Positions 1 to 64,000 of a DNA stretch of 64,000 nucleotides are shown here, piece after piece; position 1 is the first letter of the stretch; the number at the start of each line of letters is the position of its first letter. Source of the stretch: Paenibacillus dendritiformis (GTDB taxonomy: Bacteria > Bacillota > Bacilli > Paenibacillales > Paenibacillaceae); the NCBI RefSeq assembly GCF_945605565.1, contig NZ_OX216966.1, forward strand, positions 2,119,501 through 2,183,500. The letters are read 5' to 3'. Below the pieces are notes generated by a model. It was not told where the DNA came from. It worked only from the letters and a program-made list of their open reading frames with translations, and did no database searches. Both the position numbers and the translations under genes were made by a program.

Positions 1-55
1 TGTTCTTCAGATCGTGATGATCGTCCTGTTCTTCACGTGGGTGTTCATGTTCTAA
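1..55 (+). CDS. C-terminal end of a small membrane protein (partial)
   Basis: One open frame enters from the left edge and ends at TAA 53-55. It gives 17 residues that are almost all hydrophobic (V, L, I, M, F) with one Trp and one Thr, which looks like the last transmembrane helix of a membrane protein. The gene itself lies mostly outside the window, so no family can be named. The flippase gene starts 58 bases downstream on the same strand. Confidence 0.45.
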   Translation, partial: VLQIVMIVLFFTWVFMF

Positions 56-113
56 TTGAAAACGGTGCATAGCAGCACCCGGTGAAGACGGCATACAGAA
101 AGAAGGGAAACGT

Positions 114-1748
114 TTGGCAAAGGAATCATTTATAAAAGGAACGATCATCATTGCTGCCGCAACGCTGGTGGCACGCGTCCTCGGCCTGGTTCAGCGCGTG
201 CCGCTCGAGCATATGCTCGGATCGGTGGGCAATGCCTCCTTCGCCGCCTCGCAGACGGTCTATTTGCTGATTCTGGCGGTCGCGACGGCAGGCATCCCCA
301 GCACGTTGAGCAAAATGGTATCGGAGCGCTATGCGCTGAACCGGGTCCGGGAAGCGGAGCGCGTCTATTATGCGGCGCTGCTGTTCGGTCTCGGCTCCGG
401 CCTGATCGTGACGATACTGCTGATACTGTTTGCTCCTGTATATGCCAATATGATTCAACTGCCGGAAGCCGCGCTGGCGATCCGGGCGCTCGCGCCTGCC
501 TTGCTCCTGTTCCCGGTCATCGCCATGATGCGGGGATATACGCAGGGCCGCAATATGATGCAGGCGAGCGGGATGTCCCAGATTGTGGAGCAGATTTTAC
601 GGGTCATCACGGCGATTGGATTGGCCTTCATACTCATGCAATCGGGAGCGTCGCAAGAATGGACGGCCGCTGCCGCTTCGTTCGGCGGCGTGCTGGGGAG
701 CATCGGGGCGTTCGCCGTGATGATCCATTATTTGCGCAAGCTGCGGCAGGCGGATCGGGAGGCCGGCGTCCGTGCCCGTAGATCCGGGGCCAAGAAGGTC
801 CCTTTAAGCGATATTTTCAAGTCGATTTTTGCCATGTCGGTGCCGATTGTCCTATCATCACTGGCTGTGCCGGCCGTGAACTTCATTGATACGTCGATTA
901 CGATTCCACTCTTGTCCCCGGATGTGGGACAAGCCCAGGCGGCTCATCTGTACGCGATTCTTGGACAGCGGGCACAGTCGATTGCCGGGATTCCTCCGAT
1001 TTTGGCGATTGCCCTCAGCACCTCGCTTATCCCGGTTATCTCTGCGGCCTATGCGAAGAAGGACATGAAACATCTGAAGCGGCAGACCTCGCTCGCGATG
1101 CGGATTTCCGTCCTGAGCGGCATGCCGATTGTGCTTGCCCTCTCCGTCGGCGCATTCTCGGTCAACGGCTTCCTGTTCAGCTCGCTGGACGGCTCGGAAA
1201 TTATTGCGATGCTGACGATCGGAACGATATTCCAGATAACGATGATGACATCCAGCTCGATTCTTATCGGGTTGGGCAAGCCATACATCGCCATGATTAG
1301 CGTAACGCTTGGCATTCTGATCAAGCTGCTGTCGAGCTTCCTGCTCGCAAATTACTTCGGTATCTACGGCATTATCGCAGGTACGATGATCAGCTTCCTC
1401 ATCATTACATGGCTTAACCTGCGGGTCATGAAGAAGGTCGTTCCGTTCGAGGTGCTCGGCAACCGCTGGACAGGCTTCCTGTTGACGATCGTGCTGGCGG
1501 GCGGCATCGGCTTCGGCGTCGAGAAATTGGGCGAGCAGCTGGTCGCTATCATGCCGGCCAAGCTTGTCTATATGCTCACCGCCGGATTCGTGGCGCTGGT
1601 CGTTGTAGCGTTGTTCGTCGTGGGTCTCGTCGCGTTCCGCGTCGTGCGCCAGGATGAACTCGGAAGCTACCCGCGGTTAGTACAGAAGGCGCTGCGCCCA
1701 TTAATGCGCCTGCAGGGCGGAGCGGCACGCGGACGTGCGCGGAGATAA
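114..1748 (+). CDS. Oligosaccharide/lipid flippase of the MATE/MurJ-SpoVB (YtgP-like) family
   Basis: A 544-residue polytopic membrane protein with about 14 hydrophobic segments and a basic C-terminal tail. The N-terminus (FIKGTIIIAAATLVARVLG) is the pattern of polysaccharide-biosynthesis flippases of the MOP superfamily, such as SpoVB and YtgP/MurJ of Bacillus, which flip lipid-linked cell-wall or spore-cortex precursors across the cytoplasmic membrane. The start is TTG at 114 behind a GAAGGGAAA ribosome site. Length fits the family (about 520-550 aa). Whether it serves vegetative wall or sporulation cannot be told from sequence. A strong intrinsic terminator follows at 1794-1835. Confidence 0.8.
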   Translation: MAKESFIKGTIIIAAATLVARVLGLVQRVPLEHMLGSVGNASFAASQTVYLLILAVATAGIPSTLSKMVSERYALNRVREAERVYYAALLFGLGSGLIVTILLILFAPVYANMIQLPEAALAIRALAPALLLFPVIAMMRGYTQGRNMMQASGMSQIVEQILRVITAIGLAFILMQSGASQEWTAAAASFGGVLGSIGAFAVMIHYLRKLRQADREAGVRARRSGAKKVPLSDIFKSIFAMSVPIVLSSLAVPAVNFIDTSITIPLLSPDVGQAQAAHLYAILGQRAQSIAGIPPILAIALSTSLIPVISAAYAKKDMKHLKRQTSLAMRISVLSGMPIVLALSVGAFSVNGFLFSSLDGSEIIAMLTIGTIFQITMMTSSSILIGLGKPYIAMISVTLGILIKLLSSFLLANYFGIYGIIAGTMISFLIITWLNLRVMKKVVPFEVLGNRWTGFLLTIVLAGGIGFGVEKLGEQLVAIMPAKLVYMLTAGFVALVVVALFVVGLVAFRVVRQDELGSYPRLVQKALRPLMRLQGGAARGRARR

Positions 1749-1793
1749 CCCCGCATTCGTTCTTGCGAGAGCGTAATCTGCGAAGCCTTGAAT

Positions 1794-1835
1794 GGCCCAG
1801 TCCCTTTGGAAAGAGAGGGGCTGGGCCTTTTTTAT
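1794..1835 (+). terminator. Intrinsic terminator of the flippase gene
   Basis: An 11-bp stem (GGCCCAGTCCC with GGGGCTGGGCC) is followed by six T residues. It closes the flippase transcript directly before the first repeat array. Confidence 0.85.
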
Positions 1836-1865
1836 TTGTAAAAGACGGCCTCACCCCTGCCATCT

Positions 1866-2262
1866 CCCCTATGGTCAGAAGCGCCGTGAACTAGTGTGTT
1901 CGGTCTCTTAGGCGTGTTATCCCCAAGGGTCAGGAACACCGTGAACTAGTGTGTGTGGCCTCTTATGAGTATTATCCCCATCGGTCAGGAATGCGGTGAA
2001 CTAGTGTGGGTGACCTCTTATGCGTATTATCCCTATGGGTCAGGAACACCGTGAACTAGTGTGTGCGGTCTCTTATGCGTATTATCCCCATTGGTCAGGA
2101 ATGCGGTGAACTAGTGTGGGTGACCTCTTATGCGTATTATCCCCATGGGTCAGGAACACCGTGAACTAGTGTATGTGGTCTCTTATATGCATTATCCCAT
2201 TAGTTCAGCTAGGCGAAAATGCTCCTAACCTCTTATGTTCAATCTCCCCGTTAGTCAGGATT
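1866..2262 (+). repeat. Tandem array A1: about seven 55-bp units, forward orientation
   Basis: The element GGTCAGGAA (or close) recurs at about 1873, 1928, 1983, 2038, 2093, 2148 and 2203, an exact 55-base step, then once more at 2253 after 50 bases. Each unit contains GTGAACTAGTGTG and CTCTTATGCGTATTATCCCCAT. Two versions alternate: one begins AACACCGTG and the other ATGCGGTG, so the middle of the array has a 110-bp higher-order period. The end units are diverged. The period is not a multiple of three and no frame shows coding character. The core CCCCATnGGTCAGG is shared with the arrays at 35478-36655. Confidence 0.9.
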
Positions 2263-2435
2263 AACTTCCTTCACTTTGTTACTCATGATTGTAAGGCTTT
2301 TGATAGTCCCCAAGTCGAGCTGGAGTTTTAAGTAATGGTTTGATTTTTCTATGAGGATTGTTATCCGACTCTGGATTGAAATCGAATGAACTGATTGAAT
2401 GGGATAATGATGACAAGGACTGGTAAAGGGCTGAA

Positions 2436-2640
2436 CCTGAGCGGAGGGGAGAGTGCCTGTAAGGATTCCGGGGCGATAGCCTGAGGAGAGGGGAGAGTGC
2501 CTGTAAGGATTCCGAGGCGATAGCCTGAGCAGAGGGGAGAGTGCCTGTAAGGATGCCGGGGCGATGGCCTGAGCAGAGGGGAGAGTGCCTGTAAGGATGC
2601 CCGGAGCATGAACCTGACCGAATGGGAGAGTGCCACAAAA
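2436..2640 (-). repeat. Tandem array A2: about five 44-bp units, inverse orientation
   Basis: GGGGAGAGTGCCTGTAAGGA recurs at 2446, 2490, 2534 and 2578 (44-base step), with a diverged unit at 2623 reading GACCGAATGGGAGAGTG. Read on the minus strand the core is CACTCTCCCATTCGGTCAGG, the same core as the forward arrays, so A2 is an inverse-oriented relative of A1 with a different outer part. The 170 bases between A1 and A2 show no gene or clear repeat. Confidence 0.85.
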
Positions 2641-2708
2641 GGTGCCAAGGGGAGGATAAATCCGCTTGATTACCTTTAATTACCTTTTGACTTTTTTTCT
2701 GAAAAGTA

Positions 2709-2737
2709 TAAAAAATTATAGCGAAAATGTCCGATAT
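2709..2737 (+). promoter_or_regulatory. Candidate sigma-D (flagellar) promoter for the chemoreceptor gene
   Basis: TAAA at 2709-2712 and TCCGATAT at 2730-2737 resemble the sigma-D consensus (TAAA and GCCGATAA, spacer about 15). The -10 matches six of eight; the spacer here is 17, or 15 if AAAA at 2711 is used. Chemoreceptor genes are commonly sigma-D dependent, which supports the call. No good sigma-A promoter was found in the same interval. Confidence 0.5.
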
Positions 2738-2781
2738 ACGTACAGAGTTGAATTTAAAACGGACAAAGAGGAGATTTTACA

Positions 2782-4758
2782 GTGAAATACGGTAAAAACT
2801 GGGCGCAGTCGATTCGGCAGTCCATGCAAAGAAAGATGATTCTGCTGCTCACCTGCTTTATCATCGTTCCAACGATTATTCTTATCGTCGTGTTGACGAT
2901 TACGGCATCGAACAACACGAAGAATATGATGTATGAAGAGGTCAATGAAGCGACGAAATCGATCTCGCGGCTGCTGAATCAATCGTACGAGACGAATGCG
3001 CATATGATTGGCAGCTTGGCCAACGGGATTAGTGAGTACCCGCAGGACATCGAGCGAATCAAGCATCGGGTAACGGATCTGGCTGGAGACGTCAACACGA
3101 TTTTAAATGCCTACGTGGTGCTGGGAGACAAGTATCTCGACAGCAACGGCAGCAAGCTCAGCATTGATGATGCCACCCAACGCGAATGGTATCAGTTGGC
3201 CTTGCAGCGCCCGAGCGAGGTCATCGTCTCGAAGCCTTATCAGGATATCATTACAGGAAAACTGATTATGACGTTCTCGCATTCGCTGCCTAACGGAGCC
3301 GGTGTCGCCGGAATCGATGTCTCGATCGATAACATCAAGCAATCGGTAAGCCAATTCAAAGTCGGAGACAGCGGATATATCAGTCTCATCGACAAAGACA
3401 ATCGTATCTTATTCCACCCGGAATATGAGCCAGGGACTCAAGTGGACAAGGAGCAGTATAGTGAGCTGCTGACGGACGAATATGGCGAGTTCCTGTCCAG
3501 CGCGGACGGCCGGAACGAGTTCATCAGCTTCGACAAGCGGAACAAGTTCGGCATCAATATCGTCTCGGTACTTAGCGTTGGCGAGATCAATCAGCAAGCG
3601 AATCAGATCGTCATTATCGCTTCCGTGTTCCTCGTCGTGCTTATCGTGCTTATCGGATTATTTCTGTGGAGATTTGTCCGCAACATCATCCGCCCTGTCG
3701 TTCGGATTCAGCAAGTGACGGAGCGGATCGCCACCGGCGATTTCTCGGTTCGCATTCCAACAAGCGAACGGACAGATGAAATCGGCCGTCTGGAGAAAAA
3801 CTTCAATGCGATGTCGCAGGCATTATCCGAGATTATGATGCAAATCCGCGAAGTATCCGAATCGGTCGCGGCTTCCGCCGAGGAGCTGTCCGCGAATTCC
3901 GAGGAGAATCTCAGCTCCTTGCAGGAAGTATCGGCATCTTACCAGCAAGTGTCGTCGCAGTCGGCCCAGCTGAATGAGCGCTTGAATACCGCAACTTCCC
4001 AAGCGCATCAATCTGCGGCGCATCTCAAGCGCGTCGTCGAACTGGTCGGAAATTCTTCCCATGCGGCGCATGAGATGAGCGAGTGGGCCGTGAATGGGGA
4101 AAAGGCGCTCGAGAATGTGCGGAAGCAAATGGAGGCCATCACGCGGAACACGGAACAGGCCAAGGCGGAGACCCAACAATTGAATCAGCAGTCGCATGAT
4201 ATTCACCGCATCGTTACCTTTATTCAAGAGGTGGCTGCCCAGACGGAGCTGCTTGCGCTTAATGCGTCGATTGAAGCGGCCCGGGCTGGCGAACACGGGC
4301 GCGGCTTCGCCGTCGTCGCGGGCGAGGTCCGCAAGCTGGCGGAGGAGACGAAGGAAGCGGCCGGCAAGATTACGGGCGTCGTGCAGCAAATGAGAGAGCG
4401 CTCCGACTCGGTATGGGCCACCATGCAGGACGGAGTCGAGACGGTAGCCGAGGGACAAGCGTTGACGCAGACGGTGACGGACAGATTCTCGGATATGTTC
4501 CAAGCGATCGATGAAATGAACATTCAATTGAGCCATGTGGCTGATTTGGGCGCCCAGCTTGCGTCTTCCAATGGCGAGATGATCGAGTCGTTCGATGCCG
4601 CAAGCGAAATGACTAATGTGACATTAGTGGAAATGGAGACCGTAGCGGCAGCGAGTGAGCAGCAAAATGCGGCGATGCAGGAGATGGCGTCGTATGCGAA
4701 TCACTTGGCGAGCATTGCCGATGATTTGCAGCAGCTGTCCGCGCGCTTCAAGTCCTGA
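2782..4758 (+). CDS. Methyl-accepting chemotaxis protein, Cache sensor type
   Basis: A 658-residue transmembrane chemoreceptor. A first membrane helix lies at about 18-40, an extracellular Cache-like sensor at about 40-275 (its [19 protein letters not shown] stretch is typical), a second helix at about 276-297, a HAMP linker at about 298-350 and a coiled-coil signalling domain to the end. The conserved hairpin tip ([20 protein letters not shown]) that binds CheA and CheW is intact. The start is GTG 2782 with AGAGGAG eight bases upstream. The ligand cannot be predicted. It appears monocistronic, ending at a terminator at 4781-4816. Confidence 0.92.
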
Positions 4759-4780
4759 ATATAGACAGAGCGTTATCACG

Positions 4781-4816
4781 AGAGCGTTCGAGCCGAAAGC
4801 GGCCGGCGCTCTTTTT
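4781..4816 (+). terminator. Intrinsic terminator of the chemoreceptor gene
   Basis: AGAGCG...GCCG pairs with CGGC...CGCTCT around an AAAG loop, and TTTTT follows. Confidence 0.8.
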
Positions 4817-4866
4817 GTTGCGGTCATAATTGAAGTTCGCCTCGAAAGGAGGCATCTGACGACCGA

Positions 4867-4899
4867 TGCAACCGATTTGCAACCCTGTTCCTGTTAACT
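4867..4899 (+). promoter_or_regulatory. SARP-type operator/promoter ahead of the thiolase gene
   Basis: TGCAACC occurs at 4867-4873 and again at 4878-4884, a heptamer direct repeat with 11-bp period and GATT between. Nine bases later comes a weak -10-like TTAACT (4894-4899). The same arrangement, TGCAACT-GATT-TGCAACC then TATGAT nine bases on, precedes livK at 11139-11171. SARP-family activators (OmpR-like winged helix plus BTAD) are known to bind heptamer direct repeats with 11-bp period just upstream of the -10. A protein with those domains is encoded between the two sites. That this protein binds here is an inference. Confidence 0.6.
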
Positions 4900-4934
4900 G
4901 GAGGCGACTCTAGACTGAACAAGAGGTGGACGAC

Positions 4935-6116
4935 TTGAACGAGGTGTTCATTGCGAGTGCTGTGCGTACTCCGATTGGAGCGTTTCAGGGCAGCTTCCAG
5001 GATACGGCGGGCACAGAGCTGGGGGCCGCTGTCATGAAGGAAGCTTGCCAACGTGCGGGAATGGCAGGCGAGCAGGTAGACCAGGTGTATATGGGGCAGG
5101 TGCTGCAGGGCGGAATAGGAATGAACGGAGCGAGGCAGGCCTCGCTGCAGGCAGGAATTCCGGAGCGGGTTCCGGCGACGAGCGTGAATCTCGTATGCGG
5201 ATCGGGCCTGCAGGCGGTGATGCTGGGAGCCCAGTGCATCCGTTCGGGGGATGCGGACGTGATTGTGGCGGGCGGCATGGAAAATATGTCACAGTCTCCT
5301 TACCTGCTGAAGAACGCCCGCCAGGGCTACCGCTACGGGCATGGAGAGCTTGTTGATTCGGTGCTGCATGACGGGCTGACGTGCGCGATTACGGGTCAGC
5401 CGATGGGATGGACCGCGGAGCGTCTTGCCGAGCGCTATGGACTGGCGCGCGAGCAGCAGGATGCCTTCGCGCTGCAGAGCCAGCAGCGGGCGCAAGCGGC
5501 GATGCAGGACGGACGGTTCCAAGAGGAGACTGTCGCGGTATCCGTTGCGGATCGCAAGGGCGGTGCCCGCCTGATCGCGGCGGATGAGCACCCTCGTCCG
5601 GGGCTGACGATGGAGGCGCTGGCCAGGCTGAGGCCGGCCTTCAGAACGCAAGGCACGGTGACGGCGGGCAATTCGTCCGGCATCAATGACGGTGCGGCGG
5701 CTGTCGTATTATGCGGCCGGGAGGCGGCCGACCAGCACGGCATCGCCCCGATCGCAGCCATTCGCGGGTACGCCGCAGTCGGGCTTGAGCCGGAGTGGAT
5801 GGGGCTTGGTCCGGTCCCTGCCCTGACGCAGGCTATCCGCAGGGCAGGCTTGCGGCTGCAGGACATCGGCCTGTTCGAAATCAATGAGGCGTTCGCGGCG
5901 CAGGCGCTGGCCGTTATGCGCGAGCTGGAGCTTGATTCCGAACGGGTGAATGTGAACGGCGGGGCCATTGCGCTCGGCCATCCGATCGGCGCGAGCGGCT
6001 CGCGTGTGCTGGTCACCTTGATTCATGAGATGCGCCGCAGGCACATTCGATATGGTGCGGCAGCTCTATGCGTAGGAGGCGGTCATGGTGTCGCTGTTGT
6101 TATCGAACGGAGCTGA
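4935..6116 (+). CDS. Acetyl-CoA acetyltransferase (thiolase)
   Basis: Thiolase of 393 residues from TTG 4935, which has AGAGGTGG five bases upstream; an in-frame GTG at 4926 lies inside that ribosome site and is less likely. Catalytic residues are all present: nucleophile Cys88 in NLVCGSG, His349 in GHPIGASGSR, and Cys379 in CVGGGHG, the same spacing as biosynthetic PhaA-type thiolases. The reaction is reversible condensation of two acetyl-CoA, or cleavage of 3-oxoacyl-CoA. It heads a two-gene operon with an acyl-CoA ligase, and its promoter region carries the TGCAACC direct repeat shared with the liv operon. Confidence 0.9.
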   Translation: MNEVFIASAVRTPIGAFQGSFQDTAGTELGAAVMKEACQRAGMAGEQVDQVYMGQVLQGGIGMNGARQASLQAGIPERVPATSVNLVCGSGLQAVMLGAQCIRSGDADVIVAGGMENMSQSPYLLKNARQGYRYGHGELVDSVLHDGLTCAITGQPMGWTAERLAERYGLAREQQDAFALQSQQRAQAAMQDGRFQEETVAVSVADRKGGARLIAADEHPRPGLTMEALARLRPAFRTQGTVTAGNSSGINDGAAAVVLCGREAADQHGIAPIAAIRGYAAVGLEPEWMGLGPVPALTQAIRRAGLRLQDIGLFEINEAFAAQALAVMRELELDSERVNVNGGAIALGHPIGASGSRVLVTLIHEMRRRHIRYGAAALCVGGGHGVAVVIERS

Positions 6117-6138
6117 ACCGGAACGGAGGGATCGGGCG

Positions 6139-7641
6139 ATGCATGACAGTGCGCTTCATTGGTTCGACAATCGCTGCCGGCATACTCCGGATCGGATTGC
6201 CGCGGTAGATTGGCATAGAGGGCTCCGGCTTACTTACCGCACTCTGCACCGCCGCGCAGAGCGGCTGGCTGCGGCCTTGCAGTCGTCGGACATCGGGCTT
6301 GGCGATCGGGTGGCCGTCCTGCTGCACAATCAGACGGAGATGATGGAAGCAGTGCTCGGCTGCGGCATGCTCGGGGCGATTGCGGTGCCATTGAATTGGC
6401 GGCTGTCCGCAGCGGAGCTTCACGGCATTATGCTGGACTGCGAACCGAAGCTGATGGTGTATGACGGCGATGAGCCGGAGATGGCGCGGCTCGCGTCGGG
6501 GCTTCCGCTAGCGGACTGCGCCCTGCTGTCTGTCGCGGCATTGGACTCAAGCCTGGACTGCGCGGTGGTGCGGCGGCATCATCCGGCGCATGGCGATGCG
6601 TGGATGATAATCTATACCGGCGGCACGACCGGGAAGCCGAAGGGGGTGGTGCTGACGCATGGATCCGTATATTGGAATGCGGTCAACACCGTCGTCAGCT
6701 GGCAATTGACGGCCGCCGATGTGACGCCGACGGTATTGCCGATGTTCCATACGGGCGGGCTGAATGCGCTCACGATGCCGGTGCTGATGGCCGGGGGCAC
6801 GGTCGTCCTGGTTCGTTCATTTCAGTGCGAGGATATGGTCCGCCTGTTGAATGAAGAGCGCTGCACCATCGCGCTCATGGTGCCGACGATGTACCATATG
6901 CTGGTCCACTCCGGCGCGTTCGCGCAGGCGGAGTTCCCGACGATGCGGGCGTTCCTGTCGGGAGGAGCGCCTTGCCCGCTATCGGTATATCAAGCCTTCC
7001 AAGCGAAAGGGCTTCCGTTCAAGGAAGGATACGGAGCGACCGAATCCGGGCCGAACAACTTCGTGATTGATCCGGCGATTGCGGCGCAGAAGCCGGGCTC
7101 TGTCGGTCTTCCGATGATATTCAGCGAGGCGAAGCTTATTCCGCTCCCAGGAGGCTCCGCAGGATCGGGATCGAATCAGGTCGGTGAACTCGCGCTTCGG
7201 GGCGGGCATCTGTTCTCGCACTATTGGAATAACCCGGAGGCGACTTCCGAGGCCTTGCGTGAAGGCTGGTTCATGACGGGGGATCTGGCTTCGCGGGATA
7301 AGGACGGTTATTACTATATTGTCGGGCGCAAAAAGGACATGATCATTACCGGCGGAGAGAACGTATATCCGCTGGAAGTGGAGCAAACGCTGGAGAGCTG
7401 CCCGGGCGTCAAAGAGGCGGCGGTCGTCGGGCTGGCGGACGAGAAATGGGGAGAAGTCGTTGCGGCGGTTGTCGCGGTTGACGGGGGGGCTGCGGTAACG
7501 GAGGCGGACCTTTCCGCTTTTTGCTCGGCGCGCATCGGCAAATACAAGGTGCCGAAGCGGTTCCTGTTCGTGCGGGAGCTGCCGACAACGGCCGTAGGCA
7601 AATTGGATAAGAAGCAGATGAAGGAATGGTTCGGCGGTTGA
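6139..7641 (+). CDS. AMP-dependent acyl-CoA synthetase (ligase)
   Basis: ANL-superfamily ligase of 500 residues: it adenylates a carboxylic acid and transfers it to CoA. The AMP-binding loop YTGGTTGKPKGV lies at about 149-160, the GYGATESGP motif near 295, TGDLASRDKDGYYYIVGRKKDMI near 400, and the late catalytic Lys in VGKLDKKQ near the end. ATG 6139 has CGGAGGG eight bases upstream; an in-frame ATG at 6085, also with an AGGAGG, would overlap the thiolase by 32 bases and add 18 residues without family similarity. Substrate unknown: a fatty, aromatic or short branched acid would all fit. Coupled to the thiolase. Confidence 0.88.
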   Translation: MHDSALHWFDNRCRHTPDRIAAVDWHRGLRLTYRTLHRRAERLAAALQSSDIGLGDRVAVLLHNQTEMMEAVLGCGMLGAIAVPLNWRLSAAELHGIMLDCEPKLMVYDGDEPEMARLASGLPLADCALLSVAALDSSLDCAVVRRHHPAHGDAWMIIYTGGTTGKPKGVVLTHGSVYWNAVNTVVSWQLTAADVTPTVLPMFHTGGLNALTMPVLMAGGTVVLVRSFQCEDMVRLLNEERCTIALMVPTMYHMLVHSGAFAQAEFPTMRAFLSGGAPCPLSVYQAFQAKGLPFKEGYGATESGPNNFVIDPAIAAQKPGSVGLPMIFSEAKLIPLPGGSAGSGSNQVGELALRGGHLFSHYWNNPEATSEALREGWFMTGDLASRDKDGYYYIVGRKKDMIITGGENVYPLEVEQTLESCPGVKEAAVVGLADEKWGEVVAAVVAVDGGAAVTEADLSAFCSARIGKYKVPKRFLFVRELPTTAVGKLDKKQMKEWFGG

Positions 7642-7674
7642 CGCAAGTCGGCCGCTTTTTTTGCGCAAATCAGA

Positions 7675-7702
7675 TTAGCAAAGGAATCAATTATGCTACA
7701 AT
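7675..7702 (+). promoter_or_regulatory. Extended -10 promoter of the BTAD regulator gene
   Basis: TGCTACAAT at 7694-7702 is a good extended -10 (TGnTACAAT). The -35 (TTAGCA at 7675-7680) is weak, as often seen with extended -10 promoters. Its position supports translation from ATG 7735 rather than the in-frame ATG 7693 inside the promoter. Confidence 0.55.
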
Positions 7703-7734
7703 ATACAGGAGAATATGGGAAAGAGAGGTTCGTT

Positions 7735-10700
7735 ATGAAGGAAGGACGCGTGCTTAAAATGAAGCTGATGCCGCCTCCCTTGAAAAAGCAGCTGCTTCAC
7801 CGTCCCCGAATCGCGAAGCGGCTGTCCCGCATCCCGGACTATCCGCTCACTGTGCTGACATCGGGTCCGGGCTTCGGCAAGACGACAGCGCTCTCCGCAT
7901 TTCTTCGATCCTCTGATTTGACGTATGCATGGTACGGCGTTGCTCCCCAAGACAATGACTTTATTCCTTTTGTATCTCATATCGTCTATACGCTCAGGCA
8001 AGCAGTACCCGGATTCGGAGAGACAATGCTTGGCGACATGAAAGGCGGAAGCCGGAGCGGCAGCGAGGATATTTATGCGTTGGCGGATTTGTTTTTGAAT
8101 GAATTGACCACGCTTCCGGAGCAGACGCTGCTCATCATCGACGACTATCATCTGGTGGAAGCGACGGACAGCATTGAACAGTGGATGCAGTACGTGCTTG
8201 CCTATCTGCCCGATTGCGACAAGCTGCGAATTGTCATCTCTTCCCGTTCGCGGCCGCAGTGGGACAGACTGGCTTCAATGCGTATCCGCGGCCATTTGCT
8301 TGAGCTCGCCAGAGAAGACCTTGCTTTTAATGAAGAAGAAATTGACGTTCTGTTCAGCGATTACTATGACTATCCGTTGACGTCAAGCGAAGTCCGGCGG
8401 GTGCACGAGCAGACGGAAGGGTGGATCATTGCGGTTCAGCTTATTTGGCAGCGCTTACTTGCATCTGGCGGTACGATTGCAGAAGCGCTTGAGGCGCCCC
8501 GGGAAACGATGGAGGATCTGTTTCAATATTTGGCATTGGAGCTGTTCCAGAAGCAGCCGCCATCTATGCGTACCTTCATGATCGAGACGAGCATCTTCGA
8601 CGAGCTGACCGGGGAGTGGTGCGATGCGGTATGCGGAAGGCACGGATCTCATGCCTTGCTCCTTCAACTCTGCGGCAGCGGCATGCTGTCGGCGGTCGAT
8701 GAACGGCAATTCCGCTATCATACGTTGTTCCGCGAATTCTTGACGGAACAGCTTGGACGGCAGCCGGAACGGCGCGAGTCCTTGTTGAGGCAGGCGGTGC
8801 ATGTGTTTGCCGCCCGCAAGCGGTATGATCTGGCCATAATGCAAGCGGCCGACCTGCAGGACCCGGAGGAGATGGCGCTATTGCTGCAGGACGGAGGCAG
8901 CAAGCTCATTCGGAACGGCCGCCTGGAGCTCGTCTGCGCCGCGCTGGCGGGACTGCCGGAGCGAATGAAGCACCGGCATCCTTACCTGCTTGTGCTGCAG
9001 GGCGATATTTTCCGCTACCAATGTCAATATGAAGCTTCTGGCGAGCAGTATCGGCTGGCCGAGTACGGGGCCGGAAGCGTAGGCAACCGGATGGTGCAAA
9101 TGCTGGCGCTCGAAGGACAGTCGCTCTTATATTTGGACACGATTCGCCCAGGCCTGGCGGAGCCCTTGCTTGAGCGGGCGATTGCACTGGCCGAAGCGCT
9201 ATACGGATATTACCCGCCGTTAGCGGAAGAAGCGGAAGCAGGCCTGGCGGCGGAACAGGGGCCGTCCGGGCCAGCCGGGAATCGGACGGACCCGCAGGCT
9301 CAAGACGCGCTCGCCGCTTATCGCTCGGCATGGCACGGACCTGCGGGAGGGCGGCAGCAATTGGCGCGGCTGTATGCGATGATGGCCGAAAATATGCTGA
9401 ACGCGGGCAGAGGGATGGAGGCGCAGATCTGGTATGATCGCGCGATACATGTCGACCGGGACAGCCGGGATTGGATTTTGGAGGCGCGGCTGTGTCTGCG
9501 GACGGGACGGCTGCGCGAAGCGAGGGCGAAGCTGCTGCGGGCCGAGCAGCTGGAGCGGGGGGAAGGAATGCGTTATAACGGCCTCAGCTATCATCCGAAG
9601 ACATTGTCGCGCTCGCATCGGGAGATTGACCTGCTGCTGTCGATGATCGACAGCATGCGCGGCGAGCCGGCTCCGGCCAAGCGGGGGGCGGAGGACGGCA
9701 TGATGCACGGCATCCGCTTGAAGGCCCCGTTCGTGGAAGCATGCGGCTGGATGCGAATGGGGCATGCCGCACAGCTGATGGGCACCTACGATGCCGGCGT
9801 GGCCGCGGAATGCTATCACGAGGCATTGGCCATCATGGAGCGGCTGGAGGTCAAGCGGGGAAGCGCGGAGCCGTATATGGGGCTGTGCCTGCTGTACGGC
9901 CGGGCGCGCTCGGCGGAGACGGCGCTTCGGTACGGTCAGACCGCCTGGGATGGAACGCAGAGCGCCAATGATGGCTGGCTGACCGCGCTAATCCGCTTGA
10001 GCATGGGCATGGCGCTGTTCTATGCCGACCGCTGTGAAGAAGCGGAGCAGGTGTTTCGCGAATGCGGCGAGCGCTTCGTCGCATGCGGAGATCAGTTCGG
10101 CTGCGCTTCGGCGGAAATGTGGCAGGCGCTCATCGCTTATCGGCTGGAGCGGGACAGTTGGTTCGCGGTCTCGATGGAACGCTTTTTGACGTTGGCCGAA
10201 CAGGAAGGATACGCCTTTCTGTTCACGCGGCGCACGCTGTTCGGCCCAAGCGATACGCAGCAGCTCATCCCGCTGCTCATCGAAGCGGTCCGGCTCGATC
10301 TGTGCCGCGCGTATGCCGCTTCGCTGCTCTCGGAGCTTGGCATGGACCGCTTGACGTACCATCCCGGCTATACGCTCTATATCGATACGCTGGGCGAATT
10401 CCGCGTCCGCCTCGGCGATGTGGAGCTGGAGGAGAAAGATTGGCAGCGCGGCAAAGCGAAGGAGCTGTTCCAGCTGCTTGTGACCCGCCGCCATCGCCCG
10501 GTATCGAAGGAAGAACTGCTTGGCCAACTGTTCCCCGAAGCGGAAGAGAAGGCGGCGAACCGCGATTTCAAAGTCGCGCTCAACGCCCTGAATACGGCAC
10601 TGGAGCCTCATCGCCGCGCCCGGTCCTCGCCTTATTTCATCCTGCGGCGGGGGCAGGCCTACCAGCTCAATCCGGCTGCGGGGTGGGTGCTGGACGCGGA

Positions 10701-11124
10701 TCGCTTCGAGCAGTTGATCGCGCCCGGGCTTGAAGCGGATGAGGCGGCCGAGGCCGTGTCCCGGCTGGAGGAGGGGCTGCGTTTGTACCAGGGAGACTAT
10801 ATGCCGGATCGGCGCTATGAGGACTGGTGCATCGAGGAACGAGAACGGCTGCAGGTGTTGTTCATGCGCGGAGCGGAACGGCTGTCCCGCCATTATATCG
10901 CGGCGGGGGCTTACGATAAGGCGGTACACTGGGCGGAGGCGATGACGGCCAAGGATCGCTGCTGGGAAGAGGCCTACCGCATCTTGATCGCCTGCCATCT
11001 CCGGATGAACAACCGGAACCAGGCGCTCAAATGGTACCGCAAGTGCGCGGCGGCGCTGCAGGATGAGCTTGGCATCGAGCCGATGGCGAGCATTCGGGAA
11101 TTGATGGCGGCCGTAACCGAATGA
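7735..11124 (+). CDS. Large transcriptional activator: MalT-like ATPase, TPR region and C-terminal SARP-type winged helix plus BTAD
   Basis: A 1129-residue regulator. The N-terminal ATPase has Walker A SGPGFGKTT at about 43-51 and Walker B LLIIDDYH near 130, as in MalT-type STAND ATPases. A long helical, TPR-like middle follows. At about 880-970 an OmpR-like winged helix begins (LYIDTLGEFRVRLGDVELEE), and the last 150 residues form a BTAD. This order is known in large SARP-related and LAL-like activators that use ATP and an effector to oligomerise. ATG 7735 has an AAGAGAGG site. It sits between the two gene sets of the locus, and both carry TGCAACC direct repeats, so it is the likely activator of both. 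Confidence 0.85.
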   Translation: MKEGRVLKMKLMPPPLKKQLLHRPRIAKRLSRIPDYPLTVLTSGPGFGKTTALSAFLRSSDLTYAWYGVAPQDNDFIPFVSHIVYTLRQAVPGFGETMLGDMKGGSRSGSEDIYALADLFLNELTTLPEQTLLIIDDYHLVEATDSIEQWMQYVLAYLPDCDKLRIVISSRSRPQWDRLASMRIRGHLLELAREDLAFNEEEIDVLFSDYYDYPLTSSEVRRVHEQTEGWIIAVQLIWQRLLASGGTIAEALEAPRETMEDLFQYLALELFQKQPPSMRTFMIETSIFDELTGEWCDAVCGRHGSHALLLQLCGSGMLSAVDERQFRYHTLFREFLTEQLGRQPERRESLLRQAVHVFAARKRYDLAIMQAADLQDPEEMALLLQDGGSKLIRNGRLELVCAALAGLPERMKHRHPYLLVLQGDIFRYQCQYEASGEQYRLAEYGAGSVGNRMVQMLALEGQSLLYLDTIRPGLAEPLLERAIALAEALYGYYPPLAEEAEAGLAAEQGPSGPAGNRTDPQAQDALAAYRSAWHGPAGGRQQLARLYAMMAENMLNAGRGMEAQIWYDRAIHVDRDSRDWILEARLCLRTGRLREARAKLLRAEQLERGEGMRYNGLSYHPKTLSRSHREIDLLLSMIDSMRGEPAPAKRGAEDGMMHGIRLKAPFVEACGWMRMGHAAQLMGTYDAGVAAECYHEALAIMERLEVKRGSAEPYMGLCLLYGRARSAETALRYGQTAWDGTQSANDGWLTALIRLSMGMALFYADRCEEAEQVFRECGERFVACGDQFGCASAEMWQALIAYRLERDSWFAVSMERFLTLAEQEGYAFLFTRRTLFGPSDTQQLIPLLIEAVRLDLCRAYAASLLSELGMDRLTYHPGYTLYIDTLGEFRVRLGDVELEEKDWQRGKAKELFQLLVTRRHRPVSKEELLGQLFPEAEEKAANRDFKVALNALNTALEPHRRARSSPYFILRRGQAYQLNPAAGWVLDADRFEQLIAPGLEADEAAEAVSRLEEGLRLYQGDYMPDRRYEDWCIEERERLQVLFMRGAERLSRHYIAAGAYDKAVHWAEAMTAKDRCWEEAYRILIACHLRMNNRNQALKWYRKCAAALQDELGIEPMASIRELMAAVTE

Positions 11125-11138
11125 TGACCGGATTGGAG

Positions 11139-11171
11139 TGCAACTGATTTGCAACCTGACCCTCTTATGAT
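11139..11171 (+). promoter_or_regulatory. SARP-type operator and -10 ahead of the liv operon
   Basis: TGCAACT at 11139-11145 and TGCAACC at 11150-11156 form a direct repeat with 11-bp period, followed after nine bases by TATGAT (11166-11171), a good -10. There is no recognisable -35; the repeat occupies its place, as expected for an activator-dependent promoter. It matches the site at 4867-4899 in sequence, order and spacing. Confidence 0.65.
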
Positions 11172-11203
11172 GAACGGGAATTGAATCGTAAGGGGGTTTT
11201 GTC

Positions 11204-12523
11204 GTGTTCAATCATCATGCTTTATTCCGGCGCATGCCGCGTATATGCATGCTCGGTCTGCTTGCATTTGTCCTTCTCGCCGTCTCTGCTTGCGGAAGCG
11301 GCGGCGCGGGGGCGGGCAATGGCGGCGCTTCCGGCCAGACGGCGAACGGCGGCGGTTCCGGCGAAGGCAAGGGGAAGGAGGGGCAGGCCGATAGTGCGGA
11401 AGGAGCCGGCCAACCGCCGATTCGAATCGGCGTGCTCGCTTCGATGACGGGCGCGCTCGAATCGTACGGCAAGCAGAGCACGCGCGGATTCGAGCTCGGC
11501 ATTGATTATGCGACCGGGGGAACGAGAACCGTGGCCGGCCGCAGCATCGAGTTCATCATCGAAGATACGGAGACGAAGCCCGATGTGGCCGTCAAGAAAG
11601 CGACCAAGCTGCTCGAGACCGATAAAGTCGATTTTCTCGTCGGCTCCTCCAGCTCGGGCGATACGCTTGCCGTGGTTCCGCTGGCGGAAGAGTATGAGAA
11701 GGTGATGGTCGTCGAGCCGGCGGTTGCCGACAGCATCACCGGTGAGCTGTGGAACCGGTATGTGTTCCGTACGGCGCGCAACTCCTCGCAGGATGCGGTT
11801 GCCGGCGCGGCGGCGATAGCGAAGCCGGGCGTCAAGATCGCCACGTTCGCACCCGATGGCGCGTTCGGGCGGGACGGCATCGCCGCATTCATACAGGCGG
11901 CCGAGAAGCTGGGGGCGGTGATTGTGGAGGAGCAGTATGCCGATGCCGCGGCGACCGACTTCACGGCGAACATTCAGAAGATCGTGAGCGCCAAGCCGGA
12001 TTATTTGTTCATTGTATGGGCCGGAGCGAACACGCCCTGGAAGCAGCTGCAGGATATGAAGGTACGGGAGCAGGGCATTCAAATATCGACCGGCGCGCCG
12101 GATATCGCCGCCCTCAAGACGATGCACGAGCTGGAGGGAATGGAAGGATTCTCGGTGTACTATTACACGTTGCCGGACAATGAGGTCAATCAATGGCTGG
12201 TGGAAGAGCATCAGAAGCGGTTCAATGGCGATCTGCCGGATCTGTTCACGCCGGGAGGAATGTCGGCCGCGATCGCGATTGTCGAAGCGCTGAAGAAAAC
12301 CGGGGGCGAGGCGGACACGGATAAATTAATTGCGGCGATGGAAGGGATGAGCTTCGAGTCGCCCAAGGGCAAGATGACGTTCCGGGCCGAGGATCACCAG
12401 GCCTTGCAGACCTTATATGCGGTTACATTGAAAAAGCGGGACGGGCTCGATTATCCGGAGCCGGTGCTGATTCGCGAGCTGTCGCCGGAGGAGACGGCTC
12501 CGCCGATACGCAACAAACGGTAG
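11204..12523 (+). CDS. Branched-chain-amino-acid-type ABC transporter substrate-binding lipoprotein
   Basis: A 439-residue lipoprotein. The signal peptide ends in the lipobox LLAVSAC (Cys30), followed by a Gly/Ser-rich linker to about residue 70. The rest is a periplasmic-binding-protein type I fold of the LivK/Leu-Ile-Val family (PIRIGVLASMTGALESYGKQ region, then LVGSSSSGDTLAV). Starts at GTG 11204 behind AAGGGGG. It captures the ligand for the LivGFHM proteins encoded next. Liv-type systems in catabolic clusters often carry aromatic or other organic acids and not amino acids; the acyl-CoA enzymes around it favour an organic acid here, but this is inference. Confidence 0.88.
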   Translation: MFNHHALFRRMPRICMLGLLAFVLLAVSACGSGGAGAGNGGASGQTANGGGSGEGKGKEGQADSAEGAGQPPIRIGVLASMTGALESYGKQSTRGFELGIDYATGGTRTVAGRSIEFIIEDTETKPDVAVKKATKLLETDKVDFLVGSSSSGDTLAVVPLAEEYEKVMVVEPAVADSITGELWNRYVFRTARNSSQDAVAGAAAIAKPGVKIATFAPDGAFGRDGIAAFIQAAEKLGAVIVEEQYADAAATDFTANIQKIVSAKPDYLFIVWAGANTPWKQLQDMKVREQGIQISTGAPDIAALKTMHELEGMEGFSVYYYTLPDNEVNQWLVEEHQKRFNGDLPDLFTPGGMSAAIAIVEALKKTGGEADTDKLIAAMEGMSFESPKGKMTFRAEDHQALQTLYAVTLKKRDGLDYPEPVLIRELSPEETAPPIRNKR

Positions 12524-12539
12524 CCGGGGAGGTGAGGGC

Positions 12540-13346
12540 ATGAACGGGACCGAATCCGCTCGTGCCGATGATATTGTATTGGCAACGGACGGGCTGACGA
12601 TTGCCTTCGGAGGCCATGCGGCCGTCCGGGATGTGAGCCTGAAGATAGAGCGCCATCACTTCAAGTCCATTATCGGGCCGAATGGCGCGGGCAAGACGAC
12701 GCTGTTCAATCTGCTCAGCGGACAGCTGCGGCCGACGGCCGGGACAATCCGCTTCAACGGCCAAGACATCACGGCGCTGCCTCCGTTCCGCCGCACGCGC
12801 CTGGGAATGGGGCGCTCCTTCCAGATGACGAACGTGTTCCCGAATCTGACCGTGCTTGAAAATGTGCGGCTCGCCGTTCAGTCGCGGCAGGGCGTCCGCC
12901 TGAACTGGCATGCATCGCCGAGAGCGTTCCGCCGCTTCGAGGAGGAGGCGCAGCATTGGCTTGACATGGTGCTGCTCGGCAACCGGTCCGGGGCGCTGGC
13001 CGCTTATCTCGCGCATGGGGAGAAGCGCAAGCTGGAGCTGGCGATGCTGCTCGCGCTGCAGCCGGAATTGCTGCTGCTAGATGAGCCGACGGCCGGAATC
13101 TCGATTGAAGAAGTCCCTGCCATCCTGGAGGTCATCCGCAAGATGAAGGAAGAAGGCAAGCGCACGATCGTGCTGATCGAGCACAAGATGGATATGGTGC
13201 TCGATTTGTCCGACACGATCGCCGTGCTGTTCGGCGGCAGGCTCCTGGCGGACGGACGCCCGGAGGAGATTATGAGCAACGAGACGGTGCAGGCGGCTTA
13301 TTTGGGAGGGCTGTATGATGACGCTGCTGCAAGTGCAGGGAATTGA
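12540..13346 (+). CDS. livG: LivG-type ABC transporter ATP-binding protein
   Basis: ABC ATPase of 268 residues. Walker A is GPNGAGKTT at about 44-52, then the LivG-specific stretch LGMGRSFQMTNVFPNLTV, and Walker B LLLDEPTAG near 180. The canonical LSGGQ signature is degenerate (AYLAHGEKRKLELA), as is usual for LivG-type ATPases. Strong GGGGAGGTGA site before ATG 12540. Overlaps livF by 32 bases, so translation is probably coupled. Confidence 0.9.
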   Translation: MNGTESARADDIVLATDGLTIAFGGHAAVRDVSLKIERHHFKSIIGPNGAGKTTLFNLLSGQLRPTAGTIRFNGQDITALPPFRRTRLGMGRSFQMTNVFPNLTVLENVRLAVQSRQGVRLNWHASPRAFRRFEEEAQHWLDMVLLGNRSGALAAYLAHGEKRKLELAMLLALQPELLLLDEPTAGISIEEVPAILEVIRKMKEEGKRTIVLIEHKMDMVLDLSDTIAVLFGGRLLADGRPEEIMSNETVQAAYLGGLYDDAAASAGN

Positions 13347-14022
13347 GACGCATATCGGGCAATTTCATATTTTACAGGGCGTGACCTTCGAGGTGAAGGC
13401 AGGGGAGATTACGGTGCTGCTGGGAAGGAACGGCGCGGGCAAGACGACCGCCCTCCGCTCGATTATGGGCCTGAATCCGGTATCCAGGGGCGAGATCCGC
13501 TTTCAAGGCGAGCGAATTGAAGCGCTGCCTACGCATCGGATAGCGCGCCAGGGCCTCGGGTATGTTCCGGAGGATCAGGGGATTTTTCCCGAGCTGACGG
13601 TAGGGGAGACGATGCGCATCGCGATGAGGCGCCATGACGACGAGACGAAGGCGCGGCTCGAATGGGCGCTGGAGCTGTTCCCGGATTTGCGCGCCTTCTG
13701 GGGCCGCAAATCGGGGCTCCTCAGCGGAGGGCAGAAGCAGATGCTGGCCATCTCGCGGGCATATGTGAATGATAATCGGCTTTTGCTTATCGATGAACCG
13801 AGCAAGGGACTGGCTCCGATTATGGTGGAGAAGCTGATGCAGGCCATTGAGCAGATGAAGGCGAAGACGACCGTGCTTTTGGTGGAACAGAACTTCATGA
13901 TGGCAAGCCGTATCGGGGACCGGTATTTCCTGATGGATGAAGGGCGCATCGTGGCCGCAGGAACGATGGCGGAATTGCAGGAGGACGAAGCGACGAGGCG
14001 CAAATATTTGGGCATCGCATAG
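13315..14022 (+). CDS. livF: LivF-type ABC transporter ATP-binding protein
   Basis: Second ATPase of the importer, 235 residues. Walker A GRNGAGKTT, signature LLSGGQKQM, Walker B LLLIDEPSKGLAP, and the LivF-typical GYVPEDQGIFPELTV are all visible. Begins inside the end of livG with GGGAGG upstream; ATG 13318 directly follows as an alternative start. LivG and LivF form the nucleotide-binding heterodimer under the LivH/LivM channel. Confidence 0.9.
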   Translation: MMTLLQVQGIETHIGQFHILQGVTFEVKAGEITVLLGRNGAGKTTALRSIMGLNPVSRGEIRFQGERIEALPTHRIARQGLGYVPEDQGIFPELTVGETMRIAMRRHDDETKARLEWALELFPDLRAFWGRKSGLLSGGQKQMLAISRAYVNDNRLLLIDEPSKGLAPIMVEKLMQAIEQMKAKTTVLLVEQNFMMASRIGDRYFLMDEGRIVAAGTMAELQEDEATRRKYLGIA

Positions 14023-14051
14023 CCGGCCCGCGGAACGGGGGGATAGAAACA

Positions 14052-14921
14052 TTGAATGGCATTATCAATTTGCTTGTCAACGGACTGGCGACGGGAATGC
14101 TGATCTTCCTGTTGGCGTCGGGGCTTACGCTTATTTTCGGACTGATGGGCGTGCTGAACTTCGCGCATGGCGGACTGTTCGCCTGGGGAGCGTACGGCGG
14201 AGTATGGGTATATGCCGCGACGGGCTCGTTCGCCGCGGCCGTCATCGGCGCCGTCCTCATGGGCATGCTGATCGGCTTGGTCATGGAGCGGCTCGTCATC
14301 CGGCCCGTGTACGGTAATCCGATTCAGCAGATTCTCGTCACGCTGGGCGCGATGCTCGTCTTGAGCGAACTGCTGAAGGTGGCGTTCGGCCCCAATCCGC
14401 TCAAGGCCGACGTTCCGCCGCTGCTGAACGGCAGCTGGGAGATTGGCGGCATCATTTTCATTAAATATCGCTTGTTCATTATTGGCGTCGGGGCGATCGT
14501 CTTTGCCGGACTGCTGTTCGTGCTGAAGCGGACGAAAATCGGGATTATCGTGCGCGCCGGGGTGATGAATCCCGAGATGGTACAGGCGCTGGGAATCCCG
14601 ATCCGCCGCGTGTTTACGCTCGTATTCATGGCGGGAGCCGGCCTTGCGGCGCTTGGGGGAGCACTCCTCGCGCCGTATTCGGGCGTGATCTTCGCCGAGA
14701 TGGGGATGCAATTCGCCATCCTGGCCTTCATCGTCGTCGTCATCGGCGGCATGGGAAGCATTCAGGGCTCCGCGTTGGCGGCGGTGCTTGTCGGCCTCTC
14801 GGGCGCCTTCATGGCTTATTACGTGCCGGAGCTGTCGCTTGCCGCCAATATGCTGTTGATGGTCATCGTGCTGCTCATCAAGCCTTCCGGCTTGTTCGGG
14901 GCGAAGGGGGGAGCGGGATGA
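14052..14921 (+). CDS. livH: LivH-type ABC transporter permease
   Basis: Permease of 289 residues with about eight membrane helices. The N-terminal GLTLIFGLMGVLNFAHGG and the VVIGGMGSIQGS loop are typical of LivH. Starts at TTG 14052 with GGGGGGAT upstream. Its last four bases overlap the livM start. Confidence 0.9.
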   Translation: MNGIINLLVNGLATGMLIFLLASGLTLIFGLMGVLNFAHGGLFAWGAYGGVWVYAATGSFAAAVIGAVLMGMLIGLVMERLVIRPVYGNPIQQILVTLGAMLVLSELLKVAFGPNPLKADVPPLLNGSWEIGGIIFIKYRLFIIGVGAIVFAGLLFVLKRTKIGIIVRAGVMNPEMVQALGIPIRRVFTLVFMAGAGLAALGGALLAPYSGVIFAEMGMQFAILAFIVVVIGGMGSIQGSALAAVLVGLSGAFMAYYVPELSLAANMLLMVIVLLIKPSGLFGAKGGAG

Positions 14922-15934
14922 GAACGAACCGAATCGGAACGGCCGGGTTCCTGACGCTGGTCGCGGCTCTGGCGCTGCTGCCCGTTGTCAATGATTCACG
15001 CAGCTTTCTCATCGTCATGACGCAGATTTGCATTTTCGCTATTTTTGCCATGAGCTACGATATTCTGCTCGGGTATACGGGAATCGTCTCGTTCGGCCAC
15101 TGTATGTTTTTCGGCATCGGAGCCTATACGAGCGGGATCATGCTGGAACGGCTCGGCCCTTCCGTCGGAACGCTTATCTTGTCCGTCCTGGCTGGCATGG
15201 TGCTGTCCGCGCTGCTCAGTTATATCGTAGGGATGCTCTCGCTGCGGCTGAAAAGCCATTTTTACGCGATGCTGACGCTCGCTTTCTCGGGCCTGCTGCT
15301 GGTGCTGGCGGAGAAATGGCGCTCGCTGACGAACGGCAATGACGGCTTCACCTTCCCGATCCCGTCCGCGATGAAGGACCGGACCGTTCTGTACTTGACC
15401 GCGCTGGCGGTGATGGCGGCCATATTCCTGCTGCTGCGCCGATTTACGCAATCCCCGGTCGGCCGGGTGCTGCAGGCCATTCGTGAAAATGAGCAGCGGG
15501 CCGAGTCGCTCGGCTACGAGATCGTTCATTACAAGGTGATGGCCACCGTGGTCGCAGGCATGGCGGCCAGTCTGAGCGGGTCGCTGTATGTGCTGACATT
15601 GCGCTTCGTCAATACGACGGTCTTCGGAATGGACATGACGCTGAACGCTTTGTTAATGACGATTATCGGCGGGGTAGGGACGCTGTATGGGGCGATCATC
15701 GGCGCTTCCCTTATTGAATGGGCGCATCACGGACTATCGGAGCTGGCCAAATTCCATCCGATATTCGAGCGATGGATCATTTTTTTCGGCTTATTGTATA
15801 TCTTGGTCGTGCTGCTGTTCCCGGCCGGTATCGTTGGCACGCTGCGCAGCTGGATAGGGACGCGCGGAGGAGGCCGGCCCGGGCGTGACCGGAAGGCGGC
15901 TTGCCGGCCTGTGCGGAAGGAGGAAGCCGGATGA
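14918..15934 (+). CDS. livM: LivM-type ABC transporter permease
   Basis: Permease of 338 residues. LLGYTGIVSFGHCMFFGIGAY, QAIRENEQRAESLGY and IIGGVGTLYGAIIGA are LivM hallmarks. Overlaps livH by ATGA and is overlapped by ATGA with the next small gene. The C-terminal tail is Arg/Gly-rich and cytoplasmic. Confidence 0.9.
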   Translation: MRTNRIGTAGFLTLVAALALLPVVNDSRSFLIVMTQICIFAIFAMSYDILLGYTGIVSFGHCMFFGIGAYTSGIMLERLGPSVGTLILSVLAGMVLSALLSYIVGMLSLRLKSHFYAMLTLAFSGLLLVLAEKWRSLTNGNDGFTFPIPSAMKDRTVLYLTALAVMAAIFLLLRRFTQSPVGRVLQAIRENEQRAESLGYEIVHYKVMATVVAGMAASLSGSLYVLTLRFVNTTVFGMDMTLNALLMTIIGGVGTLYGAIIGASLIEWAHHGLSELAKFHPIFERWIIFFGLLYILVVLLFPAGIVGTLRSWIGTRGGGRPGRDRKAACRPVRKEEAG

Positions 15935-16170
15935 TGGGGCACGGCGGCAGGGAGGGCTATAGCCAGCCCGAGAGGGCGGATGGCGGAACCGCGGTCGGCT
16001 CCTTCGTCATCCGCTGCCAGACGCGGTACGATGATGCTTCCTGCGGCGCTTGGCGCATACGTGTCACTTATGTTCAGGGGCAGGAAGAACTGACGGTCGC
16101 TTCCTGGGAGGAAGCGGTGCTGTTCATGCAGCAGCGAATGAAACGGGGGAACATGCCATATGATCGGTAA
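15931..16170 (+). CDS. Small protein of unknown function between the transporter and the KAS III-like enzyme
   Basis: A 79-residue protein. The start ATG 15931 overlaps the livM stop (ATGA) behind a strong GGAAGGAGGA, and its end overlaps the next gene by 11 bases, so it is translationally coupled on both sides. After a Gly-rich start of about 25 residues the body reads SFVIRCQTRYDDASCGAWRI and continues with beta-like stretches and a short C-terminal helix. Two Cys are present but no metal-binding pair. No family was recognised. Tight coupling suggests a partner or chaperone of the transporter or condensing enzyme; that is inference only. Confidence 0.6.
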   Translation: MMGHGGREGYSQPERADGGTAVGSFVIRCQTRYDDASCGAWRIRVTYVQGQEELTVASWEEAVLFMQQRMKRGNMPYDR

Positions 16171-17206
16171 CGGACATGACGCAGCGGACGCGATCCGCTT
16201 GCTGGCCACGGGGATCTATATCCCGGAAGGCCGGATGACGAGTGCGGATATCGCGCGGGCATCCGGCATCCCGCAGGAGATCGTCGAGACGAAGCTCGGC
16301 ATTAAGCAAAAACCGGTTCCCGGGCCGGAGGATCATCCTTGCGAGATGGGGGTGCGGGCGGCACGGCAAGCGCTGGCCCGGGCGGCGATCGATCCGGGTG
16401 AGATTGATCTCGTCATCTATATTGGCGAGGAGCATAAAGAATATCCGGTATGGACGGCCGCCCTGAAGCTGCAGGACGATCTGGGCGCCGTCAACGCCTG
16501 GGGCTTCGATCTGTCGTCCCGCTGCTGCACGGCGTTGATGGCCGTGAAGACGGCGAAGGCGATGATGCAGGGAGATGCGCGCATCTCGACCGTCCTGCTG
16601 GCGGGCGGGTACCGCAACGGGGATCTCATTGATTTGTCCGACCCCGATACCCGCTTCATGGCCAATCTCGGCGCCGGCGGCGGAGCGATGATATTGCGCC
16701 GGGGTGCAAGCGCCGCCTATCCGGAAGTGCTGGAGACGGCCGTGATAACGGACGGCTCCTTCGCCGAGGATGTCATTATCGCGGCGGGCGGGACCAAGCG
16801 GCCGTTGACGGCGGAGCTGATCGCGCAGGGAGAGCCGCGGTTCCGGGTGCCTGATCCCGGCCGGATGAAGAGCCGGCTCGACGCGGTGTCGATGGCCCGG
16901 TTCACCGAGGTGGTGGAACGCTCCGTTCGCGGCAGCGGCTGGCGTCCGGACGAGATCGATTTTATCGGTCTGCTCCATATGAAGCGATCCGCCCATGAGG
17001 CGGTGCTCCAGTCGCTGGGCATTCCGGCCCGGCGATCAGTGTATCTGGATGAATTCGGGCATATCGGTCAATTCGATCCGATGATATGCATCGAGCTGGG
17101 CGTGAAGCAAGGCCTGATTCGCCCGGGAAGCCTAGTTGTGCTGGCCGCAGCGGGCATCGGCTATGCTTGGGGGGCGCTCACATTGAAATGGGGGGATTCC
17201 GTATGA
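16160..17206 (+). CDS. KAS III-like (FabH/HMG-CoA-synthase superfamily) condensing enzyme with unusual active site
   Basis: Thiolase-fold enzyme of 348 residues. By alignment by eye to FabH, the acyl-accepting Cys is Cys122 (FDLSSRC, equivalent to FDVAAAC in FabH) and the first His is His273 (LLHMKRSAHEA, for PHQAN). The Asn of the Cys-His-Asn triad is replaced by His301 in EFGHIGQFDP. FabH would condense an acyl-CoA with malonyl-ACP; with the altered triad the reaction may differ (acyl transfer, or condensation with another acyl-CoA). It is the first enzyme gene after the transporter and overlaps the preceding small gene; its stop overlaps the hydrolase start. Confidence 0.75.
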   Translation: MIGNGHDAADAIRLLATGIYIPEGRMTSADIARASGIPQEIVETKLGIKQKPVPGPEDHPCEMGVRAARQALARAAIDPGEIDLVIYIGEEHKEYPVWTAALKLQDDLGAVNAWGFDLSSRCCTALMAVKTAKAMMQGDARISTVLLAGGYRNGDLIDLSDPDTRFMANLGAGGGAMILRRGASAAYPEVLETAVITDGSFAEDVIIAAGGTKRPLTAELIAQGEPRFRVPDPGRMKSRLDAVSMARFTEVVERSVRGSGWRPDEIDFIGLLHMKRSAHEAVLQSLGIPARRSVYLDEFGHIGQFDPMICIELGVKQGLIRPGSLVVLAAAGIGYAWGALTLKWGDSV

Positions 17207-18123
17207 AGGCGAAGACCACATTGAAATCGGTCCTGCTGCCCAATGGGGAGACGCTTGGTTACCGTGAACGGGAGGGCGGGGAGGAGGTACTGCTGCTGAT
17301 TCACGGCAATATGAATTCTTCTTACCACTGGGATGTGGCGCTGGAGCGGCTGGATCCCCGCTATAAACTGTATGCGATCGATTTGCGGGGCTTCGGCATC
17401 TCGACGTATCATGAGCCGATCAGCGCTTTGCGCGACTTCGCCGATGACGTGAAGCTGTTCTGCCGGGAGCTTGAACTGGACCGGTTCGCAGTCATGGGCT
17501 GGTCGACAGGCGGCGGCGTCGCGATGGAGCTGGCTGCGGATTGTCCTGAGGCGGTGACGAAGCTGATTTTATTGGCTTCGGTATCGACCCGCGGATATCC
17601 GTTCCATGAAGATGGCGGCAGCGGCCTGCCGGATAGGAGCAGACGAATCGCGAGCTATGCGGGTATCGAGGCGCTGGCGCGCAACCGCTTGATCGCGGAA
17701 GCGATCGCCCGGAGCGACCGCGCATTTTTGCAGCGGCTGTACGAAGCGGTCATCTATGACAAGAACCGGCCGGAGGAAGCCCGTTATGAAGCGTATCTCG
17801 ATGATATGCTGACGCAGCGCAATCTGATGGACGTATATCATGCGTTAAATACGTTCAATGTCAGCTTGTTCGACAATGAGGCGGCCGCCGGCAGCGGCGC
17901 GGTGCGGCGCATTGCCGCCCCGACGCTTGTGCTGCGTGGAGATCGGGACATGGTTATCAGCGAAGCGATGGCGGCAGAGACGTTCGCCGATCTGGGAGAG
18001 ATCGCCCGGTTCGTCCCGCTGAAGGACTGCGGACATTCGCCGCTTGTCGATGATCCGGGGCAGCTGCTGCGAGCGGTGGAGGAGTTCCTGGCGGCGGACA
18101 TCGCCGTGCAGCCGGAAGCATGA
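17203..18123 (+). CDS. Alpha/beta hydrolase
   Basis: Hydrolase of 306 residues with a complete Ser-His-Asp set: oxyanion HG in LLIHGNMNSS, nucleophile Ser101 in GWSTGG, probable acid Asp249 in LRGDRDM, and His278 in DCGHSP. A helical cap lies between about 140 and 215. ATG 17203 overlaps the upstream stop (ATGA) and has GGGGGGAT upstream; an upstream in-frame start would lie inside the KAS III gene. It could hydrolyse a thioester, lactone or ester in the same pathway. The Ser nucleophile separates it from PHA synthases (Cys) and OleB-type enzymes (Asp). Confidence 0.82.
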   Translation: MKAKTTLKSVLLPNGETLGYREREGGEEVLLLIHGNMNSSYHWDVALERLDPRYKLYAIDLRGFGISTYHEPISALRDFADDVKLFCRELELDRFAVMGWSTGGGVAMELAADCPEAVTKLILLASVSTRGYPFHEDGGSGLPDRSRRIASYAGIEALARNRLIAEAIARSDRAFLQRLYEAVIYDKNRPEEARYEAYLDDMLTQRNLMDVYHALNTFNVSLFDNEAAAGSGAVRRIAAPTLVLRGDRDMVISEAMAAETFADLGEIARFVPLKDCGHSPLVDDPGQLLRAVEEFLAADIAVQPEA

Positions 18124-18247
18124 CCGGGGGAAGCGGGGAAGGCAGGGGAGGCGGGACATGCGGGCAGGGCGACCTGCCGGACCGCCTGACGGAACCGCCT
18201 GAGGGACCGCCGCAGGCAAAGGAAAGGAATCAGACAGGAGGGGGAAT

Positions 18248-18991
18248 ATGAAGCTTGAGGGCAAGACGGTAATCATTACAGGCGGGGCCAATGGGATTGG
18301 CGAAGCGGCCGTGCGGCTGTTCATGGATGCGGGGGCGAATGTCGTTATCGCCGATTTCGATGAAGAAGCGGGGATACGGCTCTTCAATGATCTTGGACCG
18401 TCCGCAGCGGAGCGCGCGCTCTTCGTCACATGCAATGTCGCGGATCCGGACAGCGTGCAGCAGCTTATGGAGAAGACGCTGGAGCGCTTCGGTGCAATCG
18501 AGGTGCTGATCAATAACGCCGGGATCACCCGTGACGCGATGCTGCTGAAAATGTCGCCGCAGCAGTGGCGCGATGTCATCGATGTGAATCTGAACGGCGT
18601 GTTCTATTGCACTCGTCATGCCGCGCCCCATATGGCCGCTCAAGGACGGGGCAAGATTATTAACACGACCTCCATCGTCGGCGTGCAGGGCAATATCGGG
18701 CAGACCAACTATGCCGCCGCCAAAGCGGGCGTCATCGGCATGACGAAGACATGGGCGCGCGAGCTTGGCTACAAAGGCATCTGCGTGAACGCGGTCGCGC
18801 CCGGATTTATCGCAACGGAGATGGTGGCGAAGATGCCGGAGAACATTGTCGACAGCATGCGGAACAAGGTTCCTTTGCGCCGGCTCGGACAACCGGAGGA
18901 TGTCGCGCAGGTCTATCTGTTCCTTGCGTCTGGCGCAGCGGACTATATTAACGGAGCCGTCATTGAAGTGAACGGAGGGCTGTCGATTTGA
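18248..18991 (+). CDS. SDR-family 3-oxoacyl reductase (FabG-like)
   Basis: Classical short-chain dehydrogenase of 247 residues. Cofactor motif GGANGIGEA near the N-terminus, NNAGITRD, and the catalytic Ser, Tyr and Lys in TTSIVGV and NYAAAKAG are all present. Most similar in style to FabG and acetoacetyl-CoA reductases, so it probably interconverts 3-oxo and 3-hydroxy acyl thioesters with NADP(H). GGAGGGGG precedes ATG 18248. The 124-base GC-rich gap before it holds no clear promoter or terminator, so it is probably the last gene of the liv operon. Confidence 0.85.
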   Translation: MKLEGKTVIITGGANGIGEAAVRLFMDAGANVVIADFDEEAGIRLFNDLGPSAAERALFVTCNVADPDSVQQLMEKTLERFGAIEVLINNAGITRDAMLLKMSPQQWRDVIDVNLNGVFYCTRHAAPHMAAQGRGKIINTTSIVGVQGNIGQTNYAAAKAGVIGMTKTWARELGYKGICVNAVAPGFIATEMVAKMPENIVDSMRNKVPLRRLGQPEDVAQVYLFLASGAADYINGAVIEVNGGLSI

Positions 18992-19027
18992 CAAGGGAAC
19001 GAAGCCGCGGTATAGCGGCTCGAACAA

Positions 19028-19078
19028 GAAAAGGATCTTGGCCGGCCTCGTGAAGCGGCGGCGCAAGATCCTTTTTTA
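19028..19078. terminator. Bidirectional terminator between the FabG-like gene and the DUF2515 gene
   Basis: AAAAGGATCTTG pairs perfectly with CAAGATCCTTTT. A T-tract follows on the plus strand, and the A-run before the stem gives one on the minus strand, so it serves both convergent genes. Confidence 0.85.
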
Positions 19079-19104
19079 TATGTTGAAGCGGGCAGCGGCG
19101 GAGT

Positions 19105-20376
19105 TCAGGAATGCTGCGTCCGGCCGGGATGAATGAAGCCGGCGAGCGAAGCCGTTTGCTTCCATAGCCGATCATGCGGCAACGTCATGTCCGCCTGGAG
19201 AGGAGGGCGCGTCGGCTGCAGATGCTTCAGCATCCGGTCGTCGACGAACCAATCGCTGGCCCCGACGGGCGGCAACGGCTCGTCCGGCCAGGCATCGGCC
19301 AGCCGCGGACTGTAGGCCCGATGCGCCACCGGCAGCTTCGCATGATCCTGTGCCGATGGTTGGGTGGTGAAGGCGTGCGGCCAATAGTCGGCGCGCGATC
19401 CGGTGTGCGGGACGCCGCGCATGAAGCTTAACGCCCTTCCGTAGATATCAGGGACATGGAATAACAGGGCGTATAGTTTGCGTCCGAACGCGATCCGCTC
19501 GTCCAGATCGGAGAAATTCTCCAGCGTCAGTCCGACGAGTGGAACGGCAGGCTCCTGCACCGCTGGCACTCCGAGCGGGATAACGACCTGATTCATCTGC
19601 ATCCAGCCGTGCAGGCGGAAATCCCACTTCGCGATGACCTGCTCGCGGAACTGTTCATTCTGAACGACGCTTCCTTCGATGACGTTCTGTTCATTGATGA
19701 TGAGTGCGGTCGTCAGCAGGGGGCTGTCCGGCTGAACCCAGAAGCTGTCCCAGAATGGAACCATGAATCCCGATACGCCCAGGTGCGGAAGCAGATGGAA
19801 CAGGCTGCGCCCTTCGCGACGGCTGGCATCATATAACAGCAGCTGCGGGAAGGCGTCGTGAAAAATAAGGGCATTGCTTCGCTCCAGCATGCGGAACGAC
19901 CAGAGGCGCTGCGCCGGGCTCATGATGCGCGGCAGCCATTCCCCCTGAAGGTCCGTCATACTCCAGCCTCCGTTACGGGAGACGGTATGGGCAAGCAAGG
20001 CCCAATGCAGCTCCGGGTGCTGATTATAGACCCGAAGGTAGGCTGCGGCCCGGGTGACATTGTTCCGGTTCGCGGCCGCTGCCGCATAGCGAATATGAGC
20101 GAGCAGCTTCAACTCTTCGGATGTCAGGCTTTGCCGCTCATGGGCTCGGGCCTCTTCGGCATGCGGGCGGCTCCGCTCCGCGATAATCCGGTGGAGACGC
20201 TCTTCCGTCCGTCTGGATGCGGCCCGGTTCCACTCCATCGCGCGCAGGTAGCGTATGCTTCTCGCCTGCCTGCGCACGCTAGTCCATAGATTGCGCATGG
20301 CGGCGCAGGCGCTGTCTACGGCATGCCGAAGCAAGCGCCAGGCGTACCGCCAGCGGGTAGGGGACGAGGATTCCAT
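19105..20376 (-). CDS. DUF2515-family protein (YppC-like), function unknown
   Basis: A 423-residue soluble protein with a basic N-terminus. The central region NRNNVTRAAAYLRVYNQHPE then HWALLAHTVSRNGGWSMTDL is the pattern I associate with DUF2515 (Bacillus YppC), a Bacillales family without assigned activity. No catalytic motif is obvious. Reads toward the locus to its left and ends at the shared terminator. The start ATG 20376 has AAAGGAGAG about eleven bases upstream. Confidence 0.65.
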   Translation of the reverse strand: MESSSPTRWRYAWRLLRHAVDSACAAMRNLWTSVRRQARSIRYLRAMEWNRAASRRTEERLHRIIAERSRPHAEEARAHERQSLTSEELKLLAHIRYAAAAANRNNVTRAAAYLRVYNQHPELHWALLAHTVSRNGGWSMTDLQGEWLPRIMSPAQRLWSFRMLERSNALIFHDAFPQLLLYDASRREGRSLFHLLPHLGVSGFMVPFWDSFWVQPDSPLLTTALIINEQNVIEGSVVQNEQFREQVIAKWDFRLHGWMQMNQVVIPLGVPAVQEPAVPLVGLTLENFSDLDERIAFGRKLYALLFHVPDIYGRALSFMRGVPHTGSRADYWPHAFTTQPSAQDHAKLPVAHRAYSPRLADAWPDEPLPPVGASDWFVDDRMLKHLQPTRPPLQADMTLPHDRLWKQTASLAGFIHPGRTQHS

Positions 20377-20471
20377 CGTATTTGCGCTCTCCTTTCCCGG
20401 AAATCCCTTGTTTTCCGTTCATTTTTTTACTAGTATGTCCAAATTGACGCGCCTGTGAACCTATTTGCGAT

Positions 20472-20501
20472 TTGACTTTTCATTTCAAATTGGTTTATCT
20501 T
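20472..20501 (+). promoter_or_regulatory. Sigma-A promoter of the thioredoxin-like gene
   Basis: TTGACT (20472-20477), an 18-base spacer, and TATCTT (20496-20501). Confidence 0.55.
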
Positions 20502-20530
20502 GAAAACAACTTAGTTGGGAGTGAAGCGTG

Positions 20531-20869
20531 ATGGAAAAAGTACAAACAGTGGAACGTTTTAAAGAGTTGATTGCCCAGCCGTTAGCGACAATCGCCGTAT
20601 TCAAGACGTCCTGGTGCCCGGATTGCCACTTTATTGATCCGTTCATGCCGGAAGTGGAGGCGCAGTATGAGGGCAAAGCCGTATTTTTCGAGGTGGATGC
20701 GGAAGCGTTGGTCGATGTGGCCCAGCAGTACCACATTCTCGGCATTCCTAGCTTCGTCGCCTTCAAGAACGGCAAGGAGACGATTCGCTTCGTCAACAAG
20801 CTGCGCAAGACGCGGCCGGAGATTGAACAGTTCGCAGATCGGGCCATCGCGGTGTCTGAAGCGGTGTAA
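20531..20869 (+). CDS. Thioredoxin-family protein with a WCPDC active site
   Basis: A 112-residue single-domain thioredoxin fold. The redox pair is Cys29 and Cys32 in SWCPDCH, and the cis-Pro is in GIPSF. The active site CPDC (not CGPC) resembles the YdbP/YtpP-type thioredoxin-like proteins of Bacillales. It has no signal peptide, so it is cytosolic. ATG 20531 is preferred to the adjacent GTG 20528 because of the distance from GGGAGTG. Its own promoter and terminator make it monocistronic. Confidence 0.85.
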   Translation: MEKVQTVERFKELIAQPLATIAVFKTSWCPDCHFIDPFMPEVEAQYEGKAVFFEVDAEALVDVAQQYHILGIPSFVAFKNGKETIRFVNKLRKTRPEIEQFADRAIAVSEAV

Positions 20870-20884
20870 GCCAGAAGAGAACGC

Positions 20885-20919
20885 ATGATCCGCCCTTGGA
20901 TGGGGCGGATTTTTTTATA
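20885..20919 (+). terminator. Intrinsic terminator of the thioredoxin-like gene
   Basis: ATCCGCCC pairs with GGGCGGAT around a short loop and is followed by seven T residues. Confidence 0.85.
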
Positions 20920-21120
20920 TGTGCGCACTGGAAGCGCGTTGATTCGGTTTTCAGGGGATGTGTAATATTTGTCACAATTTTGCCGTACATTCGATTAGGA
21001 AATCTTGTATAATGGGGACGATTGGCATACTTTGTAGGTAAGAATTATTTTAATAATGCGTGTTCAAAAAGGTCGAAGCGTGATTGATTTCAAATGAAAA
21101 TAACGGGTCAGGTGAAACTG

Positions 21121-22044
21121 GTGAATTCGAACATCTACCGTAAATTGAAGTTGTTGGCTTACGCCACCTGCATCGGCATGTTCATCGTCGTGCTGAACGG
21201 CGCCCTTGTCACCAAGACGGGCTCCGGCCAAGGCTGCGGCACCGATTGGCCGCTGTGCAATGGCAAATTCGTGCCTGCCTACACCATCGAATCAATGATT
21301 GAATACTCGCACCGCATGGTAACCGGGATTGTGGGCATTCTTGTACTGGCATCATTTATTTTTGTGTTTCGCTTTGCGCGAGACAAGCGCGACGCAGTCA
21401 TGTATTCGTTGCTGACGCTCATTTTTACCATCATTCAGGCGATTATGGGGGCGCTCGCCGTCGTCTTTACCCAGTCACCGCCGGTTATGGCGCTGCATTT
21501 CGGAATCTCCCTGCTGGCGTTCGCCTCCTCCTTCCTGCTGTGTCTGGCGCTGCGAAGGTATGAACGGGGCATCGTTCAACATGCGGGCACAATCAGCGAT
21601 ACGTTCCGCTACGCCGTCTGGTTCACATGGTTATATACATATATCGTTATCTACGTCGGCGCCTTCGTACGGCATACGGAGTCATCCGGGGGCTGCCTGG
21701 GATGGCCGCTCTGCAATGGCGAGTGGATCCCCGATATGGCGGGAGGAACCGCAATCGCTTTCATGCACCGGGTGGCTGCAGCGCTGCTGCTGGTTGTCGT
21801 CGCGGTGATGGCGCATTTCGCCTACCACCATCATAAGGATAACCGTGAGATTCAGCTGTGCGGGATATGGTCCATCGCGCTGTGTGCGGGGCAGATTATA
21901 AGCGGGGCGATCGTTGTTTTTGCGATAACGGATGAGAATTGGTATTTATTTGCGGGAATGCTGCATGCGGTGTTGATTTGCGGACTGTTCAGCGTGCTAT
22001 GCCATATGAGCATTCGCGTATGGCAGCTGCGGGAACGGACATAA
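21121..22044 (+). CDS. ctaA: Heme A synthase CtaA (COX15/CtaA family)
   Basis: Integral membrane protein of 307 residues with eight helices in two pseudo-repeats. The first half has GALVTKTGSGQGCGTDWPLC and EYSHRMVTG; the second has GAFVRHTESSGGCLGWPLC and FMHRVAA. The paired Cys of each loop and the four heme-ligand His are visible. It oxidises the methyl group of heme O to heme A for cytochrome oxidase. GTG 21121 has AGGTGA five bases upstream; the in-frame ATG 21094 has no ribosome site. TATAAT at 21008-21013 is a likely -10. No other cta gene is in the window. Confidence 0.9.
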   Translation: MNSNIYRKLKLLAYATCIGMFIVVLNGALVTKTGSGQGCGTDWPLCNGKFVPAYTIESMIEYSHRMVTGIVGILVLASFIFVFRFARDKRDAVMYSLLTLIFTIIQAIMGALAVVFTQSPPVMALHFGISLLAFASSFLLCLALRRYERGIVQHAGTISDTFRYAVWFTWLYTYIVIYVGAFVRHTESSGGCLGWPLCNGEWIPDMAGGTAIAFMHRVAAALLLVVVAVMAHFAYHHHKDNREIQLCGIWSIALCAGQIISGAIVVFAITDENWYLFAGMLHAVLICGLFSVLCHMSIRVWQLRERT

Positions 22045-22050
22045 AGCGAA

Positions 22051-22120
22051 AAGAAGCAGTCACTTGACGGTGCGCGGCGCCATGGCGGGCTAACGTGCTA
22101 CAAGCGAGCTGCTTCTTCTT
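22051..22120. terminator. Hairpin between ctaA and a small minus-strand ORF
   Basis: AGAAGCAGTCACTTG pairs with CAAGCGAGCTGCTTCT (one mismatch/bulge) around a GC-rich loop. T-rich tails are present but short on both strands, so it probably terminates both converging genes. Confidence 0.6.
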
Positions 22121-22155
22121 GTATTGCGTGGGGGTTACCGTGAACATAAGCCGAT

Positions 22156-22290
22156 TTACGCTCCTTCTCTCAATTGACGGGCATCTTCGGCGTGAGCGCC
22201 GAACAGCAGTACGGACGCGGCCGCTTTCGCTGCAGCCAGCCAACGGACATTCCAACGTCTGCGCTCTGTTTCCCGATTCATGCTTCTCAT
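22156..22290 (-). CDS. Small basic 44-residue protein, unknown
   Basis: An ORF of 44 codons from ATG 22290 to TAA 22158-22156. GGGAGG (22305-22300) lies nine bases upstream of this ATG; a second in-frame ATG at 22296 is too close. The N-terminal third is Arg-rich (MRSMNRETERRRWN), followed by an Ala-rich hydrophobic helix (WLAAAKAAASVLLFGA) and a polar end. It could be a small membrane-associated protein. Support is the ribosome site, the convergent hairpin after it, and otherwise empty DNA. No family recognised. Confidence 0.5.
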   Translation of the reverse strand: MRSMNRETERRRWNVRWLAAAKAAASVLLFGAHAEDARQLREGA

Positions 22291-22546
22291 GAACATCTAC
22301 CTCCCGTAATGTGGTTTGGCTTAACATACTTTTATTTTACCGGTACGGATGGGGCGGTGCCATGCAACCTGCTTACGATTCACTTACATTGTCGTAAGCT
22401 GTCCGGTTGTAGCGCTTTAGGTTCTCATGAAAAACAGATATACTACATAATAGTACGTTACTGTGGCGCGTATTACAGAATTATCCTTATAACGAGCCGA
22501 TTTTCGGCAATTATTCACCCAGCTAACGATCTAAGGAGGGCTAGCG

Positions 22547-24331
22547 TTGTCATTTTCCAATATTCGCAGTTTCATTCATACGCTCAAGCGGGAGAACGAG
22601 TTGGCGGTCATCGAAGCCGAAGTCGATCCGTATCTCGAGATCGCCGAAATTCATCGGCGGGTGATCGAGGAAGGCGGACCCGCCCTGCTGTTCACCAATG
22701 TGAAGGGAAGCCCGTTCTCCGTAGCTACGAACCTGTTCGGGACGACCCGGCGGGTGGACATGGCCTTCGGGCCGAGACCGGAGCAGTTCGCCAACAAATG
22801 CATCGAAGCGGTGAATCGCTTCATGCCTCCATCGCCGAAGAAGCTGTGGGAAGAACGAAGCCTGGTCAAAGAACTGCTGGGCCTGCTCAAGGTAGGCATG
22901 AAGGACGTATCATCCGCTCAGGCGCCGATTATGGACGTGAAGCGGACCGATATGCCGATGAAAGGCCTGCCGGCGTTAACGAGCTGGCAATTGGACGGGG
23001 GGCCGTTCATTACCCTCCCGCTCGTCTACACCGAGCATCCCGCACGCAAGGGCAGCGATCATAACCTGGGAATGTACCGGGTTCAAATATACGATGATGA
23101 AACGACTGGAATCCATTGGCAGATTCAAAAAGGCGGCGGCTTCCATTACCATGAAGCCGAGCTCCGGAACGAGGCGCTGCCGGTATCGATCTACGTCGGC
23201 GGCCCGCCCGCATTGATTGCGGCAGCCATTGCGCCGCTCCCGGAGAAGCTGCCGGAGCTGCTCATGGCCTCCTTCGTCATGGGCGAACGTCTGCCTGTCG
23301 TGGACAGCGGCTTCGAAGGGCATCGCATTCCGGCGGAAGCCGAATTCGTCATCCAGGGCTACGTGCCTCCGCATGAGCGGCGGCTGGAAGGGCCGTTCGG
23401 CGACCATTACGGCTATTATTCGTGGGCGCATGAGTTCCCGATTGTCAATGTGAAGCACATGTATCACCGCAAGGACGCCATCTACCCGGCGACGATCGTC
23501 GGCAAGCCGCGCCAGGAGGACTACTATTTGGGCGAGTATTTGGTCAAATTGCTGTCACCTGCCTTCCCGATGGTCATGCCGAGCGTGCGCAAGGTGCATC
23601 CTTATCCGGAGACAGGCGTCCATTCGCTGGCCGCAGCCGTCGTCCGCGAGAGCTATTCGCGCGAGGCGATGCTGAGCGGCTTCCGGATTCTCGGGGAAGG
23701 CCAGCTCAGCCTGACCAAATTCCTGATGCTTACCGATCAGGATGTCGATCTGGACAATTTCGCGCAGCTGATGGAGAACGTATTGGAGCGCTTCCAACCG
23801 GAGTCGGATCTGTATGTGCTGAACAATACGTCCCATGATACGCTCGATTATACCGGGCACAAGCTGAATCACGGCAGCAAGGGCATCATGCTGGGGGTCG
23901 GCGAGCCGGTTCGCGAACTTCCGCATACGTACGAGGGAGGCCCGATTGATGAAATATCGGATGTGGCCGTATTCTGCCGCGGGTGCCTGACGATGTCCGG
24001 AGCGTCCTATGAGGCCGAGCCGCAGTTGGCGGAACGGCTGATGGAGCGGTTGGCCGATCAGGAGACGCCATGGCCGCTCGTATTCCTGGTGGACGATGCC
24101 CAAGTGGCCCGCACGCAGTTGTCCTTCCTGTGGACGGTGTTCACCCGCTTCAACCCTGCTTCTGATATATACGCGCGGATGGAAGTCCGAAATCACCACA
24201 TTGCGTATCAACTGCCGATTGTTATTGATGCACGCATGAAGCCGGGCTACCCGGACGAATTGTTCCCGCGGGAAGATATCGTGCAACGGGTGGACGATCG
24301 TTGGAAAGACTATTTCCCGAACGGATTCTAA
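22547..24331 (+). CDS. UbiD-family decarboxylase (MqnL-like)
   Basis: A 594-residue UbiD-type, prenylated-FMN-dependent decarboxylase. Visible motifs are NLGMYRVQIYDDETTGIHWQ and EGPFGDHYGYYS, with the family's conserved acidic and Arg residues near EFVIQGYVPPHERR. Starts at TTG 22547 behind AAGGAGG. Its length, about 600 residues, resembles the UbiD proteins of futalosine-pathway bacteria. An mqnE gene at 51982-53088 shows that pathway exists here, so a role in menaquinone synthesis (decarboxylation of the prenylated dihydroxynaphthoate intermediate) is likely but not proven. The next gene starts 15 bases after its stop. Confidence 0.82.
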   Translation: MSFSNIRSFIHTLKRENELAVIEAEVDPYLEIAEIHRRVIEEGGPALLFTNVKGSPFSVATNLFGTTRRVDMAFGPRPEQFANKCIEAVNRFMPPSPKKLWEERSLVKELLGLLKVGMKDVSSAQAPIMDVKRTDMPMKGLPALTSWQLDGGPFITLPLVYTEHPARKGSDHNLGMYRVQIYDDETTGIHWQIQKGGGFHYHEAELRNEALPVSIYVGGPPALIAAAIAPLPEKLPELLMASFVMGERLPVVDSGFEGHRIPAEAEFVIQGYVPPHERRLEGPFGDHYGYYSWAHEFPIVNVKHMYHRKDAIYPATIVGKPRQEDYYLGEYLVKLLSPAFPMVMPSVRKVHPYPETGVHSLAAAVVRESYSREAMLSGFRILGEGQLSLTKFLMLTDQDVDLDNFAQLMENVLERFQPESDLYVLNNTSHDTLDYTGHKLNHGSKGIMLGVGEPVRELPHTYEGGPIDEISDVAVFCRGCLTMSGASYEAEPQLAERLMERLADQETPWPLVFLVDDAQVARTQLSFLWTVFTRFNPASDIYARMEVRNHHIAYQLPIVIDARMKPGYPDELFPREDIVQRVDDRWKDYFPNGF

Positions 24332-24346
24332 TCGGGGGTGGTCACG

Positions 24347-25048
24347 ATGCTGCGAAGCCTGTTCGGGGAAGAGCCCCGCAGGGATGAAGGCGCGTTAAAG
24401 GAAGCGATGGAGGCGATAGATCGCTATCTGTCGCATGTAAGGAAGCAGATGGACAACGGCGGGGATCCGGGGCATTACTGGCGCAAAATCGAAATCTGGA
24501 CGGTCGGGCTTCGCACATCGCTGGATGAGCTGGAGCAGAGCATCTATGCTTCCGGCAAGTATGCGGAGCGGGTGACGAAGCAGTACCAGGAAGATATGAA
24601 TGATCATGAATTGGATGATTATTTCCGCCACGTCTACTTTTACAAAAATGCATTCATCCGCGTCTTCTCCATCCTGGACAAGCTGGGGACGCTGCTGAAT
24701 GAGGTGCTGCGGTTGGAGACGGAGCAAATGAAGCATTTTTTCTCCTACTTCACGGTGCTCCGCCGGCTGCACCTGACAGGCAGGCATCCGCGCCTGACCG
24801 ACAAGCTGTCCGGCCTCAAGCAGCTGCATGGAGAAGCGATGCAGCGCTTGCGCAAGCGCCGCAATACCGAGATTCACTATATGAATGCGGAGATGCAGGA
24901 CGATCTGTGGCAGCGGCACCGCAGCTTGAACAGCAAGCTGCGGCTGGAGGATATCCAGGCGAATATGGACGACGTGGAAGAAGGCATGCAGATGGTGTGC
25001 GGCGCGCTTACCGCATCGTTCCGCGCCCTCCTTGCCCTGGAAAAATGA
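24347..25048 (+). CDS. HEPN-domain protein, Cthe_2314-like
   Basis: A 233-residue all-helical protein. R172-NTEI-H177 fits the HEPN RX4-6H motif of RNase-like domains, preceded by a basic helix (QRLRKRR). The overall pattern resembles the Cthe_2314 HEPN family of Firmicutes, whose function is not established. ATG 24347 is chosen because GGGGGTGG ends six bases upstream; GTG 24338 lies inside that site. It is in an operon with the UbiD decarboxylase and has no adjacent nucleotidyltransferase antitoxin, so it is not an obvious toxin-antitoxin pair. Confidence 0.6.
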   Translation: MLRSLFGEEPRRDEGALKEAMEAIDRYLSHVRKQMDNGGDPGHYWRKIEIWTVGLRTSLDELEQSIYASGKYAERVTKQYQEDMNDHELDDYFRHVYFYKNAFIRVFSILDKLGTLLNEVLRLETEQMKHFFSYFTVLRRLHLTGRHPRLTDKLSGLKQLHGEAMQRLRKRRNTEIHYMNAEMQDDLWQRHRSLNSKLRLEDIQANMDDVEEGMQMVCGALTASFRALLALEK

Positions 25049-25070
25049 AACGTAAGGTAAAAAAAGTTAA

Positions 25071-25099
25071 TTGACAATATCCGAGTAATATCATATACT
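25071..25099 (+). promoter_or_regulatory. Sigma-A promoter of the metNIQ leader
   Basis: TTGACA (25071-25076), 17-base spacer, TATACT (25094-25099), about 20 bases before the riboswitch. Confidence 0.85.
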
Positions 25100-25119
25100 T
25101 TGAATAATTTCATAACGAT

Positions 25120-25270
25120 TTCTTATCAAGAGTGGCGGAGGGACAGGCCCTGTGAAGCCCGGCAACCGATCCTGCAACCCGTATTTGCTCGCAGCTTACC
25201 GCTGCCGCAAGATTGCAGGGTGTCAATGGTGCTAATTCCTTCAGAACGGATAAGTTCTGGCAGATAAGAA
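25120..25270 (+). ncRNA. SAM-I (S-box) riboswitch
   Basis: The core follows the S-box consensus: CTTATCAAGAG, GGAGGGAC..GGCCC, GAAGCCCGGCAACC, then GGTGCTAATTCC and the closing P1 strand GATAAG. It is followed by a terminator at 25309-25345 and then metNIQ. In this class, SAM binding stabilises the aptamer and promotes termination, switching off methionine uptake when SAM is plentiful. Confidence 0.95.
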
Positions 25271-25308
25271 AGGGCGCTAACCCACCTGGAAACAAGAAGC
25301 ACATGATA

Positions 25309-25345
25309 CAGCCCCCTTTTGGCATCTGCCAAGAGGGGGCTTTTG
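25309..25345 (+). terminator. SAM riboswitch expression-platform terminator
   Basis: AGCCCCCTTTTGGC pairs with GCCAAGAGGGGGCT around ATCT, followed by TTT. Confidence 0.9.
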
Positions 25346-25397
25346 GCGTGAATACAGAGATACAGGTCACCGCTAATTAGGAAGGGGAAAACTATCA

Positions 25398-26423
25398 TTG
25401 ATTCGTCTGGAGCATATCAGCAAACAATATGAAGTCAAAGGCAAGCTATCCGGACCTCTCGCATTGAATGATGTCAGTTTGACGATAGAGCAGGGAGAAA
25501 TTTTCGGCATTATCGGCCACTCCGGCGCCGGCAAGAGCACACTGCTGCGCAGCATCAACCTTCTGGAGCGCCCGACCTCCGGGAAGGTGTTCGTGGATCA
25601 GGTAGACATGATGAAGCTGTCGAAGCGGGAGCTGCAGGAGCAGCGCAGCAAGATCGGCATGATTTTTCAGCATTTCAATCTGCTGTCCTCGGCGACCGTG
25701 TTCGACAATATTGCTTTCCCGCTGCGGCTGCAGAACACGCCGGCCGCCCAAGTGAAGGCGAAGGCGAATGAATTAATCCGTCTCGTCGGACTGGAGGAGC
25801 ACAGCAATAAATATCCGGCGCAGCTGTCCGGGGGACAAAAGCAGAGGGTCGGCATTGCGCGCGCGCTTGCCAACGATCCGAAGGTGCTGCTCTGCGACGA
25901 AGCGACCTCGGCGCTCGATCCGCAGACGACGCAGTCGATTCTGGAGCTGCTGCTCGATATTAACCGCCGCTTCGGCATCACGATCGTGCTCATCACCCAT
26001 GAGATGCATGTCATTCAAGCGATATGCGATCGGGTCGCGGTCATCCATGCCGGCCACATCGCGGAGGAAGGCAAAGTGGTCGACGTCTTCCTGAAGCCGC
26101 AGCATCCGGTGACGAGGGAGTTCATTATGGAGGAGCGCCATGACGCCGACCTGCAGCCGTGGATGGCCTTTCAGGGGCAGGCAGGGGAGCACTCGCGCGT
26201 CGTCAAGATCAATTACTTGGGCGATGTCACCTATGAGCCCGTCCTGCAAACCGTCCTCACCGAAGCGGGTGTCCGCTTCACGATACTGCAGGGGACGATA
26301 TCGCGCATGAAGGATATTCCATACGGACAATTGGTCGTTCGTCTGGACGGCGGCCAGCCGGATGTCGAGCGTTCGCTCTCCGCGCTGAAGGATAGAGGAC
26401 TCGAAGTGGAGGTGATCGCGTAA
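25398..26423 (+). CDS. metN: Methionine ABC transporter ATP-binding protein MetN
   Basis: ATPase of 341 residues. Walker A GHSGAGKST near 40, signature LSGGQKQRVGIARAL, Walker B VLLCDEATSALDPQT, and a C-terminal NIL (ligand-sensing) domain from about 265 that in MetN allows inhibition by intracellular methionine. Starts at TTG 25398 with GGAAGGGG upstream. Controlled by the SAM-I riboswitch; stop and metI start overlap (TAATG). Confidence 0.95.
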   Translation: MIRLEHISKQYEVKGKLSGPLALNDVSLTIEQGEIFGIIGHSGAGKSTLLRSINLLERPTSGKVFVDQVDMMKLSKRELQEQRSKIGMIFQHFNLLSSATVFDNIAFPLRLQNTPAAQVKAKANELIRLVGLEEHSNKYPAQLSGGQKQRVGIARALANDPKVLLCDEATSALDPQTTQSILELLLDINRRFGITIVLITHEMHVIQAICDRVAVIHAGHIAEEGKVVDVFLKPQHPVTREFIMEERHDADLQPWMAFQGQAGEHSRVVKINYLGDVTYEPVLQTVLTEAGVRFTILQGTISRMKDIPYGQLVVRLDGGQPDVERSLSALKDRGLEVEVIA

Positions 26424-27091
26424 TGAAGGATCTGGATTTCTCCAAAATCAACTGGGACGAGCTCGGAACGGCGACAAACGATACACTGGCGATGATGCTG
26501 TTTTCCGTGTTGTTCACGGTCGTGATCGGGCTTCCGCTCGGCGTACTGCTTTATTTGACAGGGAAATCAAGAGGAACCGCCGGAAGGACTGTATATTTCG
26601 TATTATCTTTCATCGTCAACATTTTGCGTTCCGCGCCGTTCGTTATTCTGATGATTGCGCTCATTCCGGTTACCCGGATGATTGTCGGCACCTCGATCGG
26701 GGTCGAAGGCACGATTCCGCCGCTCGTTATTGCGGCTGCGCCTTTCTTCGCCCGCCTGGTGGAGACCTCGCTGCGCGAGGTGGACCGCGGCGTCATCGAA
26801 GCCGCGCAGGCGATGGGCGCTTCCACTTGGCAGATCGTGCGCAAGGTGCTGCTGCCGGAAGCGATGCCGGGCTTGATCGCCGGCACGACGATAACGGCCG
26901 TGACGCTCGTCACCTATACGGCGATGTCAGGCATGGTCGGCGGCGGCGGTCTCGGGGACTTGGCGATTCGATACGGGTATCACCGCTACGAATTTGAAGT
27001 CATGATTATTTCGATTTTTATTATGGTGCTGCTCGTGCAGATCCTGCAATGGATTGGCGACGCGTTCGTCCGCCGGTTCACCCGCAAGTAG
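26423..27091 (+). CDS. metI: Methionine ABC transporter permease MetI
   Basis: Permease of 222 residues with about five membrane helices and the EAA loop (EAAQAMGASTWQIVRKVLLPEA). Overlaps metN by one base. Forms the channel for D- and L-methionine uptake with MetN. Confidence 0.95.
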   Translation: MKDLDFSKINWDELGTATNDTLAMMLFSVLFTVVIGLPLGVLLYLTGKSRGTAGRTVYFVLSFIVNILRSAPFVILMIALIPVTRMIVGTSIGVEGTIPPLVIAAAPFFARLVETSLREVDRGVIEAAQAMGASTWQIVRKVLLPEAMPGLIAGTTITAVTLVTYTAMSGMVGGGGLGDLAIRYGYHRYEFEVMIISIFIMVLLVQILQWIGDAFVRRFTRK

Positions 27092-27222
27092 CTAGCAGGC
27101 CATGGCCCGCAAGGGTCCGGCTGCGGATAACGAAGGAATTCGCTCGGTATCGAGCTTCCATATACGAAGTGTATAAGCAACACAACATCAAAATGGGGAA
27201 TTAATGGGAGGAGAAGAGAGAC

Positions 27223-28062
27223 ATGAAAAAATGGACGTATGTATTGACGTTGATTGCGCTGATCGGCGTGCTCGCGGCTTGCGGCAGCAAGCAAGATGCC
27301 GGAACGGATACGAACGCGGCGGGCGGAGAAGGCGGCAAGGAGACGGTGAAGCTGGTTGTCGGCGCATCGCCGGTGCCGCATGCCGAGATTCTGAAGCATA
27401 TCGCGCCGAAGCTGAAGGAGCAAGGCATTGAACTCGAGGTCAAAGAGTTCACGGACTATGTGCAGCCGAACGTGCAGGTACACGAGAAGCAGCTGGATGC
27501 GAACTTCTTCCAGCACAAGCCATACATGGACAACGAAGTTACGGAAAAGGGCTATGATCTCGTAAGTGTGGGGAACGTGCATGTGGAGCCATTCGGTGGG
27601 TATTCCAAATCGATCAAATCGATCGATGAACTGAAGGACGGCGATACGGTGGCGATTCCTAACGACCCAACCAACGGCGGCCGCTCGCTCCTTCTGTTGG
27701 AGAAGCAAGGCCTGATCAAGCTGAAGGAAGGTGCTGGCCTGAACGCCGGCGTGAAGGATATTGCCGAAAATCCGAAAAATCTGAAATTCAAAGAGCTTGA
27801 GGCGGCAATGCTTCCGCGTACGCTGGATGAAGTCAACCTGGCGCTGATCAACACGAACTATGCGCTTGAAGCCGGACTCAATCCGACGAAGGATGCCCTC
27901 TTCATCGAGGACAAGGATTCCCCGTATGCGAACATCTTGACGGCGCGGAGCGACAATAAAGACAGCGATGCAATCCAGAAGCTGCTGGCTGCGCTGCAAT
28001 CGGATGACGTGAAGCAGTTCATCAGTGAGAAATACGAAGGCTCCATCGTCCCAGCGTTCTAA
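27223..28062 (+). CDS. metQ: Methionine-binding lipoprotein MetQ
   Basis: A 279-residue NlpA/MetQ-family lipoprotein. The lipobox is LAAC (Cys20), and the mature part starts VKLVVGASPVPHAEIL, typical of MetQ. Good ribosome site (GGGAGGAG). Last gene of the SAM-controlled operon, with a terminator at 28087-28133. Confidence 0.95.
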   Translation: MKKWTYVLTLIALIGVLAACGSKQDAGTDTNAAGGEGGKETVKLVVGASPVPHAEILKHIAPKLKEQGIELEVKEFTDYVQPNVQVHEKQLDANFFQHKPYMDNEVTEKGYDLVSVGNVHVEPFGGYSKSIKSIDELKDGDTVAIPNDPTNGGRSLLLLEKQGLIKLKEGAGLNAGVKDIAENPKNLKFKELEAAMLPRTLDEVNLALINTNYALEAGLNPTKDALFIEDKDSPYANILTARSDNKDSDAIQKLLAALQSDDVKQFISEKYEGSIVPAF

Positions 28063-28086
28063 GAAGCTTGATCTTCGTTACTCGAA

Positions 28087-28133
28087 TAGCCCCTTTGTAC
28101 GGCACAATGTCTGTCATGCAAGGGGGTTTTGTC
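28087..28133 (+). terminator. Terminator of the metNIQ operon
   Basis: AGCCCCTTTG pairs with CAAGGGGG across a 21-base loop and is followed by TTTT. Confidence 0.75.
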
Positions 28134-28258
28134 ATGCGTCCGGGAGCAGGAGGAGGACGATGATTTTAAGAAACATTTTAGAAAAGTCCGGAAGGAGATC
28201 AAAGCCGGCTGCAGAAACCGTTCAAGGGACTTATATCTCTTTGGAAGGGGAAGATGTC

Positions 28259-28600
28259 ATGTTCGAACGAATCGATACGGTATTTGTCCGTGTGCCTGAT
28301 CTGGACGCGGCCAAGACATGGTACATGGAGGTGCTCGGGCTTGCCCTGAAATGGGACAATGATCATATTGCCGTCCTGGCGCTGGGCGAGACGCCCCTCA
28401 CGTTGCTGAAGACGGAAGCTTCATCGTTCCGCCCGGCGGCGGAGGCGGCATTCAATTTCTATGTGAAGGATGCGGAAGCCGCACATCGGCACTTGCGGGC
28501 TGCCGGAGTCGAGGTATCTGCGGTGGAGGAAGGGGAAGGCGTGCAGTGGTTTTTATTTCAAGATCATTGCGGCAACGCCTTGGAGGTATGCTCCTTCTAA
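28259..28600 (+). CDS. VOC (glyoxalase/bleomycin-resistance fold) family protein
   Basis: A single-domain, 113-residue VOC protein: MFERIDTVFVRVPDLDAAKT starts the first beta-alpha-beta module and HCGNALEVCSF ends the second. Such proteins bind a metal through one residue per module; the substrate cannot be told. ATG 28259 has GGAAGGGG eight bases upstream and begins where the fold begins. An in-frame ATG at 28160 has an even stronger AGGAGGAGG and would add 33 mostly polar residues; which is used is open. Confidence 0.75.
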   Translation: MFERIDTVFVRVPDLDAAKTWYMEVLGLALKWDNDHIAVLALGETPLTLLKTEASSFRPAAEAAFNFYVKDAEAAHRHLRAAGVEVSAVEEGEGVQWFLFQDHCGNALEVCSF

Positions 28601-28686
28601 GGTCGTATGACGTCCGGCCTCAAGTTGTCCTGCCCTGGCAAATCGCATATACTGAAGAGGAATGATGCGGAGGCCGGGAGGAGGAG

Positions 28687-29475
28687 ATGATGTTGGAACA
28701 GGAGCGCAGGATTGCGCTGATTACAGGCAGTGCCAAAGGGCTGGGGAAAATGGCCGCGCTCGCCTTGGCCGAAGCCGGACATGACATTGTTCTGAATTAT
28801 ATGCATAGCGAACGCGAGGCAACCGAGCTCCAACGCCGGATTGCTTCCATGGGAGTCCGCTGCTTGCTCGTCCAAGCCGACATTTCGAAGACGGAAGATG
28901 TCAAGCGGCTCGTCCATACGATGAATGAACGAATAGGCATGGCGGATATCGTCGTCAACAATGCCGGACCCTTCGTCCGGGAACGCCGCCTGTTCGCTGA
29001 TTATACCGAAGAGGAAATTCTGTTTCTGCTGAACGGCAACCTGACCGGCGTCATGCTGCTCGATCATATGCTGCTCCCCTCGATGCGCCGGCGCGGGTGG
29101 GGGCGAATCATCCATTACGGGTTCGGCCATGCGGGAGAAGCTCGTTCGTGGCCGCATCGCGCCGTGTACGCCGCAGCCAAGGTCGGACTCGTCTCTTTTA
29201 CGAAGACGCTGGCCGTGGAGGAGGCTCCGTATGGCATTACGGTCAACATGATCTGCCCCGGAGATATTCGCGGCGATAACAAGGAGCGGCGCATCGACGA
29301 GGTGCAGGGCGTGAAGGATGAAGAGACGCCGCGCGGCCGTCCAGGCACGGGCGAGGATGTGACTCGGGTCATTCGCTTTTTGTGCGAGGAGCAATCGGAT
29401 TTTTTCACGGGCAATATCATGAATGTATCGGGCGGACTCGACCCGATACGGGCCAATATCGGCAACCTTACATGA
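28687..29475 (+). CDS. SDR-family oxidoreductase with altered catalytic serine position
   Basis: A 262-residue short-chain dehydrogenase. Cofactor motif TGSAKGLGK, NNAGPFV, and the catalytic Tyr/Lys in VYAAAKVG are present. The Ser normally 12-13 residues before the Tyr is missing: the stretch is HYGFGHAGEARSWPHRAVY, with His at -13 and the nearest Ser at -7. Activity may be altered or lost. GGAGGAGGAG precedes ATG 28687. It may share a transcript with the VOC gene 86 bases upstream. Confidence 0.75.
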   Translation: MMLEQERRIALITGSAKGLGKMAALALAEAGHDIVLNYMHSEREATELQRRIASMGVRCLLVQADISKTEDVKRLVHTMNERIGMADIVVNNAGPFVRERRLFADYTEEEILFLLNGNLTGVMLLDHMLLPSMRRRGWGRIIHYGFGHAGEARSWPHRAVYAAAKVGLVSFTKTLAVEEAPYGITVNMICPGDIRGDNKERRIDEVQGVKDEETPRGRPGTGEDVTRVIRFLCEEQSDFFTGNIMNVSGGLDPIRANIGNLT

Positions 29476-29521
29476 GCCGGGGAACGACAAACTCGGGCAT
29501 GCGGTTATAAAAGTTTATTTT

Positions 29522-29550
29522 TTGAACAACCTCTAGTAAGGGTGTATATT
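29522..29550 (+). promoter_or_regulatory. Sigma-A promoter of the CdaR-type regulator gene
   Basis: TTGAAC (29522-29527), 17-base spacer, TATATT (29545-29550). A short GC hairpin with four T residues (about 29587-29608) lies in the leader and could attenuate transcription. Confidence 0.65.
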
Positions 29551-29664
29551 GCGTTATGCTGGAGCTTAATGCCCCTGTCCTGACAAGAGCGCGGTGCGCC
29601 GCGCTTTTCAGCCGGATGGAGGGCGTTTTTTCATATCGCGTGAGACGAACAGGTGGTAGACAAG

Positions 29665-30831
29665 ATGAGCAGACTGACCAAAGAATTGGCGCAGGAAATT
29701 GTGACGCGGACGATGCAAGTCATTCACTATAATGTGAACGTCATGGACGAACGAGGGCGGATTATCGGGTCCGGAGACCGTTCGCGCTTATATCAGAAGC
29801 ATGAAGGGGCGGTCATCGCCATTGAGCGGAAGGGGCGCTTCGAGATAGATGAGGAGAGCGCGCGCAAGCTGCAAGGGGTGCTGCCCGGCACGAATCTGGC
29901 GATTCAGTTCCAGGGCGAAGTCGTGGGCGTCATCGGCATTACCGGCGATCCGAACGAGGTGACCAAGTACGGCGAGCTGGTGAAAATGACCGCGGAAATG
30001 TATCTGGAGCAAGCCGATCTGCTGGAAAAAGCCCAGTGGGACAAGCGGATGAAGGAGGATTTCCTGCTATCCGTCATTCACGCGGACGGCAAGGATAACG
30101 ACATGCTGCGCCTTCAGGCGGAACGGATCGGCTTCAATCCGGATCGGGCGCGCGTCGCGTGCATTATGGAGTTGACAGGGACGGAGAACGCGGATGCCCT
30201 GCCTACGCTCAAGCGGGTGGTCGAGCTGCTGGAGGGGCGGCCCGCTATTGACCTGATCGCCATCCGCAATACGCGCCAGATCGTGCTGTTCAAGCCGCAT
30301 CTTCATCCGCGCGAGCCGGGGGCCGATATATGCGAAGGCATCGGCCGCATCCGTAGACTGCTGGAGGAGAAGCAGATTGCGCCCCTCCGCATCGCCGTCG
30401 GCAAAGCGTATTCCGGTATCGGCGGCTTAATCGCGTCATACCGTTCCGCGCAGGATACGATGCGGGCGGGCCAGGCGATTTTCCCGGAGCAGACGGTATA
30501 TTACAGCGAAGACATGCCGAACGAGACCGCGGCGGCCAACGTCAAGCCGTCATGGATAGGGGAAGAGCTGCGCCGGCTATGGCGGCGGTTCGCGCAGGAG
30601 GACAAGAGCGGGGAGCTGCAGCAGACGCTCCAGGCTTATTATGAGGAGAACGGCGAGCAGCAGCGCATCGCGGAGCGGTTGGCGATTCACCGGAATACGC
30701 TTCGTTACCGCCTGCAGCGTATTCATGAAGCGACCGGGAAGGACCCGAAGCATTTTCGCGACTTATATACGCTGATGACGGCCCGCTGGTTAAGCGCCTT
30801 GGGGGACAAGGAGAACGAGAGCAGCGTCTGA
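29665..30831 (+). CDS. CdaR-type (sugar diacid/glycerate) transcriptional regulator
   Basis: A 388-residue regulator. The N-terminal 135 residues form the diacid recognition domain (LAQEIVTRTMQVIHYNVNVM, then GVVGVIGITGDP). A GGDEF-like middle follows, and the C-terminus is a PucR-type helix-turn-helix (RIAERLAIHRNTLRYRLQRI). In E. coli CdaR activates galactarate, glucarate and glycerate genes. The adjoining permease and glycerate kinase make glycerate the likely effector here. ATG 29665 follows AGGTGG by eight bases; GTG 29653 lies in that site. Confidence 0.85.
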   Translation: MSRLTKELAQEIVTRTMQVIHYNVNVMDERGRIIGSGDRSRLYQKHEGAVIAIERKGRFEIDEESARKLQGVLPGTNLAIQFQGEVVGVIGITGDPNEVTKYGELVKMTAEMYLEQADLLEKAQWDKRMKEDFLLSVIHADGKDNDMLRLQAERIGFNPDRARVACIMELTGTENADALPTLKRVVELLEGRPAIDLIAIRNTRQIVLFKPHLHPREPGADICEGIGRIRRLLEEKQIAPLRIAVGKAYSGIGGLIASYRSAQDTMRAGQAIFPEQTVYYSEDMPNETAAANVKPSWIGEELRRLWRRFAQEDKSGELQQTLQAYYEENGEQQRIAERLAIHRNTLRYRLQRIHEATGKDPKHFRDLYTLMTARWLSALGDKENESSV

Positions 30832-30905
30832 GCGGGTCCGCATCTATTGTGCATTTGAACAAAAAACAGGCTCAGTAAAGCGCTGTATTTCATTTTTATG
30901 CATGA

Positions 30906-30918
30906 TGAAGCGCTTTCA
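30906..30918. promoter_or_regulatory. cre-like palindrome upstream of the glycerate permease gene
   Basis: TGAAGCGCTTTCA resembles the CcpA cre consensus (TGWAANCGNTNWCA) but is one base short in the left half. It lies about 60 bases before the permease start. Carbon catabolite control would make sense here but is not shown. Confidence 0.3.
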
Positions 30919-30976
30919 CATTACAGGTACAGTAATAGTACAAGGATTTGATATAACACCTTAGGGGGAGTACACT

Positions 30977-32245
30977 ATGGACGTATCTGTAACTGTGCTC
31001 GGTGCTTTGACGGCATTGGTCGTAGCCATTGTGTTGATATTGCGTAAAGTTCCTCCGGCGTACGGCATGATGATTGGTGCGCTCGCCGGCGGGATCGTCG
31101 GTGGAATCGGGTTGGTCGATTCCGTAAACCTGATGATGGATGGCGCTAAGGGCATGATACCGGCCGTGCTGCGCATCCTGGCGGCCGGCGTGCTGGCCGG
31201 CGTCCTGATTGAATCGGGCGGGGCCAAGACAATCGCCGAGACGTTGGTTCGCAAGGTCGGCGAGACGCGCGCCTTGTTGGCGCTGGCGTTCGCGACGATG
31301 GTGCTGACGGCGGTCGGCGTTTTCATCGACGTCGCGGTCATTACGGTGGCGCCGATTGCGCTCGCGATTGCGCAGCGTGCCGGCTTGTCCCGTATGGCGA
31401 TCCTGCTTGCCATGATCGGCGGCGGCAAGGCCGGCAACATTATGTCGCCGAATCCGAACGCCATCTCGGCGGCGGAGGCATTCAACATTCCGCTGACATC
31501 GATGATGATGGCGGGAATTATACCGGCTCTGTTTGGGCTTTTGGTCACCTATATGATCGCGAAGCGATTGACGAAGAAGGGCACAATGATTGCTGTTCAA
31601 GAAAGCGTTGACAATGGCGAGCAGCAGCTTCCAAGCTTCCTGGCGGCGATGATGGCTCCGCTCACGGCGATTGTGCTGCTGGCGCTGCGCCCGCTGGCCG
31701 GCATCGTCATCGATCCAATTATCGCTTTGCCGGCCGGGGGCTTCGTTGGCGCTTTGTGCATGGGGCGCATCAAGCAGATCAATCAATATGCGATATCGGG
31801 CCTGGGCAAAATGACGGGCGTAGCGGTTATGCTGCTCGGCACGGGGACGTTGGCAGGCATTATATCGAACTCGCAATTGAAGAATGTCATCATCGACAGT
31901 CTGGCCTCTTCCGGCCTGCCGGCTTACTTGCTGGCCCCGATAAGCGGCGCGTTCATGTCCTTGGCCACCGCCTCGACGACGGCAGGCACGGCGGTCGCAA
32001 GCTCGGTGTTCGGCTCGACGATTATGGAGCTTGGCGTCGCTTCTCTGGGCGCTGCGGCCATGATTCATGCCGGTGCGACCGTCTTCGACCATATGCCGCA
32101 CGGCAGCTTCTTCCACGCGACAGGCGGAAGCGTTAACATGGCGATGAAGGAGCGGCTGCGTCTCATTCCGTATGAGACGGCGATCGGTCTCGTCCTGGCC
32201 ATTGTCTCGACACTGGTGTTCGGCGTATTCGGCTGGTTCTTGTAA
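30977..32245 (+). CDS. GntP-family permease, probably glycerate importer
   Basis: A 422-residue membrane protein with about 12 helices and GntP-type motifs (GGGKAGNIMSPNPNAI and a late TASTTAGTAVASS stretch). GntP relatives carry gluconate, glycerate or similar hydroxy acids by proton symport. The adjacent glycerate kinase and CdaR regulator point to D-glycerate. AGGGGGAG precedes ATG 30977. Confidence 0.85.
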   Translation: MDVSVTVLGALTALVVAIVLILRKVPPAYGMMIGALAGGIVGGIGLVDSVNLMMDGAKGMIPAVLRILAAGVLAGVLIESGGAKTIAETLVRKVGETRALLALAFATMVLTAVGVFIDVAVITVAPIALAIAQRAGLSRMAILLAMIGGGKAGNIMSPNPNAISAAEAFNIPLTSMMMAGIIPALFGLLVTYMIAKRLTKKGTMIAVQESVDNGEQQLPSFLAAMMAPLTAIVLLALRPLAGIVIDPIIALPAGGFVGALCMGRIKQINQYAISGLGKMTGVAVMLLGTGTLAGIISNSQLKNVIIDSLASSGLPAYLLAPISGAFMSLATASTTAGTAVASSVFGSTIMELGVASLGAAAMIHAGATVFDHMPHGSFFHATGGSVNMAMKERLRLIPYETAIGLVLAIVSTLVFGVFGWFL

Positions 32246-32309
32246 CCCGGGATTGCACTGGGGAGTAGATTCCGTTGGTTAAGGTTTGATGGAGAGGGAG
32301 TGGAGAGAA

Positions 32310-33455
32310 ATGAAGGTTGTAATTGCTCCAGACTCATTTAAAGAGAGCTTGTCCGCAATGGAGGCATGTCATGCGATAGAGAAAGGATGGCGCCATGTCT
32401 ACCCTGAAGCGGAAATCGTACATGTGCCGATGGCTGACGGTGGTGAGGGCACGGTTCAGTCCTTGGTCGATGCGACAGGCGGACGCTTGATTCACCGCGA
32501 AGTGACGGGACCGCTCGGCACGCCCGTGACCGCGTTCTACGGCTTGCTGGGCGACGGGAAGACGGCGGTCATCGAGATGGCGGCCGCCTCAGGGATTGCG
32601 CTCGTGCCGCCGGCGCAGCGCAATCCGCTTGCGACAACGACGCGCGGTACAGGCGAGCTGATTCAGTCGGCGCTGGACGAAGGCGTCAGCACGATTATTC
32701 TCGGCTTGGGCGGCAGCGCCACGAACGACGGCGGCGCGGGCATGGCGCAGGCGCTCGGCGTGCGGCTGCTTGACGCCGGCGGCGCGGACATCGGCCATGG
32801 CGGCGGGGAATTGCATCGCATCGCCCGCATCGATATGAGCGGAGCCGATCCGCGGCTGAAGGGAGTGGCCTTCGTGGCCGCGTGCGATGTGGACAACCCG
32901 CTGACCGGAGAGCGGGGGGCCTCGGCCGTATTCGGCCCGCAGAAAGGCGCCGGGCCGGACATGGTGCGGCAGCTCGACGCCAATCTCGCCCATTATGCGG
33001 CGATGATTAAGACCGGCTTGGGCCGCGACGTGGCCGGCATTCCCGGCGCGGGCGCAGCCGGAGGGCTTGGCGCGGGCGTGCTTGCCTTTTTGGACGCCGA
33101 GCTGAAGCGGGGCGTCGATATCGTCATCGAAGCGACCGGGCTTGCTTCGCATGTGAAGGATGCGGATCTCGTCATTACGGGGGAAGGCCGCATCGACAGT
33201 CAGACGATTTATGGCAAGACGCCGATGGGCGTGGCCAACACGGCCAAGCGGTATGGCGTGCCGGTCATCGGCATCGCGGGCTCGCTGGCGGACGGGCATG
33301 AAGTGGTGCATGAGCACGGCATCGATATGGTGTTCACGATCGTGCCCGGCGTATGCAGCCTGGACGAGGCGATGAGACAAGCCGCTTCCAATATGGAGCG
33401 CACGGCGCGCAACATTGCGAAGACGTTGCAATGCGGCGGCAGTCTGACAAAATAA
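32310..33455 (+). CDS. Glycerate kinase
   Basis: A 381-residue kinase of the GarK/GlxK family. The start is VVIAPDSFKESLSAMEA; PMADGGEGTVQSL, GLGGSATNDGG and ITGEGRIDSQT are signature segments. It phosphorylates D-glycerate, usually to 2-phosphoglycerate in this family, feeding lower glycolysis. ATG 32310 follows GGAGAG; 24 upstream bases in frame are excluded. Same operon as the permease. Terminator at 33469-33508. Confidence 0.92.
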   Translation: MKVVIAPDSFKESLSAMEACHAIEKGWRHVYPEAEIVHVPMADGGEGTVQSLVDATGGRLIHREVTGPLGTPVTAFYGLLGDGKTAVIEMAAASGIALVPPAQRNPLATTTRGTGELIQSALDEGVSTIILGLGGSATNDGGAGMAQALGVRLLDAGGADIGHGGGELHRIARIDMSGADPRLKGVAFVAACDVDNPLTGERGASAVFGPQKGAGPDMVRQLDANLAHYAAMIKTGLGRDVAGIPGAGAAGGLGAGVLAFLDAELKRGVDIVIEATGLASHVKDADLVITGEGRIDSQTIYGKTPMGVANTAKRYGVPVIGIAGSLADGHEVVHEHGIDMVFTIVPGVCSLDEAMRQAASNMERTARNIAKTLQCGGSLTK

Positions 33456-33468
33456 GGCGAGTGATATG

Positions 33469-33508
33469 GGGCGGACGCTTTCTTATTGGAAGGCGCCGCC
33501 TCTTTTCA
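33469..33508 (+). terminator. Terminator of the glycerate operon
   Basis: GGCGGACGCTTTC pairs with GAAGGCGCCGCC (with G-T pairs) and is followed by TCTTTT. Confidence 0.65.
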
Positions 33509-33663
33509 TGTCAGGACGGTCACAAAAAATTCATCTTGCTCATGTCGATATATGAAGAATTGCATGCTGACATGATATACTGTTAAGTAAGAAGCAATGA
33601 AATACGATATTGGCTTTTCTTTGCTCGACGAATCTACCTCTATACCGAGAGGAGGCGGACATC

Positions 33664-35355
33664 ATAGAATTCAGGGTCAAGGATTTGTTACAGATCGACA
33701 CATTGAAGCAAGCGTTCGTCGTCAGCGGCAAGCAGGGTCTGAACAACCTTGTTCGCGGAGTGACAATAATTGAAGCGCCGGATATCGCCGAGTGGATCAA
33801 CGGGGGAGAATTGCTGTTGACGAGTCTTTACCCGCTGCAATCTTTCGATTATAGCGAGCAGCAGACCTTCATGGCGCAGTTGTCTGATAAAAAAGTAAGC
33901 GCTCTCGTTATCAAGACGGGGCGATTCGTTCATGATATTCCATCCGGCATCATTGAAGCATCAGAGAGGCTTCATCTGCCTATCATTCAAATCCCGAAGC
34001 AAGTTCCTTATCGTGAAATTATGTATCCGGTGATGGAATTACTTTTTAACAACCAAGTGGTAAAGCTCAAGTATTTTAAAGAAGTCCATGACCGATTTAT
34101 CGCGCTTACGCTTGCCAATAAAGGTGCGGAAAATATTATCATGTCCTTGAAAAAACTGATTGGCAACCCGGTTACTTTATTTGACCGGAACTTTTATCCC
34201 ATATCGGCGACCGACCCGGATCTGGTGCAGTTTGAGGTGCTGGATCACGAGGAAGTGGATGGTGCCCGCATCGATACGGAATTTGCTTGTTACCGGCAGC
34301 GCGTGCTCTACCCGGAATGGGGGGGACGAACGTGCGAGCATCTTGTTGTTCCGGTAGAAACAGTAAATCATATCAAGATACATCTCGTTATCCATGAGAC
34401 GCGCAAAACCGTGGAAGCGCTTGATTTCATTGCTATTGAAAACGCAGCTACCTCCTTGTCGCTCGATCTCGTCAAGCAATATGCCGTAGCCGAAGTGGAG
34501 ATGAAATTCAAAGACGACTTAATCGATGATCTGCTCAACGCCAAGATCGAATCGCTGCAGAGCGTATACCAGAGGGCCAATTTGATTGGCTGGGATTTGA
34601 ACAAGACCTATGTCGTCGTGCTGTTCCGGCTGCAGATTGTGGATGGTTACGATGAGAAGGAACTGGATCTGTACAGTCTTCATCATCCATATCAGCGCTT
34701 GCTGTATGATATGATTCAGCGGCAGCTACCGGAAGGCACCATCCGGATCCGTAACGATCAGCTCGTTGTACTGTGGGGGATCGAGACTCCTCCAGCTGAT
34801 AAAACAGCCTCCTTGCGCATGATAAAGGCGGCAGCCAGGAACATCCAGCACACATTTTGCAAACGAATTCAAAGCATCGATCTGCAGGTTGGGATCGGGA
34901 ATGCGGCCCATGCGATATCGGAGCTGCCCCGCAGCTATAAGGAAGCCCAAGATGCATTGCAGCTTGGGACATTGATTAATGGCAATTCCGCGATTTCGGC
35001 CTTTGCGGATTTGGGCATATACCGCTTGCTCTGTCAAATCGAAGATGCCGACGAACTCGCAAAGTTCATTCCGCTATCATTAAAGAAATTGCTGGCCTAC
35101 AAACAGCCGAACCGGGAAGATTTAATCAAAACGCTGCAGACGTTTTTAGAGCATCACCAAAACGCCGCCAAAACAGCCGAGGAGCTGTACGTCCACTATA
35201 AGACCGTGACCTACCGGATTGAACGGATCAAGGAGATCACCGGCATGGATATGGATGACCCGGATGAGATGCTGTCGGTCCAAGTCGGATTGAAAATTCT
35301 CGTCTTGCTCAACGATCATCCTGTCGCATCGCATCCAGAGCTTGTGGGCGTGTAG
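33664..35355 (+). CDS. PucR-family transcriptional regulator with a probable ATA or ATC start codon
   Basis: A regulator of about 563 residues: N-terminal PucR domain (EFRVKDLLQIDTLKQAFVV, then GGELLLTS), GGDEF-like middle, and C-terminal PucR-type HTH (KTAEELYVHYKTVTYRIERI). PucR-type proteins control purine and ureide use; the ureide operon downstream fits. Start: AGGAGG (33650-33655) is followed by CGGAC, then ATC 33661 and ATA 33664 exactly where the family begins. No ATG, GTG or TTG is near. The only upstream in-frame candidate, TTG 33610, has no ribosome site and would translate through the Shine-Dalgarno sequence. ATA 33664 (spacing eight) is used here. Confidence 0.75.
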   Translation: MEFRVKDLLQIDTLKQAFVVSGKQGLNNLVRGVTIIEAPDIAEWINGGELLLTSLYPLQSFDYSEQQTFMAQLSDKKVSALVIKTGRFVHDIPSGIIEASERLHLPIIQIPKQVPYREIMYPVMELLFNNQVVKLKYFKEVHDRFIALTLANKGAENIIMSLKKLIGNPVTLFDRNFYPISATDPDLVQFEVLDHEEVDGARIDTEFACYRQRVLYPEWGGRTCEHLVVPVETVNHIKIHLVIHETRKTVEALDFIAIENAATSLSLDLVKQYAVAEVEMKFKDDLIDDLLNAKIESLQSVYQRANLIGWDLNKTYVVVLFRLQIVDGYDEKELDLYSLHHPYQRLLYDMIQRQLPEGTIRIRNDQLVVLWGIETPPADKTASLRMIKAAARNIQHTFCKRIQSIDLQVGIGNAAHAISELPRSYKEAQDALQLGTLINGNSAISAFADLGIYRLLCQIEDADELAKFIPLSLKKLLAYKQPNREDLIKTLQTFLEHHQNAAKTAEELYVHYKTVTYRIERIKEITGMDMDDPDEMLSVQVGLKILVLLNDHPVASHPELVGV

Positions 35356-35386
35356 TCAAGACAACATACGGCCTTCACCATCCAGG

Positions 35387-35435
35387 CTCCGCTTAAGGAG
35401 AGCCATCGAGCTCTTTGTTAGCGGAGTTTTTGGCA
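35387..35435 (+). terminator. Intrinsic terminator of the pucR-type gene
   Basis: CTCCGCTTAA..GAGC and GCTC..TTAGCGGAG form an interrupted stem, followed by TTTTT. It stands directly before repeat array B1. Confidence 0.75.
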
Positions 35436-35477
35436 TATCAAAAGCTAGAGAACACAAATATGTGACGCCTCTTATAA

Positions 35478-36255
35478 ACAATCTCCCATCGGGTCAGGAA
35501 AGCGACTATGCCCGGAGTTTCTTATGATCAATCTCCCATCGGGTCAGGAAAGCGACTATGCCCGGAGCTTCTTATGACCACTCTCCCATCGAGTCAGGAA
35601 AGCGTATATGCATGGAGTTCCTTATGACCACTCTCCCATCGACTCAGGAAAGAGTATATGCCCGGAGCTTCTTATGATCAATCTCCCATCGGGTCAGGAA
35701 AGCGTATATGCATGGAGTTTCTTATGACCACTCTCCCATCGAGTCAGGAAAGCGACTATGCCCGGAGTTCCTTATGACCAAACTCCCATTGAGTCAGGAA
35801 AGCGACTATGGCCGGAGCTTCTTATGACCACTCTCCCACCGAGTCAGGAAAGCGTATATGCATGGAGTTCCTTATGACCAAACTCCCATTGGGTCAGGAA
35901 AGCGTATATGCATGGAGTTCCTTATGACCACTCTCCCATTGGGTCAGGAAAGCGTATATGCATGGAGTTCCTTATGACCACTCTCCCATTGGGTCAGGAA
36001 AGCGTATATGCATGGAGTTCCTTATGACCACTCTCCCATCGAGTCAGGAAAGAGTATATGCCCGGAGCTTCTTATGATCAATCTCCCATCGGGTCAGGAA
36101 AGCGACTATGCCCGGAGTTCCTTATGACCAAACTCCCATTGGGTCAGGAAGGAGTATATGTGTGGGAGTTCCTTATGACCAATCTTCCATCGGGTCAGGA
36201 AACTGAATACGTCCGGGGTTCCTTATTAGCAATCTCCCCAGGGCTCAGGAAGTAT
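35478..36255 (+). repeat. Tandem array B1: 16 units of 50 bp, forward orientation
   Basis: The box gGGTCAGGAA recurs at 35491 and then every 50 bases without an indel up to 36141, then at 36192 and about 36243 (16 copies). A unit contains CTCCCATcGGGTCAGGAAAG, then a variable part (cgtatatgcatggag or cgactatgcccggag) and TTCCTTATGACCA. Units differ at a handful of positions that are shuffled between copies. The step of 50 shifts the reading frame every unit, so it is not coding. The core is the same as in arrays A1, A2 and B2. Confidence 0.95.
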
Positions 36256-36409
36256 CTGTATGAACCATTAAAAGCAGTATCCGAAGCGATCAGAACCAGC
36301 TCTTGCACGTATGACTTTGGTATATGGGTCATTTTCCCTTGCTTGCAGCATAGATAGTCAGGCTGTTGCCCAGTGGCCTAGGGTCATATCACAAACCTAA
36401 CCAAAGCAG

Positions 36410-36655
36410 GTCGAACCTTACCCAATGGGAGAGTGATGCAAAGAGCAGAAACGGAAGGTAACCTGACTCAATGGGAGTGTGGTGCAAAGAGTAGAAACGG
36501 AGAGCGGACCTGCTTCAATAGGAGAGTAATTGCAAAGAGCAGAAATGGAGAGCGAACCTGACCCAATGGGAGAGTGATGCAAAGAGAAGAAACGGAGAGC
36601 GGACCTGACCCAATGGGAGAGTGGGGCAAAAGAGCTTTGATCCAATAGGTGACTG
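36410..36655 (-). repeat. Tandem array B2: five to six units of about 47 bp, inverse orientation
   Basis: CCCAATGGGAGAG (or close) occurs at 36421, 36467, 36514, 36562 and 36609, with a diverged copy at 36641. Between copies lies GTGATGCAAAGAGCAGAAACGG and AGAGCGGACCTGA. On the minus strand the core reads ACTCTCCCATTGGGTCAGGT, matching B1. So the locus, like A1/A2, is a forward array followed by a shorter inverse array. Confidence 0.9.
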
Positions 36656-36713
36656 TTAAGCAATAAACTAAAACTGGGTGGAGGGCACTCCATCTGTGAA
36701 TTCTGTAAACGAT

Positions 36714-36749
36714 TGGCGGCTTTTCATCCACAGGAAAGCCGCTTTTTTG
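36714..36749 (+). terminator. Intrinsic terminator after the repeat arrays
   Basis: GGCGGCTTTTC and GAAAGCCGC form a stem around ATCCACAG, followed by TTTTTT. No gene precedes it closely; it may end a transcript running through the repeats. Confidence 0.75.
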
Positions 36750-37002
36750 TAGCCTTTATCCGAAGTGGATAAAAAGGCGGGGTGTTTTTTATCGAGATGC
36801 CTCGATGTTATTCGTTTTTGAAGCGTTTACAATCAAGGTGCAAGCAAAAAACGACCTTATTTTATGCGAGTTCAAAAGGTCACACCTGCAGGGATTTCAA
36901 GTTGATCAGTGGGCGGTTTGAACAGCTAAGGTTGCGCCACGGATAAGCGGCACGCCGTTTATCCCGCTTGGATAATGCGCACATCTTACAGAAAGGACAG
37001 AT
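36750..37002 (+). other. Upstream region of the ureide operon
   Basis: No gene is seen. A cre-like TGAAGCGTTTACA lies at 36819-36831, with the same one-base-short left half as the site at 30906. An inverted repeat GACCTT...AAGGTC (about 36855-36882) could be a regulator site. I found no convincing sigma-A promoter, which would fit dependence on the PucR-type activator. Confidence 0.35.
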
Positions 37003-38241
37003 ATGGTCATGGATAATATCCAAACGGAAACGGTTCGTCTTGTCGAATGGCTGAGCGAGTTCGGTAAAGACCCGGCTGGAGGCGTATCGCGCCTGCTCTA
37101 TTCCGAAGCGTGGACAGCTGCGCAAAAAGCTTTGGAGCAGTACATGCAAGCAGAAGGCTTCACCACGTATTACGATGAGGTCGGCAATTTGTTCGGGCGG
37201 TTGGAAGGAAGCCAGTTCCCGGATGAAACGATTATGAGCGGCTCTCATGTGGACACCGTTCTGAACGGTGGTAAGTATGACGGGCAATATGGCATTCTCG
37301 CCGCTTTGATGGCGATTAAGACTTTGAAGGAAACGTATGGCCAGCCGCTGCGCACGCTGGAGGTGGTCTCGTTCGCGGAAGAAGAGGGCAGCCGCTTCCC
37401 GTATACGTTCTGGGGCAGCAAAAATGTGGTGGGTATCGCTAAAAAGGAGGACGTGCAGGACATCGCCGACTTCAAAGGCGTGCGCTTCACGGAAGCGATG
37501 GAGCAAGCGGGCTTCGGCTTCCGCAAGGAGCCGGTGAAGCCGCGCACCGATATTCAAGCGTTTGTCGAGCTGCACATTGAGCAGGGCAACGTATTGGAAC
37601 GCGAAGGCCTGTCCGTTGGCGTCGTTCACAGCATCGTCGGCCAGCGGCGCTTCACCGTCGAGATTGCGGGAGAGGCCAATCATGCCGGCACGACGCCGAT
37701 GGGTTACCGCAAAGATGCGGTTCACGCAGCAGGCCGGATGATTCAGCAAATTCTGGATCTGGCGCAAGCGAATGGCGATCCGCTCGTAACAACGGTCGGC
37801 AAGATCGAGGTGACGCCGAATGTGGTCAATGTCGTGCCGGGCAAGGCGCTGTTCACGCTCGATATCCGCCATACGGACAAAGCGGAGCTGATCCGGTTCA
37901 CGGATGAAGTGACGGAGCTGATGGAGCGCACTGCTGAAGCAATCGGCGTGGAATTGAAGGTAGATATGTGGATGGATGAGGATCCTGTCCCTATGGACCA
38001 ACGGATTCTCGACGTACTAGAACGGCAGTGCCGGACGAATAACATTCCGTTCAAGCTGATGCACAGCGGAGCGGGTCACGATTCTCAGATTATGGCGAAA
38101 TTTGTGCCTACGGCCATGCTGTTCGTTCCAAGCCGCAATGGAATTAGCCACAATCCGGCAGAGTATACGAGTCCGGAGCATCTGGCAGACGGGGTTCGCG
38201 CTTTGACCTACGCGCTGCACGAGTTGGCGTACCAAGCATGA
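37003..38241 (+). CDS. allC: Allantoate amidohydrolase (AllC), M20 family
   Basis: A 412-residue zinc/manganese amidohydrolase of the M20 hydantoinase/carbamoylase group. Metal-binding motifs: SGSHVDTV (His, Asp), AEEEGSRFP (Glu pair), ELHIEQG (His), and a late SHNPAE. The dimerisation lid (ANHAGTTPMGYRKDA) is intact. It hydrolyses allantoate to ureidoglycine (with loss of ammonia and CO2); beta-ureidopropionase or N-carbamoylase activity is the family alternative, but allE and allD next door decide for allantoate. GAAAGGA precedes ATG 37003. First gene of the operon. Confidence 0.9.
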   Translation: MVMDNIQTETVRLVEWLSEFGKDPAGGVSRLLYSEAWTAAQKALEQYMQAEGFTTYYDEVGNLFGRLEGSQFPDETIMSGSHVDTVLNGGKYDGQYGILAALMAIKTLKETYGQPLRTLEVVSFAEEEGSRFPYTFWGSKNVVGIAKKEDVQDIADFKGVRFTEAMEQAGFGFRKEPVKPRTDIQAFVELHIEQGNVLEREGLSVGVVHSIVGQRRFTVEIAGEANHAGTTPMGYRKDAVHAAGRMIQQILDLAQANGDPLVTTVGKIEVTPNVVNVVPGKALFTLDIRHTDKAELIRFTDEVTELMERTAEAIGVELKVDMWMDEDPVPMDQRILDVLERQCRTNNIPFKLMHSGAGHDSQIMAKFVPTAMLFVPSRNGISHNPAEYTSPEHLADGVRALTYALHELAYQA

Positions 38242-38305
38242 TAGGCATTAAACAAAGGACAAGCAGGCAGGCACAAATTGATTTGCGCTGAGGAGAGTGA
38301 GAATT

Positions 38306-39544
38306 ATGAGGGACGTCAGCCAACAGGGTAAGTGGGAATATTGGAAAAAAGTCATCGTCATGCTTTGTCTCGGATGGACGGTCATTTGGATCTACCGCAC
38401 CATCTTGAATCCGATTCTTCCCGAAATTCAACAAGATTTAAATGTAACGTCAGATGCAAGCATGGGCCTCATCTTCAGTGTATTTTTCTTCGCCTATACG
38501 ATGATGCAAATTCCGTCAGGATTGTTGGCAGATAAGTTTGGACGGAAGACGATTATCATTCCGGGATTTATTTTGTTCACCTTGGGGGCAATTCTTGTCG
38601 GGTTCTCGACCTCACTCATGTTCATCCTGGTCGCGAGCTTCATTACCGGGTTGGGGCAAGGTACTTATTATGGTCCGGCCTATTCCATCTCATCGGAGAC
38701 GATTCCGAAGGAGAAGCGGGGCATTTCCACGGCGATCATTAACAGCGGCTCCGCTATCGGTATGGCCATCGGCCTTATTGGATCGAGCTTCCTGGTGAAG
38801 GATGCCGGCTGGGATTGGCGGGTGCTGCTCTTTATTACGGCAGGTTTGGCCTTCAGCTTAATGCTGGTTTTTGCCAAAAATATCAAGAAGAACACGCCGC
38901 AGTCCAAAATGGCTGGGGGGACTTCGGACGCGGAGAACCAAGACAAGGCGACATTTAAACGGCTGTTAGCCAATCCGAAGATGGTTGCCTCCTATGTGCT
39001 GTATTTTGCGACTTGTTATGGATATTACATGATCGTGACCTGGCTCCCGTCGTATTTGCAGGATGAGCGGGGCTTCGAAGGGACAGCGATCGGCTTCGCG
39101 GCCGCTCTGGTTGCGTTCAGCGCAGTGCCTGGCGCCTTGCTGTTCAGCCGGATGTCGGACAAGTTCATGCACAAGAAGGTTACATTTATCATCATTTTGG
39201 AGCTGTTGGCCGCGGTGATGCTGTACTTGACCGTCTCGGTCCAGACGACCACTTTGCTTATAGTCTGCCTTATCTTGTACGGCTTCCTCGGCAAGCTGGC
39301 CGTCGAGCCGATCTTAATCTCGTATGTGGCGGATATCGCGCCGAAGCAAGGAGTCGGGTCTACGTTCGGAATTTTCAACTTTTTCGGCATGATGTCATCG
39401 GTCGTAGCTCCGTTCGTTACCGGTCTGATTTCCGACGCGACGGGCAGTAAAGTATTGGGCTTCTATCTGGCGACGATCATTATCTTGGTCGGGTCGGCCG
39501 TGATGCTGGCGGCTAATATGAAGAAGACGCCACGGACATCTTAA
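38306..39544 (+). CDS. MFS transporter, probably for allantoate or a related ureide
   Basis: A 412-residue, 12-helix major facilitator with the loop motif GLLADKFGRKTII after helix 2 and GTYYGPAYSISSE in helix 4/5. Substrate is inferred only from its place between allC and allE. ATG 38306 follows AGGAGAG by eight bases; GTG 38297 overlaps that site. It replaces the allantoin permease usually seen in such clusters. Confidence 0.8.
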   Translation: MRDVSQQGKWEYWKKVIVMLCLGWTVIWIYRTILNPILPEIQQDLNVTSDASMGLIFSVFFFAYTMMQIPSGLLADKFGRKTIIIPGFILFTLGAILVGFSTSLMFILVASFITGLGQGTYYGPAYSISSETIPKEKRGISTAIINSGSAIGMAIGLIGSSFLVKDAGWDWRVLLFITAGLAFSLMLVFAKNIKKNTPQSKMAGGTSDAENQDKATFKRLLANPKMVASYVLYFATCYGYYMIVTWLPSYLQDERGFEGTAIGFAAALVAFSAVPGALLFSRMSDKFMHKKVTFIIILELLAAVMLYLTVSVQTTTLLIVCLILYGFLGKLAVEPILISYVADIAPKQGVGSTFGIFNFFGMMSSVVAPFVTGLISDATGSKVLGFYLATIIILVGSAVMLAANMKKTPRTS

Positions 39545-39567
39545 TTAGTAGAAGGAGAGTGTGCAAT

Positions 39568-40332
39568 ATGGGTTATCCAAAAGATTTGTTGTCGAGCCGT
39601 TCCATCATCAAGCGCGGCAATTTTGCCTTGATCCCGCCGGAGGGCCTGGTCAAAAATACGGTGCCTGGCTTTGAGCAATGCGATATCACGATTCTGGCAT
39701 CTCCGCGGCTTGGCGCCAAATTCGTCGATTACGTCGTGACGATGCACGAGGGCGGGAAGAACGCCCGGGGCTTCGGCGAAGCCGGCGTGGAAACGTTCGT
39801 GTACTGCATGGAAGGACGGGTGAAGGCTTCTGCGGATGAGCAGTCGTTCTCGCTGCAGGAAGGCGGTTACCTGTATTGCCCTCCGGGCGTGAAGCTGTAC
39901 TTGGAGAACGAGCAGGCAGAAGATACTCGCTTGTTCCTGTACAAGCAGAAATATACGCCGCTCGAGGGAGGCGCCCTTCCATGGGTCGTGTCGGGGAATG
40001 TGCATGAGCTGGAAGCGGTGGATTACGACGACATGGCGAACGTCAAGCTGAAGGATTTGCTGCCGACCGACCTTGCCTTCGATATGAATTTTCATATTTT
40101 GTCGTTCGAGCCGGGCGGCTGCCATCCGTTTGTAGAGACGCATTATCAGGAGCATGGGGCGATTATGCTGTCCGGCGAAGGCGTCTACAATCTGGACAAT
40201 GAATGGATTCCGATCAAAAAAGGAGACTACCTCTATATGGGGCCATACGTGCCGCAAGCGACCTATGCAGTGGGTAGAGAACCGTTCGCCTACTTGTATT
40301 CCAAGGATTGCAACCGGGACGCCACCCTGTAG
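39568..40332 (+). CDS. allE: (S)-ureidoglycine aminohydrolase (AllE)
   Basis: A 254-residue bicupin. The N-terminal half begins YPKDLLSSRSIIKRGNFALI, typical of AllE/YlbA, and the C-terminal cupin carries the metal site in SFEPGGCHPFVETHYQEHG. It converts (S)-ureidoglycine to (S)-ureidoglycolate plus ammonia, the manganese-dependent step after AllC. ATG 39568 has AAGGAGAG upstream. Confidence 0.93.
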   Translation: MGYPKDLLSSRSIIKRGNFALIPPEGLVKNTVPGFEQCDITILASPRLGAKFVDYVVTMHEGGKNARGFGEAGVETFVYCMEGRVKASADEQSFSLQEGGYLYCPPGVKLYLENEQAEDTRLFLYKQKYTPLEGGALPWVVSGNVHELEAVDYDDMANVKLKDLLPTDLAFDMNFHILSFEPGGCHPFVETHYQEHGAIMLSGEGVYNLDNEWIPIKKGDYLYMGPYVPQATYAVGREPFAYLYSKDCNRDATL

Positions 40333-40463
40333 GAGACGCAGGGCTACCGCAACCTCCCAATGGGAGAAGCGGGCCGTCAGACACCGCCTTCCCTGCTGCG
40401 GGCCGGGGCTTGCTCCGCCCGGCAGCGGGGGAAGGCGGAATACTTGCCAGAGAGGGAATGGAC

Positions 40464-41513
40464 ATGAGAGTAAGCAAACAGAAATTGCATGAGCTAATCC
40501 GGACAAAATTATCCCGGGCCGGACTATCGGCCGCGCATGCGGATGTAGTGGCGGAAGTGCTCGTTCATGCCGATGTCCGCGGGGTTCACTCGCATGGCGC
40601 CATGCGGGTCGAATATTATGCGGAGCGGATTGCCAAAGGCGGCACGAACGTGAATCCCCAATTCGAATTCAAGAAGACGGGGACATGCTCCGCCGTGTTC
40701 GACGGGGATAACGGAGCGGGACATGTGGCGGCCAAGCAGGCAATGGCAGAGGCCGTCAATATCGCGAAGGAGCATGGCGTCGCGGTCGTCGGGGTACGGC
40801 GAATCGGACATAGCGGCTCCCTGTCCTATTATGTGCAGCAAGCGGCGCGGGAAGGGCTGATCGGCATTTCGGTCTGCCAATCCGATCCGATGGTGGTGCC
40901 TTTCGGCGGGGCCGAGCCTTATTATGGCACGAACCCGATTGCTTTTGCCGCACCAGGCGAAGGGAACGAACTCATGACCTTCGATATGGCAACGACTGTC
41001 CAGGCTTGGGGAAAAATTTTGCATGCCCGTTCGAAGCATGAGTCGATTCCGGAAACATGGGCTGTCGATGAACGGGGTGTGCCGACGACCGACCCGTTCC
41101 AGGTGAATGCGCTGCTTCCGATTGCCGGACCGAAAGGGTACGGCTTGATGATGATGGTCGATGTGCTGTCCGGCATTTTGCTCGGACTGCCGTTCGGGAA
41201 TCAGGTCAGCTCCATGTATCATGACTTGACCGAAGGCCGGAACCTGGGCCAGCTTCATATCGTGCTGGATCCGTCCTTCTTTACTGATTTGGAGACGTTC
41301 CGGCGCAATATTTCGAAGACGATGAGCGATCTGAACGGCATCAAGCCGGCGCCTGGCTTCGAGCGCGTGCTGTATCCGGGCCAGAATTATGACCTGATTG
41401 AACAGGAGAATGAAGCGAACGGCATCGAGATTGTGGATGAGGTGTATGACTATCTCGTCTCTGATGTGATTCATAACAATGCGTACGACCATAAAGATCC
41501 GTTTGCCAAGTGA
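40464..41513 (+). CDS. allD: Ureidoglycolate dehydrogenase (AllD)
   Basis: A 349-residue member of the malate/L-lactate dehydrogenase (Ldh_2) family, distinct from Rossmann dehydrogenases. Conserved active-site segments are VHSHGAMRV, RRIGHSGSLSYY and YYGTNPIAFAAP. It oxidises (S)-ureidoglycolate to oxalurate with NAD. ATG 40464 (or 40458) follows GAGAGGG. A 131-base GC-rich gap separates it from allE; it contains no clear terminator. Confidence 0.92.
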   Translation: MRVSKQKLHELIRTKLSRAGLSAAHADVVAEVLVHADVRGVHSHGAMRVEYYAERIAKGGTNVNPQFEFKKTGTCSAVFDGDNGAGHVAAKQAMAEAVNIAKEHGVAVVGVRRIGHSGSLSYYVQQAAREGLIGISVCQSDPMVVPFGGAEPYYGTNPIAFAAPGEGNELMTFDMATTVQAWGKILHARSKHESIPETWAVDERGVPTTDPFQVNALLPIAGPKGYGLMMMVDVLSGILLGLPFGNQVSSMYHDLTEGRNLGQLHIVLDPSFFTDLETFRRNISKTMSDLNGIKPAPGFERVLYPGQNYDLIEQENEANGIEIVDEVYDYLVSDVIHNNAYDHKDPFAK

Positions 41514-41592
41514 CTTTTTTCGCTGAGTAGGGGATCCAACCACTCCAGAGGGAAATCGTCCATACCGAACGGACAACCAGAGGTGAACTAGA

Positions 41593-43353
41593 ATGCTGCA
41601 TACGATCATTAAAAAAAATTCGTATCAAGATTCCGTCAATTTAATGCTTCTCACGAATCATATTTCTGCGCTGGAAGGCGTCAAGCAAGCATCGATCATG
41701 ATGGGAACGCCGGCCAACAAGGACATTATGAACAATTCCGGCTTATACACGGATGAACTCGAGCAAGCCGGGGCCAATGACATGTGCATCGTCATCGATG
41801 CCGAGGAGCAGAGCAATCTGGATGACATTCTCGCTGCGGTCGACAGCTTTCTGAGCGACCAATCGGTCAGCTCCGCTTCGTCCTCGCTCGAGAGCGTACG
41901 CTCGTGGGAGCGGGCTCTGAAGGAGAACCCGGGCGCCAACCTGGCCATTATCTCGGTACCGGGCCAATACGCGGCGGGGGAAGCGGAAAAAGCGCTCGAT
42001 TATGGCCTGCATGCGTTCATTTTCAGTGACAATGTGTCTGTGGAGGAAGAACTGAAGCTGAAGCAGAAGGCGCATGAAAAAGGACTGCTCGTCATGGGTC
42101 CGGATTGCGGCACGGGGATCTTGTCGGGGGTTCCGCTCGCCTTCGCGAACCGCGTCAAGGCAGGCAATATCGGCGTCGTCGGCGCCTCGGGCACAGGCAT
42201 CCAAGAGGTGACGACGCTCATCGACCGCATGGGCGGCGGGATCAGCCATGCGATCGGTACTGGCGGGCGCGACCTCTCGGAGTCGGTCGGAGCGATTACG
42301 ATGCTGGACGGCATCCGCGGACTGGAGCATAACGACCAGACCGAGGTGATCGTCATCGTGTCCAAGCCACCGGCGAAGGCGGTGCGCGATCAGGTGGTCC
42401 GCCAGCTGCAAGGGATGTCGAAGCCGGCGGTTACCCTGTTCCTCGGAGAGAAGCCGTCCGCACATGAAGGCAATGTCTATCAAGCCTATACCTTGGAAGA
42501 AGCAGCCAGAATTGCCGTCGACCTGGCCAAAGGCGCCGATGTGCAGCCGCTGTACAGCGTGCCGCTCGACGTGCCGAAGATGGATTTGCAGCCGGGGCAG
42601 ACCTCGATTCAAGGCCTGTATGCCGGCGGTACCCTGGCCGCTGAAGCAGCGATGCTCATCGCGGATGCGCTTCAATTGAAAGACGGCCTGATTCATGAAG
42701 ACGGTTACGTCCTCAAATCGAACGGTCATGCGATTGTCGATTTGGGCGATGACATGTATACGCAGGGCAAGCCGCATCCGATGATCGATCCGGCTACCCG
42801 GGTTCAGTATATCGAGAAGGCGGCCCAAGATCCGGCGACAGCGGTCATTCTGTTCGACGTCGTGCTTGGATACGGCAGCCATGATGATATGGCGAGCGTG
42901 CTGGCGCCGGTGATCGAAAGAGCGATTGCGAAGGCGAAGGCGGAAGGGCGCAACCTCTACTTTGTGGGTGTCCTGTGCGGCACGCAGCAGGATCCGCAGT
43001 CTTATGCGGAGCAGAAGCGCAAGTTCGAAGAAGCGGGCGTGCTGGTGAAGGAGAGCAATAATCAAGCGGTGCGCACGGTTCTGGCGATGATGAACCTCAG
43101 CCTGGAGGACGCGCCGAAGACGCACCGTCCGGCGGCAGCGGTCATGCCGGAAGAGACCTCCGCGTCCGCGCCTGTCGCGGCGCTGCTTGGCGGGAAGCCT
43201 TCCGTCATCAATGTGGGGCTGCAGAAGTTCACGCAAGCCATTCTTGCAAGCGGCGCCACGGCAATTCAATACGATTGGCGGCCGGTTGCGGGCGGCAGCG
43301 TGAAGATGCAGCGCGTATTGAAGCTACTGAACGAGTACCGGTTTACGAATTAG
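41593..43353 (+). CDS. allF: AllF (FdrA), oxamate carbamoyltransferase subunit
   Basis: A 586-residue FdrA-family protein with succinyl-CoA-synthetase-like folds: MGPDCGTGIL, GASGTGIQEVTTLIDRMGGG and a later ATAVILFDVVLGYGSH region. FdrA, YlbE and YlbF of E. coli have been reassigned as the AllF, AllG and AllH subunits of oxamate transcarbamylase, which phosphorolyses oxalurate to oxamate and carbamoyl phosphate. The same three genes in the same order follow here. AGAGGTGA precedes ATG 41593. Confidence 0.88.
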   Translation: MLHTIIKKNSYQDSVNLMLLTNHISALEGVKQASIMMGTPANKDIMNNSGLYTDELEQAGANDMCIVIDAEEQSNLDDILAAVDSFLSDQSVSSASSSLESVRSWERALKENPGANLAIISVPGQYAAGEAEKALDYGLHAFIFSDNVSVEEELKLKQKAHEKGLLVMGPDCGTGILSGVPLAFANRVKAGNIGVVGASGTGIQEVTTLIDRMGGGISHAIGTGGRDLSESVGAITMLDGIRGLEHNDQTEVIVIVSKPPAKAVRDQVVRQLQGMSKPAVTLFLGEKPSAHEGNVYQAYTLEEAARIAVDLAKGADVQPLYSVPLDVPKMDLQPGQTSIQGLYAGGTLAAEAAMLIADALQLKDGLIHEDGYVLKSNGHAIVDLGDDMYTQGKPHPMIDPATRVQYIEKAAQDPATAVILFDVVLGYGSHDDMASVLAPVIERAIAKAKAEGRNLYFVGVLCGTQQDPQSYAEQKRKFEEAGVLVKESNNQAVRTVLAMMNLSLEDAPKTHRPAAAVMPEETSASAPVAALLGGKPSVINVGLQKFTQAILASGATAIQYDWRPVAGGSVKMQRVLKLLNEYRFTN

Positions 43354-43455
43354 TATCCGGTGTCGCTTTTCCCGTGGACGATGAATCCACTCCTGTGAAC
43401 CGCGTCCATGACGAACCATCGACGCCGCAGACGAACAGCTGGGAGGGAATTACAA

Positions 43456-44715
43456 ATGAAATTTAATACTATTGATGAAGCCAACCAGGCGGTAATTGAC
43501 AAGATTTCCGGCGGCACGCCGTTCCTCGTCGATGCCGTGCCGGCTCACACCGTTATTCCGGAACTGGAAGGCAAGACGCTGCTGCATGCAGGTCCGCCGA
43601 TCGCCTACCAAGACATGACGGGACCGATGCAAGGCTCATGCGTAGGCGCCGCGTTATTCGAGGGCTGGGCGAAGGACGAGGCTGAGGCCCGCGCCATGCT
43701 GGAACGGGGCGACATCCGCTTCATGCCGTGCCACCATGTGAAGGCCGTCGGACCGATGGGAGGCATCACGTCCGGCAATATGCCGGTATTCGTCGTCAAG
43801 AACCGCTCCGAAGGCAATGAAGCGTACTGCATTATGAATGAAGGCATCGGCAAGGTGCTTCGCTTCGGCGCTTATTCGGAAGAGGTCATCACGCGCCTGA
43901 GATGGATGAGGGACGTGCTCGGCCCGACGCTGTCCCGCGCGTTGAAGGCGACGGAGGAAGGTCTGAATCTGAATGTCATGATCGCGAAGGCGATTACGAT
44001 GGGGGACGAATTCCATCAGCGCAACATCGCCGCTTCGCTTGTCTTTTTGAAGGAAATCAGCCCTTATATCGTTAGTTTGGATATGGATAAGCAAGAGATG
44101 CAGAGCGTCATTAAATTTTTGGCGGATACGGATCAGTTCTTCTTGAACATCATGATGGCGGCGTCCAAGGCTGTCATGGACGGTGCGCGCACGATCGAAG
44201 CCGGCACGGTGGTCACTGCGATGTGCCGTAATGGACGCGACTTCGGCATCCGCATCAGCGGCATGGGCGACGAATGGTTCACCGCGCCGGTGAACACGCC
44301 GCAGGGACTGTTCTTCACGGGCTACTCGCAAGAGGATGCCAACCCGGACATCGGCGACAGCGCGATTACGGAGACGTTCGGCGTCGGGGGGATGGCGATG
44401 ATTGCCGCTCCGGGCGTAACTCGCTTCGTCGGGGCCGGCGGATTCCACGATGCGCTGGCGACGAGCAACGAGATGGTCGAGATCTCGATCGACCAAAATC
44501 CGAACTTCACGGTTCCAACCTGGAACTTCCGCGGCATTTGCCTCGGCATCGATGCGAGAAAGGTCGTAGAAACGGGAATTACGCCTGTAATTAATACCGG
44601 GATCGCCCATAAGGAGCCAGGTGTGGGACAGATCGGCGCAGGCACGGTCCGTCCGCCTGTCGAATGCTTCGAGAAGGCGCTGGAAGCGTATGCAGCCAAG
44701 CTCGGACTTCTGTAA
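43456..44715 (+). CDS. allG: AllG (YlbE, DUF1116), oxamate carbamoyltransferase subunit
   Basis: A 419-residue DUF1116 protein, with AYQDMTGPMQGSCVGAALFE and GPMGGITSGNMPVFVV as recognisable segments. Start ATG 43456 behind TGGGAGGG; the in-frame upstream ATG at 43408 has no ribosome site. Acts with AllF and AllH. Confidence 0.87.
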   Translation: MKFNTIDEANQAVIDKISGGTPFLVDAVPAHTVIPELEGKTLLHAGPPIAYQDMTGPMQGSCVGAALFEGWAKDEAEARAMLERGDIRFMPCHHVKAVGPMGGITSGNMPVFVVKNRSEGNEAYCIMNEGIGKVLRFGAYSEEVITRLRWMRDVLGPTLSRALKATEEGLNLNVMIAKAITMGDEFHQRNIAASLVFLKEISPYIVSLDMDKQEMQSVIKFLADTDQFFLNIMMAASKAVMDGARTIEAGTVVTAMCRNGRDFGIRISGMGDEWFTAPVNTPQGLFFTGYSQEDANPDIGDSAITETFGVGGMAMIAAPGVTRFVGAGGFHDALATSNEMVEISIDQNPNFTVPTWNFRGICLGIDARKVVETGITPVINTGIAHKEPGVGQIGAGTVRPPVECFEKALEAYAAKLGLL

Positions 44716-44752
44716 CACGCCGCAGCATACGCATTGTCTCAAGGGAGAGGAG

Positions 44753-45637
44753 ATGGACGCCCAGCTTGGGGCGCTCCTCGCCCAGAGGCCGAAGGGCCGC
44801 GTCCACAGCATCTTCGAGAACGGCATCAACCTGGCGATGGGAGACTCGTTGATTTTTGTCGGCACGACGAAGAACGGCAGGCTTCCGTTCGGCATCCATA
44901 TGGGGCAGGACAGCGTCAGCAGGCTGCGCCGCCATGTCCGGCTCGATGACACCGTCGTGGCTGAAGGGGCGGACACGATTCGCTTTCTCCATCCAGACGG
45001 TCCGCTGACGCTTGATCTGGCGCAGGCCGTCCCATTCCAGTATGAGATCCGATCGGATCGGTATCACTGTTTTCGTGATTTATTTCACGTAAACGAATTT
45101 ATGAAAACCTGCCTCGCCTGGGGCGTGCCGACCGGACTCGATGTGGAATGGGACCGCTTTCTCGCGAATGAATACCGGCCGGATGAACCGCAGTACGCTG
45201 TGGTGCGGCAGGCGGAGCAGCTGCTTGACGGCCTGTTGTCCGGCGAGGTTCAAGCGGTCGAGGCGCCTTTGCGCTATTTTCTTGGGCGAGGGCCGGGACT
45301 GACGCCGTCGGGAGATGACTTTCTCGTCGGCGTGCTGGCCGTTCATAAGCTAACCGGCGCCTTTCATCCCGCGTGTGTGGCCAGCTTGCGTCATATGGTG
45401 GAGAGAGAAGCCATCACGACGGACGTCAGCAGAGCCTATTTGCTTCATGCGCTGCAAGGCCGCTTCAGCGACAAGGTCACCCGGGTGATGAACGCGATGG
45501 TAAGGGAAGATATGAAAGATATAGAAAACGCAGCTCCGCTCAATGCCAATCTTGAGCAGATGCTTCAGACCGGACACAGCTCCGGGATCGATACGGCATT
45601 CGGGATCGCCAGTGCCATCATGGCCCTTAGGAGGTAG
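44753..45637 (+). CDS. allH: AllH (YlbF, DUF2877), oxamate carbamoyltransferase subunit
   Basis: A 294-residue DUF2877 protein. The late motif GRGPGLTPSGDDFLVGVL and the C-terminal GHSSGIDTAFGI are typical. ATG 44753 follows AGGGAGAGG; the longer frame from 44621 lies inside allG. Third subunit gene of the oxamate transcarbamylase, between allG and the carbamate kinase. Confidence 0.87.
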   Translation: MDAQLGALLAQRPKGRVHSIFENGINLAMGDSLIFVGTTKNGRLPFGIHMGQDSVSRLRRHVRLDDTVVAEGADTIRFLHPDGPLTLDLAQAVPFQYEIRSDRYHCFRDLFHVNEFMKTCLAWGVPTGLDVEWDRFLANEYRPDEPQYAVVRQAEQLLDGLLSGEVQAVEAPLRYFLGRGPGLTPSGDDFLVGVLAVHKLTGAFHPACVASLRHMVEREAITTDVSRAYLLHALQGRFSDKVTRVMNAMVREDMKDIENAAPLNANLEQMLQTGHSSGIDTAFGIASAIMALRR

Positions 45638-45645
45638 GAAAGAAC

Positions 45646-46581
45646 ATGTCAAAACGAGTTGTGATCGCATTTGGGGGCAACGCCATCTTGCAGCCTCATC
45701 AAGCTGCAACCTATGAGAACCAGCTTGCCAATGTGCGCAGCAGCAGCAAGAAGATTGCCGATATCGTGGAAGCGGGCTACGAAGTCATCATTACGCACGG
45801 CAACGGCCCGCAGGTGGGATTGATTTTGCAGCAAAATGAAGAAGCGAAAGAGGTTGTTCCACCATTTCCATTGGACGTGTGCAGTGCGGAGTCTCAGGGC
45901 TTCATCGGATACATGATTGATCAATGCTTGAAAAACGAGCTGCGCAAGCGGGGGTTGCCGCAGCAGGTCGTCAGTGTGCTTACCCAGACGAGAGTATCAC
46001 CGGAGGATGAAGCGTTCCTTCATCCAACGAAGCCGATCGGCGTCTTCTACACCGAGGAAGAAGCGAAGCGGCTGATGCAGGACAAAGGCTGGAACATGCA
46101 GGAAGATGCAGGCCGGGGGTGGAGACGCGTCGTGCCTTCGCCGCAGCCGCAATCGATTGTGGAGGCGGATACGATTATGAAGCTCGTCGCAAGCGGTGCC
46201 ATTGTCATTGGCGCCGGCGGCGGAGGCATTCCGGTCGTGCAAGCCGAGGACGGCACGATTGCCGGGGTCGAAGCGGTGATTGACAAGGATCGCAGCGGTC
46301 TCAAATTGGCCCAGGAAGCGAACGCCGATATTTTTATGATGGTCACCGATGTGAAAAATGTCTATATTCATTACGGCAAGCCGGAGCAGAAGGCGCTGGG
46401 GCATATCACTACGGAAGAAGCCAAGCAATATGTCCGGGAAGGGCATTTCTCCAGCGGCAGCATGGGGCCGAAGATGGAGGCCGCCCTGGCATTTGCGGAA
46501 CTTGGCAAGCACGCTATCATTTGCTCGCTTGACGATGCCGCTCTGGCTCTTCAAGGAACAACCGGAACGCATATTTCCTAA
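45646..46581 (+). CDS. allK: Carbamate kinase (AllK/ArcC family)
   Basis: A 311-residue amino-acid-kinase-fold enzyme: AFGGNAILQP, ITHGNGPQVGLI, and GAGGGGIPVV are diagnostic. It transfers the phosphate of carbamoyl phosphate to ADP, recovering ATP and releasing ammonia and CO2, so the ureide pathway yields energy as well as nitrogen. TAGGAGGTAGG precedes ATG 45646, eight bases after allH. Last gene of the operon. Confidence 0.95.
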   Translation: MSKRVVIAFGGNAILQPHQAATYENQLANVRSSSKKIADIVEAGYEVIITHGNGPQVGLILQQNEEAKEVVPPFPLDVCSAESQGFIGYMIDQCLKNELRKRGLPQQVVSVLTQTRVSPEDEAFLHPTKPIGVFYTEEEAKRLMQDKGWNMQEDAGRGWRRVVPSPQPQSIVEADTIMKLVASGAIVIGAGGGGIPVVQAEDGTIAGVEAVIDKDRSGLKLAQEANADIFMMVTDVKNVYIHYGKPEQKALGHITTEEAKQYVREGHFSSGSMGPKMEAALAFAELGKHAIICSLDDAALALQGTTGTHIS

Positions 46582-46600
46582 TATAGTACAGGCAACCGAC

Positions 46601-46643
46601 AGGCTGCGCAAAGCGGAAGAAGACCGCTTGCGCAGCCTTTTTC
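46601..46643 (+). terminator. Intrinsic terminator of the ureide operon
   Basis: GGCTGCGCAAAGCGG pairs with CCGCTTGCGCAGCC around AAGAAGA, followed by TTTTT. Confidence 0.9.
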
Positions 46644-46884
46644 TTCGATACAAGCCTTGCATCACCGCTCATCCCGCTGAATATAGTGGAAGTGGCAGCA
46701 TAAATTTTTCCTTACAAGTTTTTTACAATCCGATCATCGTCTGTTAACAATACGCCCGTACATTGAATAGGTGCGGCAAAAAAGGGGGGAAACGTCCCGC
46801 GCATGCATGCAGAATCCGGCCCGCCGGCCGGGAAGAATCAACGAACAGTCCGGGGGACTGCACGAAAAGGAGCTTGATTACGAA
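46644..46884 (+). other. Upstream region of the sugar ABC operon
   Basis: No gene or RNA was recognised. The part to about 46750 is AT-rich (TTTTTACAATC, GTTAACAATACG) and probably holds the promoter, but no hexamer pair with good spacing stands out. Confidence 0.3.
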
Positions 46885-48210
46885 ATGGATATGAAATCAT
46901 GGCTGCGGCCGCTGCTGGCCGGCGCGCTCGCTATCAGCCTGACAGCGTGCTCCGGCGGAGAAGGAGCAGGGACCACGGCGGATGTAAAGGAGCCGCCTGC
47001 CGGCTTGAAGGAAGACACGACGCCGGTGACCATTCAATACTGGCATGCTCATGCCGAAGCCCAGATCGAAGGCTTGAATGCGCAGATAACGGCGTTTCAG
47101 AAGAAATATCCGCATATTACGGTCGAACCCGTCTATCAGGGAGGATATGGGGATCTACATAAAAAATTGCAGGCGGCGGTCGCGGCCAATGACGTGCCGG
47201 ACGTGACCAACGTGGAGGTCGCTTCGCTTCCGAACTTCGCCGAGGGCGGCGTGTTCGCCGATCTGACGCCATGGATCGAGCGTGACAAGGTGGAGCTGGA
47301 CGACTTCGCTTCCGGGATGCTGAAGGCGTATGCCTACCAAGGGAAGCAGTACGGCTTCCCGCTTATCGTCAGCACGAGCGTATTCATCTATAACAAGACG
47401 CTGCTAGATGAGCTGGGCGTGGAGCCGCCGCAGACATGGGGCGAGATCGACGCCTTCAACGCGAAGGTCGCCAAGCGGGACAACGGCAAGACCACTCGTT
47501 ATGCCTTCTCGGTGCCGGGCTGGGATACCTGGTATTATGATCCGTGGCTGATCAACGGCGGCGGCCGCATCCTGTCCGAAGACGGAAGCGAAGCCGCGGT
47601 GCAGACGCCGGAATCGCTCCGGTATGTGGAGAATTTCCACCGTTGGCTGAAGGAAGGCGTCATCCATATGGGCTACGGCAAAGGCGCCTCCGACAATATG
47701 CGCCAGATGTTCCTCGGCGGTGAGATCGCCATGGTGCAGCATACGTCGGCCATGCTGAAGATGTACCGCGAGAATGCCGGCTTCGAGGTCGGGGTGTCCT
47801 TCCTGACGGGAGATCAGGTGCGCACCTCGAATATCGGGGGCGCCGGCATCGTCATGATGGACGGCATCAAGGATGACAAGAAGAGGGAAGCCGCCTGGAA
47901 ATTCATTCAGTTCATGACATCGGCCGAACAAAATATTGCTTGGGCGGAATCGGTCGGATATTTGCCGACGCGGAAGTCGGCCATCGCCTCGGAGGAAGGA
48001 CAAGCTTACTTTTCCAGATGGCCGCAGTACAAAGCGGTGTTCGATCATTTCGATAATGTGACCCCGCGCCTGCAGCATCCCGCTTATCCGGAATTCAGCG
48101 AGGTGTACAAAGAAGTGATCGGCGAAATGATTTTGAACGGGGCGGATCCGGTGCCAATGATGAAGGATGCCGCAGCCAAAATCAATGACATCCTGGCGGA
48201 GCATGAGTGA
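46885..48210 (+). CDS. Sugar-type ABC transporter substrate-binding lipoprotein
   Basis: A 441-residue extracellular solute-binding protein family 1 (MalE/UgpB-like). Lipobox SLTAC (Cys22). VTIQYWHAHAEAQIEGLNAQ at the mature start and a late GAGIVMMDGIKDDKKREAAW are typical of carbohydrate or glycerol-phosphate binders. ATG 46885 follows AAGGAG by twelve bases; ATG 46891 is possible. The sugar is unknown. Confidence 0.85.
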   Translation: MDMKSWLRPLLAGALAISLTACSGGEGAGTTADVKEPPAGLKEDTTPVTIQYWHAHAEAQIEGLNAQITAFQKKYPHITVEPVYQGGYGDLHKKLQAAVAANDVPDVTNVEVASLPNFAEGGVFADLTPWIERDKVELDDFASGMLKAYAYQGKQYGFPLIVSTSVFIYNKTLLDELGVEPPQTWGEIDAFNAKVAKRDNGKTTRYAFSVPGWDTWYYDPWLINGGGRILSEDGSEAAVQTPESLRYVENFHRWLKEGVIHMGYGKGASDNMRQMFLGGEIAMVQHTSAMLKMYRENAGFEVGVSFLTGDQVRTSNIGGAGIVMMDGIKDDKKREAAWKFIQFMTSAEQNIAWAESVGYLPTRKSAIASEEGQAYFSRWPQYKAVFDHFDNVTPRLQHPAYPEFSEVYKEVIGEMILNGADPVPMMKDAAAKINDILAEHE

Positions 48211-49178
48211 TGGGCATGCGGGATGAGACGTTCACCCATTCGGTACCAACAGGGCAGGAGGCGGCGAAGGCCGCCCCGGCTCGCTTGCGGCGGAGCCGAA
48301 GACAACGGCGGGAGAGCTGGAAGGACCTGTCCTTTGCGCTGCCGGCGCTCGGATTTCTGGCTGTGTTCCTGTATTACCCTCTGCTGAATTCTATCTATAT
48401 CAGCATGACGAATTGGAACATGACGCGTCCAACGCAGAAATTCGTTGGCGCCAACAATTATGTATGGCTGTTGAACAATGAAGACTTCTATCATTCGCTC
48501 AAAGTGACCTTGCTCTACACGGTGATGGACGTCGCCGGCACGCTCGGCATCGGGCTGCTGCTTGCCCTGCTTTTCAATGTTGCGTCTTCACGTCTGTTCG
48601 GCTTCATGCGGGGCATTGTCTTCATGCCGCATTATATTTCGATGGTCGTCGCGGCGATGGTCTTCACATGGATTTACAACGGGCAGTACGGCTTGCTGAA
48701 CAGTCTGTTGAATGCGTTCGGCTTCGACTCGGTCGGGTGGCTGGTCGATCCGTCCACGGCGCTGCCGGCGCTGGTCGCCGTCTCTGTCTGGAAGGGAGTC
48801 GGCTTCGCGATGATTCTGTTCATCGCGGGGATACGGGGCATCCCGATGGAGTACTATGAAGCGGCCGCCATCGATGGCGCGGACCGGGTGCGGCAGTTCT
48901 GGCATATTACGCTGCCGCTGCTGTCTCCGATGACGCTGTTCCTGCTGATTACAACGTTCATCTCGTCGATGCAGGTGTTCCAATCCATCGACATTATGAC
49001 GAACGGGGGGCCGCTCAAGGCGACCAATGCGATCGTCTATTGGATTTACACGATGGCGTTCGTCGAGTTCAAGACGGGACGGGCGATGGCGCTCGTGATG
49101 GTGATGTTCGTCATTATTTTGGTGCTCGCCTTGCTGCAATGGTGGGCGAGCCGGAAGAAGGTGCATTATGAGGGATAA
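48210..49178 (+). CDS. Sugar-type ABC transporter permease (MalF/UgpA-like)
   Basis: A permease of about 322 residues with six helices and the EAA loop (YYEAAAIDGADRVRQFWHITLPLL). Its start overlaps the binding-protein stop; GTG 48207 is an alternative to ATG 48210. First permease of the pair. Confidence 0.88.
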   Translation: MGMRDETFTHSVPTGQEAAKAAPARLRRSRRQRRESWKDLSFALPALGFLAVFLYYPLLNSIYISMTNWNMTRPTQKFVGANNYVWLLNNEDFYHSLKVTLLYTVMDVAGTLGIGLLLALLFNVASSRLFGFMRGIVFMPHYISMVVAAMVFTWIYNGQYGLLNSLLNAFGFDSVGWLVDPSTALPALVAVSVWKGVGFAMILFIAGIRGIPMEYYEAAAIDGADRVRQFWHITLPLLSPMTLFLLITTFISSMQVFQSIDIMTNGGPLKATNAIVYWIYTMAFVEFKTGRAMALVMVMFVIILVLALLQWWASRKKVHYEG

Positions 49179-50025
49179 CCGCATGGCGGGCCAACGGAAC
49201 AGGAAGCTGATGCATGCCGGCCGCCTTGCGCTTGCCGTCATCGTCACCGCTCTGCTGTTCTTCCCGGTCTATTGGCTCATTGTCAGCTCGCTGAAGACGC
49301 AGCAGGAGATGCGGCTTGCGGTGCCCACCTTCTGGCCGCATACCTTCTCCTGGAGCAACTATGCCGAGGCGTTCCGGATTATTCCTTATGCGCGCTTCTT
49401 CGGCAATACGCTTCTCATGTCCGCAGGCATCGTCTTGCTCCAATTGAATGTGGCGCTGCTGGCCGCGTTCGCGTTCGCCAAAGGCAGTTTTCGCGGCAAG
49501 GAAGTCTTGTTCTTCCTCGTGCTGGCGGCCATGATCGTGCCGGATCAGGTGACGTTCGTGCCCGTCTATGTCATGATGTCGAAGCTCAACTGGCTGGACA
49601 CGTTCTGGGCGTTAATCATTCCGCACGGGGCGTCCGCGTATGGAATCTTCCTGCTCCGGCAAGCATTCAAATCGGTCAACAACGATGTGCTGGAAGCGGC
49701 GCGTGTGGACGGAGGAGGGCGGCTGACGCTGCTGTACCGGATATTGCTGCCGATGACGATGCCTACCGTCGTGACCTTGGCGGTGCTGCAATTCATCAGC
49801 GCCTGGAATTCTTATTTCTGGCCGCTCATCATGACCAATTCGAATGACATGCGCGTGCTTACCGTCGGCATCAGCATGCTGCGCGATTCGATTGCCGGCG
49901 ATGAAGCGATGTACTTCCATATTATTATGGCCGCCAGCGTCATGGCGATTGTGCCCATCGTCATTCTGTTCACGTTCATGCAGAAGCATATCGTCTCCGC
50001 GATGGCCAACTCCACCTTCAAATAA
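49168..50025 (+). CDS. Sugar-type ABC transporter permease (MalG/UgpE-like)
   Basis: A 285-residue permease with six helices and the EAA loop (VLEAARVDGGGRLTLLYRIL). Overlaps the previous gene by 11 bases, with AAGGTG upstream. No ATPase gene follows; in Bacillales such importers normally share a multitask ATPase of the MsmX type encoded elsewhere. Confidence 0.9.
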   Translation: MRDNRMAGQRNRKLMHAGRLALAVIVTALLFFPVYWLIVSSLKTQQEMRLAVPTFWPHTFSWSNYAEAFRIIPYARFFGNTLLMSAGIVLLQLNVALLAAFAFAKGSFRGKEVLFFLVLAAMIVPDQVTFVPVYVMMSKLNWLDTFWALIIPHGASAYGIFLLRQAFKSVNNDVLEAARVDGGGRLTLLYRILLPMTMPTVVTLAVLQFISAWNSYFWPLIMTNSNDMRVLTVGISMLRDSIAGDEAMYFHIIMAASVMAIVPIVILFTFMQKHIVSAMANSTFK

Positions 50026-50047
50026 AGGATGGCCCCAGCCATCGGCA

Positions 50048-50092
50048 CAAAAAAAGGGATGCCGCCAGCCTCTTCAGGCCGGTGGCATCCCT
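50048..50092 (-). terminator. Terminator of the NifU-like gene
   Basis: On the minus strand GGGATGCCACC pairs with GGCGGCATCCC (G-T tolerant), followed by seven T residues. On the plus strand there is no T-tract. Confidence 0.85.
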
Positions 50093-50112
50093 TGTCCGTG
50101 CAGGGAGGGCAA

Positions 50113-50358
50113 TTAGAACACTTGAACGACTTCCGTAATGCCTTCCACTTCTTCTACCAATGCGCGTTCAATACCCGCTTTGAGGGTAATGGTGGAGCTT
50201 GGGCAGCTGCCGCATGCGCCCATCAGGCGCAATTTGACAATACCGTCCTCGACGTCGACCAATTCGACATCCCCGCCGTCACGCTGCAGGAACGGACGCA
50301 GTTTATCCAGCACTTCCAGCACTTCATCATACGTGCTGTTCTGTGTTTGTTCACTCAT
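50113..50358 (-). CDS. NifU C-terminal-domain (Nfu-type) Fe-S scaffold protein, YutI-like
   Basis: An 81-residue Nfu domain with the cluster-binding Cys49 and Cys52 in [10 protein letters not shown]. It carries or transfers Fe-S clusters to client proteins. ATG 50358 has AAGGAG about ten bases upstream; the upstream in-frame ATG 50382 has none. Neighbours YuzB and the YutJ-type NDH-2 match the Bacillus yutI-yuzB-yutJ neighbourhood. Confidence 0.9.
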
Positions 50359-50448
50359 CTTTCGCCAACTCCTTTCATCCATGCTCCTTTTATTATATTA
50401 TAAAGCTATTCGAAATCAAAGGCACTACATGAAAGCGGGGAAATATCT

Positions 50449-50703
50449 ATGCGTCCGATCATTGAGTTATGCGTGAATAACGTGCATCAGGGAACGGACC
50501 AGTTGATGAAGCGGCTCGCCGCTCTTCCGGAGGTCGATGTGATCGAATACGGCTGCCTCGGCAACTGCGGAGAGTGCTTCCTGTTCCCATATGCGTATGT
50601 GAACGGGGAGATTGTGGCGGCGGAGACCGCGGAGCAATTATATGATGTGATTATGGAGCAAGTTAGGGAAATACAAGCATGGGAGCAGCCGGACGCCGAT
50701 TGA
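50449..50703 (+). CDS. YuzB-family protein (DUF1450)
   Basis: An 84-residue protein with Cys8 and a Cys cluster at 36, 40 and 43 (GCLGNCGEC), the layout of a thioredoxin-like ferredoxin fold or small metal site. Function unknown. It sits between the NifU-like and NDH-2 genes as in Bacillus, which suggests a link to Fe-S or redox chemistry. Confidence 0.85.
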   Translation: MRPIIELCVNNVHQGTDQLMKRLAALPEVDVIEYGCLGNCGECFLFPYAYVNGEIVAAETAEQLYDVIMEQVREIQAWEQPDAD

Positions 50704-50732
50704 CGCCGCTGCTCCCATGCTTTGTATAAGGG

Positions 50733-51806
50733 TTATCCGAAATGCTGCTTGGACATCCACAGCACGCCGCTCTTGATGACGCGCGGAACGTAGCCGACCA
50801 TCGTGCGCTTGCCGAGCAAGCCGAAGCCGGCCTTTTTGCCGAGGGAGCCGAGCACGCCTTTGAGCTTGATTTTGCCCAGATGCGGCGTCTCGTTCTTCCA
50901 GATCGCCTTGATGACATCGGCAATCTGTTCTCCCTGGGCTCCGGCCGCTTGCGCGCTCGGGGAGAACGGCAAGCTGGCGCAGTCGCCCACGACGAATACG
51001 TTCGGATAATCCGGAATCTGATGGTACGCATTCAGCAGCACGCGCCCTTGCGGATCTTTGGGCACCTGAAGCGCCTGGACGACCTCTACCGGCTGTATGC
51101 CGGCGGTCCATACCGTAGCGTGAGACAGAATCTCCTCTTCCTTGTCCTCCGTTCGGTTATAGATGACGCCCTTGTCCAGGCGGCTGACATGAACATGCGA
51201 GCGGAGCTCCACATCATGCTCCTGGAACCATTCGGACACATAGCGGGACAGCTTCTCCGGGAAGGCGGACAGCACCCGTCCGCCCCGATCCAGTATCCGG
51301 ATGTTCAGATCGGGACGGCTCTCTCTCAATTCCGCCGCTGTCTCGACCCCGCTTAGTCCGCCACCGACGATGCTGACCTGCCCGTATGGCTTTACGTCGT
51401 TCAAGCGCTGATAGGTCTGTCTCGTGCTGGAGAGCGATTGAATGCTGCAGCCGAACTGCTCCGCGCCGGGGATGCCATGGAACTTGTCCGTGCAGCCCAG
51501 GCCAATCGCCAAATAATCGTATGCCATCGCATCATCATGCTCGAAATGAATGAGCCGATTGTCCAAATCGATGGCTTGGACATTGCCGTAATGAAGCTGG
51601 ACGCGCGGATCGGTCGGAAAGGACACGCGAATATCGATATCCGGAACCGTCCCGGCCGCCAGCGCGTAGTACTCGGTCTTCAATCCTTGGTATGGCATGC
51701 GGTCAATCAATACAAGCTGTACGTCAGAAGGCAGATCGCCTTCTAACAACCGTTGAATAATGGCCAATCCTCCGTAACCGCCACCTAATATGACGTATCG
51801 TTTCAT
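50733..51806 (-). CDS. Type II NADH dehydrogenase-like FAD oxidoreductase (YutJ-like)
   Basis: A 357-residue two-Rossmann flavoprotein: GGGYGGLAI near the N-terminus binds FAD, VGGGLSGVETA near 150 binds NAD(P)H, and VVGDCASLPF near 270 contacts FAD. Family members pass electrons from NADH to quinone at the membrane face. It is shorter than the second NDH-2 of this window (60760-61956) and is the orthologue type placed beside yuzB. Confidence 0.87.
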   Translation of the reverse strand: MKRYVILGGGYGGLAIIQRLLEGDLPSDVQLVLIDRMPYQGLKTEYYALAAGTVPDIDIRVSFPTDPRVQLHYGNVQAIDLDNRLIHFEHDDAMAYDYLAIGLGCTDKFHGIPGAEQFGCSIQSLSSTRQTYQRLNDVKPYGQVSIVGGGLSGVETAAELRESRPDLNIRILDRGGRVLSAFPEKLSRYVSEWFQEHDVELRSHVHVSRLDKGVIYNRTEDKEEEILSHATVWTAGIQPVEVVQALQVPKDPQGRVLLNAYHQIPDYPNVFVVGDCASLPFSPSAQAAGAQGEQIADVIKAIWKNETPHLGKIKLKGVLGSLGKKAGFGLLGKRTMVGYVPRVIKSGVLWMSKQHFG

Positions 51807-51981
51807 CCGTTCGACTTCCCCCTATGATGCCGGAATAATAGATAAAGTGCCGTCATCGACAGCGCCTACGTCGTATGGCTCCTCTCCACAAAACGGGTTG
51901 CTCGTGCACTGATGTCTGTCTATTCTATCTATTTATCTCTGTTCTTATCTCCAAAATCGAAGCTTGACCTGAAACCCCAGG

Positions 51982-53088
51982 CTATTCGTATACCTTCACT
52001 TCATTGTAGAAGGTGTCGCGCTCTACCGGAATCCGGCCTGCGCCCTTCACGAGCCAGATCAGTTCGTCGCGCGTCAATCCTTCCGGCGTCAGCGCGCCTG
52101 CGGCATGGCTGATCCGTTCCTTGACGAGCGTGCCGTGCACGTCGGAGGCGCCGAAGGTGAGGGCGACCTGGGTCAACTGCGTGCCGATGTTGATGAAATA
52201 CGCCTTGATATGCTGAATATTGTCCAGCATGAGACGGCTGATCGCGATCGTCTTCAAGTCCTCGTACGCGGAGTTGCGCCGCTTGATGCTTGCTTTCGGA
52301 CTCTTCGGCTGCATCGAGAGTGGTATGAATACCTGGAAACCGTTCGTCTCGTCCTGCAATTCACGAATACTCATCATGTGGCGCACCCGATCCTCATGCG
52401 ATTCGATCGCGCCGTAGAGCATCGTGGTGTGCGTCTTCATGCCCAACTGGTGCGCCGTGCGGTGCACCTCCAGATACCGGTCGACGCCGGCCTTCTCCAC
52501 GCGCATCTTCTTGCGGTATTCATCCGATAGAATCTCCGCGCCGCCCCCCGTCAGCGACTCCAGACCGGCGTCCATCAGCTGGCGCAGCACTTCTTCGATG
52601 CTCAAGCCGCTGATGCGGGTGAAGAAGTCGATTTCGGCAGCCGTATACGCTTTGAGCGTGACTTGCGGATATTTCTCCTTCAGCACGCGCAAGGAATCGA
52701 CATAGTATTGGAACGGCACATGCGGGTTATGGCCGCCCACGATGTGGAATTCCCTTACACCCGGATGAATGTGCTGGTCGACATAATCGATCATTTCCTG
52801 CCCCGACAGCGTGTACGATCCTTCTTCTCCCTGATCCTTGCGGAAATTGCAGAAGGCGCAGTGCGCTTCGCAGACGTTGGTAAAATAGAGAGACATATTC
52901 TCGATGAAATATACTTTCTTCCCATTCTTGCGCAAATTCGCGAGATTCGCCAATTGACCCAAGGTCAACAAGTCGTCCGTCTCATACAAATATACACCGT
53001 CTTCCAGCGTCAAGCGTTCCCCACGCTCGACCTTGTCCACTATTTCGGCCATGCGGGTATCCGCATGACGGGCGATGACCGTTGTCAT
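51982..53088 (-). CDS. mqnE: Aminofutalosine synthase MqnE (radical SAM)
   Basis: A 368-residue radical SAM enzyme with the cluster motif Cys73-x3-Cys77-x2-Cys80 in NVCEAHCAFC, followed by HIVGGHNPHVP and GGGAEILS. It joins the enolpyruvyl ether of chorismate-derived substrate to SAM in the futalosine route to menaquinone. Presence of mqnE means this organism does not rely on the classical Men pathway alone. A well-formed promoter lies at 53369-53397 on the minus strand, with a long leader. Confidence 0.92.
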   Translation of the reverse strand: MTTVIARHADTRMAEIVDKVERGERLTLEDGVYLYETDDLLTLGQLANLANLRKNGKKVYFIENMSLYFTNVCEAHCAFCNFRKDQGEEGSYTLSGQEMIDYVDQHIHPGVREFHIVGGHNPHVPFQYYVDSLRVLKEKYPQVTLKAYTAAEIDFFTRISGLSIEEVLRQLMDAGLESLTGGGAEILSDEYRKKMRVEKAGVDRYLEVHRTAHQLGMKTHTTMLYGAIESHEDRVRHMMSIRELQDETNGFQVFIPLSMQPKSPKASIKRRNSAYEDLKTIAISRLMLDNIQHIKAYFINIGTQLTQVALTFGASDVHGTLVKERISHAAGALTPEGLTRDELIWLVKGAGRIPVERDTFYNEVKVYE

Positions 53089-53488
53089 GCACAGGCCTCC
53101 TTCTCATTCATCTGCTCCTGGCCATCACTGGCATTCGGATGCGGGCACTGCATTCGGCGCTTGCGCGAACGCAGGAGCGGCGCATCGGATCCGATAGGCC
53201 GGTTACCGCCAGACGTTCGGCACGCGTCCGCCTTGCCCGGCCGAGCAGTCGTGCGCCAGCCGGTGGGCCGGCGCGGTCCATTTCCGAACAAAATAAAAAC
53301 TCCTCGGCGAAATGTTGATTCCGTCGGAGGATTCAGTGAAACATATCACAGCTTCCGTAGTCACCTTCATTATACTCTTGCCTTCCAGAAGGGGCAATAC
53401 ATGATACGGGATAGCGGGAAACGGGAGATCGTTCTCTTGTAACGATCCGATGGGATGGGTATACTTAATACTACAAGGAGGGATTAGA
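53089..53488. other. Divergent region between mqnE and the IscA-type gene
   Basis: Minus strand: TTGCCC (53397-53392), 17 bases, TATAAT (53374-53369) is a strong promoter toward mqnE. The leader of about 270 bases holds a terminator-like hairpin (53331-53290): TCCTC(c)GACG with CGCCGAGGA, then TTTTTATTTT. No small gene is convincing. Plus strand: the IscA promoter at 53437-53465. Confidence 0.55.
53437..53465 (+). promoter_or_regulatory. Sigma-A promoter of the IscA-type gene
   Basis: TTGTAA (53437-53442), 17-base spacer, TATACT (53460-53465). Confidence 0.7.
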
Positions 53489-53848
53489 ATGATTACAATC
53501 AGCGATCAAGCGGTTGAGAAAATAGAGGAAATGATGGCCCAGGAGGAGAATCCGGCTTTGTTCCTGCGCATCGGCGTGCATGCCGGCGGCTGCAGCGGCT
53601 TCTCTTACGGCATGGGGCTGGACGATCAGGAGAGCGCCGATGACGTGCATATGACCTTCGGCCAGGTGAAGGTCGTCGTCGACAAAGAGAGCATCCCTTT
53701 CTTGAACGGACTCGTTATTGACTATAAGGAGTCGGGAATGTCCGGCGGCTTCACGATCGACAACCCGAACGCCATCGCCACCTGCGGCTGCGGCGCGAGC
53801 TTCCGTACCGCCCTTGCTCAGGGCAAGGCGGAGAAGTGTGACGATTGA
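53489..53848 (+). CDS. A-type Fe-S carrier (IscA/ErpA/HesB family, YutM-like)
   Basis: A 119-residue A-type carrier with the three conserved Cys: Cys35 in HAGGCSGF, and Cys99 and Cys101 in ATCGCGASF. It delivers Fe-S clusters or iron to targets. ATG 53489 has AAGGAGGG upstream; the frame open from 53450 is discounted because it includes the -10 region. Matches Bacillus yutM, near yutI/yuzB/yutJ. mqnE, a 4Fe-4S enzyme, is divergent. Confidence 0.92.
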   Translation: MITISDQAVEKIEEMMAQEENPALFLRIGVHAGGCSGFSYGMGLDDQESADDVHMTFGQVKVVVDKESIPFLNGLVIDYKESGMSGGFTIDNPNAIATCGCGASFRTALAQGKAEKCDD

Positions 53849-53878
53849 CGCCACGTCGTATTAGTACGGTTAATCACG

Positions 53879-53930
53879 GCCTCTCTAGCGGTAGATTCGT
53901 TACATTACCGTTACGGGAGGTTTTTGTTTG
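53879..53930 (+). terminator. Terminator of the IscA-type gene
   Basis: CCTC..GCGGTA and TACCGT..GGGAGG form an interrupted stem, followed by TTTTTGTTT. Confidence 0.55.
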
Positions 53931-54287
53931 CTGATGTTCTGCCTATTTTGCGATATACCTGCATAAAAGAAATAGACCGCCCTCAGAAAAGGTTAATGGT
54001 CTATTCCTTTACTACTTTTCACAGCCACCGCCTTTGAAGCGGCTATTGCACTGGAGTCGTGTTACCGCACGGCTCCTTTTCTATTTATACGATAACATAG
54101 CGGTTTGTATACGCCACCCGTCGGGAACGTTTCCAATCGTTATGATCGTATACCATCACTATCGAACATCAACTTCACTTTCGGATACGGTATCCACAAA
54201 ACGAAGCGAGTCGCTTGAAAAATGAAAAGGAAAAAGTTGCTCTTAGCCTTCCGTGGGGGCAATGCCTGCGCCTAGGGAGTTTTCTTA
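53931..54287 (+). other. Gene-free region with three hairpins, possible small RNA
   Basis: Hairpins: AATAGACC/GGTCTATT (about 53970-54005), AGCC..GGCT (54022-54043), and a terminator-like GGAGTCGTG/CACGGCTCC followed by TTTTCT (54053-54081). TATACC at 53954 could be a -10. Together this could be a small RNA of about 120 bases, but the promoter is weak. The rest to 54287 shows nothing recognisable. Confidence 0.3.
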
Positions 54288-54325
54288 TAAAAAACCTCCA
54301 GTTCCCGTGAAAAGGGCTGGAGGTT
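54288..54325 (-). terminator. Terminator of the DUF2871 gene
   Basis: On the minus strand AACCTCCAGCCC pairs with GGGAACTGGAGGTT (a small internal loop), followed by a run of T residues. Confidence 0.85.
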
Positions 54326-54366
54326 CTTCGCATCGTGTCGGCCCAGAATTGGGGAAGGGGAGAGCG

Positions 54367-54777
54367 CTATTGCCGCGCAGGCTCCTTGAGCGTCTTGCCG
54401 AGCAGGACCATGAGCCAGATGATGGCGGCGCCCACAATCGCATGCCCCAGTCCGGCCATATGGTTCAGGCCGTTCATGTCCCGGCCGAGCACCTGCAGGA
54501 TGCCGCGCGTTGTCATCGTGCCGATCGTCATCAGCATGCCGGCATTGTACACATAGTACCACGCTGTGAACGAGCGGACTTCGTGCACGCGGAACAGGCG
54601 CGCCAGGATGAGGAGCACGAGGAAGAAGAGGAAGCCGAGCACGAGCAGATGGGTATGCAGCGGCTTCAGCATCGTATAGTCCGTAAAACCGTTCAACTTG
54701 GTGAACTCTCTGAAAAAAACACCGGCTAATAGCCCGAGCACAGCATAAATAAATGATGTCACATACAGCTTTTTCAT
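54367..54777 (-). CDS. DUF2871-family membrane protein
   Basis: A 136-residue protein with four membrane helices. His residues fall in or near helices (KPLHTHLLVLGF, GLNHMAGLGHAIVG), and TTRGILQVLG lies between helices 3 and 4. The DUF2871 family has no assigned activity; the His pattern could bind heme or metal. GGAGAGAGG precedes the ATG. A perfect 11-bp tandem repeat upstream (54976-54997) and an adjacent two-component system suggest it is a regulated target. Confidence 0.75.
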   Translation of the reverse strand: MKKLYVTSFIYAVLGLLAGVFFREFTKLNGFTDYTMLKPLHTHLLVLGFLFFLVLLILARLFRVHEVRSFTAWYYVYNAGMLMTIGTMTTRGILQVLGRDMNGLNHMAGLGHAIVGAAIIWLMVLLGKTLKEPARQ

Positions 54778-54960
54778 GGTGCATTACCTCTCTCCATGTC
54801 ATTTTGGGGGAGCTGCTTGCTGCCCGGCATCAGATTGCCCAGGGCAGCGGCCGAGGCGGGAGCAAGCTGCCGGAGCTCCTATCGACTCTGCGTTCGCGCT
54901 GTTCTGACGGGAGGGCAGCAGGCTCCGTCCCCTGCTTGTATTTTCGCGTCTCTACCAGAC

Positions 54961-54997
54961 ATTGTAACTGCCTCGTATGAACGGAATATGAACGGAA
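54961..54997 (-). promoter_or_regulatory. Candidate response-regulator box and promoter for the DUF2871 gene
   Basis: Read on the minus strand, TTCCGTTCATA occurs twice in perfect tandem (54997-54976), followed after nine bases by TACAAT (54966-54961). OmpR/PhoB-family regulators bind tandem repeats with 11-bp period placed over the -35. The encoded response regulator nearby is of that family. No other gene lies between this site and DUF2871; the leader would be about 175 bases. Confidence 0.55.
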
Positions 54998-55077
54998 GGT
55001 AACAAAATCGGGGGCTCGGAGCCGCGGCGCCGCCGTATGGAATGCTGCCTGCGAGGATCCGGACAGGCCATGCCTCG

Positions 55078-56478
55078 CTAGGCGGAAGCGCCGGAAGGCT
55101 TGGCCGGCAGCAGAACGGTGAACGCCGTCCCTTCCCCGACGGCGCTCGCGGCGCGAATCGATCCGCCGTGCAAGTGAACGATGCGCTCGGCGATGGAGAG
55201 ACCGAGGCCGGTTCCGCTCTGCGATCCCCGCTCCGGAGAGCTTGATTTGTAGAAGCGGTCGAAAATATAGGGAAGATCCTCCGCGGCGATGCCTTTGCCG
55301 GTATCGCGAATGACCACCTCGGCGCTTCCATGCTCATTTATTCCACATTGTACATAAAGGCCTCCGCCCGTATCTGTAAACTTGATCGCATTGGCCAGCA
55401 GGTTCATCCACACTTGATGGAGCAGGCCGGCATCGCCGGACATCTCCGTCTTCTCAAGCTCGAGATGGAGCTCCAGCTCCTTCTCCGACCATTGGGGCTC
55501 GAGCGTAATCAACAGCTCCCGGAGCTGCTCATCAAGCCGGAACGCTACCCTCTTGAGCGCCTCCTGGCCGCGATCAAGCGAGGCGAGCGTCAGCAGCTGC
55601 CGGCTGAGCCCGGACAAGCGATCGCTCTCCACCGCGATAATATGGAGATAGTTGCGTTCCTCTTCCGGAGGCAGCGGATGTTCGAGCAATTGGACGGCCA
55701 GCCCGCGAATTGACGTAAGCGGGGACTGAATCTCATGGGACACGTTGGCGACGAACTGCTTCCGCATCGTGTCCGCCTGCTCGATCGATTGGGCCATTCG
55801 CGTGAACCGGCGGGCCAGTTCTCCGATCTCGTCCTGGCGGTGGACGTCAAGCCGCACATCATATTGGCCGCGCTCGAGCTCGGTGGTTGCCTTCGCCAGC
55901 CGGTTGACCGGGCGGACGATGTACCGGGACTTGATGGCGATAAGCACGAGGCTGAAGCCGAAGGTTACGGCCAGCAGCACGGCCAGCAGCAGGCGGATCT
56001 CCTCTGTCTGCTGCACCATATCCGGGCGGATGAACAGCGCATGGCGGCCGGCCTGCGCTTCCAGCAGGAGACCGTAACTGAACTCCAACTTGTTCTCGAA
56101 AATATTCGGGATGAACCACCGCTGCTTGTTCTCCAGCAGTCCCTTGTATACTTGGCCGTCAAGCACGCGCCGCACGACTCCCTCCGGCAAGGAGGCATCC
56201 TTGAAGGCGCGGCCGAATGCGGCCGCTTGCCCGTCCTCGTTGAACACATAGAGCTGGTACCCCATCCCGGAGAGATGCTCCATATAGGATGCGAGCTTGT
56301 CCGGGGGCGATTCCTTGGCGAAAAAGGTGATGGAACGCCCGATATCCTGCATCTTCTCCTCATAATGGAGATTGAGCGTATGGCTGTAAGCCAGATTGGC
56401 CGTCAGGAGGCCAACCGCGAAGCTGAGCAGCACAATGACGACGGAGCTGGTCACAATCGTCGCATATAAGGATCTCAT
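55078..56478 (-). CDS. Sensor histidine kinase with HAMP domain
   Basis: A 466-residue membrane kinase. Helix 1 at about 8-30, an extracellular sensor of about 135 residues, helix 2 at about 165-187, HAMP to about 240, then HisKA with phosphoacceptor His248 in SHEIQSPLTSIRG, and HATPase with NLLANAIKF, DTGKGIA and SGTGLGLSIA. The H-box has Gln where Leu is usual (HELQ/HEIR-like variants occur). Overlaps the response regulator gene by ATGA, so they are coupled. The signal is unknown. Confidence 0.92.
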   Translation of the reverse strand: MRSLYATIVTSSVVIVLLSFAVGLLTANLAYSHTLNLHYEEKMQDIGRSITFFAKESPPDKLASYMEHLSGMGYQLYVFNEDGQAAAFGRAFKDASLPEGVVRRVLDGQVYKGLLENKQRWFIPNIFENKLEFSYGLLLEAQAGRHALFIRPDMVQQTEEIRLLLAVLLAVTFGFSLVLIAIKSRYIVRPVNRLAKATTELERGQYDVRLDVHRQDEIGELARRFTRMAQSIEQADTMRKQFVANVSHEIQSPLTSIRGLAVQLLEHPLPPEEERNYLHIIAVESDRLSGLSRQLLTLASLDRGQEALKRVAFRLDEQLRELLITLEPQWSEKELELHLELEKTEMSGDAGLLHQVWMNLLANAIKFTDTGGGLYVQCGINEHGSAEVVIRDTGKGIAAEDLPYIFDRFYKSSSPERGSQSGTGLGLSIAERIVHLHGGSIRAASAVGEGTAFTVLLPAKPSGASA

Positions 56479-57155
56479 GCGTCGCGAACCTCCAGCTTAT
56501 AGCCGAGTCCCCGGATGGTGACGATGCGGAAGTCATCTGTTGCCTCATGCAGCCGCTCCCGCAGACGCTTAATATGGACATCGATGGTCCGGCTGTCGCC
56601 GGTGAAGTCGGCGCCCCAGATCTGATCGAGCAGCTGGTCGCGCGTGAACAATCTTCCGGGATGGCCGGCCAGCTGCGCCAGCAGCTCGAATTCCTTGCGG
56701 GGCAAGGTCCATTCCTGCCCGCCGGTCGTCACCAGATAGCTCGCTCTGTCGATGATCGTGCCGTGGAAGCGGATCGTTGAGGCCGAGACGAGCTGATAGC
56801 GCCGCAGGAGCGCCTTCATCCGGAACAGAAGCTCCTTCGGCTCGAACGGCTTTACCAGATAATCGTCGGTACCGGCTTCATAGCCGGCGGCCTTATCCTC
56901 CAGCTCTCCGCGGGCCGTGAGCAAAATGACCGGAATATCGTAATGCCGGCGGATATCGGCGCAGAGCGTCCAACCGTCCACGCCGGGCATCATGACATCG
57001 ACAACGGCGATATGCACCGTTTCTTTTTCCAACAGTAGAGAAGCCTTCAGGCCGTCAGCCGCCTCAACTACCTCATATTGCTCCCGTTCGAGAATCAAGC
57101 GCAGCAGCGCGCGAATATGCGGATCGTCGTCCGCGACAAGCACTCGAATGCGCAT
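56475..57155 (-). CDS. Response regulator, OmpR/PhoB family
   Basis: A 226-residue regulator. Receiver: acidic pocket Asp9/Asp10, phosphorylation site Asp53 in VVDVMMPGVDG, Lys near 102 in LVKPFEP. DNA-binding winged helix at about 130-226 (LPRKEFELLAQLAGHPGR, RTIDVHIKRLR). First gene of the two-component operon. The 11-bp tandem repeat near 54976-54997 fits what such a protein binds. Confidence 0.93.
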   Translation of the reverse strand: MRIRVLVADDDPHIRALLRLILEREQYEVVEAADGLKASLLLEKETVHIAVVDVMMPGVDGWTLCADIRRHYDIPVILLTARGELEDKAAGYEAGTDDYLVKPFEPKELLFRMKALLRRYQLVSASTIRFHGTIIDRASYLVTTGGQEWTLPRKEFELLAQLAGHPGRLFTRDQLLDQIWGADFTGDSRTIDVHIKRLRERLHEATDDFRIVTIRGLGYKLEVRDA

Positions 57156-57221
57156 CCGTAGGCACCACCTTGAATGTAATTATTTTCACATAATACGGAG
57201 ACGACGGCTCTCCATATAGCA

Positions 57222-57254
57222 AATCCTTGGAACCGCGAATGGCGGCTCCAAGGA
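57222..57254. other. Strong hairpin between two minus-strand genes
   Basis: ATCCTTGGAACCGC pairs with GGCGGCTCCAAGGAT around GAAT. There is no T-tract, so it may act as an mRNA stabiliser or weak terminator behind the small membrane protein gene. Confidence 0.5.
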
Positions 57255-57266
57255 TCTCGTTGTTCG

Positions 57267-57473
57267 CTACAAAAACGTTTTGTCGATCATTAACGCAATC
57301 AAATAAAAGCAAAATAAGGAAAATAACCAGCATCCTGTCCCAAGCAAGCGATGTTGCTTTTTCCAAAATTGAAAACCGAGTGCCAATATTCCGGCATTGG
57401 CCAGAATCAGCACCACGGACATGCCTACAATGGCAATCCAATACAGCACTTCAAATACGGCGGCCGTCGTCAT
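57267..57473 (-). CDS. Small two-helix membrane protein, unknown
   Basis: A 68-residue protein with helices at about 5-32 and 42-62 separated by a basic turn (WKKQHRLLG). GGGAG lies about ten bases before the ATG. It is followed by a strong hairpin and precedes the two-component operon on the same strand. The clean hydrophobic pattern and ribosome site argue for a real gene; no family recognised. Confidence 0.6.
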   Translation of the reverse strand: MTTAAVFEVLYWIAIVGMSVVLILANAGILALGFQFWKKQHRLLGTGCWLFSLFCFYLIALMIDKTFL

Positions 57474-57724
57474 GGAAAGTCGCTCCCATCTTCATTATTG
57501 CAATCCCTCTCAACCTTATCCATACGATACCATCCCGCATGCGGCAATGACAAGCCGATGAGACGGCGAAATGTGTCGATGTGAAGCGCTTCGGACGAAC
57601 GAAGCGGAAGCGGAGAGGGCATGTTCCCAAAATAAGGCGCGCGCCGTGGACAATCATCCAAGAATCATCAGGCGACATTGAGTATGTATAAACGAGAAGC
57701 ACGTAGACGAAAGGGGATAGACGC

Positions 57725-58387
57725 ATGGAAGGACGGCAGTTGGCCAGCAAATGGCTGAAGACGGAAGCGCTGCTTGGACATTCGCAGGTTGCGGATCATA
57801 TCCCGGCCACGAGGGTGTACAACACCTCCAATTTGCATCAAATGTTGAACCAATACGGATTTGTCGTCATCAAGCCGGTCGTGGGCGGCGGCGGAACCGG
57901 CGTCATCAAAGTCACCCTGGAAGACGGAAATTATGCGTACACCTATATGTCGAAGACGCGCTCCTTTACCGGGTTCGATGCGATGGTCCGCTCGCTCTCC
58001 ACGGTGAAGAAGAAGCGCAGGTACATTATTCAGCGCGGCATCCGGCTAGCTTCGATTAGCGGGAGACCGATCGATTACCGGGTCAAATTCGTGAAGACGA
58101 GGGGAAGATGGATCTGCCGGGGCGTCGTCGGCAGGCTCGCGCGCCATGGCCTCTTCGTGACGAATCTATGCAGAGGCGGGACGCAGCTCAGCGGGGCTGA
58201 TGGCATTCGCCGCTCCTTGTCCGGCCGGATGGTCCGATCGAAGAAGCGGGAGATGATGCATATTTCGCGGATGTGCACCCGCATATTGGAGGGGAAGTAT
58301 CCTGGCATTAGCCAGCTCGGCTATGATTACGGGATCGACAAATCCGGACATATCTGGATCTTTGAAGTGAATACGCGCCCGCAATAG
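57725..58387 (+). CDS. YheC/YheD-family ATP-grasp protein (spore-coat associated type)
   Basis: A 220-residue protein. VIKPVVGGGGTGVIKV, the DYRVKFV strand and the terminal IWIFEVNTRP are ATP-grasp elements as in YheC/YheD. Members of this family are coat-associated in Bacillus spores; the ligase reaction is unknown. The frame stops right after VNTRPQ, where many relatives go on for a short tail, so it may be slightly truncated. AAGGGG precedes ATG 57725. Confidence 0.8.
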   Translation: MEGRQLASKWLKTEALLGHSQVADHIPATRVYNTSNLHQMLNQYGFVVIKPVVGGGGTGVIKVTLEDGNYAYTYMSKTRSFTGFDAMVRSLSTVKKKRRYIIQRGIRLASISGRPIDYRVKFVKTRGRWICRGVVGRLARHGLFVTNLCRGGTQLSGADGIRRSLSGRMVRSKKREMMHISRMCTRILEGKYPGISQLGYDYGIDKSGHIWIFEVNTRPQ

Positions 58388-58477
58388 CGAACATTCGCGA
58401 AGCGGGCGGCTTCCGCGCTTACGGCCAATAGAGTGATAGATTTCATTTAGGATGAACAAGATTATGATTAAAGATTT

Positions 58478-58601
58478 TTATCCAAAATTCAACAAAAATA
58501 GATGTGAATAAAGCTATCCACATCATCCCCAATGATTCAAGTCCTTTTTCGACGGTTATCAACAAGTTAAACACATATCTTCCACAGGTGGCTGTGGATA
58601 A
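58478..58601. promoter_or_regulatory. Cluster of four DnaA boxes upstream of sda
   Basis: TTATCCAAA (58478-58486), CTATCCACA (58514-58522) and TTATCAACA (58556-58564) each differ from TTATCCACA by one base, and TGTGGATAA (58593-58601) is a perfect box on the minus strand. In Bacillus, sda is known to be activated by DnaA through such boxes, which links replication state to sporulation. The cluster ends 79 bases before sda. Confidence 0.8.
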
Positions 58602-58680
58602 CGGAACGCTTGTTCCTGAGAAATCACCATGATATGATGATGGGGCATTAAGGAAACTTTTAGGAAAGGTTGTGATTAGG

Positions 58681-58830
58681 ATGGCTTTGCTCTCCGATGA
58701 ATTGCTTATGGATTCCTATGAGCAGGCAATCAAGCTAGGTCTAGATGATGACTTCATCGCGCTGCTGCTTGCCGAAATTCAGAAACGCCGCCTGCATCCG
58801 ACCCTCTTCCATAAACCGGTGCGCAGATAG
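58681..58830 (+). CDS. sda: Sporulation checkpoint protein Sda
   Basis: A 49-residue protein, MALLSDELLMDSYEQAIKL followed by a second helix DDDFIALLLAEIQKRRL: the two-helix hairpin of Sda (Bacillus: LSDELLIESYFKA, DFIELIENEIKRRS). Sda binds the histidine kinase KinA and blocks the phosphorelay when DNA replication is disturbed or new. AGGAAAGG lies upstream of ATG 58681. The DnaA-box cluster in front confirms the identification. The C-terminal tail (HPTLFHKPVRR) differs from Bacillus. Confidence 0.9.
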   Translation: MALLSDELLMDSYEQAIKLGLDDDFIALLLAEIQKRRLHPTLFHKPVRR

Positions 58831-58852
58831 AATAGCCGGTTATTCGTGATCC

Positions 58853-59113
58853 TTACTCCCAAGACAGGCCATTGACGGTTGAGGACGTATTACAGTGCTC
58901 ACAATATAAGATATGCACGCACAGCCGTCTGCTAGAACGATCCTTGATATGGATCGGGAGCGTCTCATGGTCGTCCTCCGCTTGGAAATAAGGAGAGTAA
59001 GGTCCATAATAATCTTCCAGTTTGCCGCTGTCGACGGCTGGGTTCAAACAGTTCGGACATTGAAAAAGCATGTGACTGGTTATGCCGTTGCATAGTGGAC
59101 AAACATGAAACAA
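58853..59113 (-). CDS. Small zinc-ribbon-like protein, unknown
   Basis: An 86-residue protein with CxxC pairs at 5/8 and 19/22, Cys65 and a third pair at 71/74, so up to two zinc sites. No enzyme motif. Starts at TTG 59113 with GGAGGAGG six bases upstream. That ribosome site lies in the 3' arm of a 16-bp hairpin that ends at the start codon (59112-59158), so translation is probably controlled. No family recognised. Confidence 0.7.
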   Translation of the reverse strand: MFHVCPLCNGITSHMLFQCPNCLNPAVDSGKLEDYYGPYSPYFQAEDDHETLPIHIKDRSSRRLCVHILYCEHCNTSSTVNGLSWE

Positions 59114-59158
59114 GGGTATCCTCCTCCGTTACATACAGAATAGGAGTAGGATACCCTT
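59112..59158 (-). promoter_or_regulatory. SD-sequestering hairpin in the zinc-ribbon mRNA leader
   Basis: On the minus strand AAGGGTATCCTACTCC pairs with GGAGGAGGATACCCTT (one mismatch) across a 15-base loop. The 3' arm contains the whole Shine-Dalgarno sequence and ends at the TTG start codon. As a plus-strand terminator it would have only a broken T-tract and no gene to terminate except sda 280 bases away. Confidence 0.6.
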
Positions 59159-59230
59159 TCTTTCCTTTTCTCATGACAAGCCGTAATGAGTACGCGATCT
59201 GCGAGGTTATGCCGCCGTCAGGCCGGCAGC

Positions 59231-60238
59231 TTACATCTTCATGTTGCTGCTGTGGCCCGGGGACAGCTTGGCCGTCGGATCGATATACACCTTCGCGTTG
59301 TTCACCGCTGTTGGCGCTTCGCCGAAGCCGACCGCAATCAATTTCAGCTTGCCGGGATATGTCGTAATATCGCCTGCCGAGAATATGCCTGGAATGTTGG
59401 TCTCCATCCGGGTATCGACGATAATCGATCCGCCTTCAATGTTCAATCCCCATTCGGCAATCGGCCCCAACGAGGATACGAATCCGAAGTTAACGATGAC
59501 CGCATCGACATCGATATCCATCGAGCCCTTGCTCTTCGTATCGGTGATGGTCACCCGTTCCACGCGTCCCGCGTTTCCGTGCAGGGCGGTAATCTCCTTC
59601 GGCGTCAGCACTTGCACCTTGGAGTTCATCAATTGCTCGACGCTGTGCTCATGGGCGCGGAATTTGTCGCGGCGGTGAATCAAGGTCACCTGCTCCGCGA
59701 TCGGCTCCAGCATCAAGGCCCAGTCTACGGCGGAATCGCCGCCGCCGCTGATCAGCACGCGCTGACCTTTGTACTGATGCAGATCGCTGACGAAATAGTG
59801 CAGGTTCGACTTCTCGTACTGCGCGGCTTCCGGCAGTTCGAGCCGGCGCGGTTCGAAGGCGCCCACGCCCGCGGTGATGATCACGGCCTTGGCGTGATGG
59901 ACCTGCTTATCCGTCGTAATCGCGAAGAGGCGCTCGTCGAGCTTCTCGACCTTAAGCACTTTCTCTTCCAAGCGCACATCAGGGTGGAAATGATCCATCT
60001 GCTGCTTGAGCTGATTGACGAGTTCCTGAGCCGTAACCTTCGGGAATCCGGCTACGTCGTAAATGTATTTCTCGGGGTACAGGGCTGCTAACTGTCCTCC
60101 TAATTGAGGCATGCTCTCAAGCAGCCGCACGGATGCTTGGCGCATGCCGCCGTAGAAGGCGGCAAACATTCCGGCAGGACCGCCACCAATAATAAGAATA
60201 TCTACAATATCTTGTTGTGAAGCTGGCTGTGTATCCAA
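59231..60238 (-). CDS. Ferredoxin/flavodoxin-NADP reductase, YumC type
   Basis: A 335-residue thioredoxin-reductase-like flavoprotein without the redox CxxC: FAD motif [13 protein letters not shown] near 20, NADPH motif [12 protein letters not shown] near 165, and [13 protein letters not shown] near 290. This is the Bacillus YumC-type ferredoxin-NADP reductase. Starts at TTG 60238 with GGAGGTG upstream. Promoter at 60310-60338 on the minus strand. Divergent from an NDH-2 gene, as yumB and yumC are neighbours in Bacillus. Confidence 0.92.
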
Positions 60239-60309
60239 GGCAGAGCACCTCCAAAATGACGATGTCTGACCACGTGATCATGGTCATTGTGCAATCCGGC
60301 ACATTATCC

Positions 60310-60338
60310 ATTATAAACCTAGTACGGAGAGAAGGAAA
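60310..60338 (-). promoter_or_regulatory. Sigma-A promoter of the ferredoxin-NADP reductase gene
   Basis: On the minus strand TTTCCT, 17 bases, TATAAT (60315-60310). The -10 is perfect, the -35 weak. Confidence 0.55.
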
Positions 60339-60440
60339 CAATGCATTTGAAAATGTTTCAAGTCATGTCAGCGGTTTTCACAAATGAAATGTGGTACAAT
60401 ATAGGAAAGAAGGAAGAACACGAAAATTCCGACCCATTAA

Positions 60441-60479
60441 TTGACAGTCCAAAAAAAACAAACATATAAAACGCTTTCA
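60441..60479 (+). promoter_or_regulatory. Distal promoter of the NDH-2 gene with overlapping cre-like site
   Basis: TTGACA (60441-60446), 18-base spacer, TATAAA (60465-60470). ATAAAACGCTTTCA (60466-60479) matches cre at all but its first two positions and overlaps the -10. Confidence 0.5.
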
Positions 60480-60632
60480 TTTAGGAATAAGTAAAAATGA
60501 TGCTTGTATTTTAGCTGGAAACTCGATATCATTGCATGTGGATTGTATACAAAGTTCGATAAATTGTCGATGATGCAATTCACAGCGGCGCTTCTTTTAT
60601 ACAACATCGCGCAGGCAATCGTTTGTTTTTTT

Positions 60633-60673
60633 TTGTGGGGATTTTCACATTTCCACTACAACTTATTATAAAT
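60633..60673 (+). promoter_or_regulatory. Proximal promoter of the NDH-2 gene with Rex-like operator
   Basis: TTGTGGGGATTTTCACAT (60633-60650) matches the Rex consensus TTGTGAAnnnnTTCACAA at 11 of 14 fixed positions. It overlaps a possible -35 (TTCACA, 60644-60649), 18 bases before TATAAA (60668-60673). In Bacillus the NADH-sensing repressor Rex controls an NDH-2 gene, so this placement makes sense. Confidence 0.5.
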
Positions 60674-60759
60674 GGGCGTCGAAGCACAGCCGATTCTTTT
60701 CCTGCGGGTCCACAGAGTCGGCTCAAGTTGATTTACCCGACTGGAAGGAGCAAATTACG

Positions 60760-61956
60760 ATGAGCAACATACCTAAAATCGTCATTTTAGGCGCGGGTTA
60801 CGGTGGCATCATGGCAGCTCAGCGGCTGCAAAAAGAATTGAATTACAATGAAGCGGATGTAACGCTGGTCAACAAACATGACTACCATTACTTCACGACT
60901 CATTTGCATATGCCTGCTGCCGGTACAGACTCCTATGATAATGCGCGCGTATCGATTTCCAAGCTGATCGACGAGTTCAAGATTGATTTCGTCAAATCGA
61001 CCGTCAAAGAAATCCGCGTGCAAGACAAGAAGGTCATTTTGGAAGACGGAACGCTATCCTTTGATTACTTGGTCATCGGCCTGGGAGGCGAGCCGGAGAC
61101 ATTTGGCATTCCGGGTCTGGGCGAGTATGCGTTCAGCATTCGCAGCATCAACTCGGTTCGCGTCATCCGCGAGCATATTGAGCATCAATTCGCTCTGTTC
61201 AAGCAGGATGAGAGCAAGAAGGAGCGCCTGAACTTCATCGTCGGCGGAGCGGGCTTCACCGGCATTGAGTTCGTAGGCGAATTGTCCGATCGCGTTCCGC
61301 AGTTGTGCAAGCAGTTCGATGTCGATCCGCAGCTGGTCCATATTTATAACATTGAAGCGGCGCCAACAGCGCTCCCTGGCTTCGATCCGGAGCTGGTCGA
61401 ATACGCGATGGACGTGCTGAAGAAGAAGGGCGTAACCTTCAAGCTGGCGACCGCAATCAAGGAATGCACGCCGGATGGCGTCGTGCTCGCGACCGGCGAA
61501 GAGATCAAGGCGTCCACCGTCGTATGGACCGGGGGCATCCGCGGCAACCGTCTCATCGAGCAAGCCGGCTTCGAAGCGATGCGCGGCCGTGTCAAGGTGG
61601 ATGAATATTTGAGAGCGCCTGGCCATGACAACATCTTTATTATCGGAGACAACTCGCTGATGATTAACCCGGCGAACGATCGTCCATTCCCGCCGACGGC
61701 GCAAATGGCGATGCAGCAAGGTCCGGTATGTACAAGCAATATCGTGGCTTCCATTCGCAATCAACCGCTCAAGAAATTCGAGTTCCATAATAAAGGAACG
61801 GTAGCATCCTTGGGCAAAGGCGAAGCGATCGGTGTCGTCGGCTCGAAGAAGCTGAAAGGCTTCTGGGCGGCACAGCTGAAAAAAGTGATCGATATTCGCT
61901 GGCTGTTCATCATCGGCGGCATTTCCTTGGCGCTTCGCAAAGGAAAGTTCTTCTAA
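60760..61956 (+). CDS. Type II NADH dehydrogenase (NDH-2, YumB-like)
   Basis: A 398-residue flavoprotein: FAD motif LGAGYGGIMAA, NAD motif VGGAGFTGIEFVGEL near 165, IIGDNSLMINP near 295, quinone-side AQMAMQQG, and a C-terminal amphipathic/hydrophobic segment (WLFIIGGISLALRKGKFF) for membrane attachment. It oxidises NADH and reduces menaquinone without pumping protons. GGAAGGAG precedes ATG 60760. Two promoters and a Rex-like site are visible upstream. Confidence 0.93.
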   Translation: MSNIPKIVILGAGYGGIMAAQRLQKELNYNEADVTLVNKHDYHYFTTHLHMPAAGTDSYDNARVSISKLIDEFKIDFVKSTVKEIRVQDKKVILEDGTLSFDYLVIGLGGEPETFGIPGLGEYAFSIRSINSVRVIREHIEHQFALFKQDESKKERLNFIVGGAGFTGIEFVGELSDRVPQLCKQFDVDPQLVHIYNIEAAPTALPGFDPELVEYAMDVLKKKGVTFKLATAIKECTPDGVVLATGEEIKASTVVWTGGIRGNRLIEQAGFEAMRGRVKVDEYLRAPGHDNIFIIGDNSLMINPANDRPFPPTAQMAMQQGPVCTSNIVASIRNQPLKKFEFHNKGTVASLGKGEAIGVVGSKKLKGFWAAQLKKVIDIRWLFIIGGISLALRKGKFF

Positions 61957-61959
61957 GCG

Positions 61960-62202
61960 ATGCGTCATTGCAGCGTGCAGGTGCGCGGGCTGCTGACCCG
62001 CCCCGAATTGGATCGCTACAACGCCTTGATGGAGGTCGGATCATATCTGGAGCAGCAGAACCGCCACGATCTGGCCTATACGGTTCAAAAAGAAGTCGAT
62101 CTGCTCATTCAACCGGCGATCGAACGGCTGAAGGAAAAAGGCCGCATGCGGGATCGCATGACGGCGGAATATTTGGCTTCTTTGCAGGATGAAGAAGATT
62201 GA
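61960..62202 (+). CDS. Small helical protein coupled to NDH-2, unknown
   Basis: An 80-residue, charged, mostly helical protein (RPELDRYNALMEVGSYLEQQ, then EVDLLIQPAIERLKEKGR). It begins three bases after the NDH-2 stop, so it relies on coupled translation. No family recognised; position suggests an accessory role to NDH-2. A terminator follows. Confidence 0.7.
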   Translation: MRHCSVQVRGLLTRPELDRYNALMEVGSYLEQQNRHDLAYTVQKEVDLLIQPAIERLKEKGRMRDRMTAEYLASLQDEED

Positions 62203-62215
62203 TTCAAGATGGGAC

Positions 62216-62252
62216 ACCGTCGCCGCAGTTCGATGCGGCGGCGTTTTTTTTA
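62216..62252 (+). terminator. Terminator of the NDH-2 operon
   Basis: CGTCGCCGCA pairs with TGCGGCGGCG around GTTCGA, followed by eight T residues. Confidence 0.92.
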
Positions 62253-62414
62253 TCCAGACATAAATATTTTTGATTGATAATGATTTAAAACAACTATTTT
62301 TTTTGATATCAATGGTCCGTGCTATAGTGTAACCAATCAGCTGATGCCTATGAGCTCATCCTTATCTGTTCGATTGCCCATGAGGCGGAAATCCTATTCG
62401 GAGGTGGAAGCAGT

Positions 62415-63833
62415 TTGCGTATTACGCCAAATGAAAGCGGTGCCAACTTATCTGGACGCCTGGATCGGCTGCCTGTCAGTTCGATTCATCGCAAGACGTT
62501 AGTGACGCTGGCCATCATTTATTTTTTTGAATATGCGGATTTGAATACGTTTTCTTTCGTTGCCCCGGTTTTGAAAAAGGAGTGGGGGATGTCCGTCACC
62601 GAGATCGGCTGGATTACATCCAGCTCTTTTCTCGGGATGTTCATCGGTTCGGTATTTGGCGGATGGTTCGCGGACCGATACGGAAGAAAGCGGGCCATTA
62701 TGATGATGACCTTATTTTTTTCCGTGTTCTCTATGCTTACGGCTGTGGCATGGAATCCGGTAATCCTCGGAATCTTCCGCTTCTTGACCGGCATGGGCGT
62801 GTCGGCTGCCTTGATCAATTCGAGCACATATATCAGCGAGTTTTTCCCTTCCGCTTCCCGAGGCAAATATCAGGGCATCGCGCTCGTCGTCGGCTTGCTG
62901 GGCATTCCGGTTACCGGCTGGGTGTCGACCTTGCTTATCGGGTTGGGCCCCTTCGGATGGAAATTCGTCTTCATCTGGGGCGGGATGGGTATCGTTGGCG
63001 TATGGTTTCTGCGCCAGCTACATGAAATTCCGCGCTGGCATGTCGCCCGGGGAGAAACGGCAAAAGCGGAGGCGATTGTCCGGCAGGTGGAAGAGCAGGT
63101 GCGGCGCGAGAAAGGGGAGCTTCCTCCCGTCCCGGAGCCTGCCTATCGGCCGCAAGCGCATAGGGAAGCCAAGGGCTACCGCGAATTGTTCAAGGGGAAA
63201 TACCGCAACCGGACGCTCATCCTCGCCATGGCCTGGATTTTCCAGACACTCGGCTTCTATGGCTTCGGATCCTGGGTTCCGACGCTGCTCGTTCAGAACG
63301 GGATTATGCTCGATAAATCGCTGTTGTACAGCACGTTGATTACGATCGGTGCCCCGCTTGGAGCTTTGCTGGGCGCGATGATCTCCGACCGCTATGAACG
63401 AAAGTGGAACTTGGTTGCCTCATCACTCTTTATCGCGATTTCCGTATTCTTGTACGGCATGACCGTCAATCCGCTGTTCCTGATCGCGTTCGGCTTCCTC
63501 GTGAACCTGATCGAGCGAACCTATTCCTCCAATTTATACACGTATACGTCTGAAATGTATCCGACATCGATTCGCGGGACGGGCTACGGGTTAACGTACG
63601 GGTTGGGGCGGTTCTCCAATGTGCTCGGGCCGATGCTGATCAGCTTGCTGCTGATTGAGTTCGGAAGCTTCAGCGTATTCGCCTTCATCTCGCTGTGCTG
63701 GATCGGTTCGGCGCTTGCCTTGAGCTTCGGTCCCGCCACCAACCGGCGCAGTCTGGATGAGTTAGAGAGCGGCGAAGAGTTCAGACCGTACGAGCGAACC
63801 CGGGCGGTAACGGCGATGGCCAAGAACGATTGA
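62415..63833 (+). CDS. MFS transporter, sugar/organic-acid:H+ symporter type
   Basis: A 472-residue, 12-helix major facilitator. GGWFADRYGRKRAIM after helix 2 and RFLTGMGVSAALINSSTYISE in helix 4 resemble metabolite:H+ symporters of the sialate/aromatic-acid and sugar-porter groups; a late YTSEMYPTSIRGTGYG is conserved in them. Starts at TTG 62415 with GGAGGTGG seven bases upstream. Substrate unknown. Convergent with a LysR-type regulator. Confidence 0.85.
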   Translation: MRITPNESGANLSGRLDRLPVSSIHRKTLVTLAIIYFFEYADLNTFSFVAPVLKKEWGMSVTEIGWITSSSFLGMFIGSVFGGWFADRYGRKRAIMMMTLFFSVFSMLTAVAWNPVILGIFRFLTGMGVSAALINSSTYISEFFPSASRGKYQGIALVVGLLGIPVTGWVSTLLIGLGPFGWKFVFIWGGMGIVGVWFLRQLHEIPRWHVARGETAKAEAIVRQVEEQVRREKGELPPVPEPAYRPQAHREAKGYRELFKGKYRNRTLILAMAWIFQTLGFYGFGSWVPTLLVQNGIMLDKSLLYSTLITIGAPLGALLGAMISDRYERKWNLVASSLFIAISVFLYGMTVNPLFLIAFGFLVNLIERTYSSNLYTYTSEMYPTSIRGTGYGLTYGLGRFSNVLGPMLISLLLIEFGSFSVFAFISLCWIGSALALSFGPATNRRSLDELESGEEFRPYERTRAVTAMAKND

Positions 63834-63844
63834 GCAGGAAGCGA

Positions 63845-63891
63845 AGAAGATAGAGAGAGGCCGCGCAGGTTTCGCTCTATCTTCTTTTTGG
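63845..63891 (+). terminator. Terminator of the MFS gene
   Basis: GAAGATAGAG pairs with CTCTATCTTC across a 21-base loop, followed by TTTTT. The 3' arm includes the stop codon of the convergent LysR gene. Confidence 0.8.
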
Positions 63892-64000
63892 CGTTTCCAA
63901 GTCTCTGCTTTTCATAAAATCCACGAATTCCTTAATGAGCGTCAAGTTAAGCGACTCTTTCCGGTAAATCATCCACGACTTCCGCTTCCATGGCTCGCCA
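63877..64000 (-). CDS. LysR-family regulator, C-terminal end (partial)
   Basis: The last 40 codons of a minus-strand gene, ending at TAG (63879-63877). The residues GEPWKRKSWMIYRKESLNLT then LIKEFVDFM fit the end of a LysR substrate-binding domain (the 'w.iyrk...l.p.l..F..f' pattern). It may regulate the convergent MFS gene or a gene to the right. The DNA-binding part is outside the window. Confidence 0.65.
   Translation of the reverse strand, partial: GEPWKRKSWMIYRKESLNLTLIKEFVDFMKSRDLETPKRR

Follow-up and report, generated by a model that had tools for sequence, protein, structure and literature searches.

A SARP-type regulator with a C-terminal winged-helix and BTAD module and its predicted paired operators in Paenibacillus dendritiformis and other Bacilli

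To our knowledge, SARP regulators are known almost only as switches of actinomycete antibiotic clusters. One such protein, the large SARP AfsR of Streptomyces coelicolor (PDB 8k60, 8hvr), invites comparison with a 1129-residue regulator of Paenibacillus dendritiformis that we describe here. PMC10936776 gives the AfsR box as two 11-bp repeats that are centred at −29.5 and overlap the −35 region; its dimer, with the protomers side by side, covers −40 to −19, including a poor −35, and contacts both sigma and the core polymerase. The two proteins share the winged helix and BTAD fold and, according to the same paper (PMC10936776), the presence of STAND-type and TPR parts in one protein and the use of two 11-bp direct repeats over a poor −35. 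Unlike in AfsR, the SARP module of the Paenibacillus protein is C-terminal, so that the domain order is reversed, the repeated heptamer is a different one, and the predicted targets beside it are transport and acyl-CoA genes. A SARP module joined to a LAL-type ATPase half is also found in PimR and other SARP-LAL regulators, and PimR uses heptamers with 4-bp spacers (PMC5930380). The SARP part of PimR is N-terminal, however, and the same paper (PMC5930380) places its operator off the −35 and has it serve polyene biosynthesis. MalT and the LAL activators have the N-terminal STAND ATPase with Walker motifs in common with our regulator, but the latter carries a BTAD domain in place of their C-terminal LuxR-type helix-turn-helix. 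EmbR (PDB 2fez, 2ff4) has 388 residues, lacks a STAND part and, according to PMC10936776, bears a C-terminal FHA domain. By fold and operator, the regulator belongs with the SARP-type (winged helix plus BTAD) activators, although it is neither a canonical SARP, its module being C-terminal with the BTAD domain at residues 986–1127 of 1129, nor a LAL protein, as it has no LuxR-type helix-turn-helix. As judged from sequence comparisons, it is very probably an activator of a nearby uptake and acyl-CoA gene set and of a distant lipase, acting through a paired site.

The regulator gene spans positions 7735–11124 (plus strand) of the window, by which we mean the whole 64,000-nucleotide stretch analysed, and sits between two operators, as the initial annotation had placed it. 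An upstream in-frame ATG would give a product of 1143 residues. The protein comprises a MalT-like STAND ATPase, a helical middle and a C-terminal winged helix with BTAD. Residues 8–439 match the NCBIfam MalT model with an E value of 1.1e-65, which falls below that model's cut-off, and the N-terminal part matches PDB 8bob at 2.7e-27. Two Walker-like motifs, SGPGFGKTT and LLIIDDYH, were assigned by eye, and residues G44, P45, G46, G48, K49, T51, D136, D137, Y138, and H139 are invariant in five aligned sequences. In the C-terminal part, an OmpR-type winged-helix DNA-binding domain (10372–10671, plus strand; about residues 880–979), with a predicted recognition helix at 10546–10602 (plus strand; residues 938–956), is followed by a BTAD domain (PF03704; 10690–11115, plus strand), which is the arrangement of a SARP-type activator; by structure, this module is a SARP. 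Within the recognition helix, K946 and V947 are invariant in 69 aligned sequences and N950 is nearly so; comparison by eye of recognition-helix residues with operator position 3 (C or T) showed no clear covariation. A Pfam search of the protein returned only BTAD and a weak AAA match, with no family match for a C-terminal LuxR-type helix-turn-helix. The full-length structure prediction is of low confidence (pLDDT 58.4, pTM 0.35), and a PDB search with a shortened C-terminal piece gave nothing useful.

Operator 1, TGCAACCGATTTGCAACC, lies at 4867–4884 (plus strand) upstream of the thiolase–ligase(–regulator) genes and is a direct repeat of 11-bp period, TGCAACC-GATT-TGCAACC; the −10-like hexamer TTAACT (4894–4899, plus strand) stands 9 bp 3′ of it. 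Operator 2, TGCAACTGATTTGCAACC, at 11139–11156 (plus strand) upstream of the liv operon, reads TGCAACT-GATT-TGCAACC and is followed after 9 bp by the −10 hexamer TATGAT (11166–11171, plus strand). Both 18-bp operators are intergenic and on the plus strand, in exact agreement with the annotated pair of sites that share an 11-bp-period repeat and have a −10-like hexamer nine bases on. Across the whole 6.72-Mb genome, TGCAACY-N4-TGCAACC occurs without mismatch at these two operators only, with 2 further sites at one mismatch and 34 at two; the exact motif, for which chance-level occurrence had been named as the contrary outcome, is not at chance level genome-wide. Counts at up to three mismatches within the window are at chance level (10 found against 8.98 expected), so that the weight of the case lies in exactness, place, and conservation. 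A chance origin of the operators was rejected on the grounds of their exact genome-wide rarity and of their promoter conservation in the genus and across Bacilli.

The first gene after operator 1 encodes a thiolase (acetyl-CoA acyltransferase; 4935–6116, plus strand), whose start is probably the TTG at 4935, with the ribosome-binding site AGAGGTGG, and not the alternative GTG at 4926; the relative L057 has GTG at the same codon as the TTG. An acyl-CoA ligase (AMP-binding; 6139–7641, plus strand) follows. Between ligase and regulator lie a terminator-like hairpin with a T-run (7633–7656, plus strand), to which similar sequence was seen by eye in loci L065–L069, and a TACAAT (7697–7702, plus strand), a candidate −10 of a separate regulator promoter that was found by eye in seven of the nine relatives compared. 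Scans of the window for consensus promoters and terminators gave matches not above shuffles for either element class. The regulator may have its own promoter in this interval, and the hairpin and promoter-like site make autoregulation through operator 1 uncertain. Downstream of operator 2, all on the plus strand, are genes for a LivK-type substrate-binding protein (11204–12523), the ABC ATPases LivG (12540–13346) and LivF (13315–14022), the permeases LivH (14052–14921) and LivM (14918–15934), a ketoacyl-synthase-III-like enzyme (16160–17206; NCBIfam PRK06840, above cut-off), an alpha/beta hydrolase (17203–18123, with ATG 17203 as its probable start) and a FabG-type short-chain reductase (18248–18991), the last gene in this direction, after which the next is on the opposite strand. 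Taken together, the flanking Liv transporter, CoA ligase, thiolase, ketosynthase-III-like enzyme, reductase, and hydrolase form a set that looks catabolic.

A profile of the regulator retrieved 67 loci from 21 named genera, several of which are genomes of our genus set under public names, and the gene cluster is largely kept over these loci. The relaxed operator TGYAACY-N4-TGYAACY, allowing one mismatch, stands upstream of livK in all 57 loci that hold livK upstream DNA, with the search window drawn from the start of the livK match (three end-cut loci, six without livK and one, L121, with a partial livK were excluded). It also stands upstream of the thiolase gene as first gene in 9 of 9 cases and of the ligase gene as first gene in 18 of 19, the nineteenth locus, L072, having a site at 8157; set apart from these counts were 16 ligase and 3 thiolase copies that lie inside operons without a site, and ligase copies below 43% identity. 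In the livK set, the reversed, two permuted, inverted, and 5-bp-spacer control patterns matched 0/57, and the 3-bp-spacer pattern 1/57. Conservation upstream of orthologous operons, the absence of which would have refuted the annotation, is borne out at every testable livK promoter. A T....T hexamer follows the site after 9 bp at 56 of 57 livK, 9 of 9 thiolase, and 14 of 18 ligase promoters; at the remaining four ligase sites, the hexamer is TA...T and the gap 8 bp. In a set of 74 sites, the 4-bp spacer is variable, T....T is found at gap 9 in 70, and position 6 is C in 74/74, a heptamer constancy that is partly by construction as sites were picked at no more than one mismatch. The best −35 match at spacers of 16–18 reaches at most three of six positions in 81 of 82 sites (a count taken without a control), and the promoters therefore look activator-dependent. 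As a DNA element, the operator has the SARP-type features of heptamer repeats with 11-bp period, location in the −35 region and a fixed distance to the −10. The annotation had called this the binding geometry established for SARPs; it does match the AfsR box, but 11-bp repeats are not peculiar to SARPs, and WalR boxes are alike in this respect. The predicted circuit, annotated for a Paenibacillus-type genome, extends across Bacilli.

Within the genus, a full-length regulator gene is found in 8 of 19 genomes, namely that of the window and seven orthologues of 62–95% identity; the regulator of G017 has an internal stop, and G008 retains only fragments in a decaying cluster. Sites within one mismatch of TGCAACYGATTTGCAACC occur in exactly the eight genomes with an intact regulator, and exact matches to the relaxed pattern with its −10 occur in nine, the same eight and G017. 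At one mismatch, the relaxed pattern appears in 16 of the 19, the regulator-less genomes being not clearly above the reversed control. The 9-bp spacing from operator to −10 is kept at both promoters in the 10 loci compared, the window included, and nine relatives have TTAACT or TTTACT as the thiolase-side −10 at the same spacing; at L060, from another genus, the first operator lies 5′ of the ligase gene. The decaying G008 cluster (L061) holds fragments of thiolase, ligase, regulator, and transporter, and L218 has a lipase remnant covering residues 330–420 near an operator-like site. Two further candidates were set aside: the G004 site at C1:2215308 is inside a reading frame, presumably murA, and a one-mismatch site beginning TGTAACAAAATTG, present in five genus genomes including G000, is probably not a promoter, as judged from locus L234 of G008, where it has no lipase match and points toward the end of an opposite-strand frame.

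Among 398 Bacilli genomes, the operator with its −10 is found in 53, the regulator (matches with E up to 1e-100) in 68, and both in 37. The exact operator thus occurs in 37 of 68 genomes with the regulator and in 16 of 330 without it, and the latter matches may be chance, given that a reversed-operator control matches 12 of 398. An exact operator is missing from 31 of the regulator genomes, 22 of which belong to one genus (g56); 13 of these 22 have the ketosynthase gene, in none within 20 kb of the regulator match, and the three g56-type loci viewed (L172–L174) have no liv cluster beside the regulator, whose match in this genus is probably a paralogue. Loci L172–L175 and L182 represent a second STAND/BTAD regulator subfamily, with C-terminal modules 51–54% identical to that of the window. 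No TGYAACY operator with a −10 was found near these second-subfamily regulators, and a scan for other 11-bp-period repeats with a −10, as a possible paralogue operator, found none in four of the five loci and three unconvincing candidates in L182. In 53 genomes with the cluster ketosynthase gene (1e-60), the exact operator is present somewhere in the genome in 31 of the 33 that have a regulator within 20 kb of this gene and in 1 of the other 20. That one, G060, has its regulator elsewhere and a one-mismatch operator upstream of a separate ketosynthase–fabG–thiolase set; the two negatives among the 33 have an exact heptamer pair with TATAAT after 8 rather than 9 bp (G237) and three one-mismatch operator copies (G205). 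No site within one mismatch was seen at six liv clusters with no adjacent regulator (L277, and L271–L275 from a single genus). Because the searches drew on related and in part identical genomes and loci, these statistics overstate independence.

The annotated regulon of a transporter and acyl-CoA enzymes agrees with the linked sets but falls short in that a distant secreted lipase appears to belong as well. In the same genome, about 1 Mb from the cluster and outside the window, a secreted lipase-like alpha/beta hydrolase (C1:1081383–1082642; L192) is preceded by an operator with one mismatch, AGCAACTCCTTTGTAACC-9-TATCGT (C1:1082722–1082754), and is the third predicted target. Paenibacillus apiarius (G018) has an operator, with TATAAT 9 bp on, upstream of a secreted lipase-like hydrolase about 0.75 Mb from its cluster, and two genomes of another genus, G260 and G114, have an operator upstream of a lipase orthologue beside the cluster. 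Seven of the 19 genus genomes have the lipase, all seven with an operator within one mismatch of the relaxed consensus, at a gap to the −10 of 9 bp in six and 8 in one. G400, with a 71%-identical lipase and no regulator match at 1e-100, has no operator upstream of it. Counting against this reading are the more distant lipases (32–38% identical) of four genomes with the regulator: only in G137 is there an operator-like site, at two mismatches and with TATATT after a gap of 9, and no convincing one is seen in G144, G204, or G225. Elsewhere, in genus g111 (L176 of G204 and L177 of G225), an operator lies 5′ of a conserved protein of about 97 residues, well away from the cluster; a Pfam search with the L177 copy gave no match.

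The repeats could instead be boxes of WalR (YycF) or of another OmpR-family response regulator, with the BTAD protein nearby by coincidence, an explanation that we consider improbable. WalR does have a related winged-helix fold and an 11-bp direct repeat, a geometry that is not unique to SARPs, and many Bacillaceae operator copies fit its consensus, given in PMC9210968 as TGTWAH-N5-TGTWAH. The window sites, however, read TGCAAC, which breaks the TGT and departs from this consensus, and position 6, where WalR allows A, C, or T, is always C, if partly by construction. The operator moreover tracks the BTAD regulator (31/33 against 1/20), although WalRK is present in all Firmicutes according to the same paper (PMC9210968), and no site within one mismatch stands at the six liv clusters without an adjacent regulator or upstream of the G400 lipase. 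Regulator tracking, the TGCAAC sequence, and these liv clusters led us to judge a WalR box, the main rival, unlikely.

There is also a slim chance that another regulator of the genome, BTAD-like or, near some clusters, TetR-like, reads the operator. The 1129-residue protein had been called the only such regulator visible, which holds for the window, where there is no other match, but not for the genome, where at least three other proteins resemble it in the C-terminal part and one in the N-terminal part; at L091, an ORF beside the ligase looks TetR-like by eye. C-terminal-part matches, however, are also found in operator-less genomes of the genus (G002, G003, G005, G009), and the operator follows the family of the 1129-residue regulator in both surveys (37/68 against 16/330; 31/33 against 1/20). 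TetR-type sites are normally inverted repeats, whereas those described here are direct repeats of 11 bp. Nothing was found in favour of a third reading, in which the repeat serves the leaders as a structural or RNA element and is no operator for a protein, and this reading is scarcely credible: standing 5′ of the −10 at a constant distance, the repeat should lie outside the transcript, and conservation is confined to the heptamers, with variation in the 4-bp spacer. The annotated pairing of a SARP-style activator with matching operators is, by comparison, supported by conservation, regulator co-occurrence, and the C-terminal fold.

For activation by the 1129-residue protein, we envisage that its MalT-like STAND ATPase and helical middle would sense a ligand, perhaps a pathway substrate or an acyl-CoA. 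MalT is the model for ligand control by a STAND part, and from it we infer such control here. The C-terminal winged helices and BTAD domains would form a side-by-side pair on TGYAACY-N4-TGYAACY, one protomer per heptamer and both on one face of the DNA, at a site that ends 9 bp 5′ of the −10 and covers the position of a −35 that is itself weak or missing. If the −10 occupies about −12 to −7, the two heptamers span about −39 to −22 and so nearly coincide with the AfsR repeats, which by analogy suggests the same recruitment of RNA polymerase. Base contacts must differ from those of AfsR, as its base-contacting T88 and R92 align with V947 and A951 of the regulator. In this genome we predict three targets: thl-lig(-reg), livKGFHM-kas-abh-fabG, and the secreted lipase. 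Our guess from gene content is that the purpose would be coordinated extracellular ester cleavage, uptake, and acyl-CoA breakdown; the substrate might be an ester-derived acid, given the secreted lipase, Liv-type transporter, CoA ligase, reductase, and thiolase. The role may instead be biosynthetic.

Among the papers listed in our searches of open-access literature, which mostly leaves out subscription papers, none named a SARP-type circuit in Bacilli, in line with the earlier impression that the circuit is undescribed. It seems likely that SARP-style activation is an old and widespread device in Bacilli, exercised by a STAND-SARP family of inverted architecture on a conserved Liv-transporter and acyl-CoA regulon that in some lineages includes a secreted lipase and other unlinked members. 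If so, SARP-type control also operates outside the antibiotic clusters of actinomycetes. The predictive rule, TGYAACY-N4-TGYAACY with a −10 after 9 and sometimes 8 bp, goes with an unnamed family of Bacilli regulators and points to concrete targets, among them a secreted lipase to which gene neighbourhood gives no clue in this genome, and it would suggest functions that can be tested for genes whose annotation is only general. The AfsR mechanism would gain counterparts in Bacilli, and the family suggests that the fusion of SARP-type modules with STAND proteins has occurred in more than one domain order.

Several minor features of these clusters were also observed. Loci L183–L188 and L279 (G162, G183, G205, G071, G123, and G237) have two to four operator-like copies per cluster, often ending in TGYAACG or TGYAACA. 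In Paenibacillus selenitireducens, what we take to be a CoA transferase gene lies 3′ of fabG (L071, 20916–22448) and is a possible extra member of the pathway. Finally, an imperfect inverted repeat, CCCTCTTATGAT-N13-ATCGTAAGGGGG (window 11160–11196), was noted by eye; it covers the livK −10, its end lies within the ribosome-binding site, and a similar sequence is present in close relatives.
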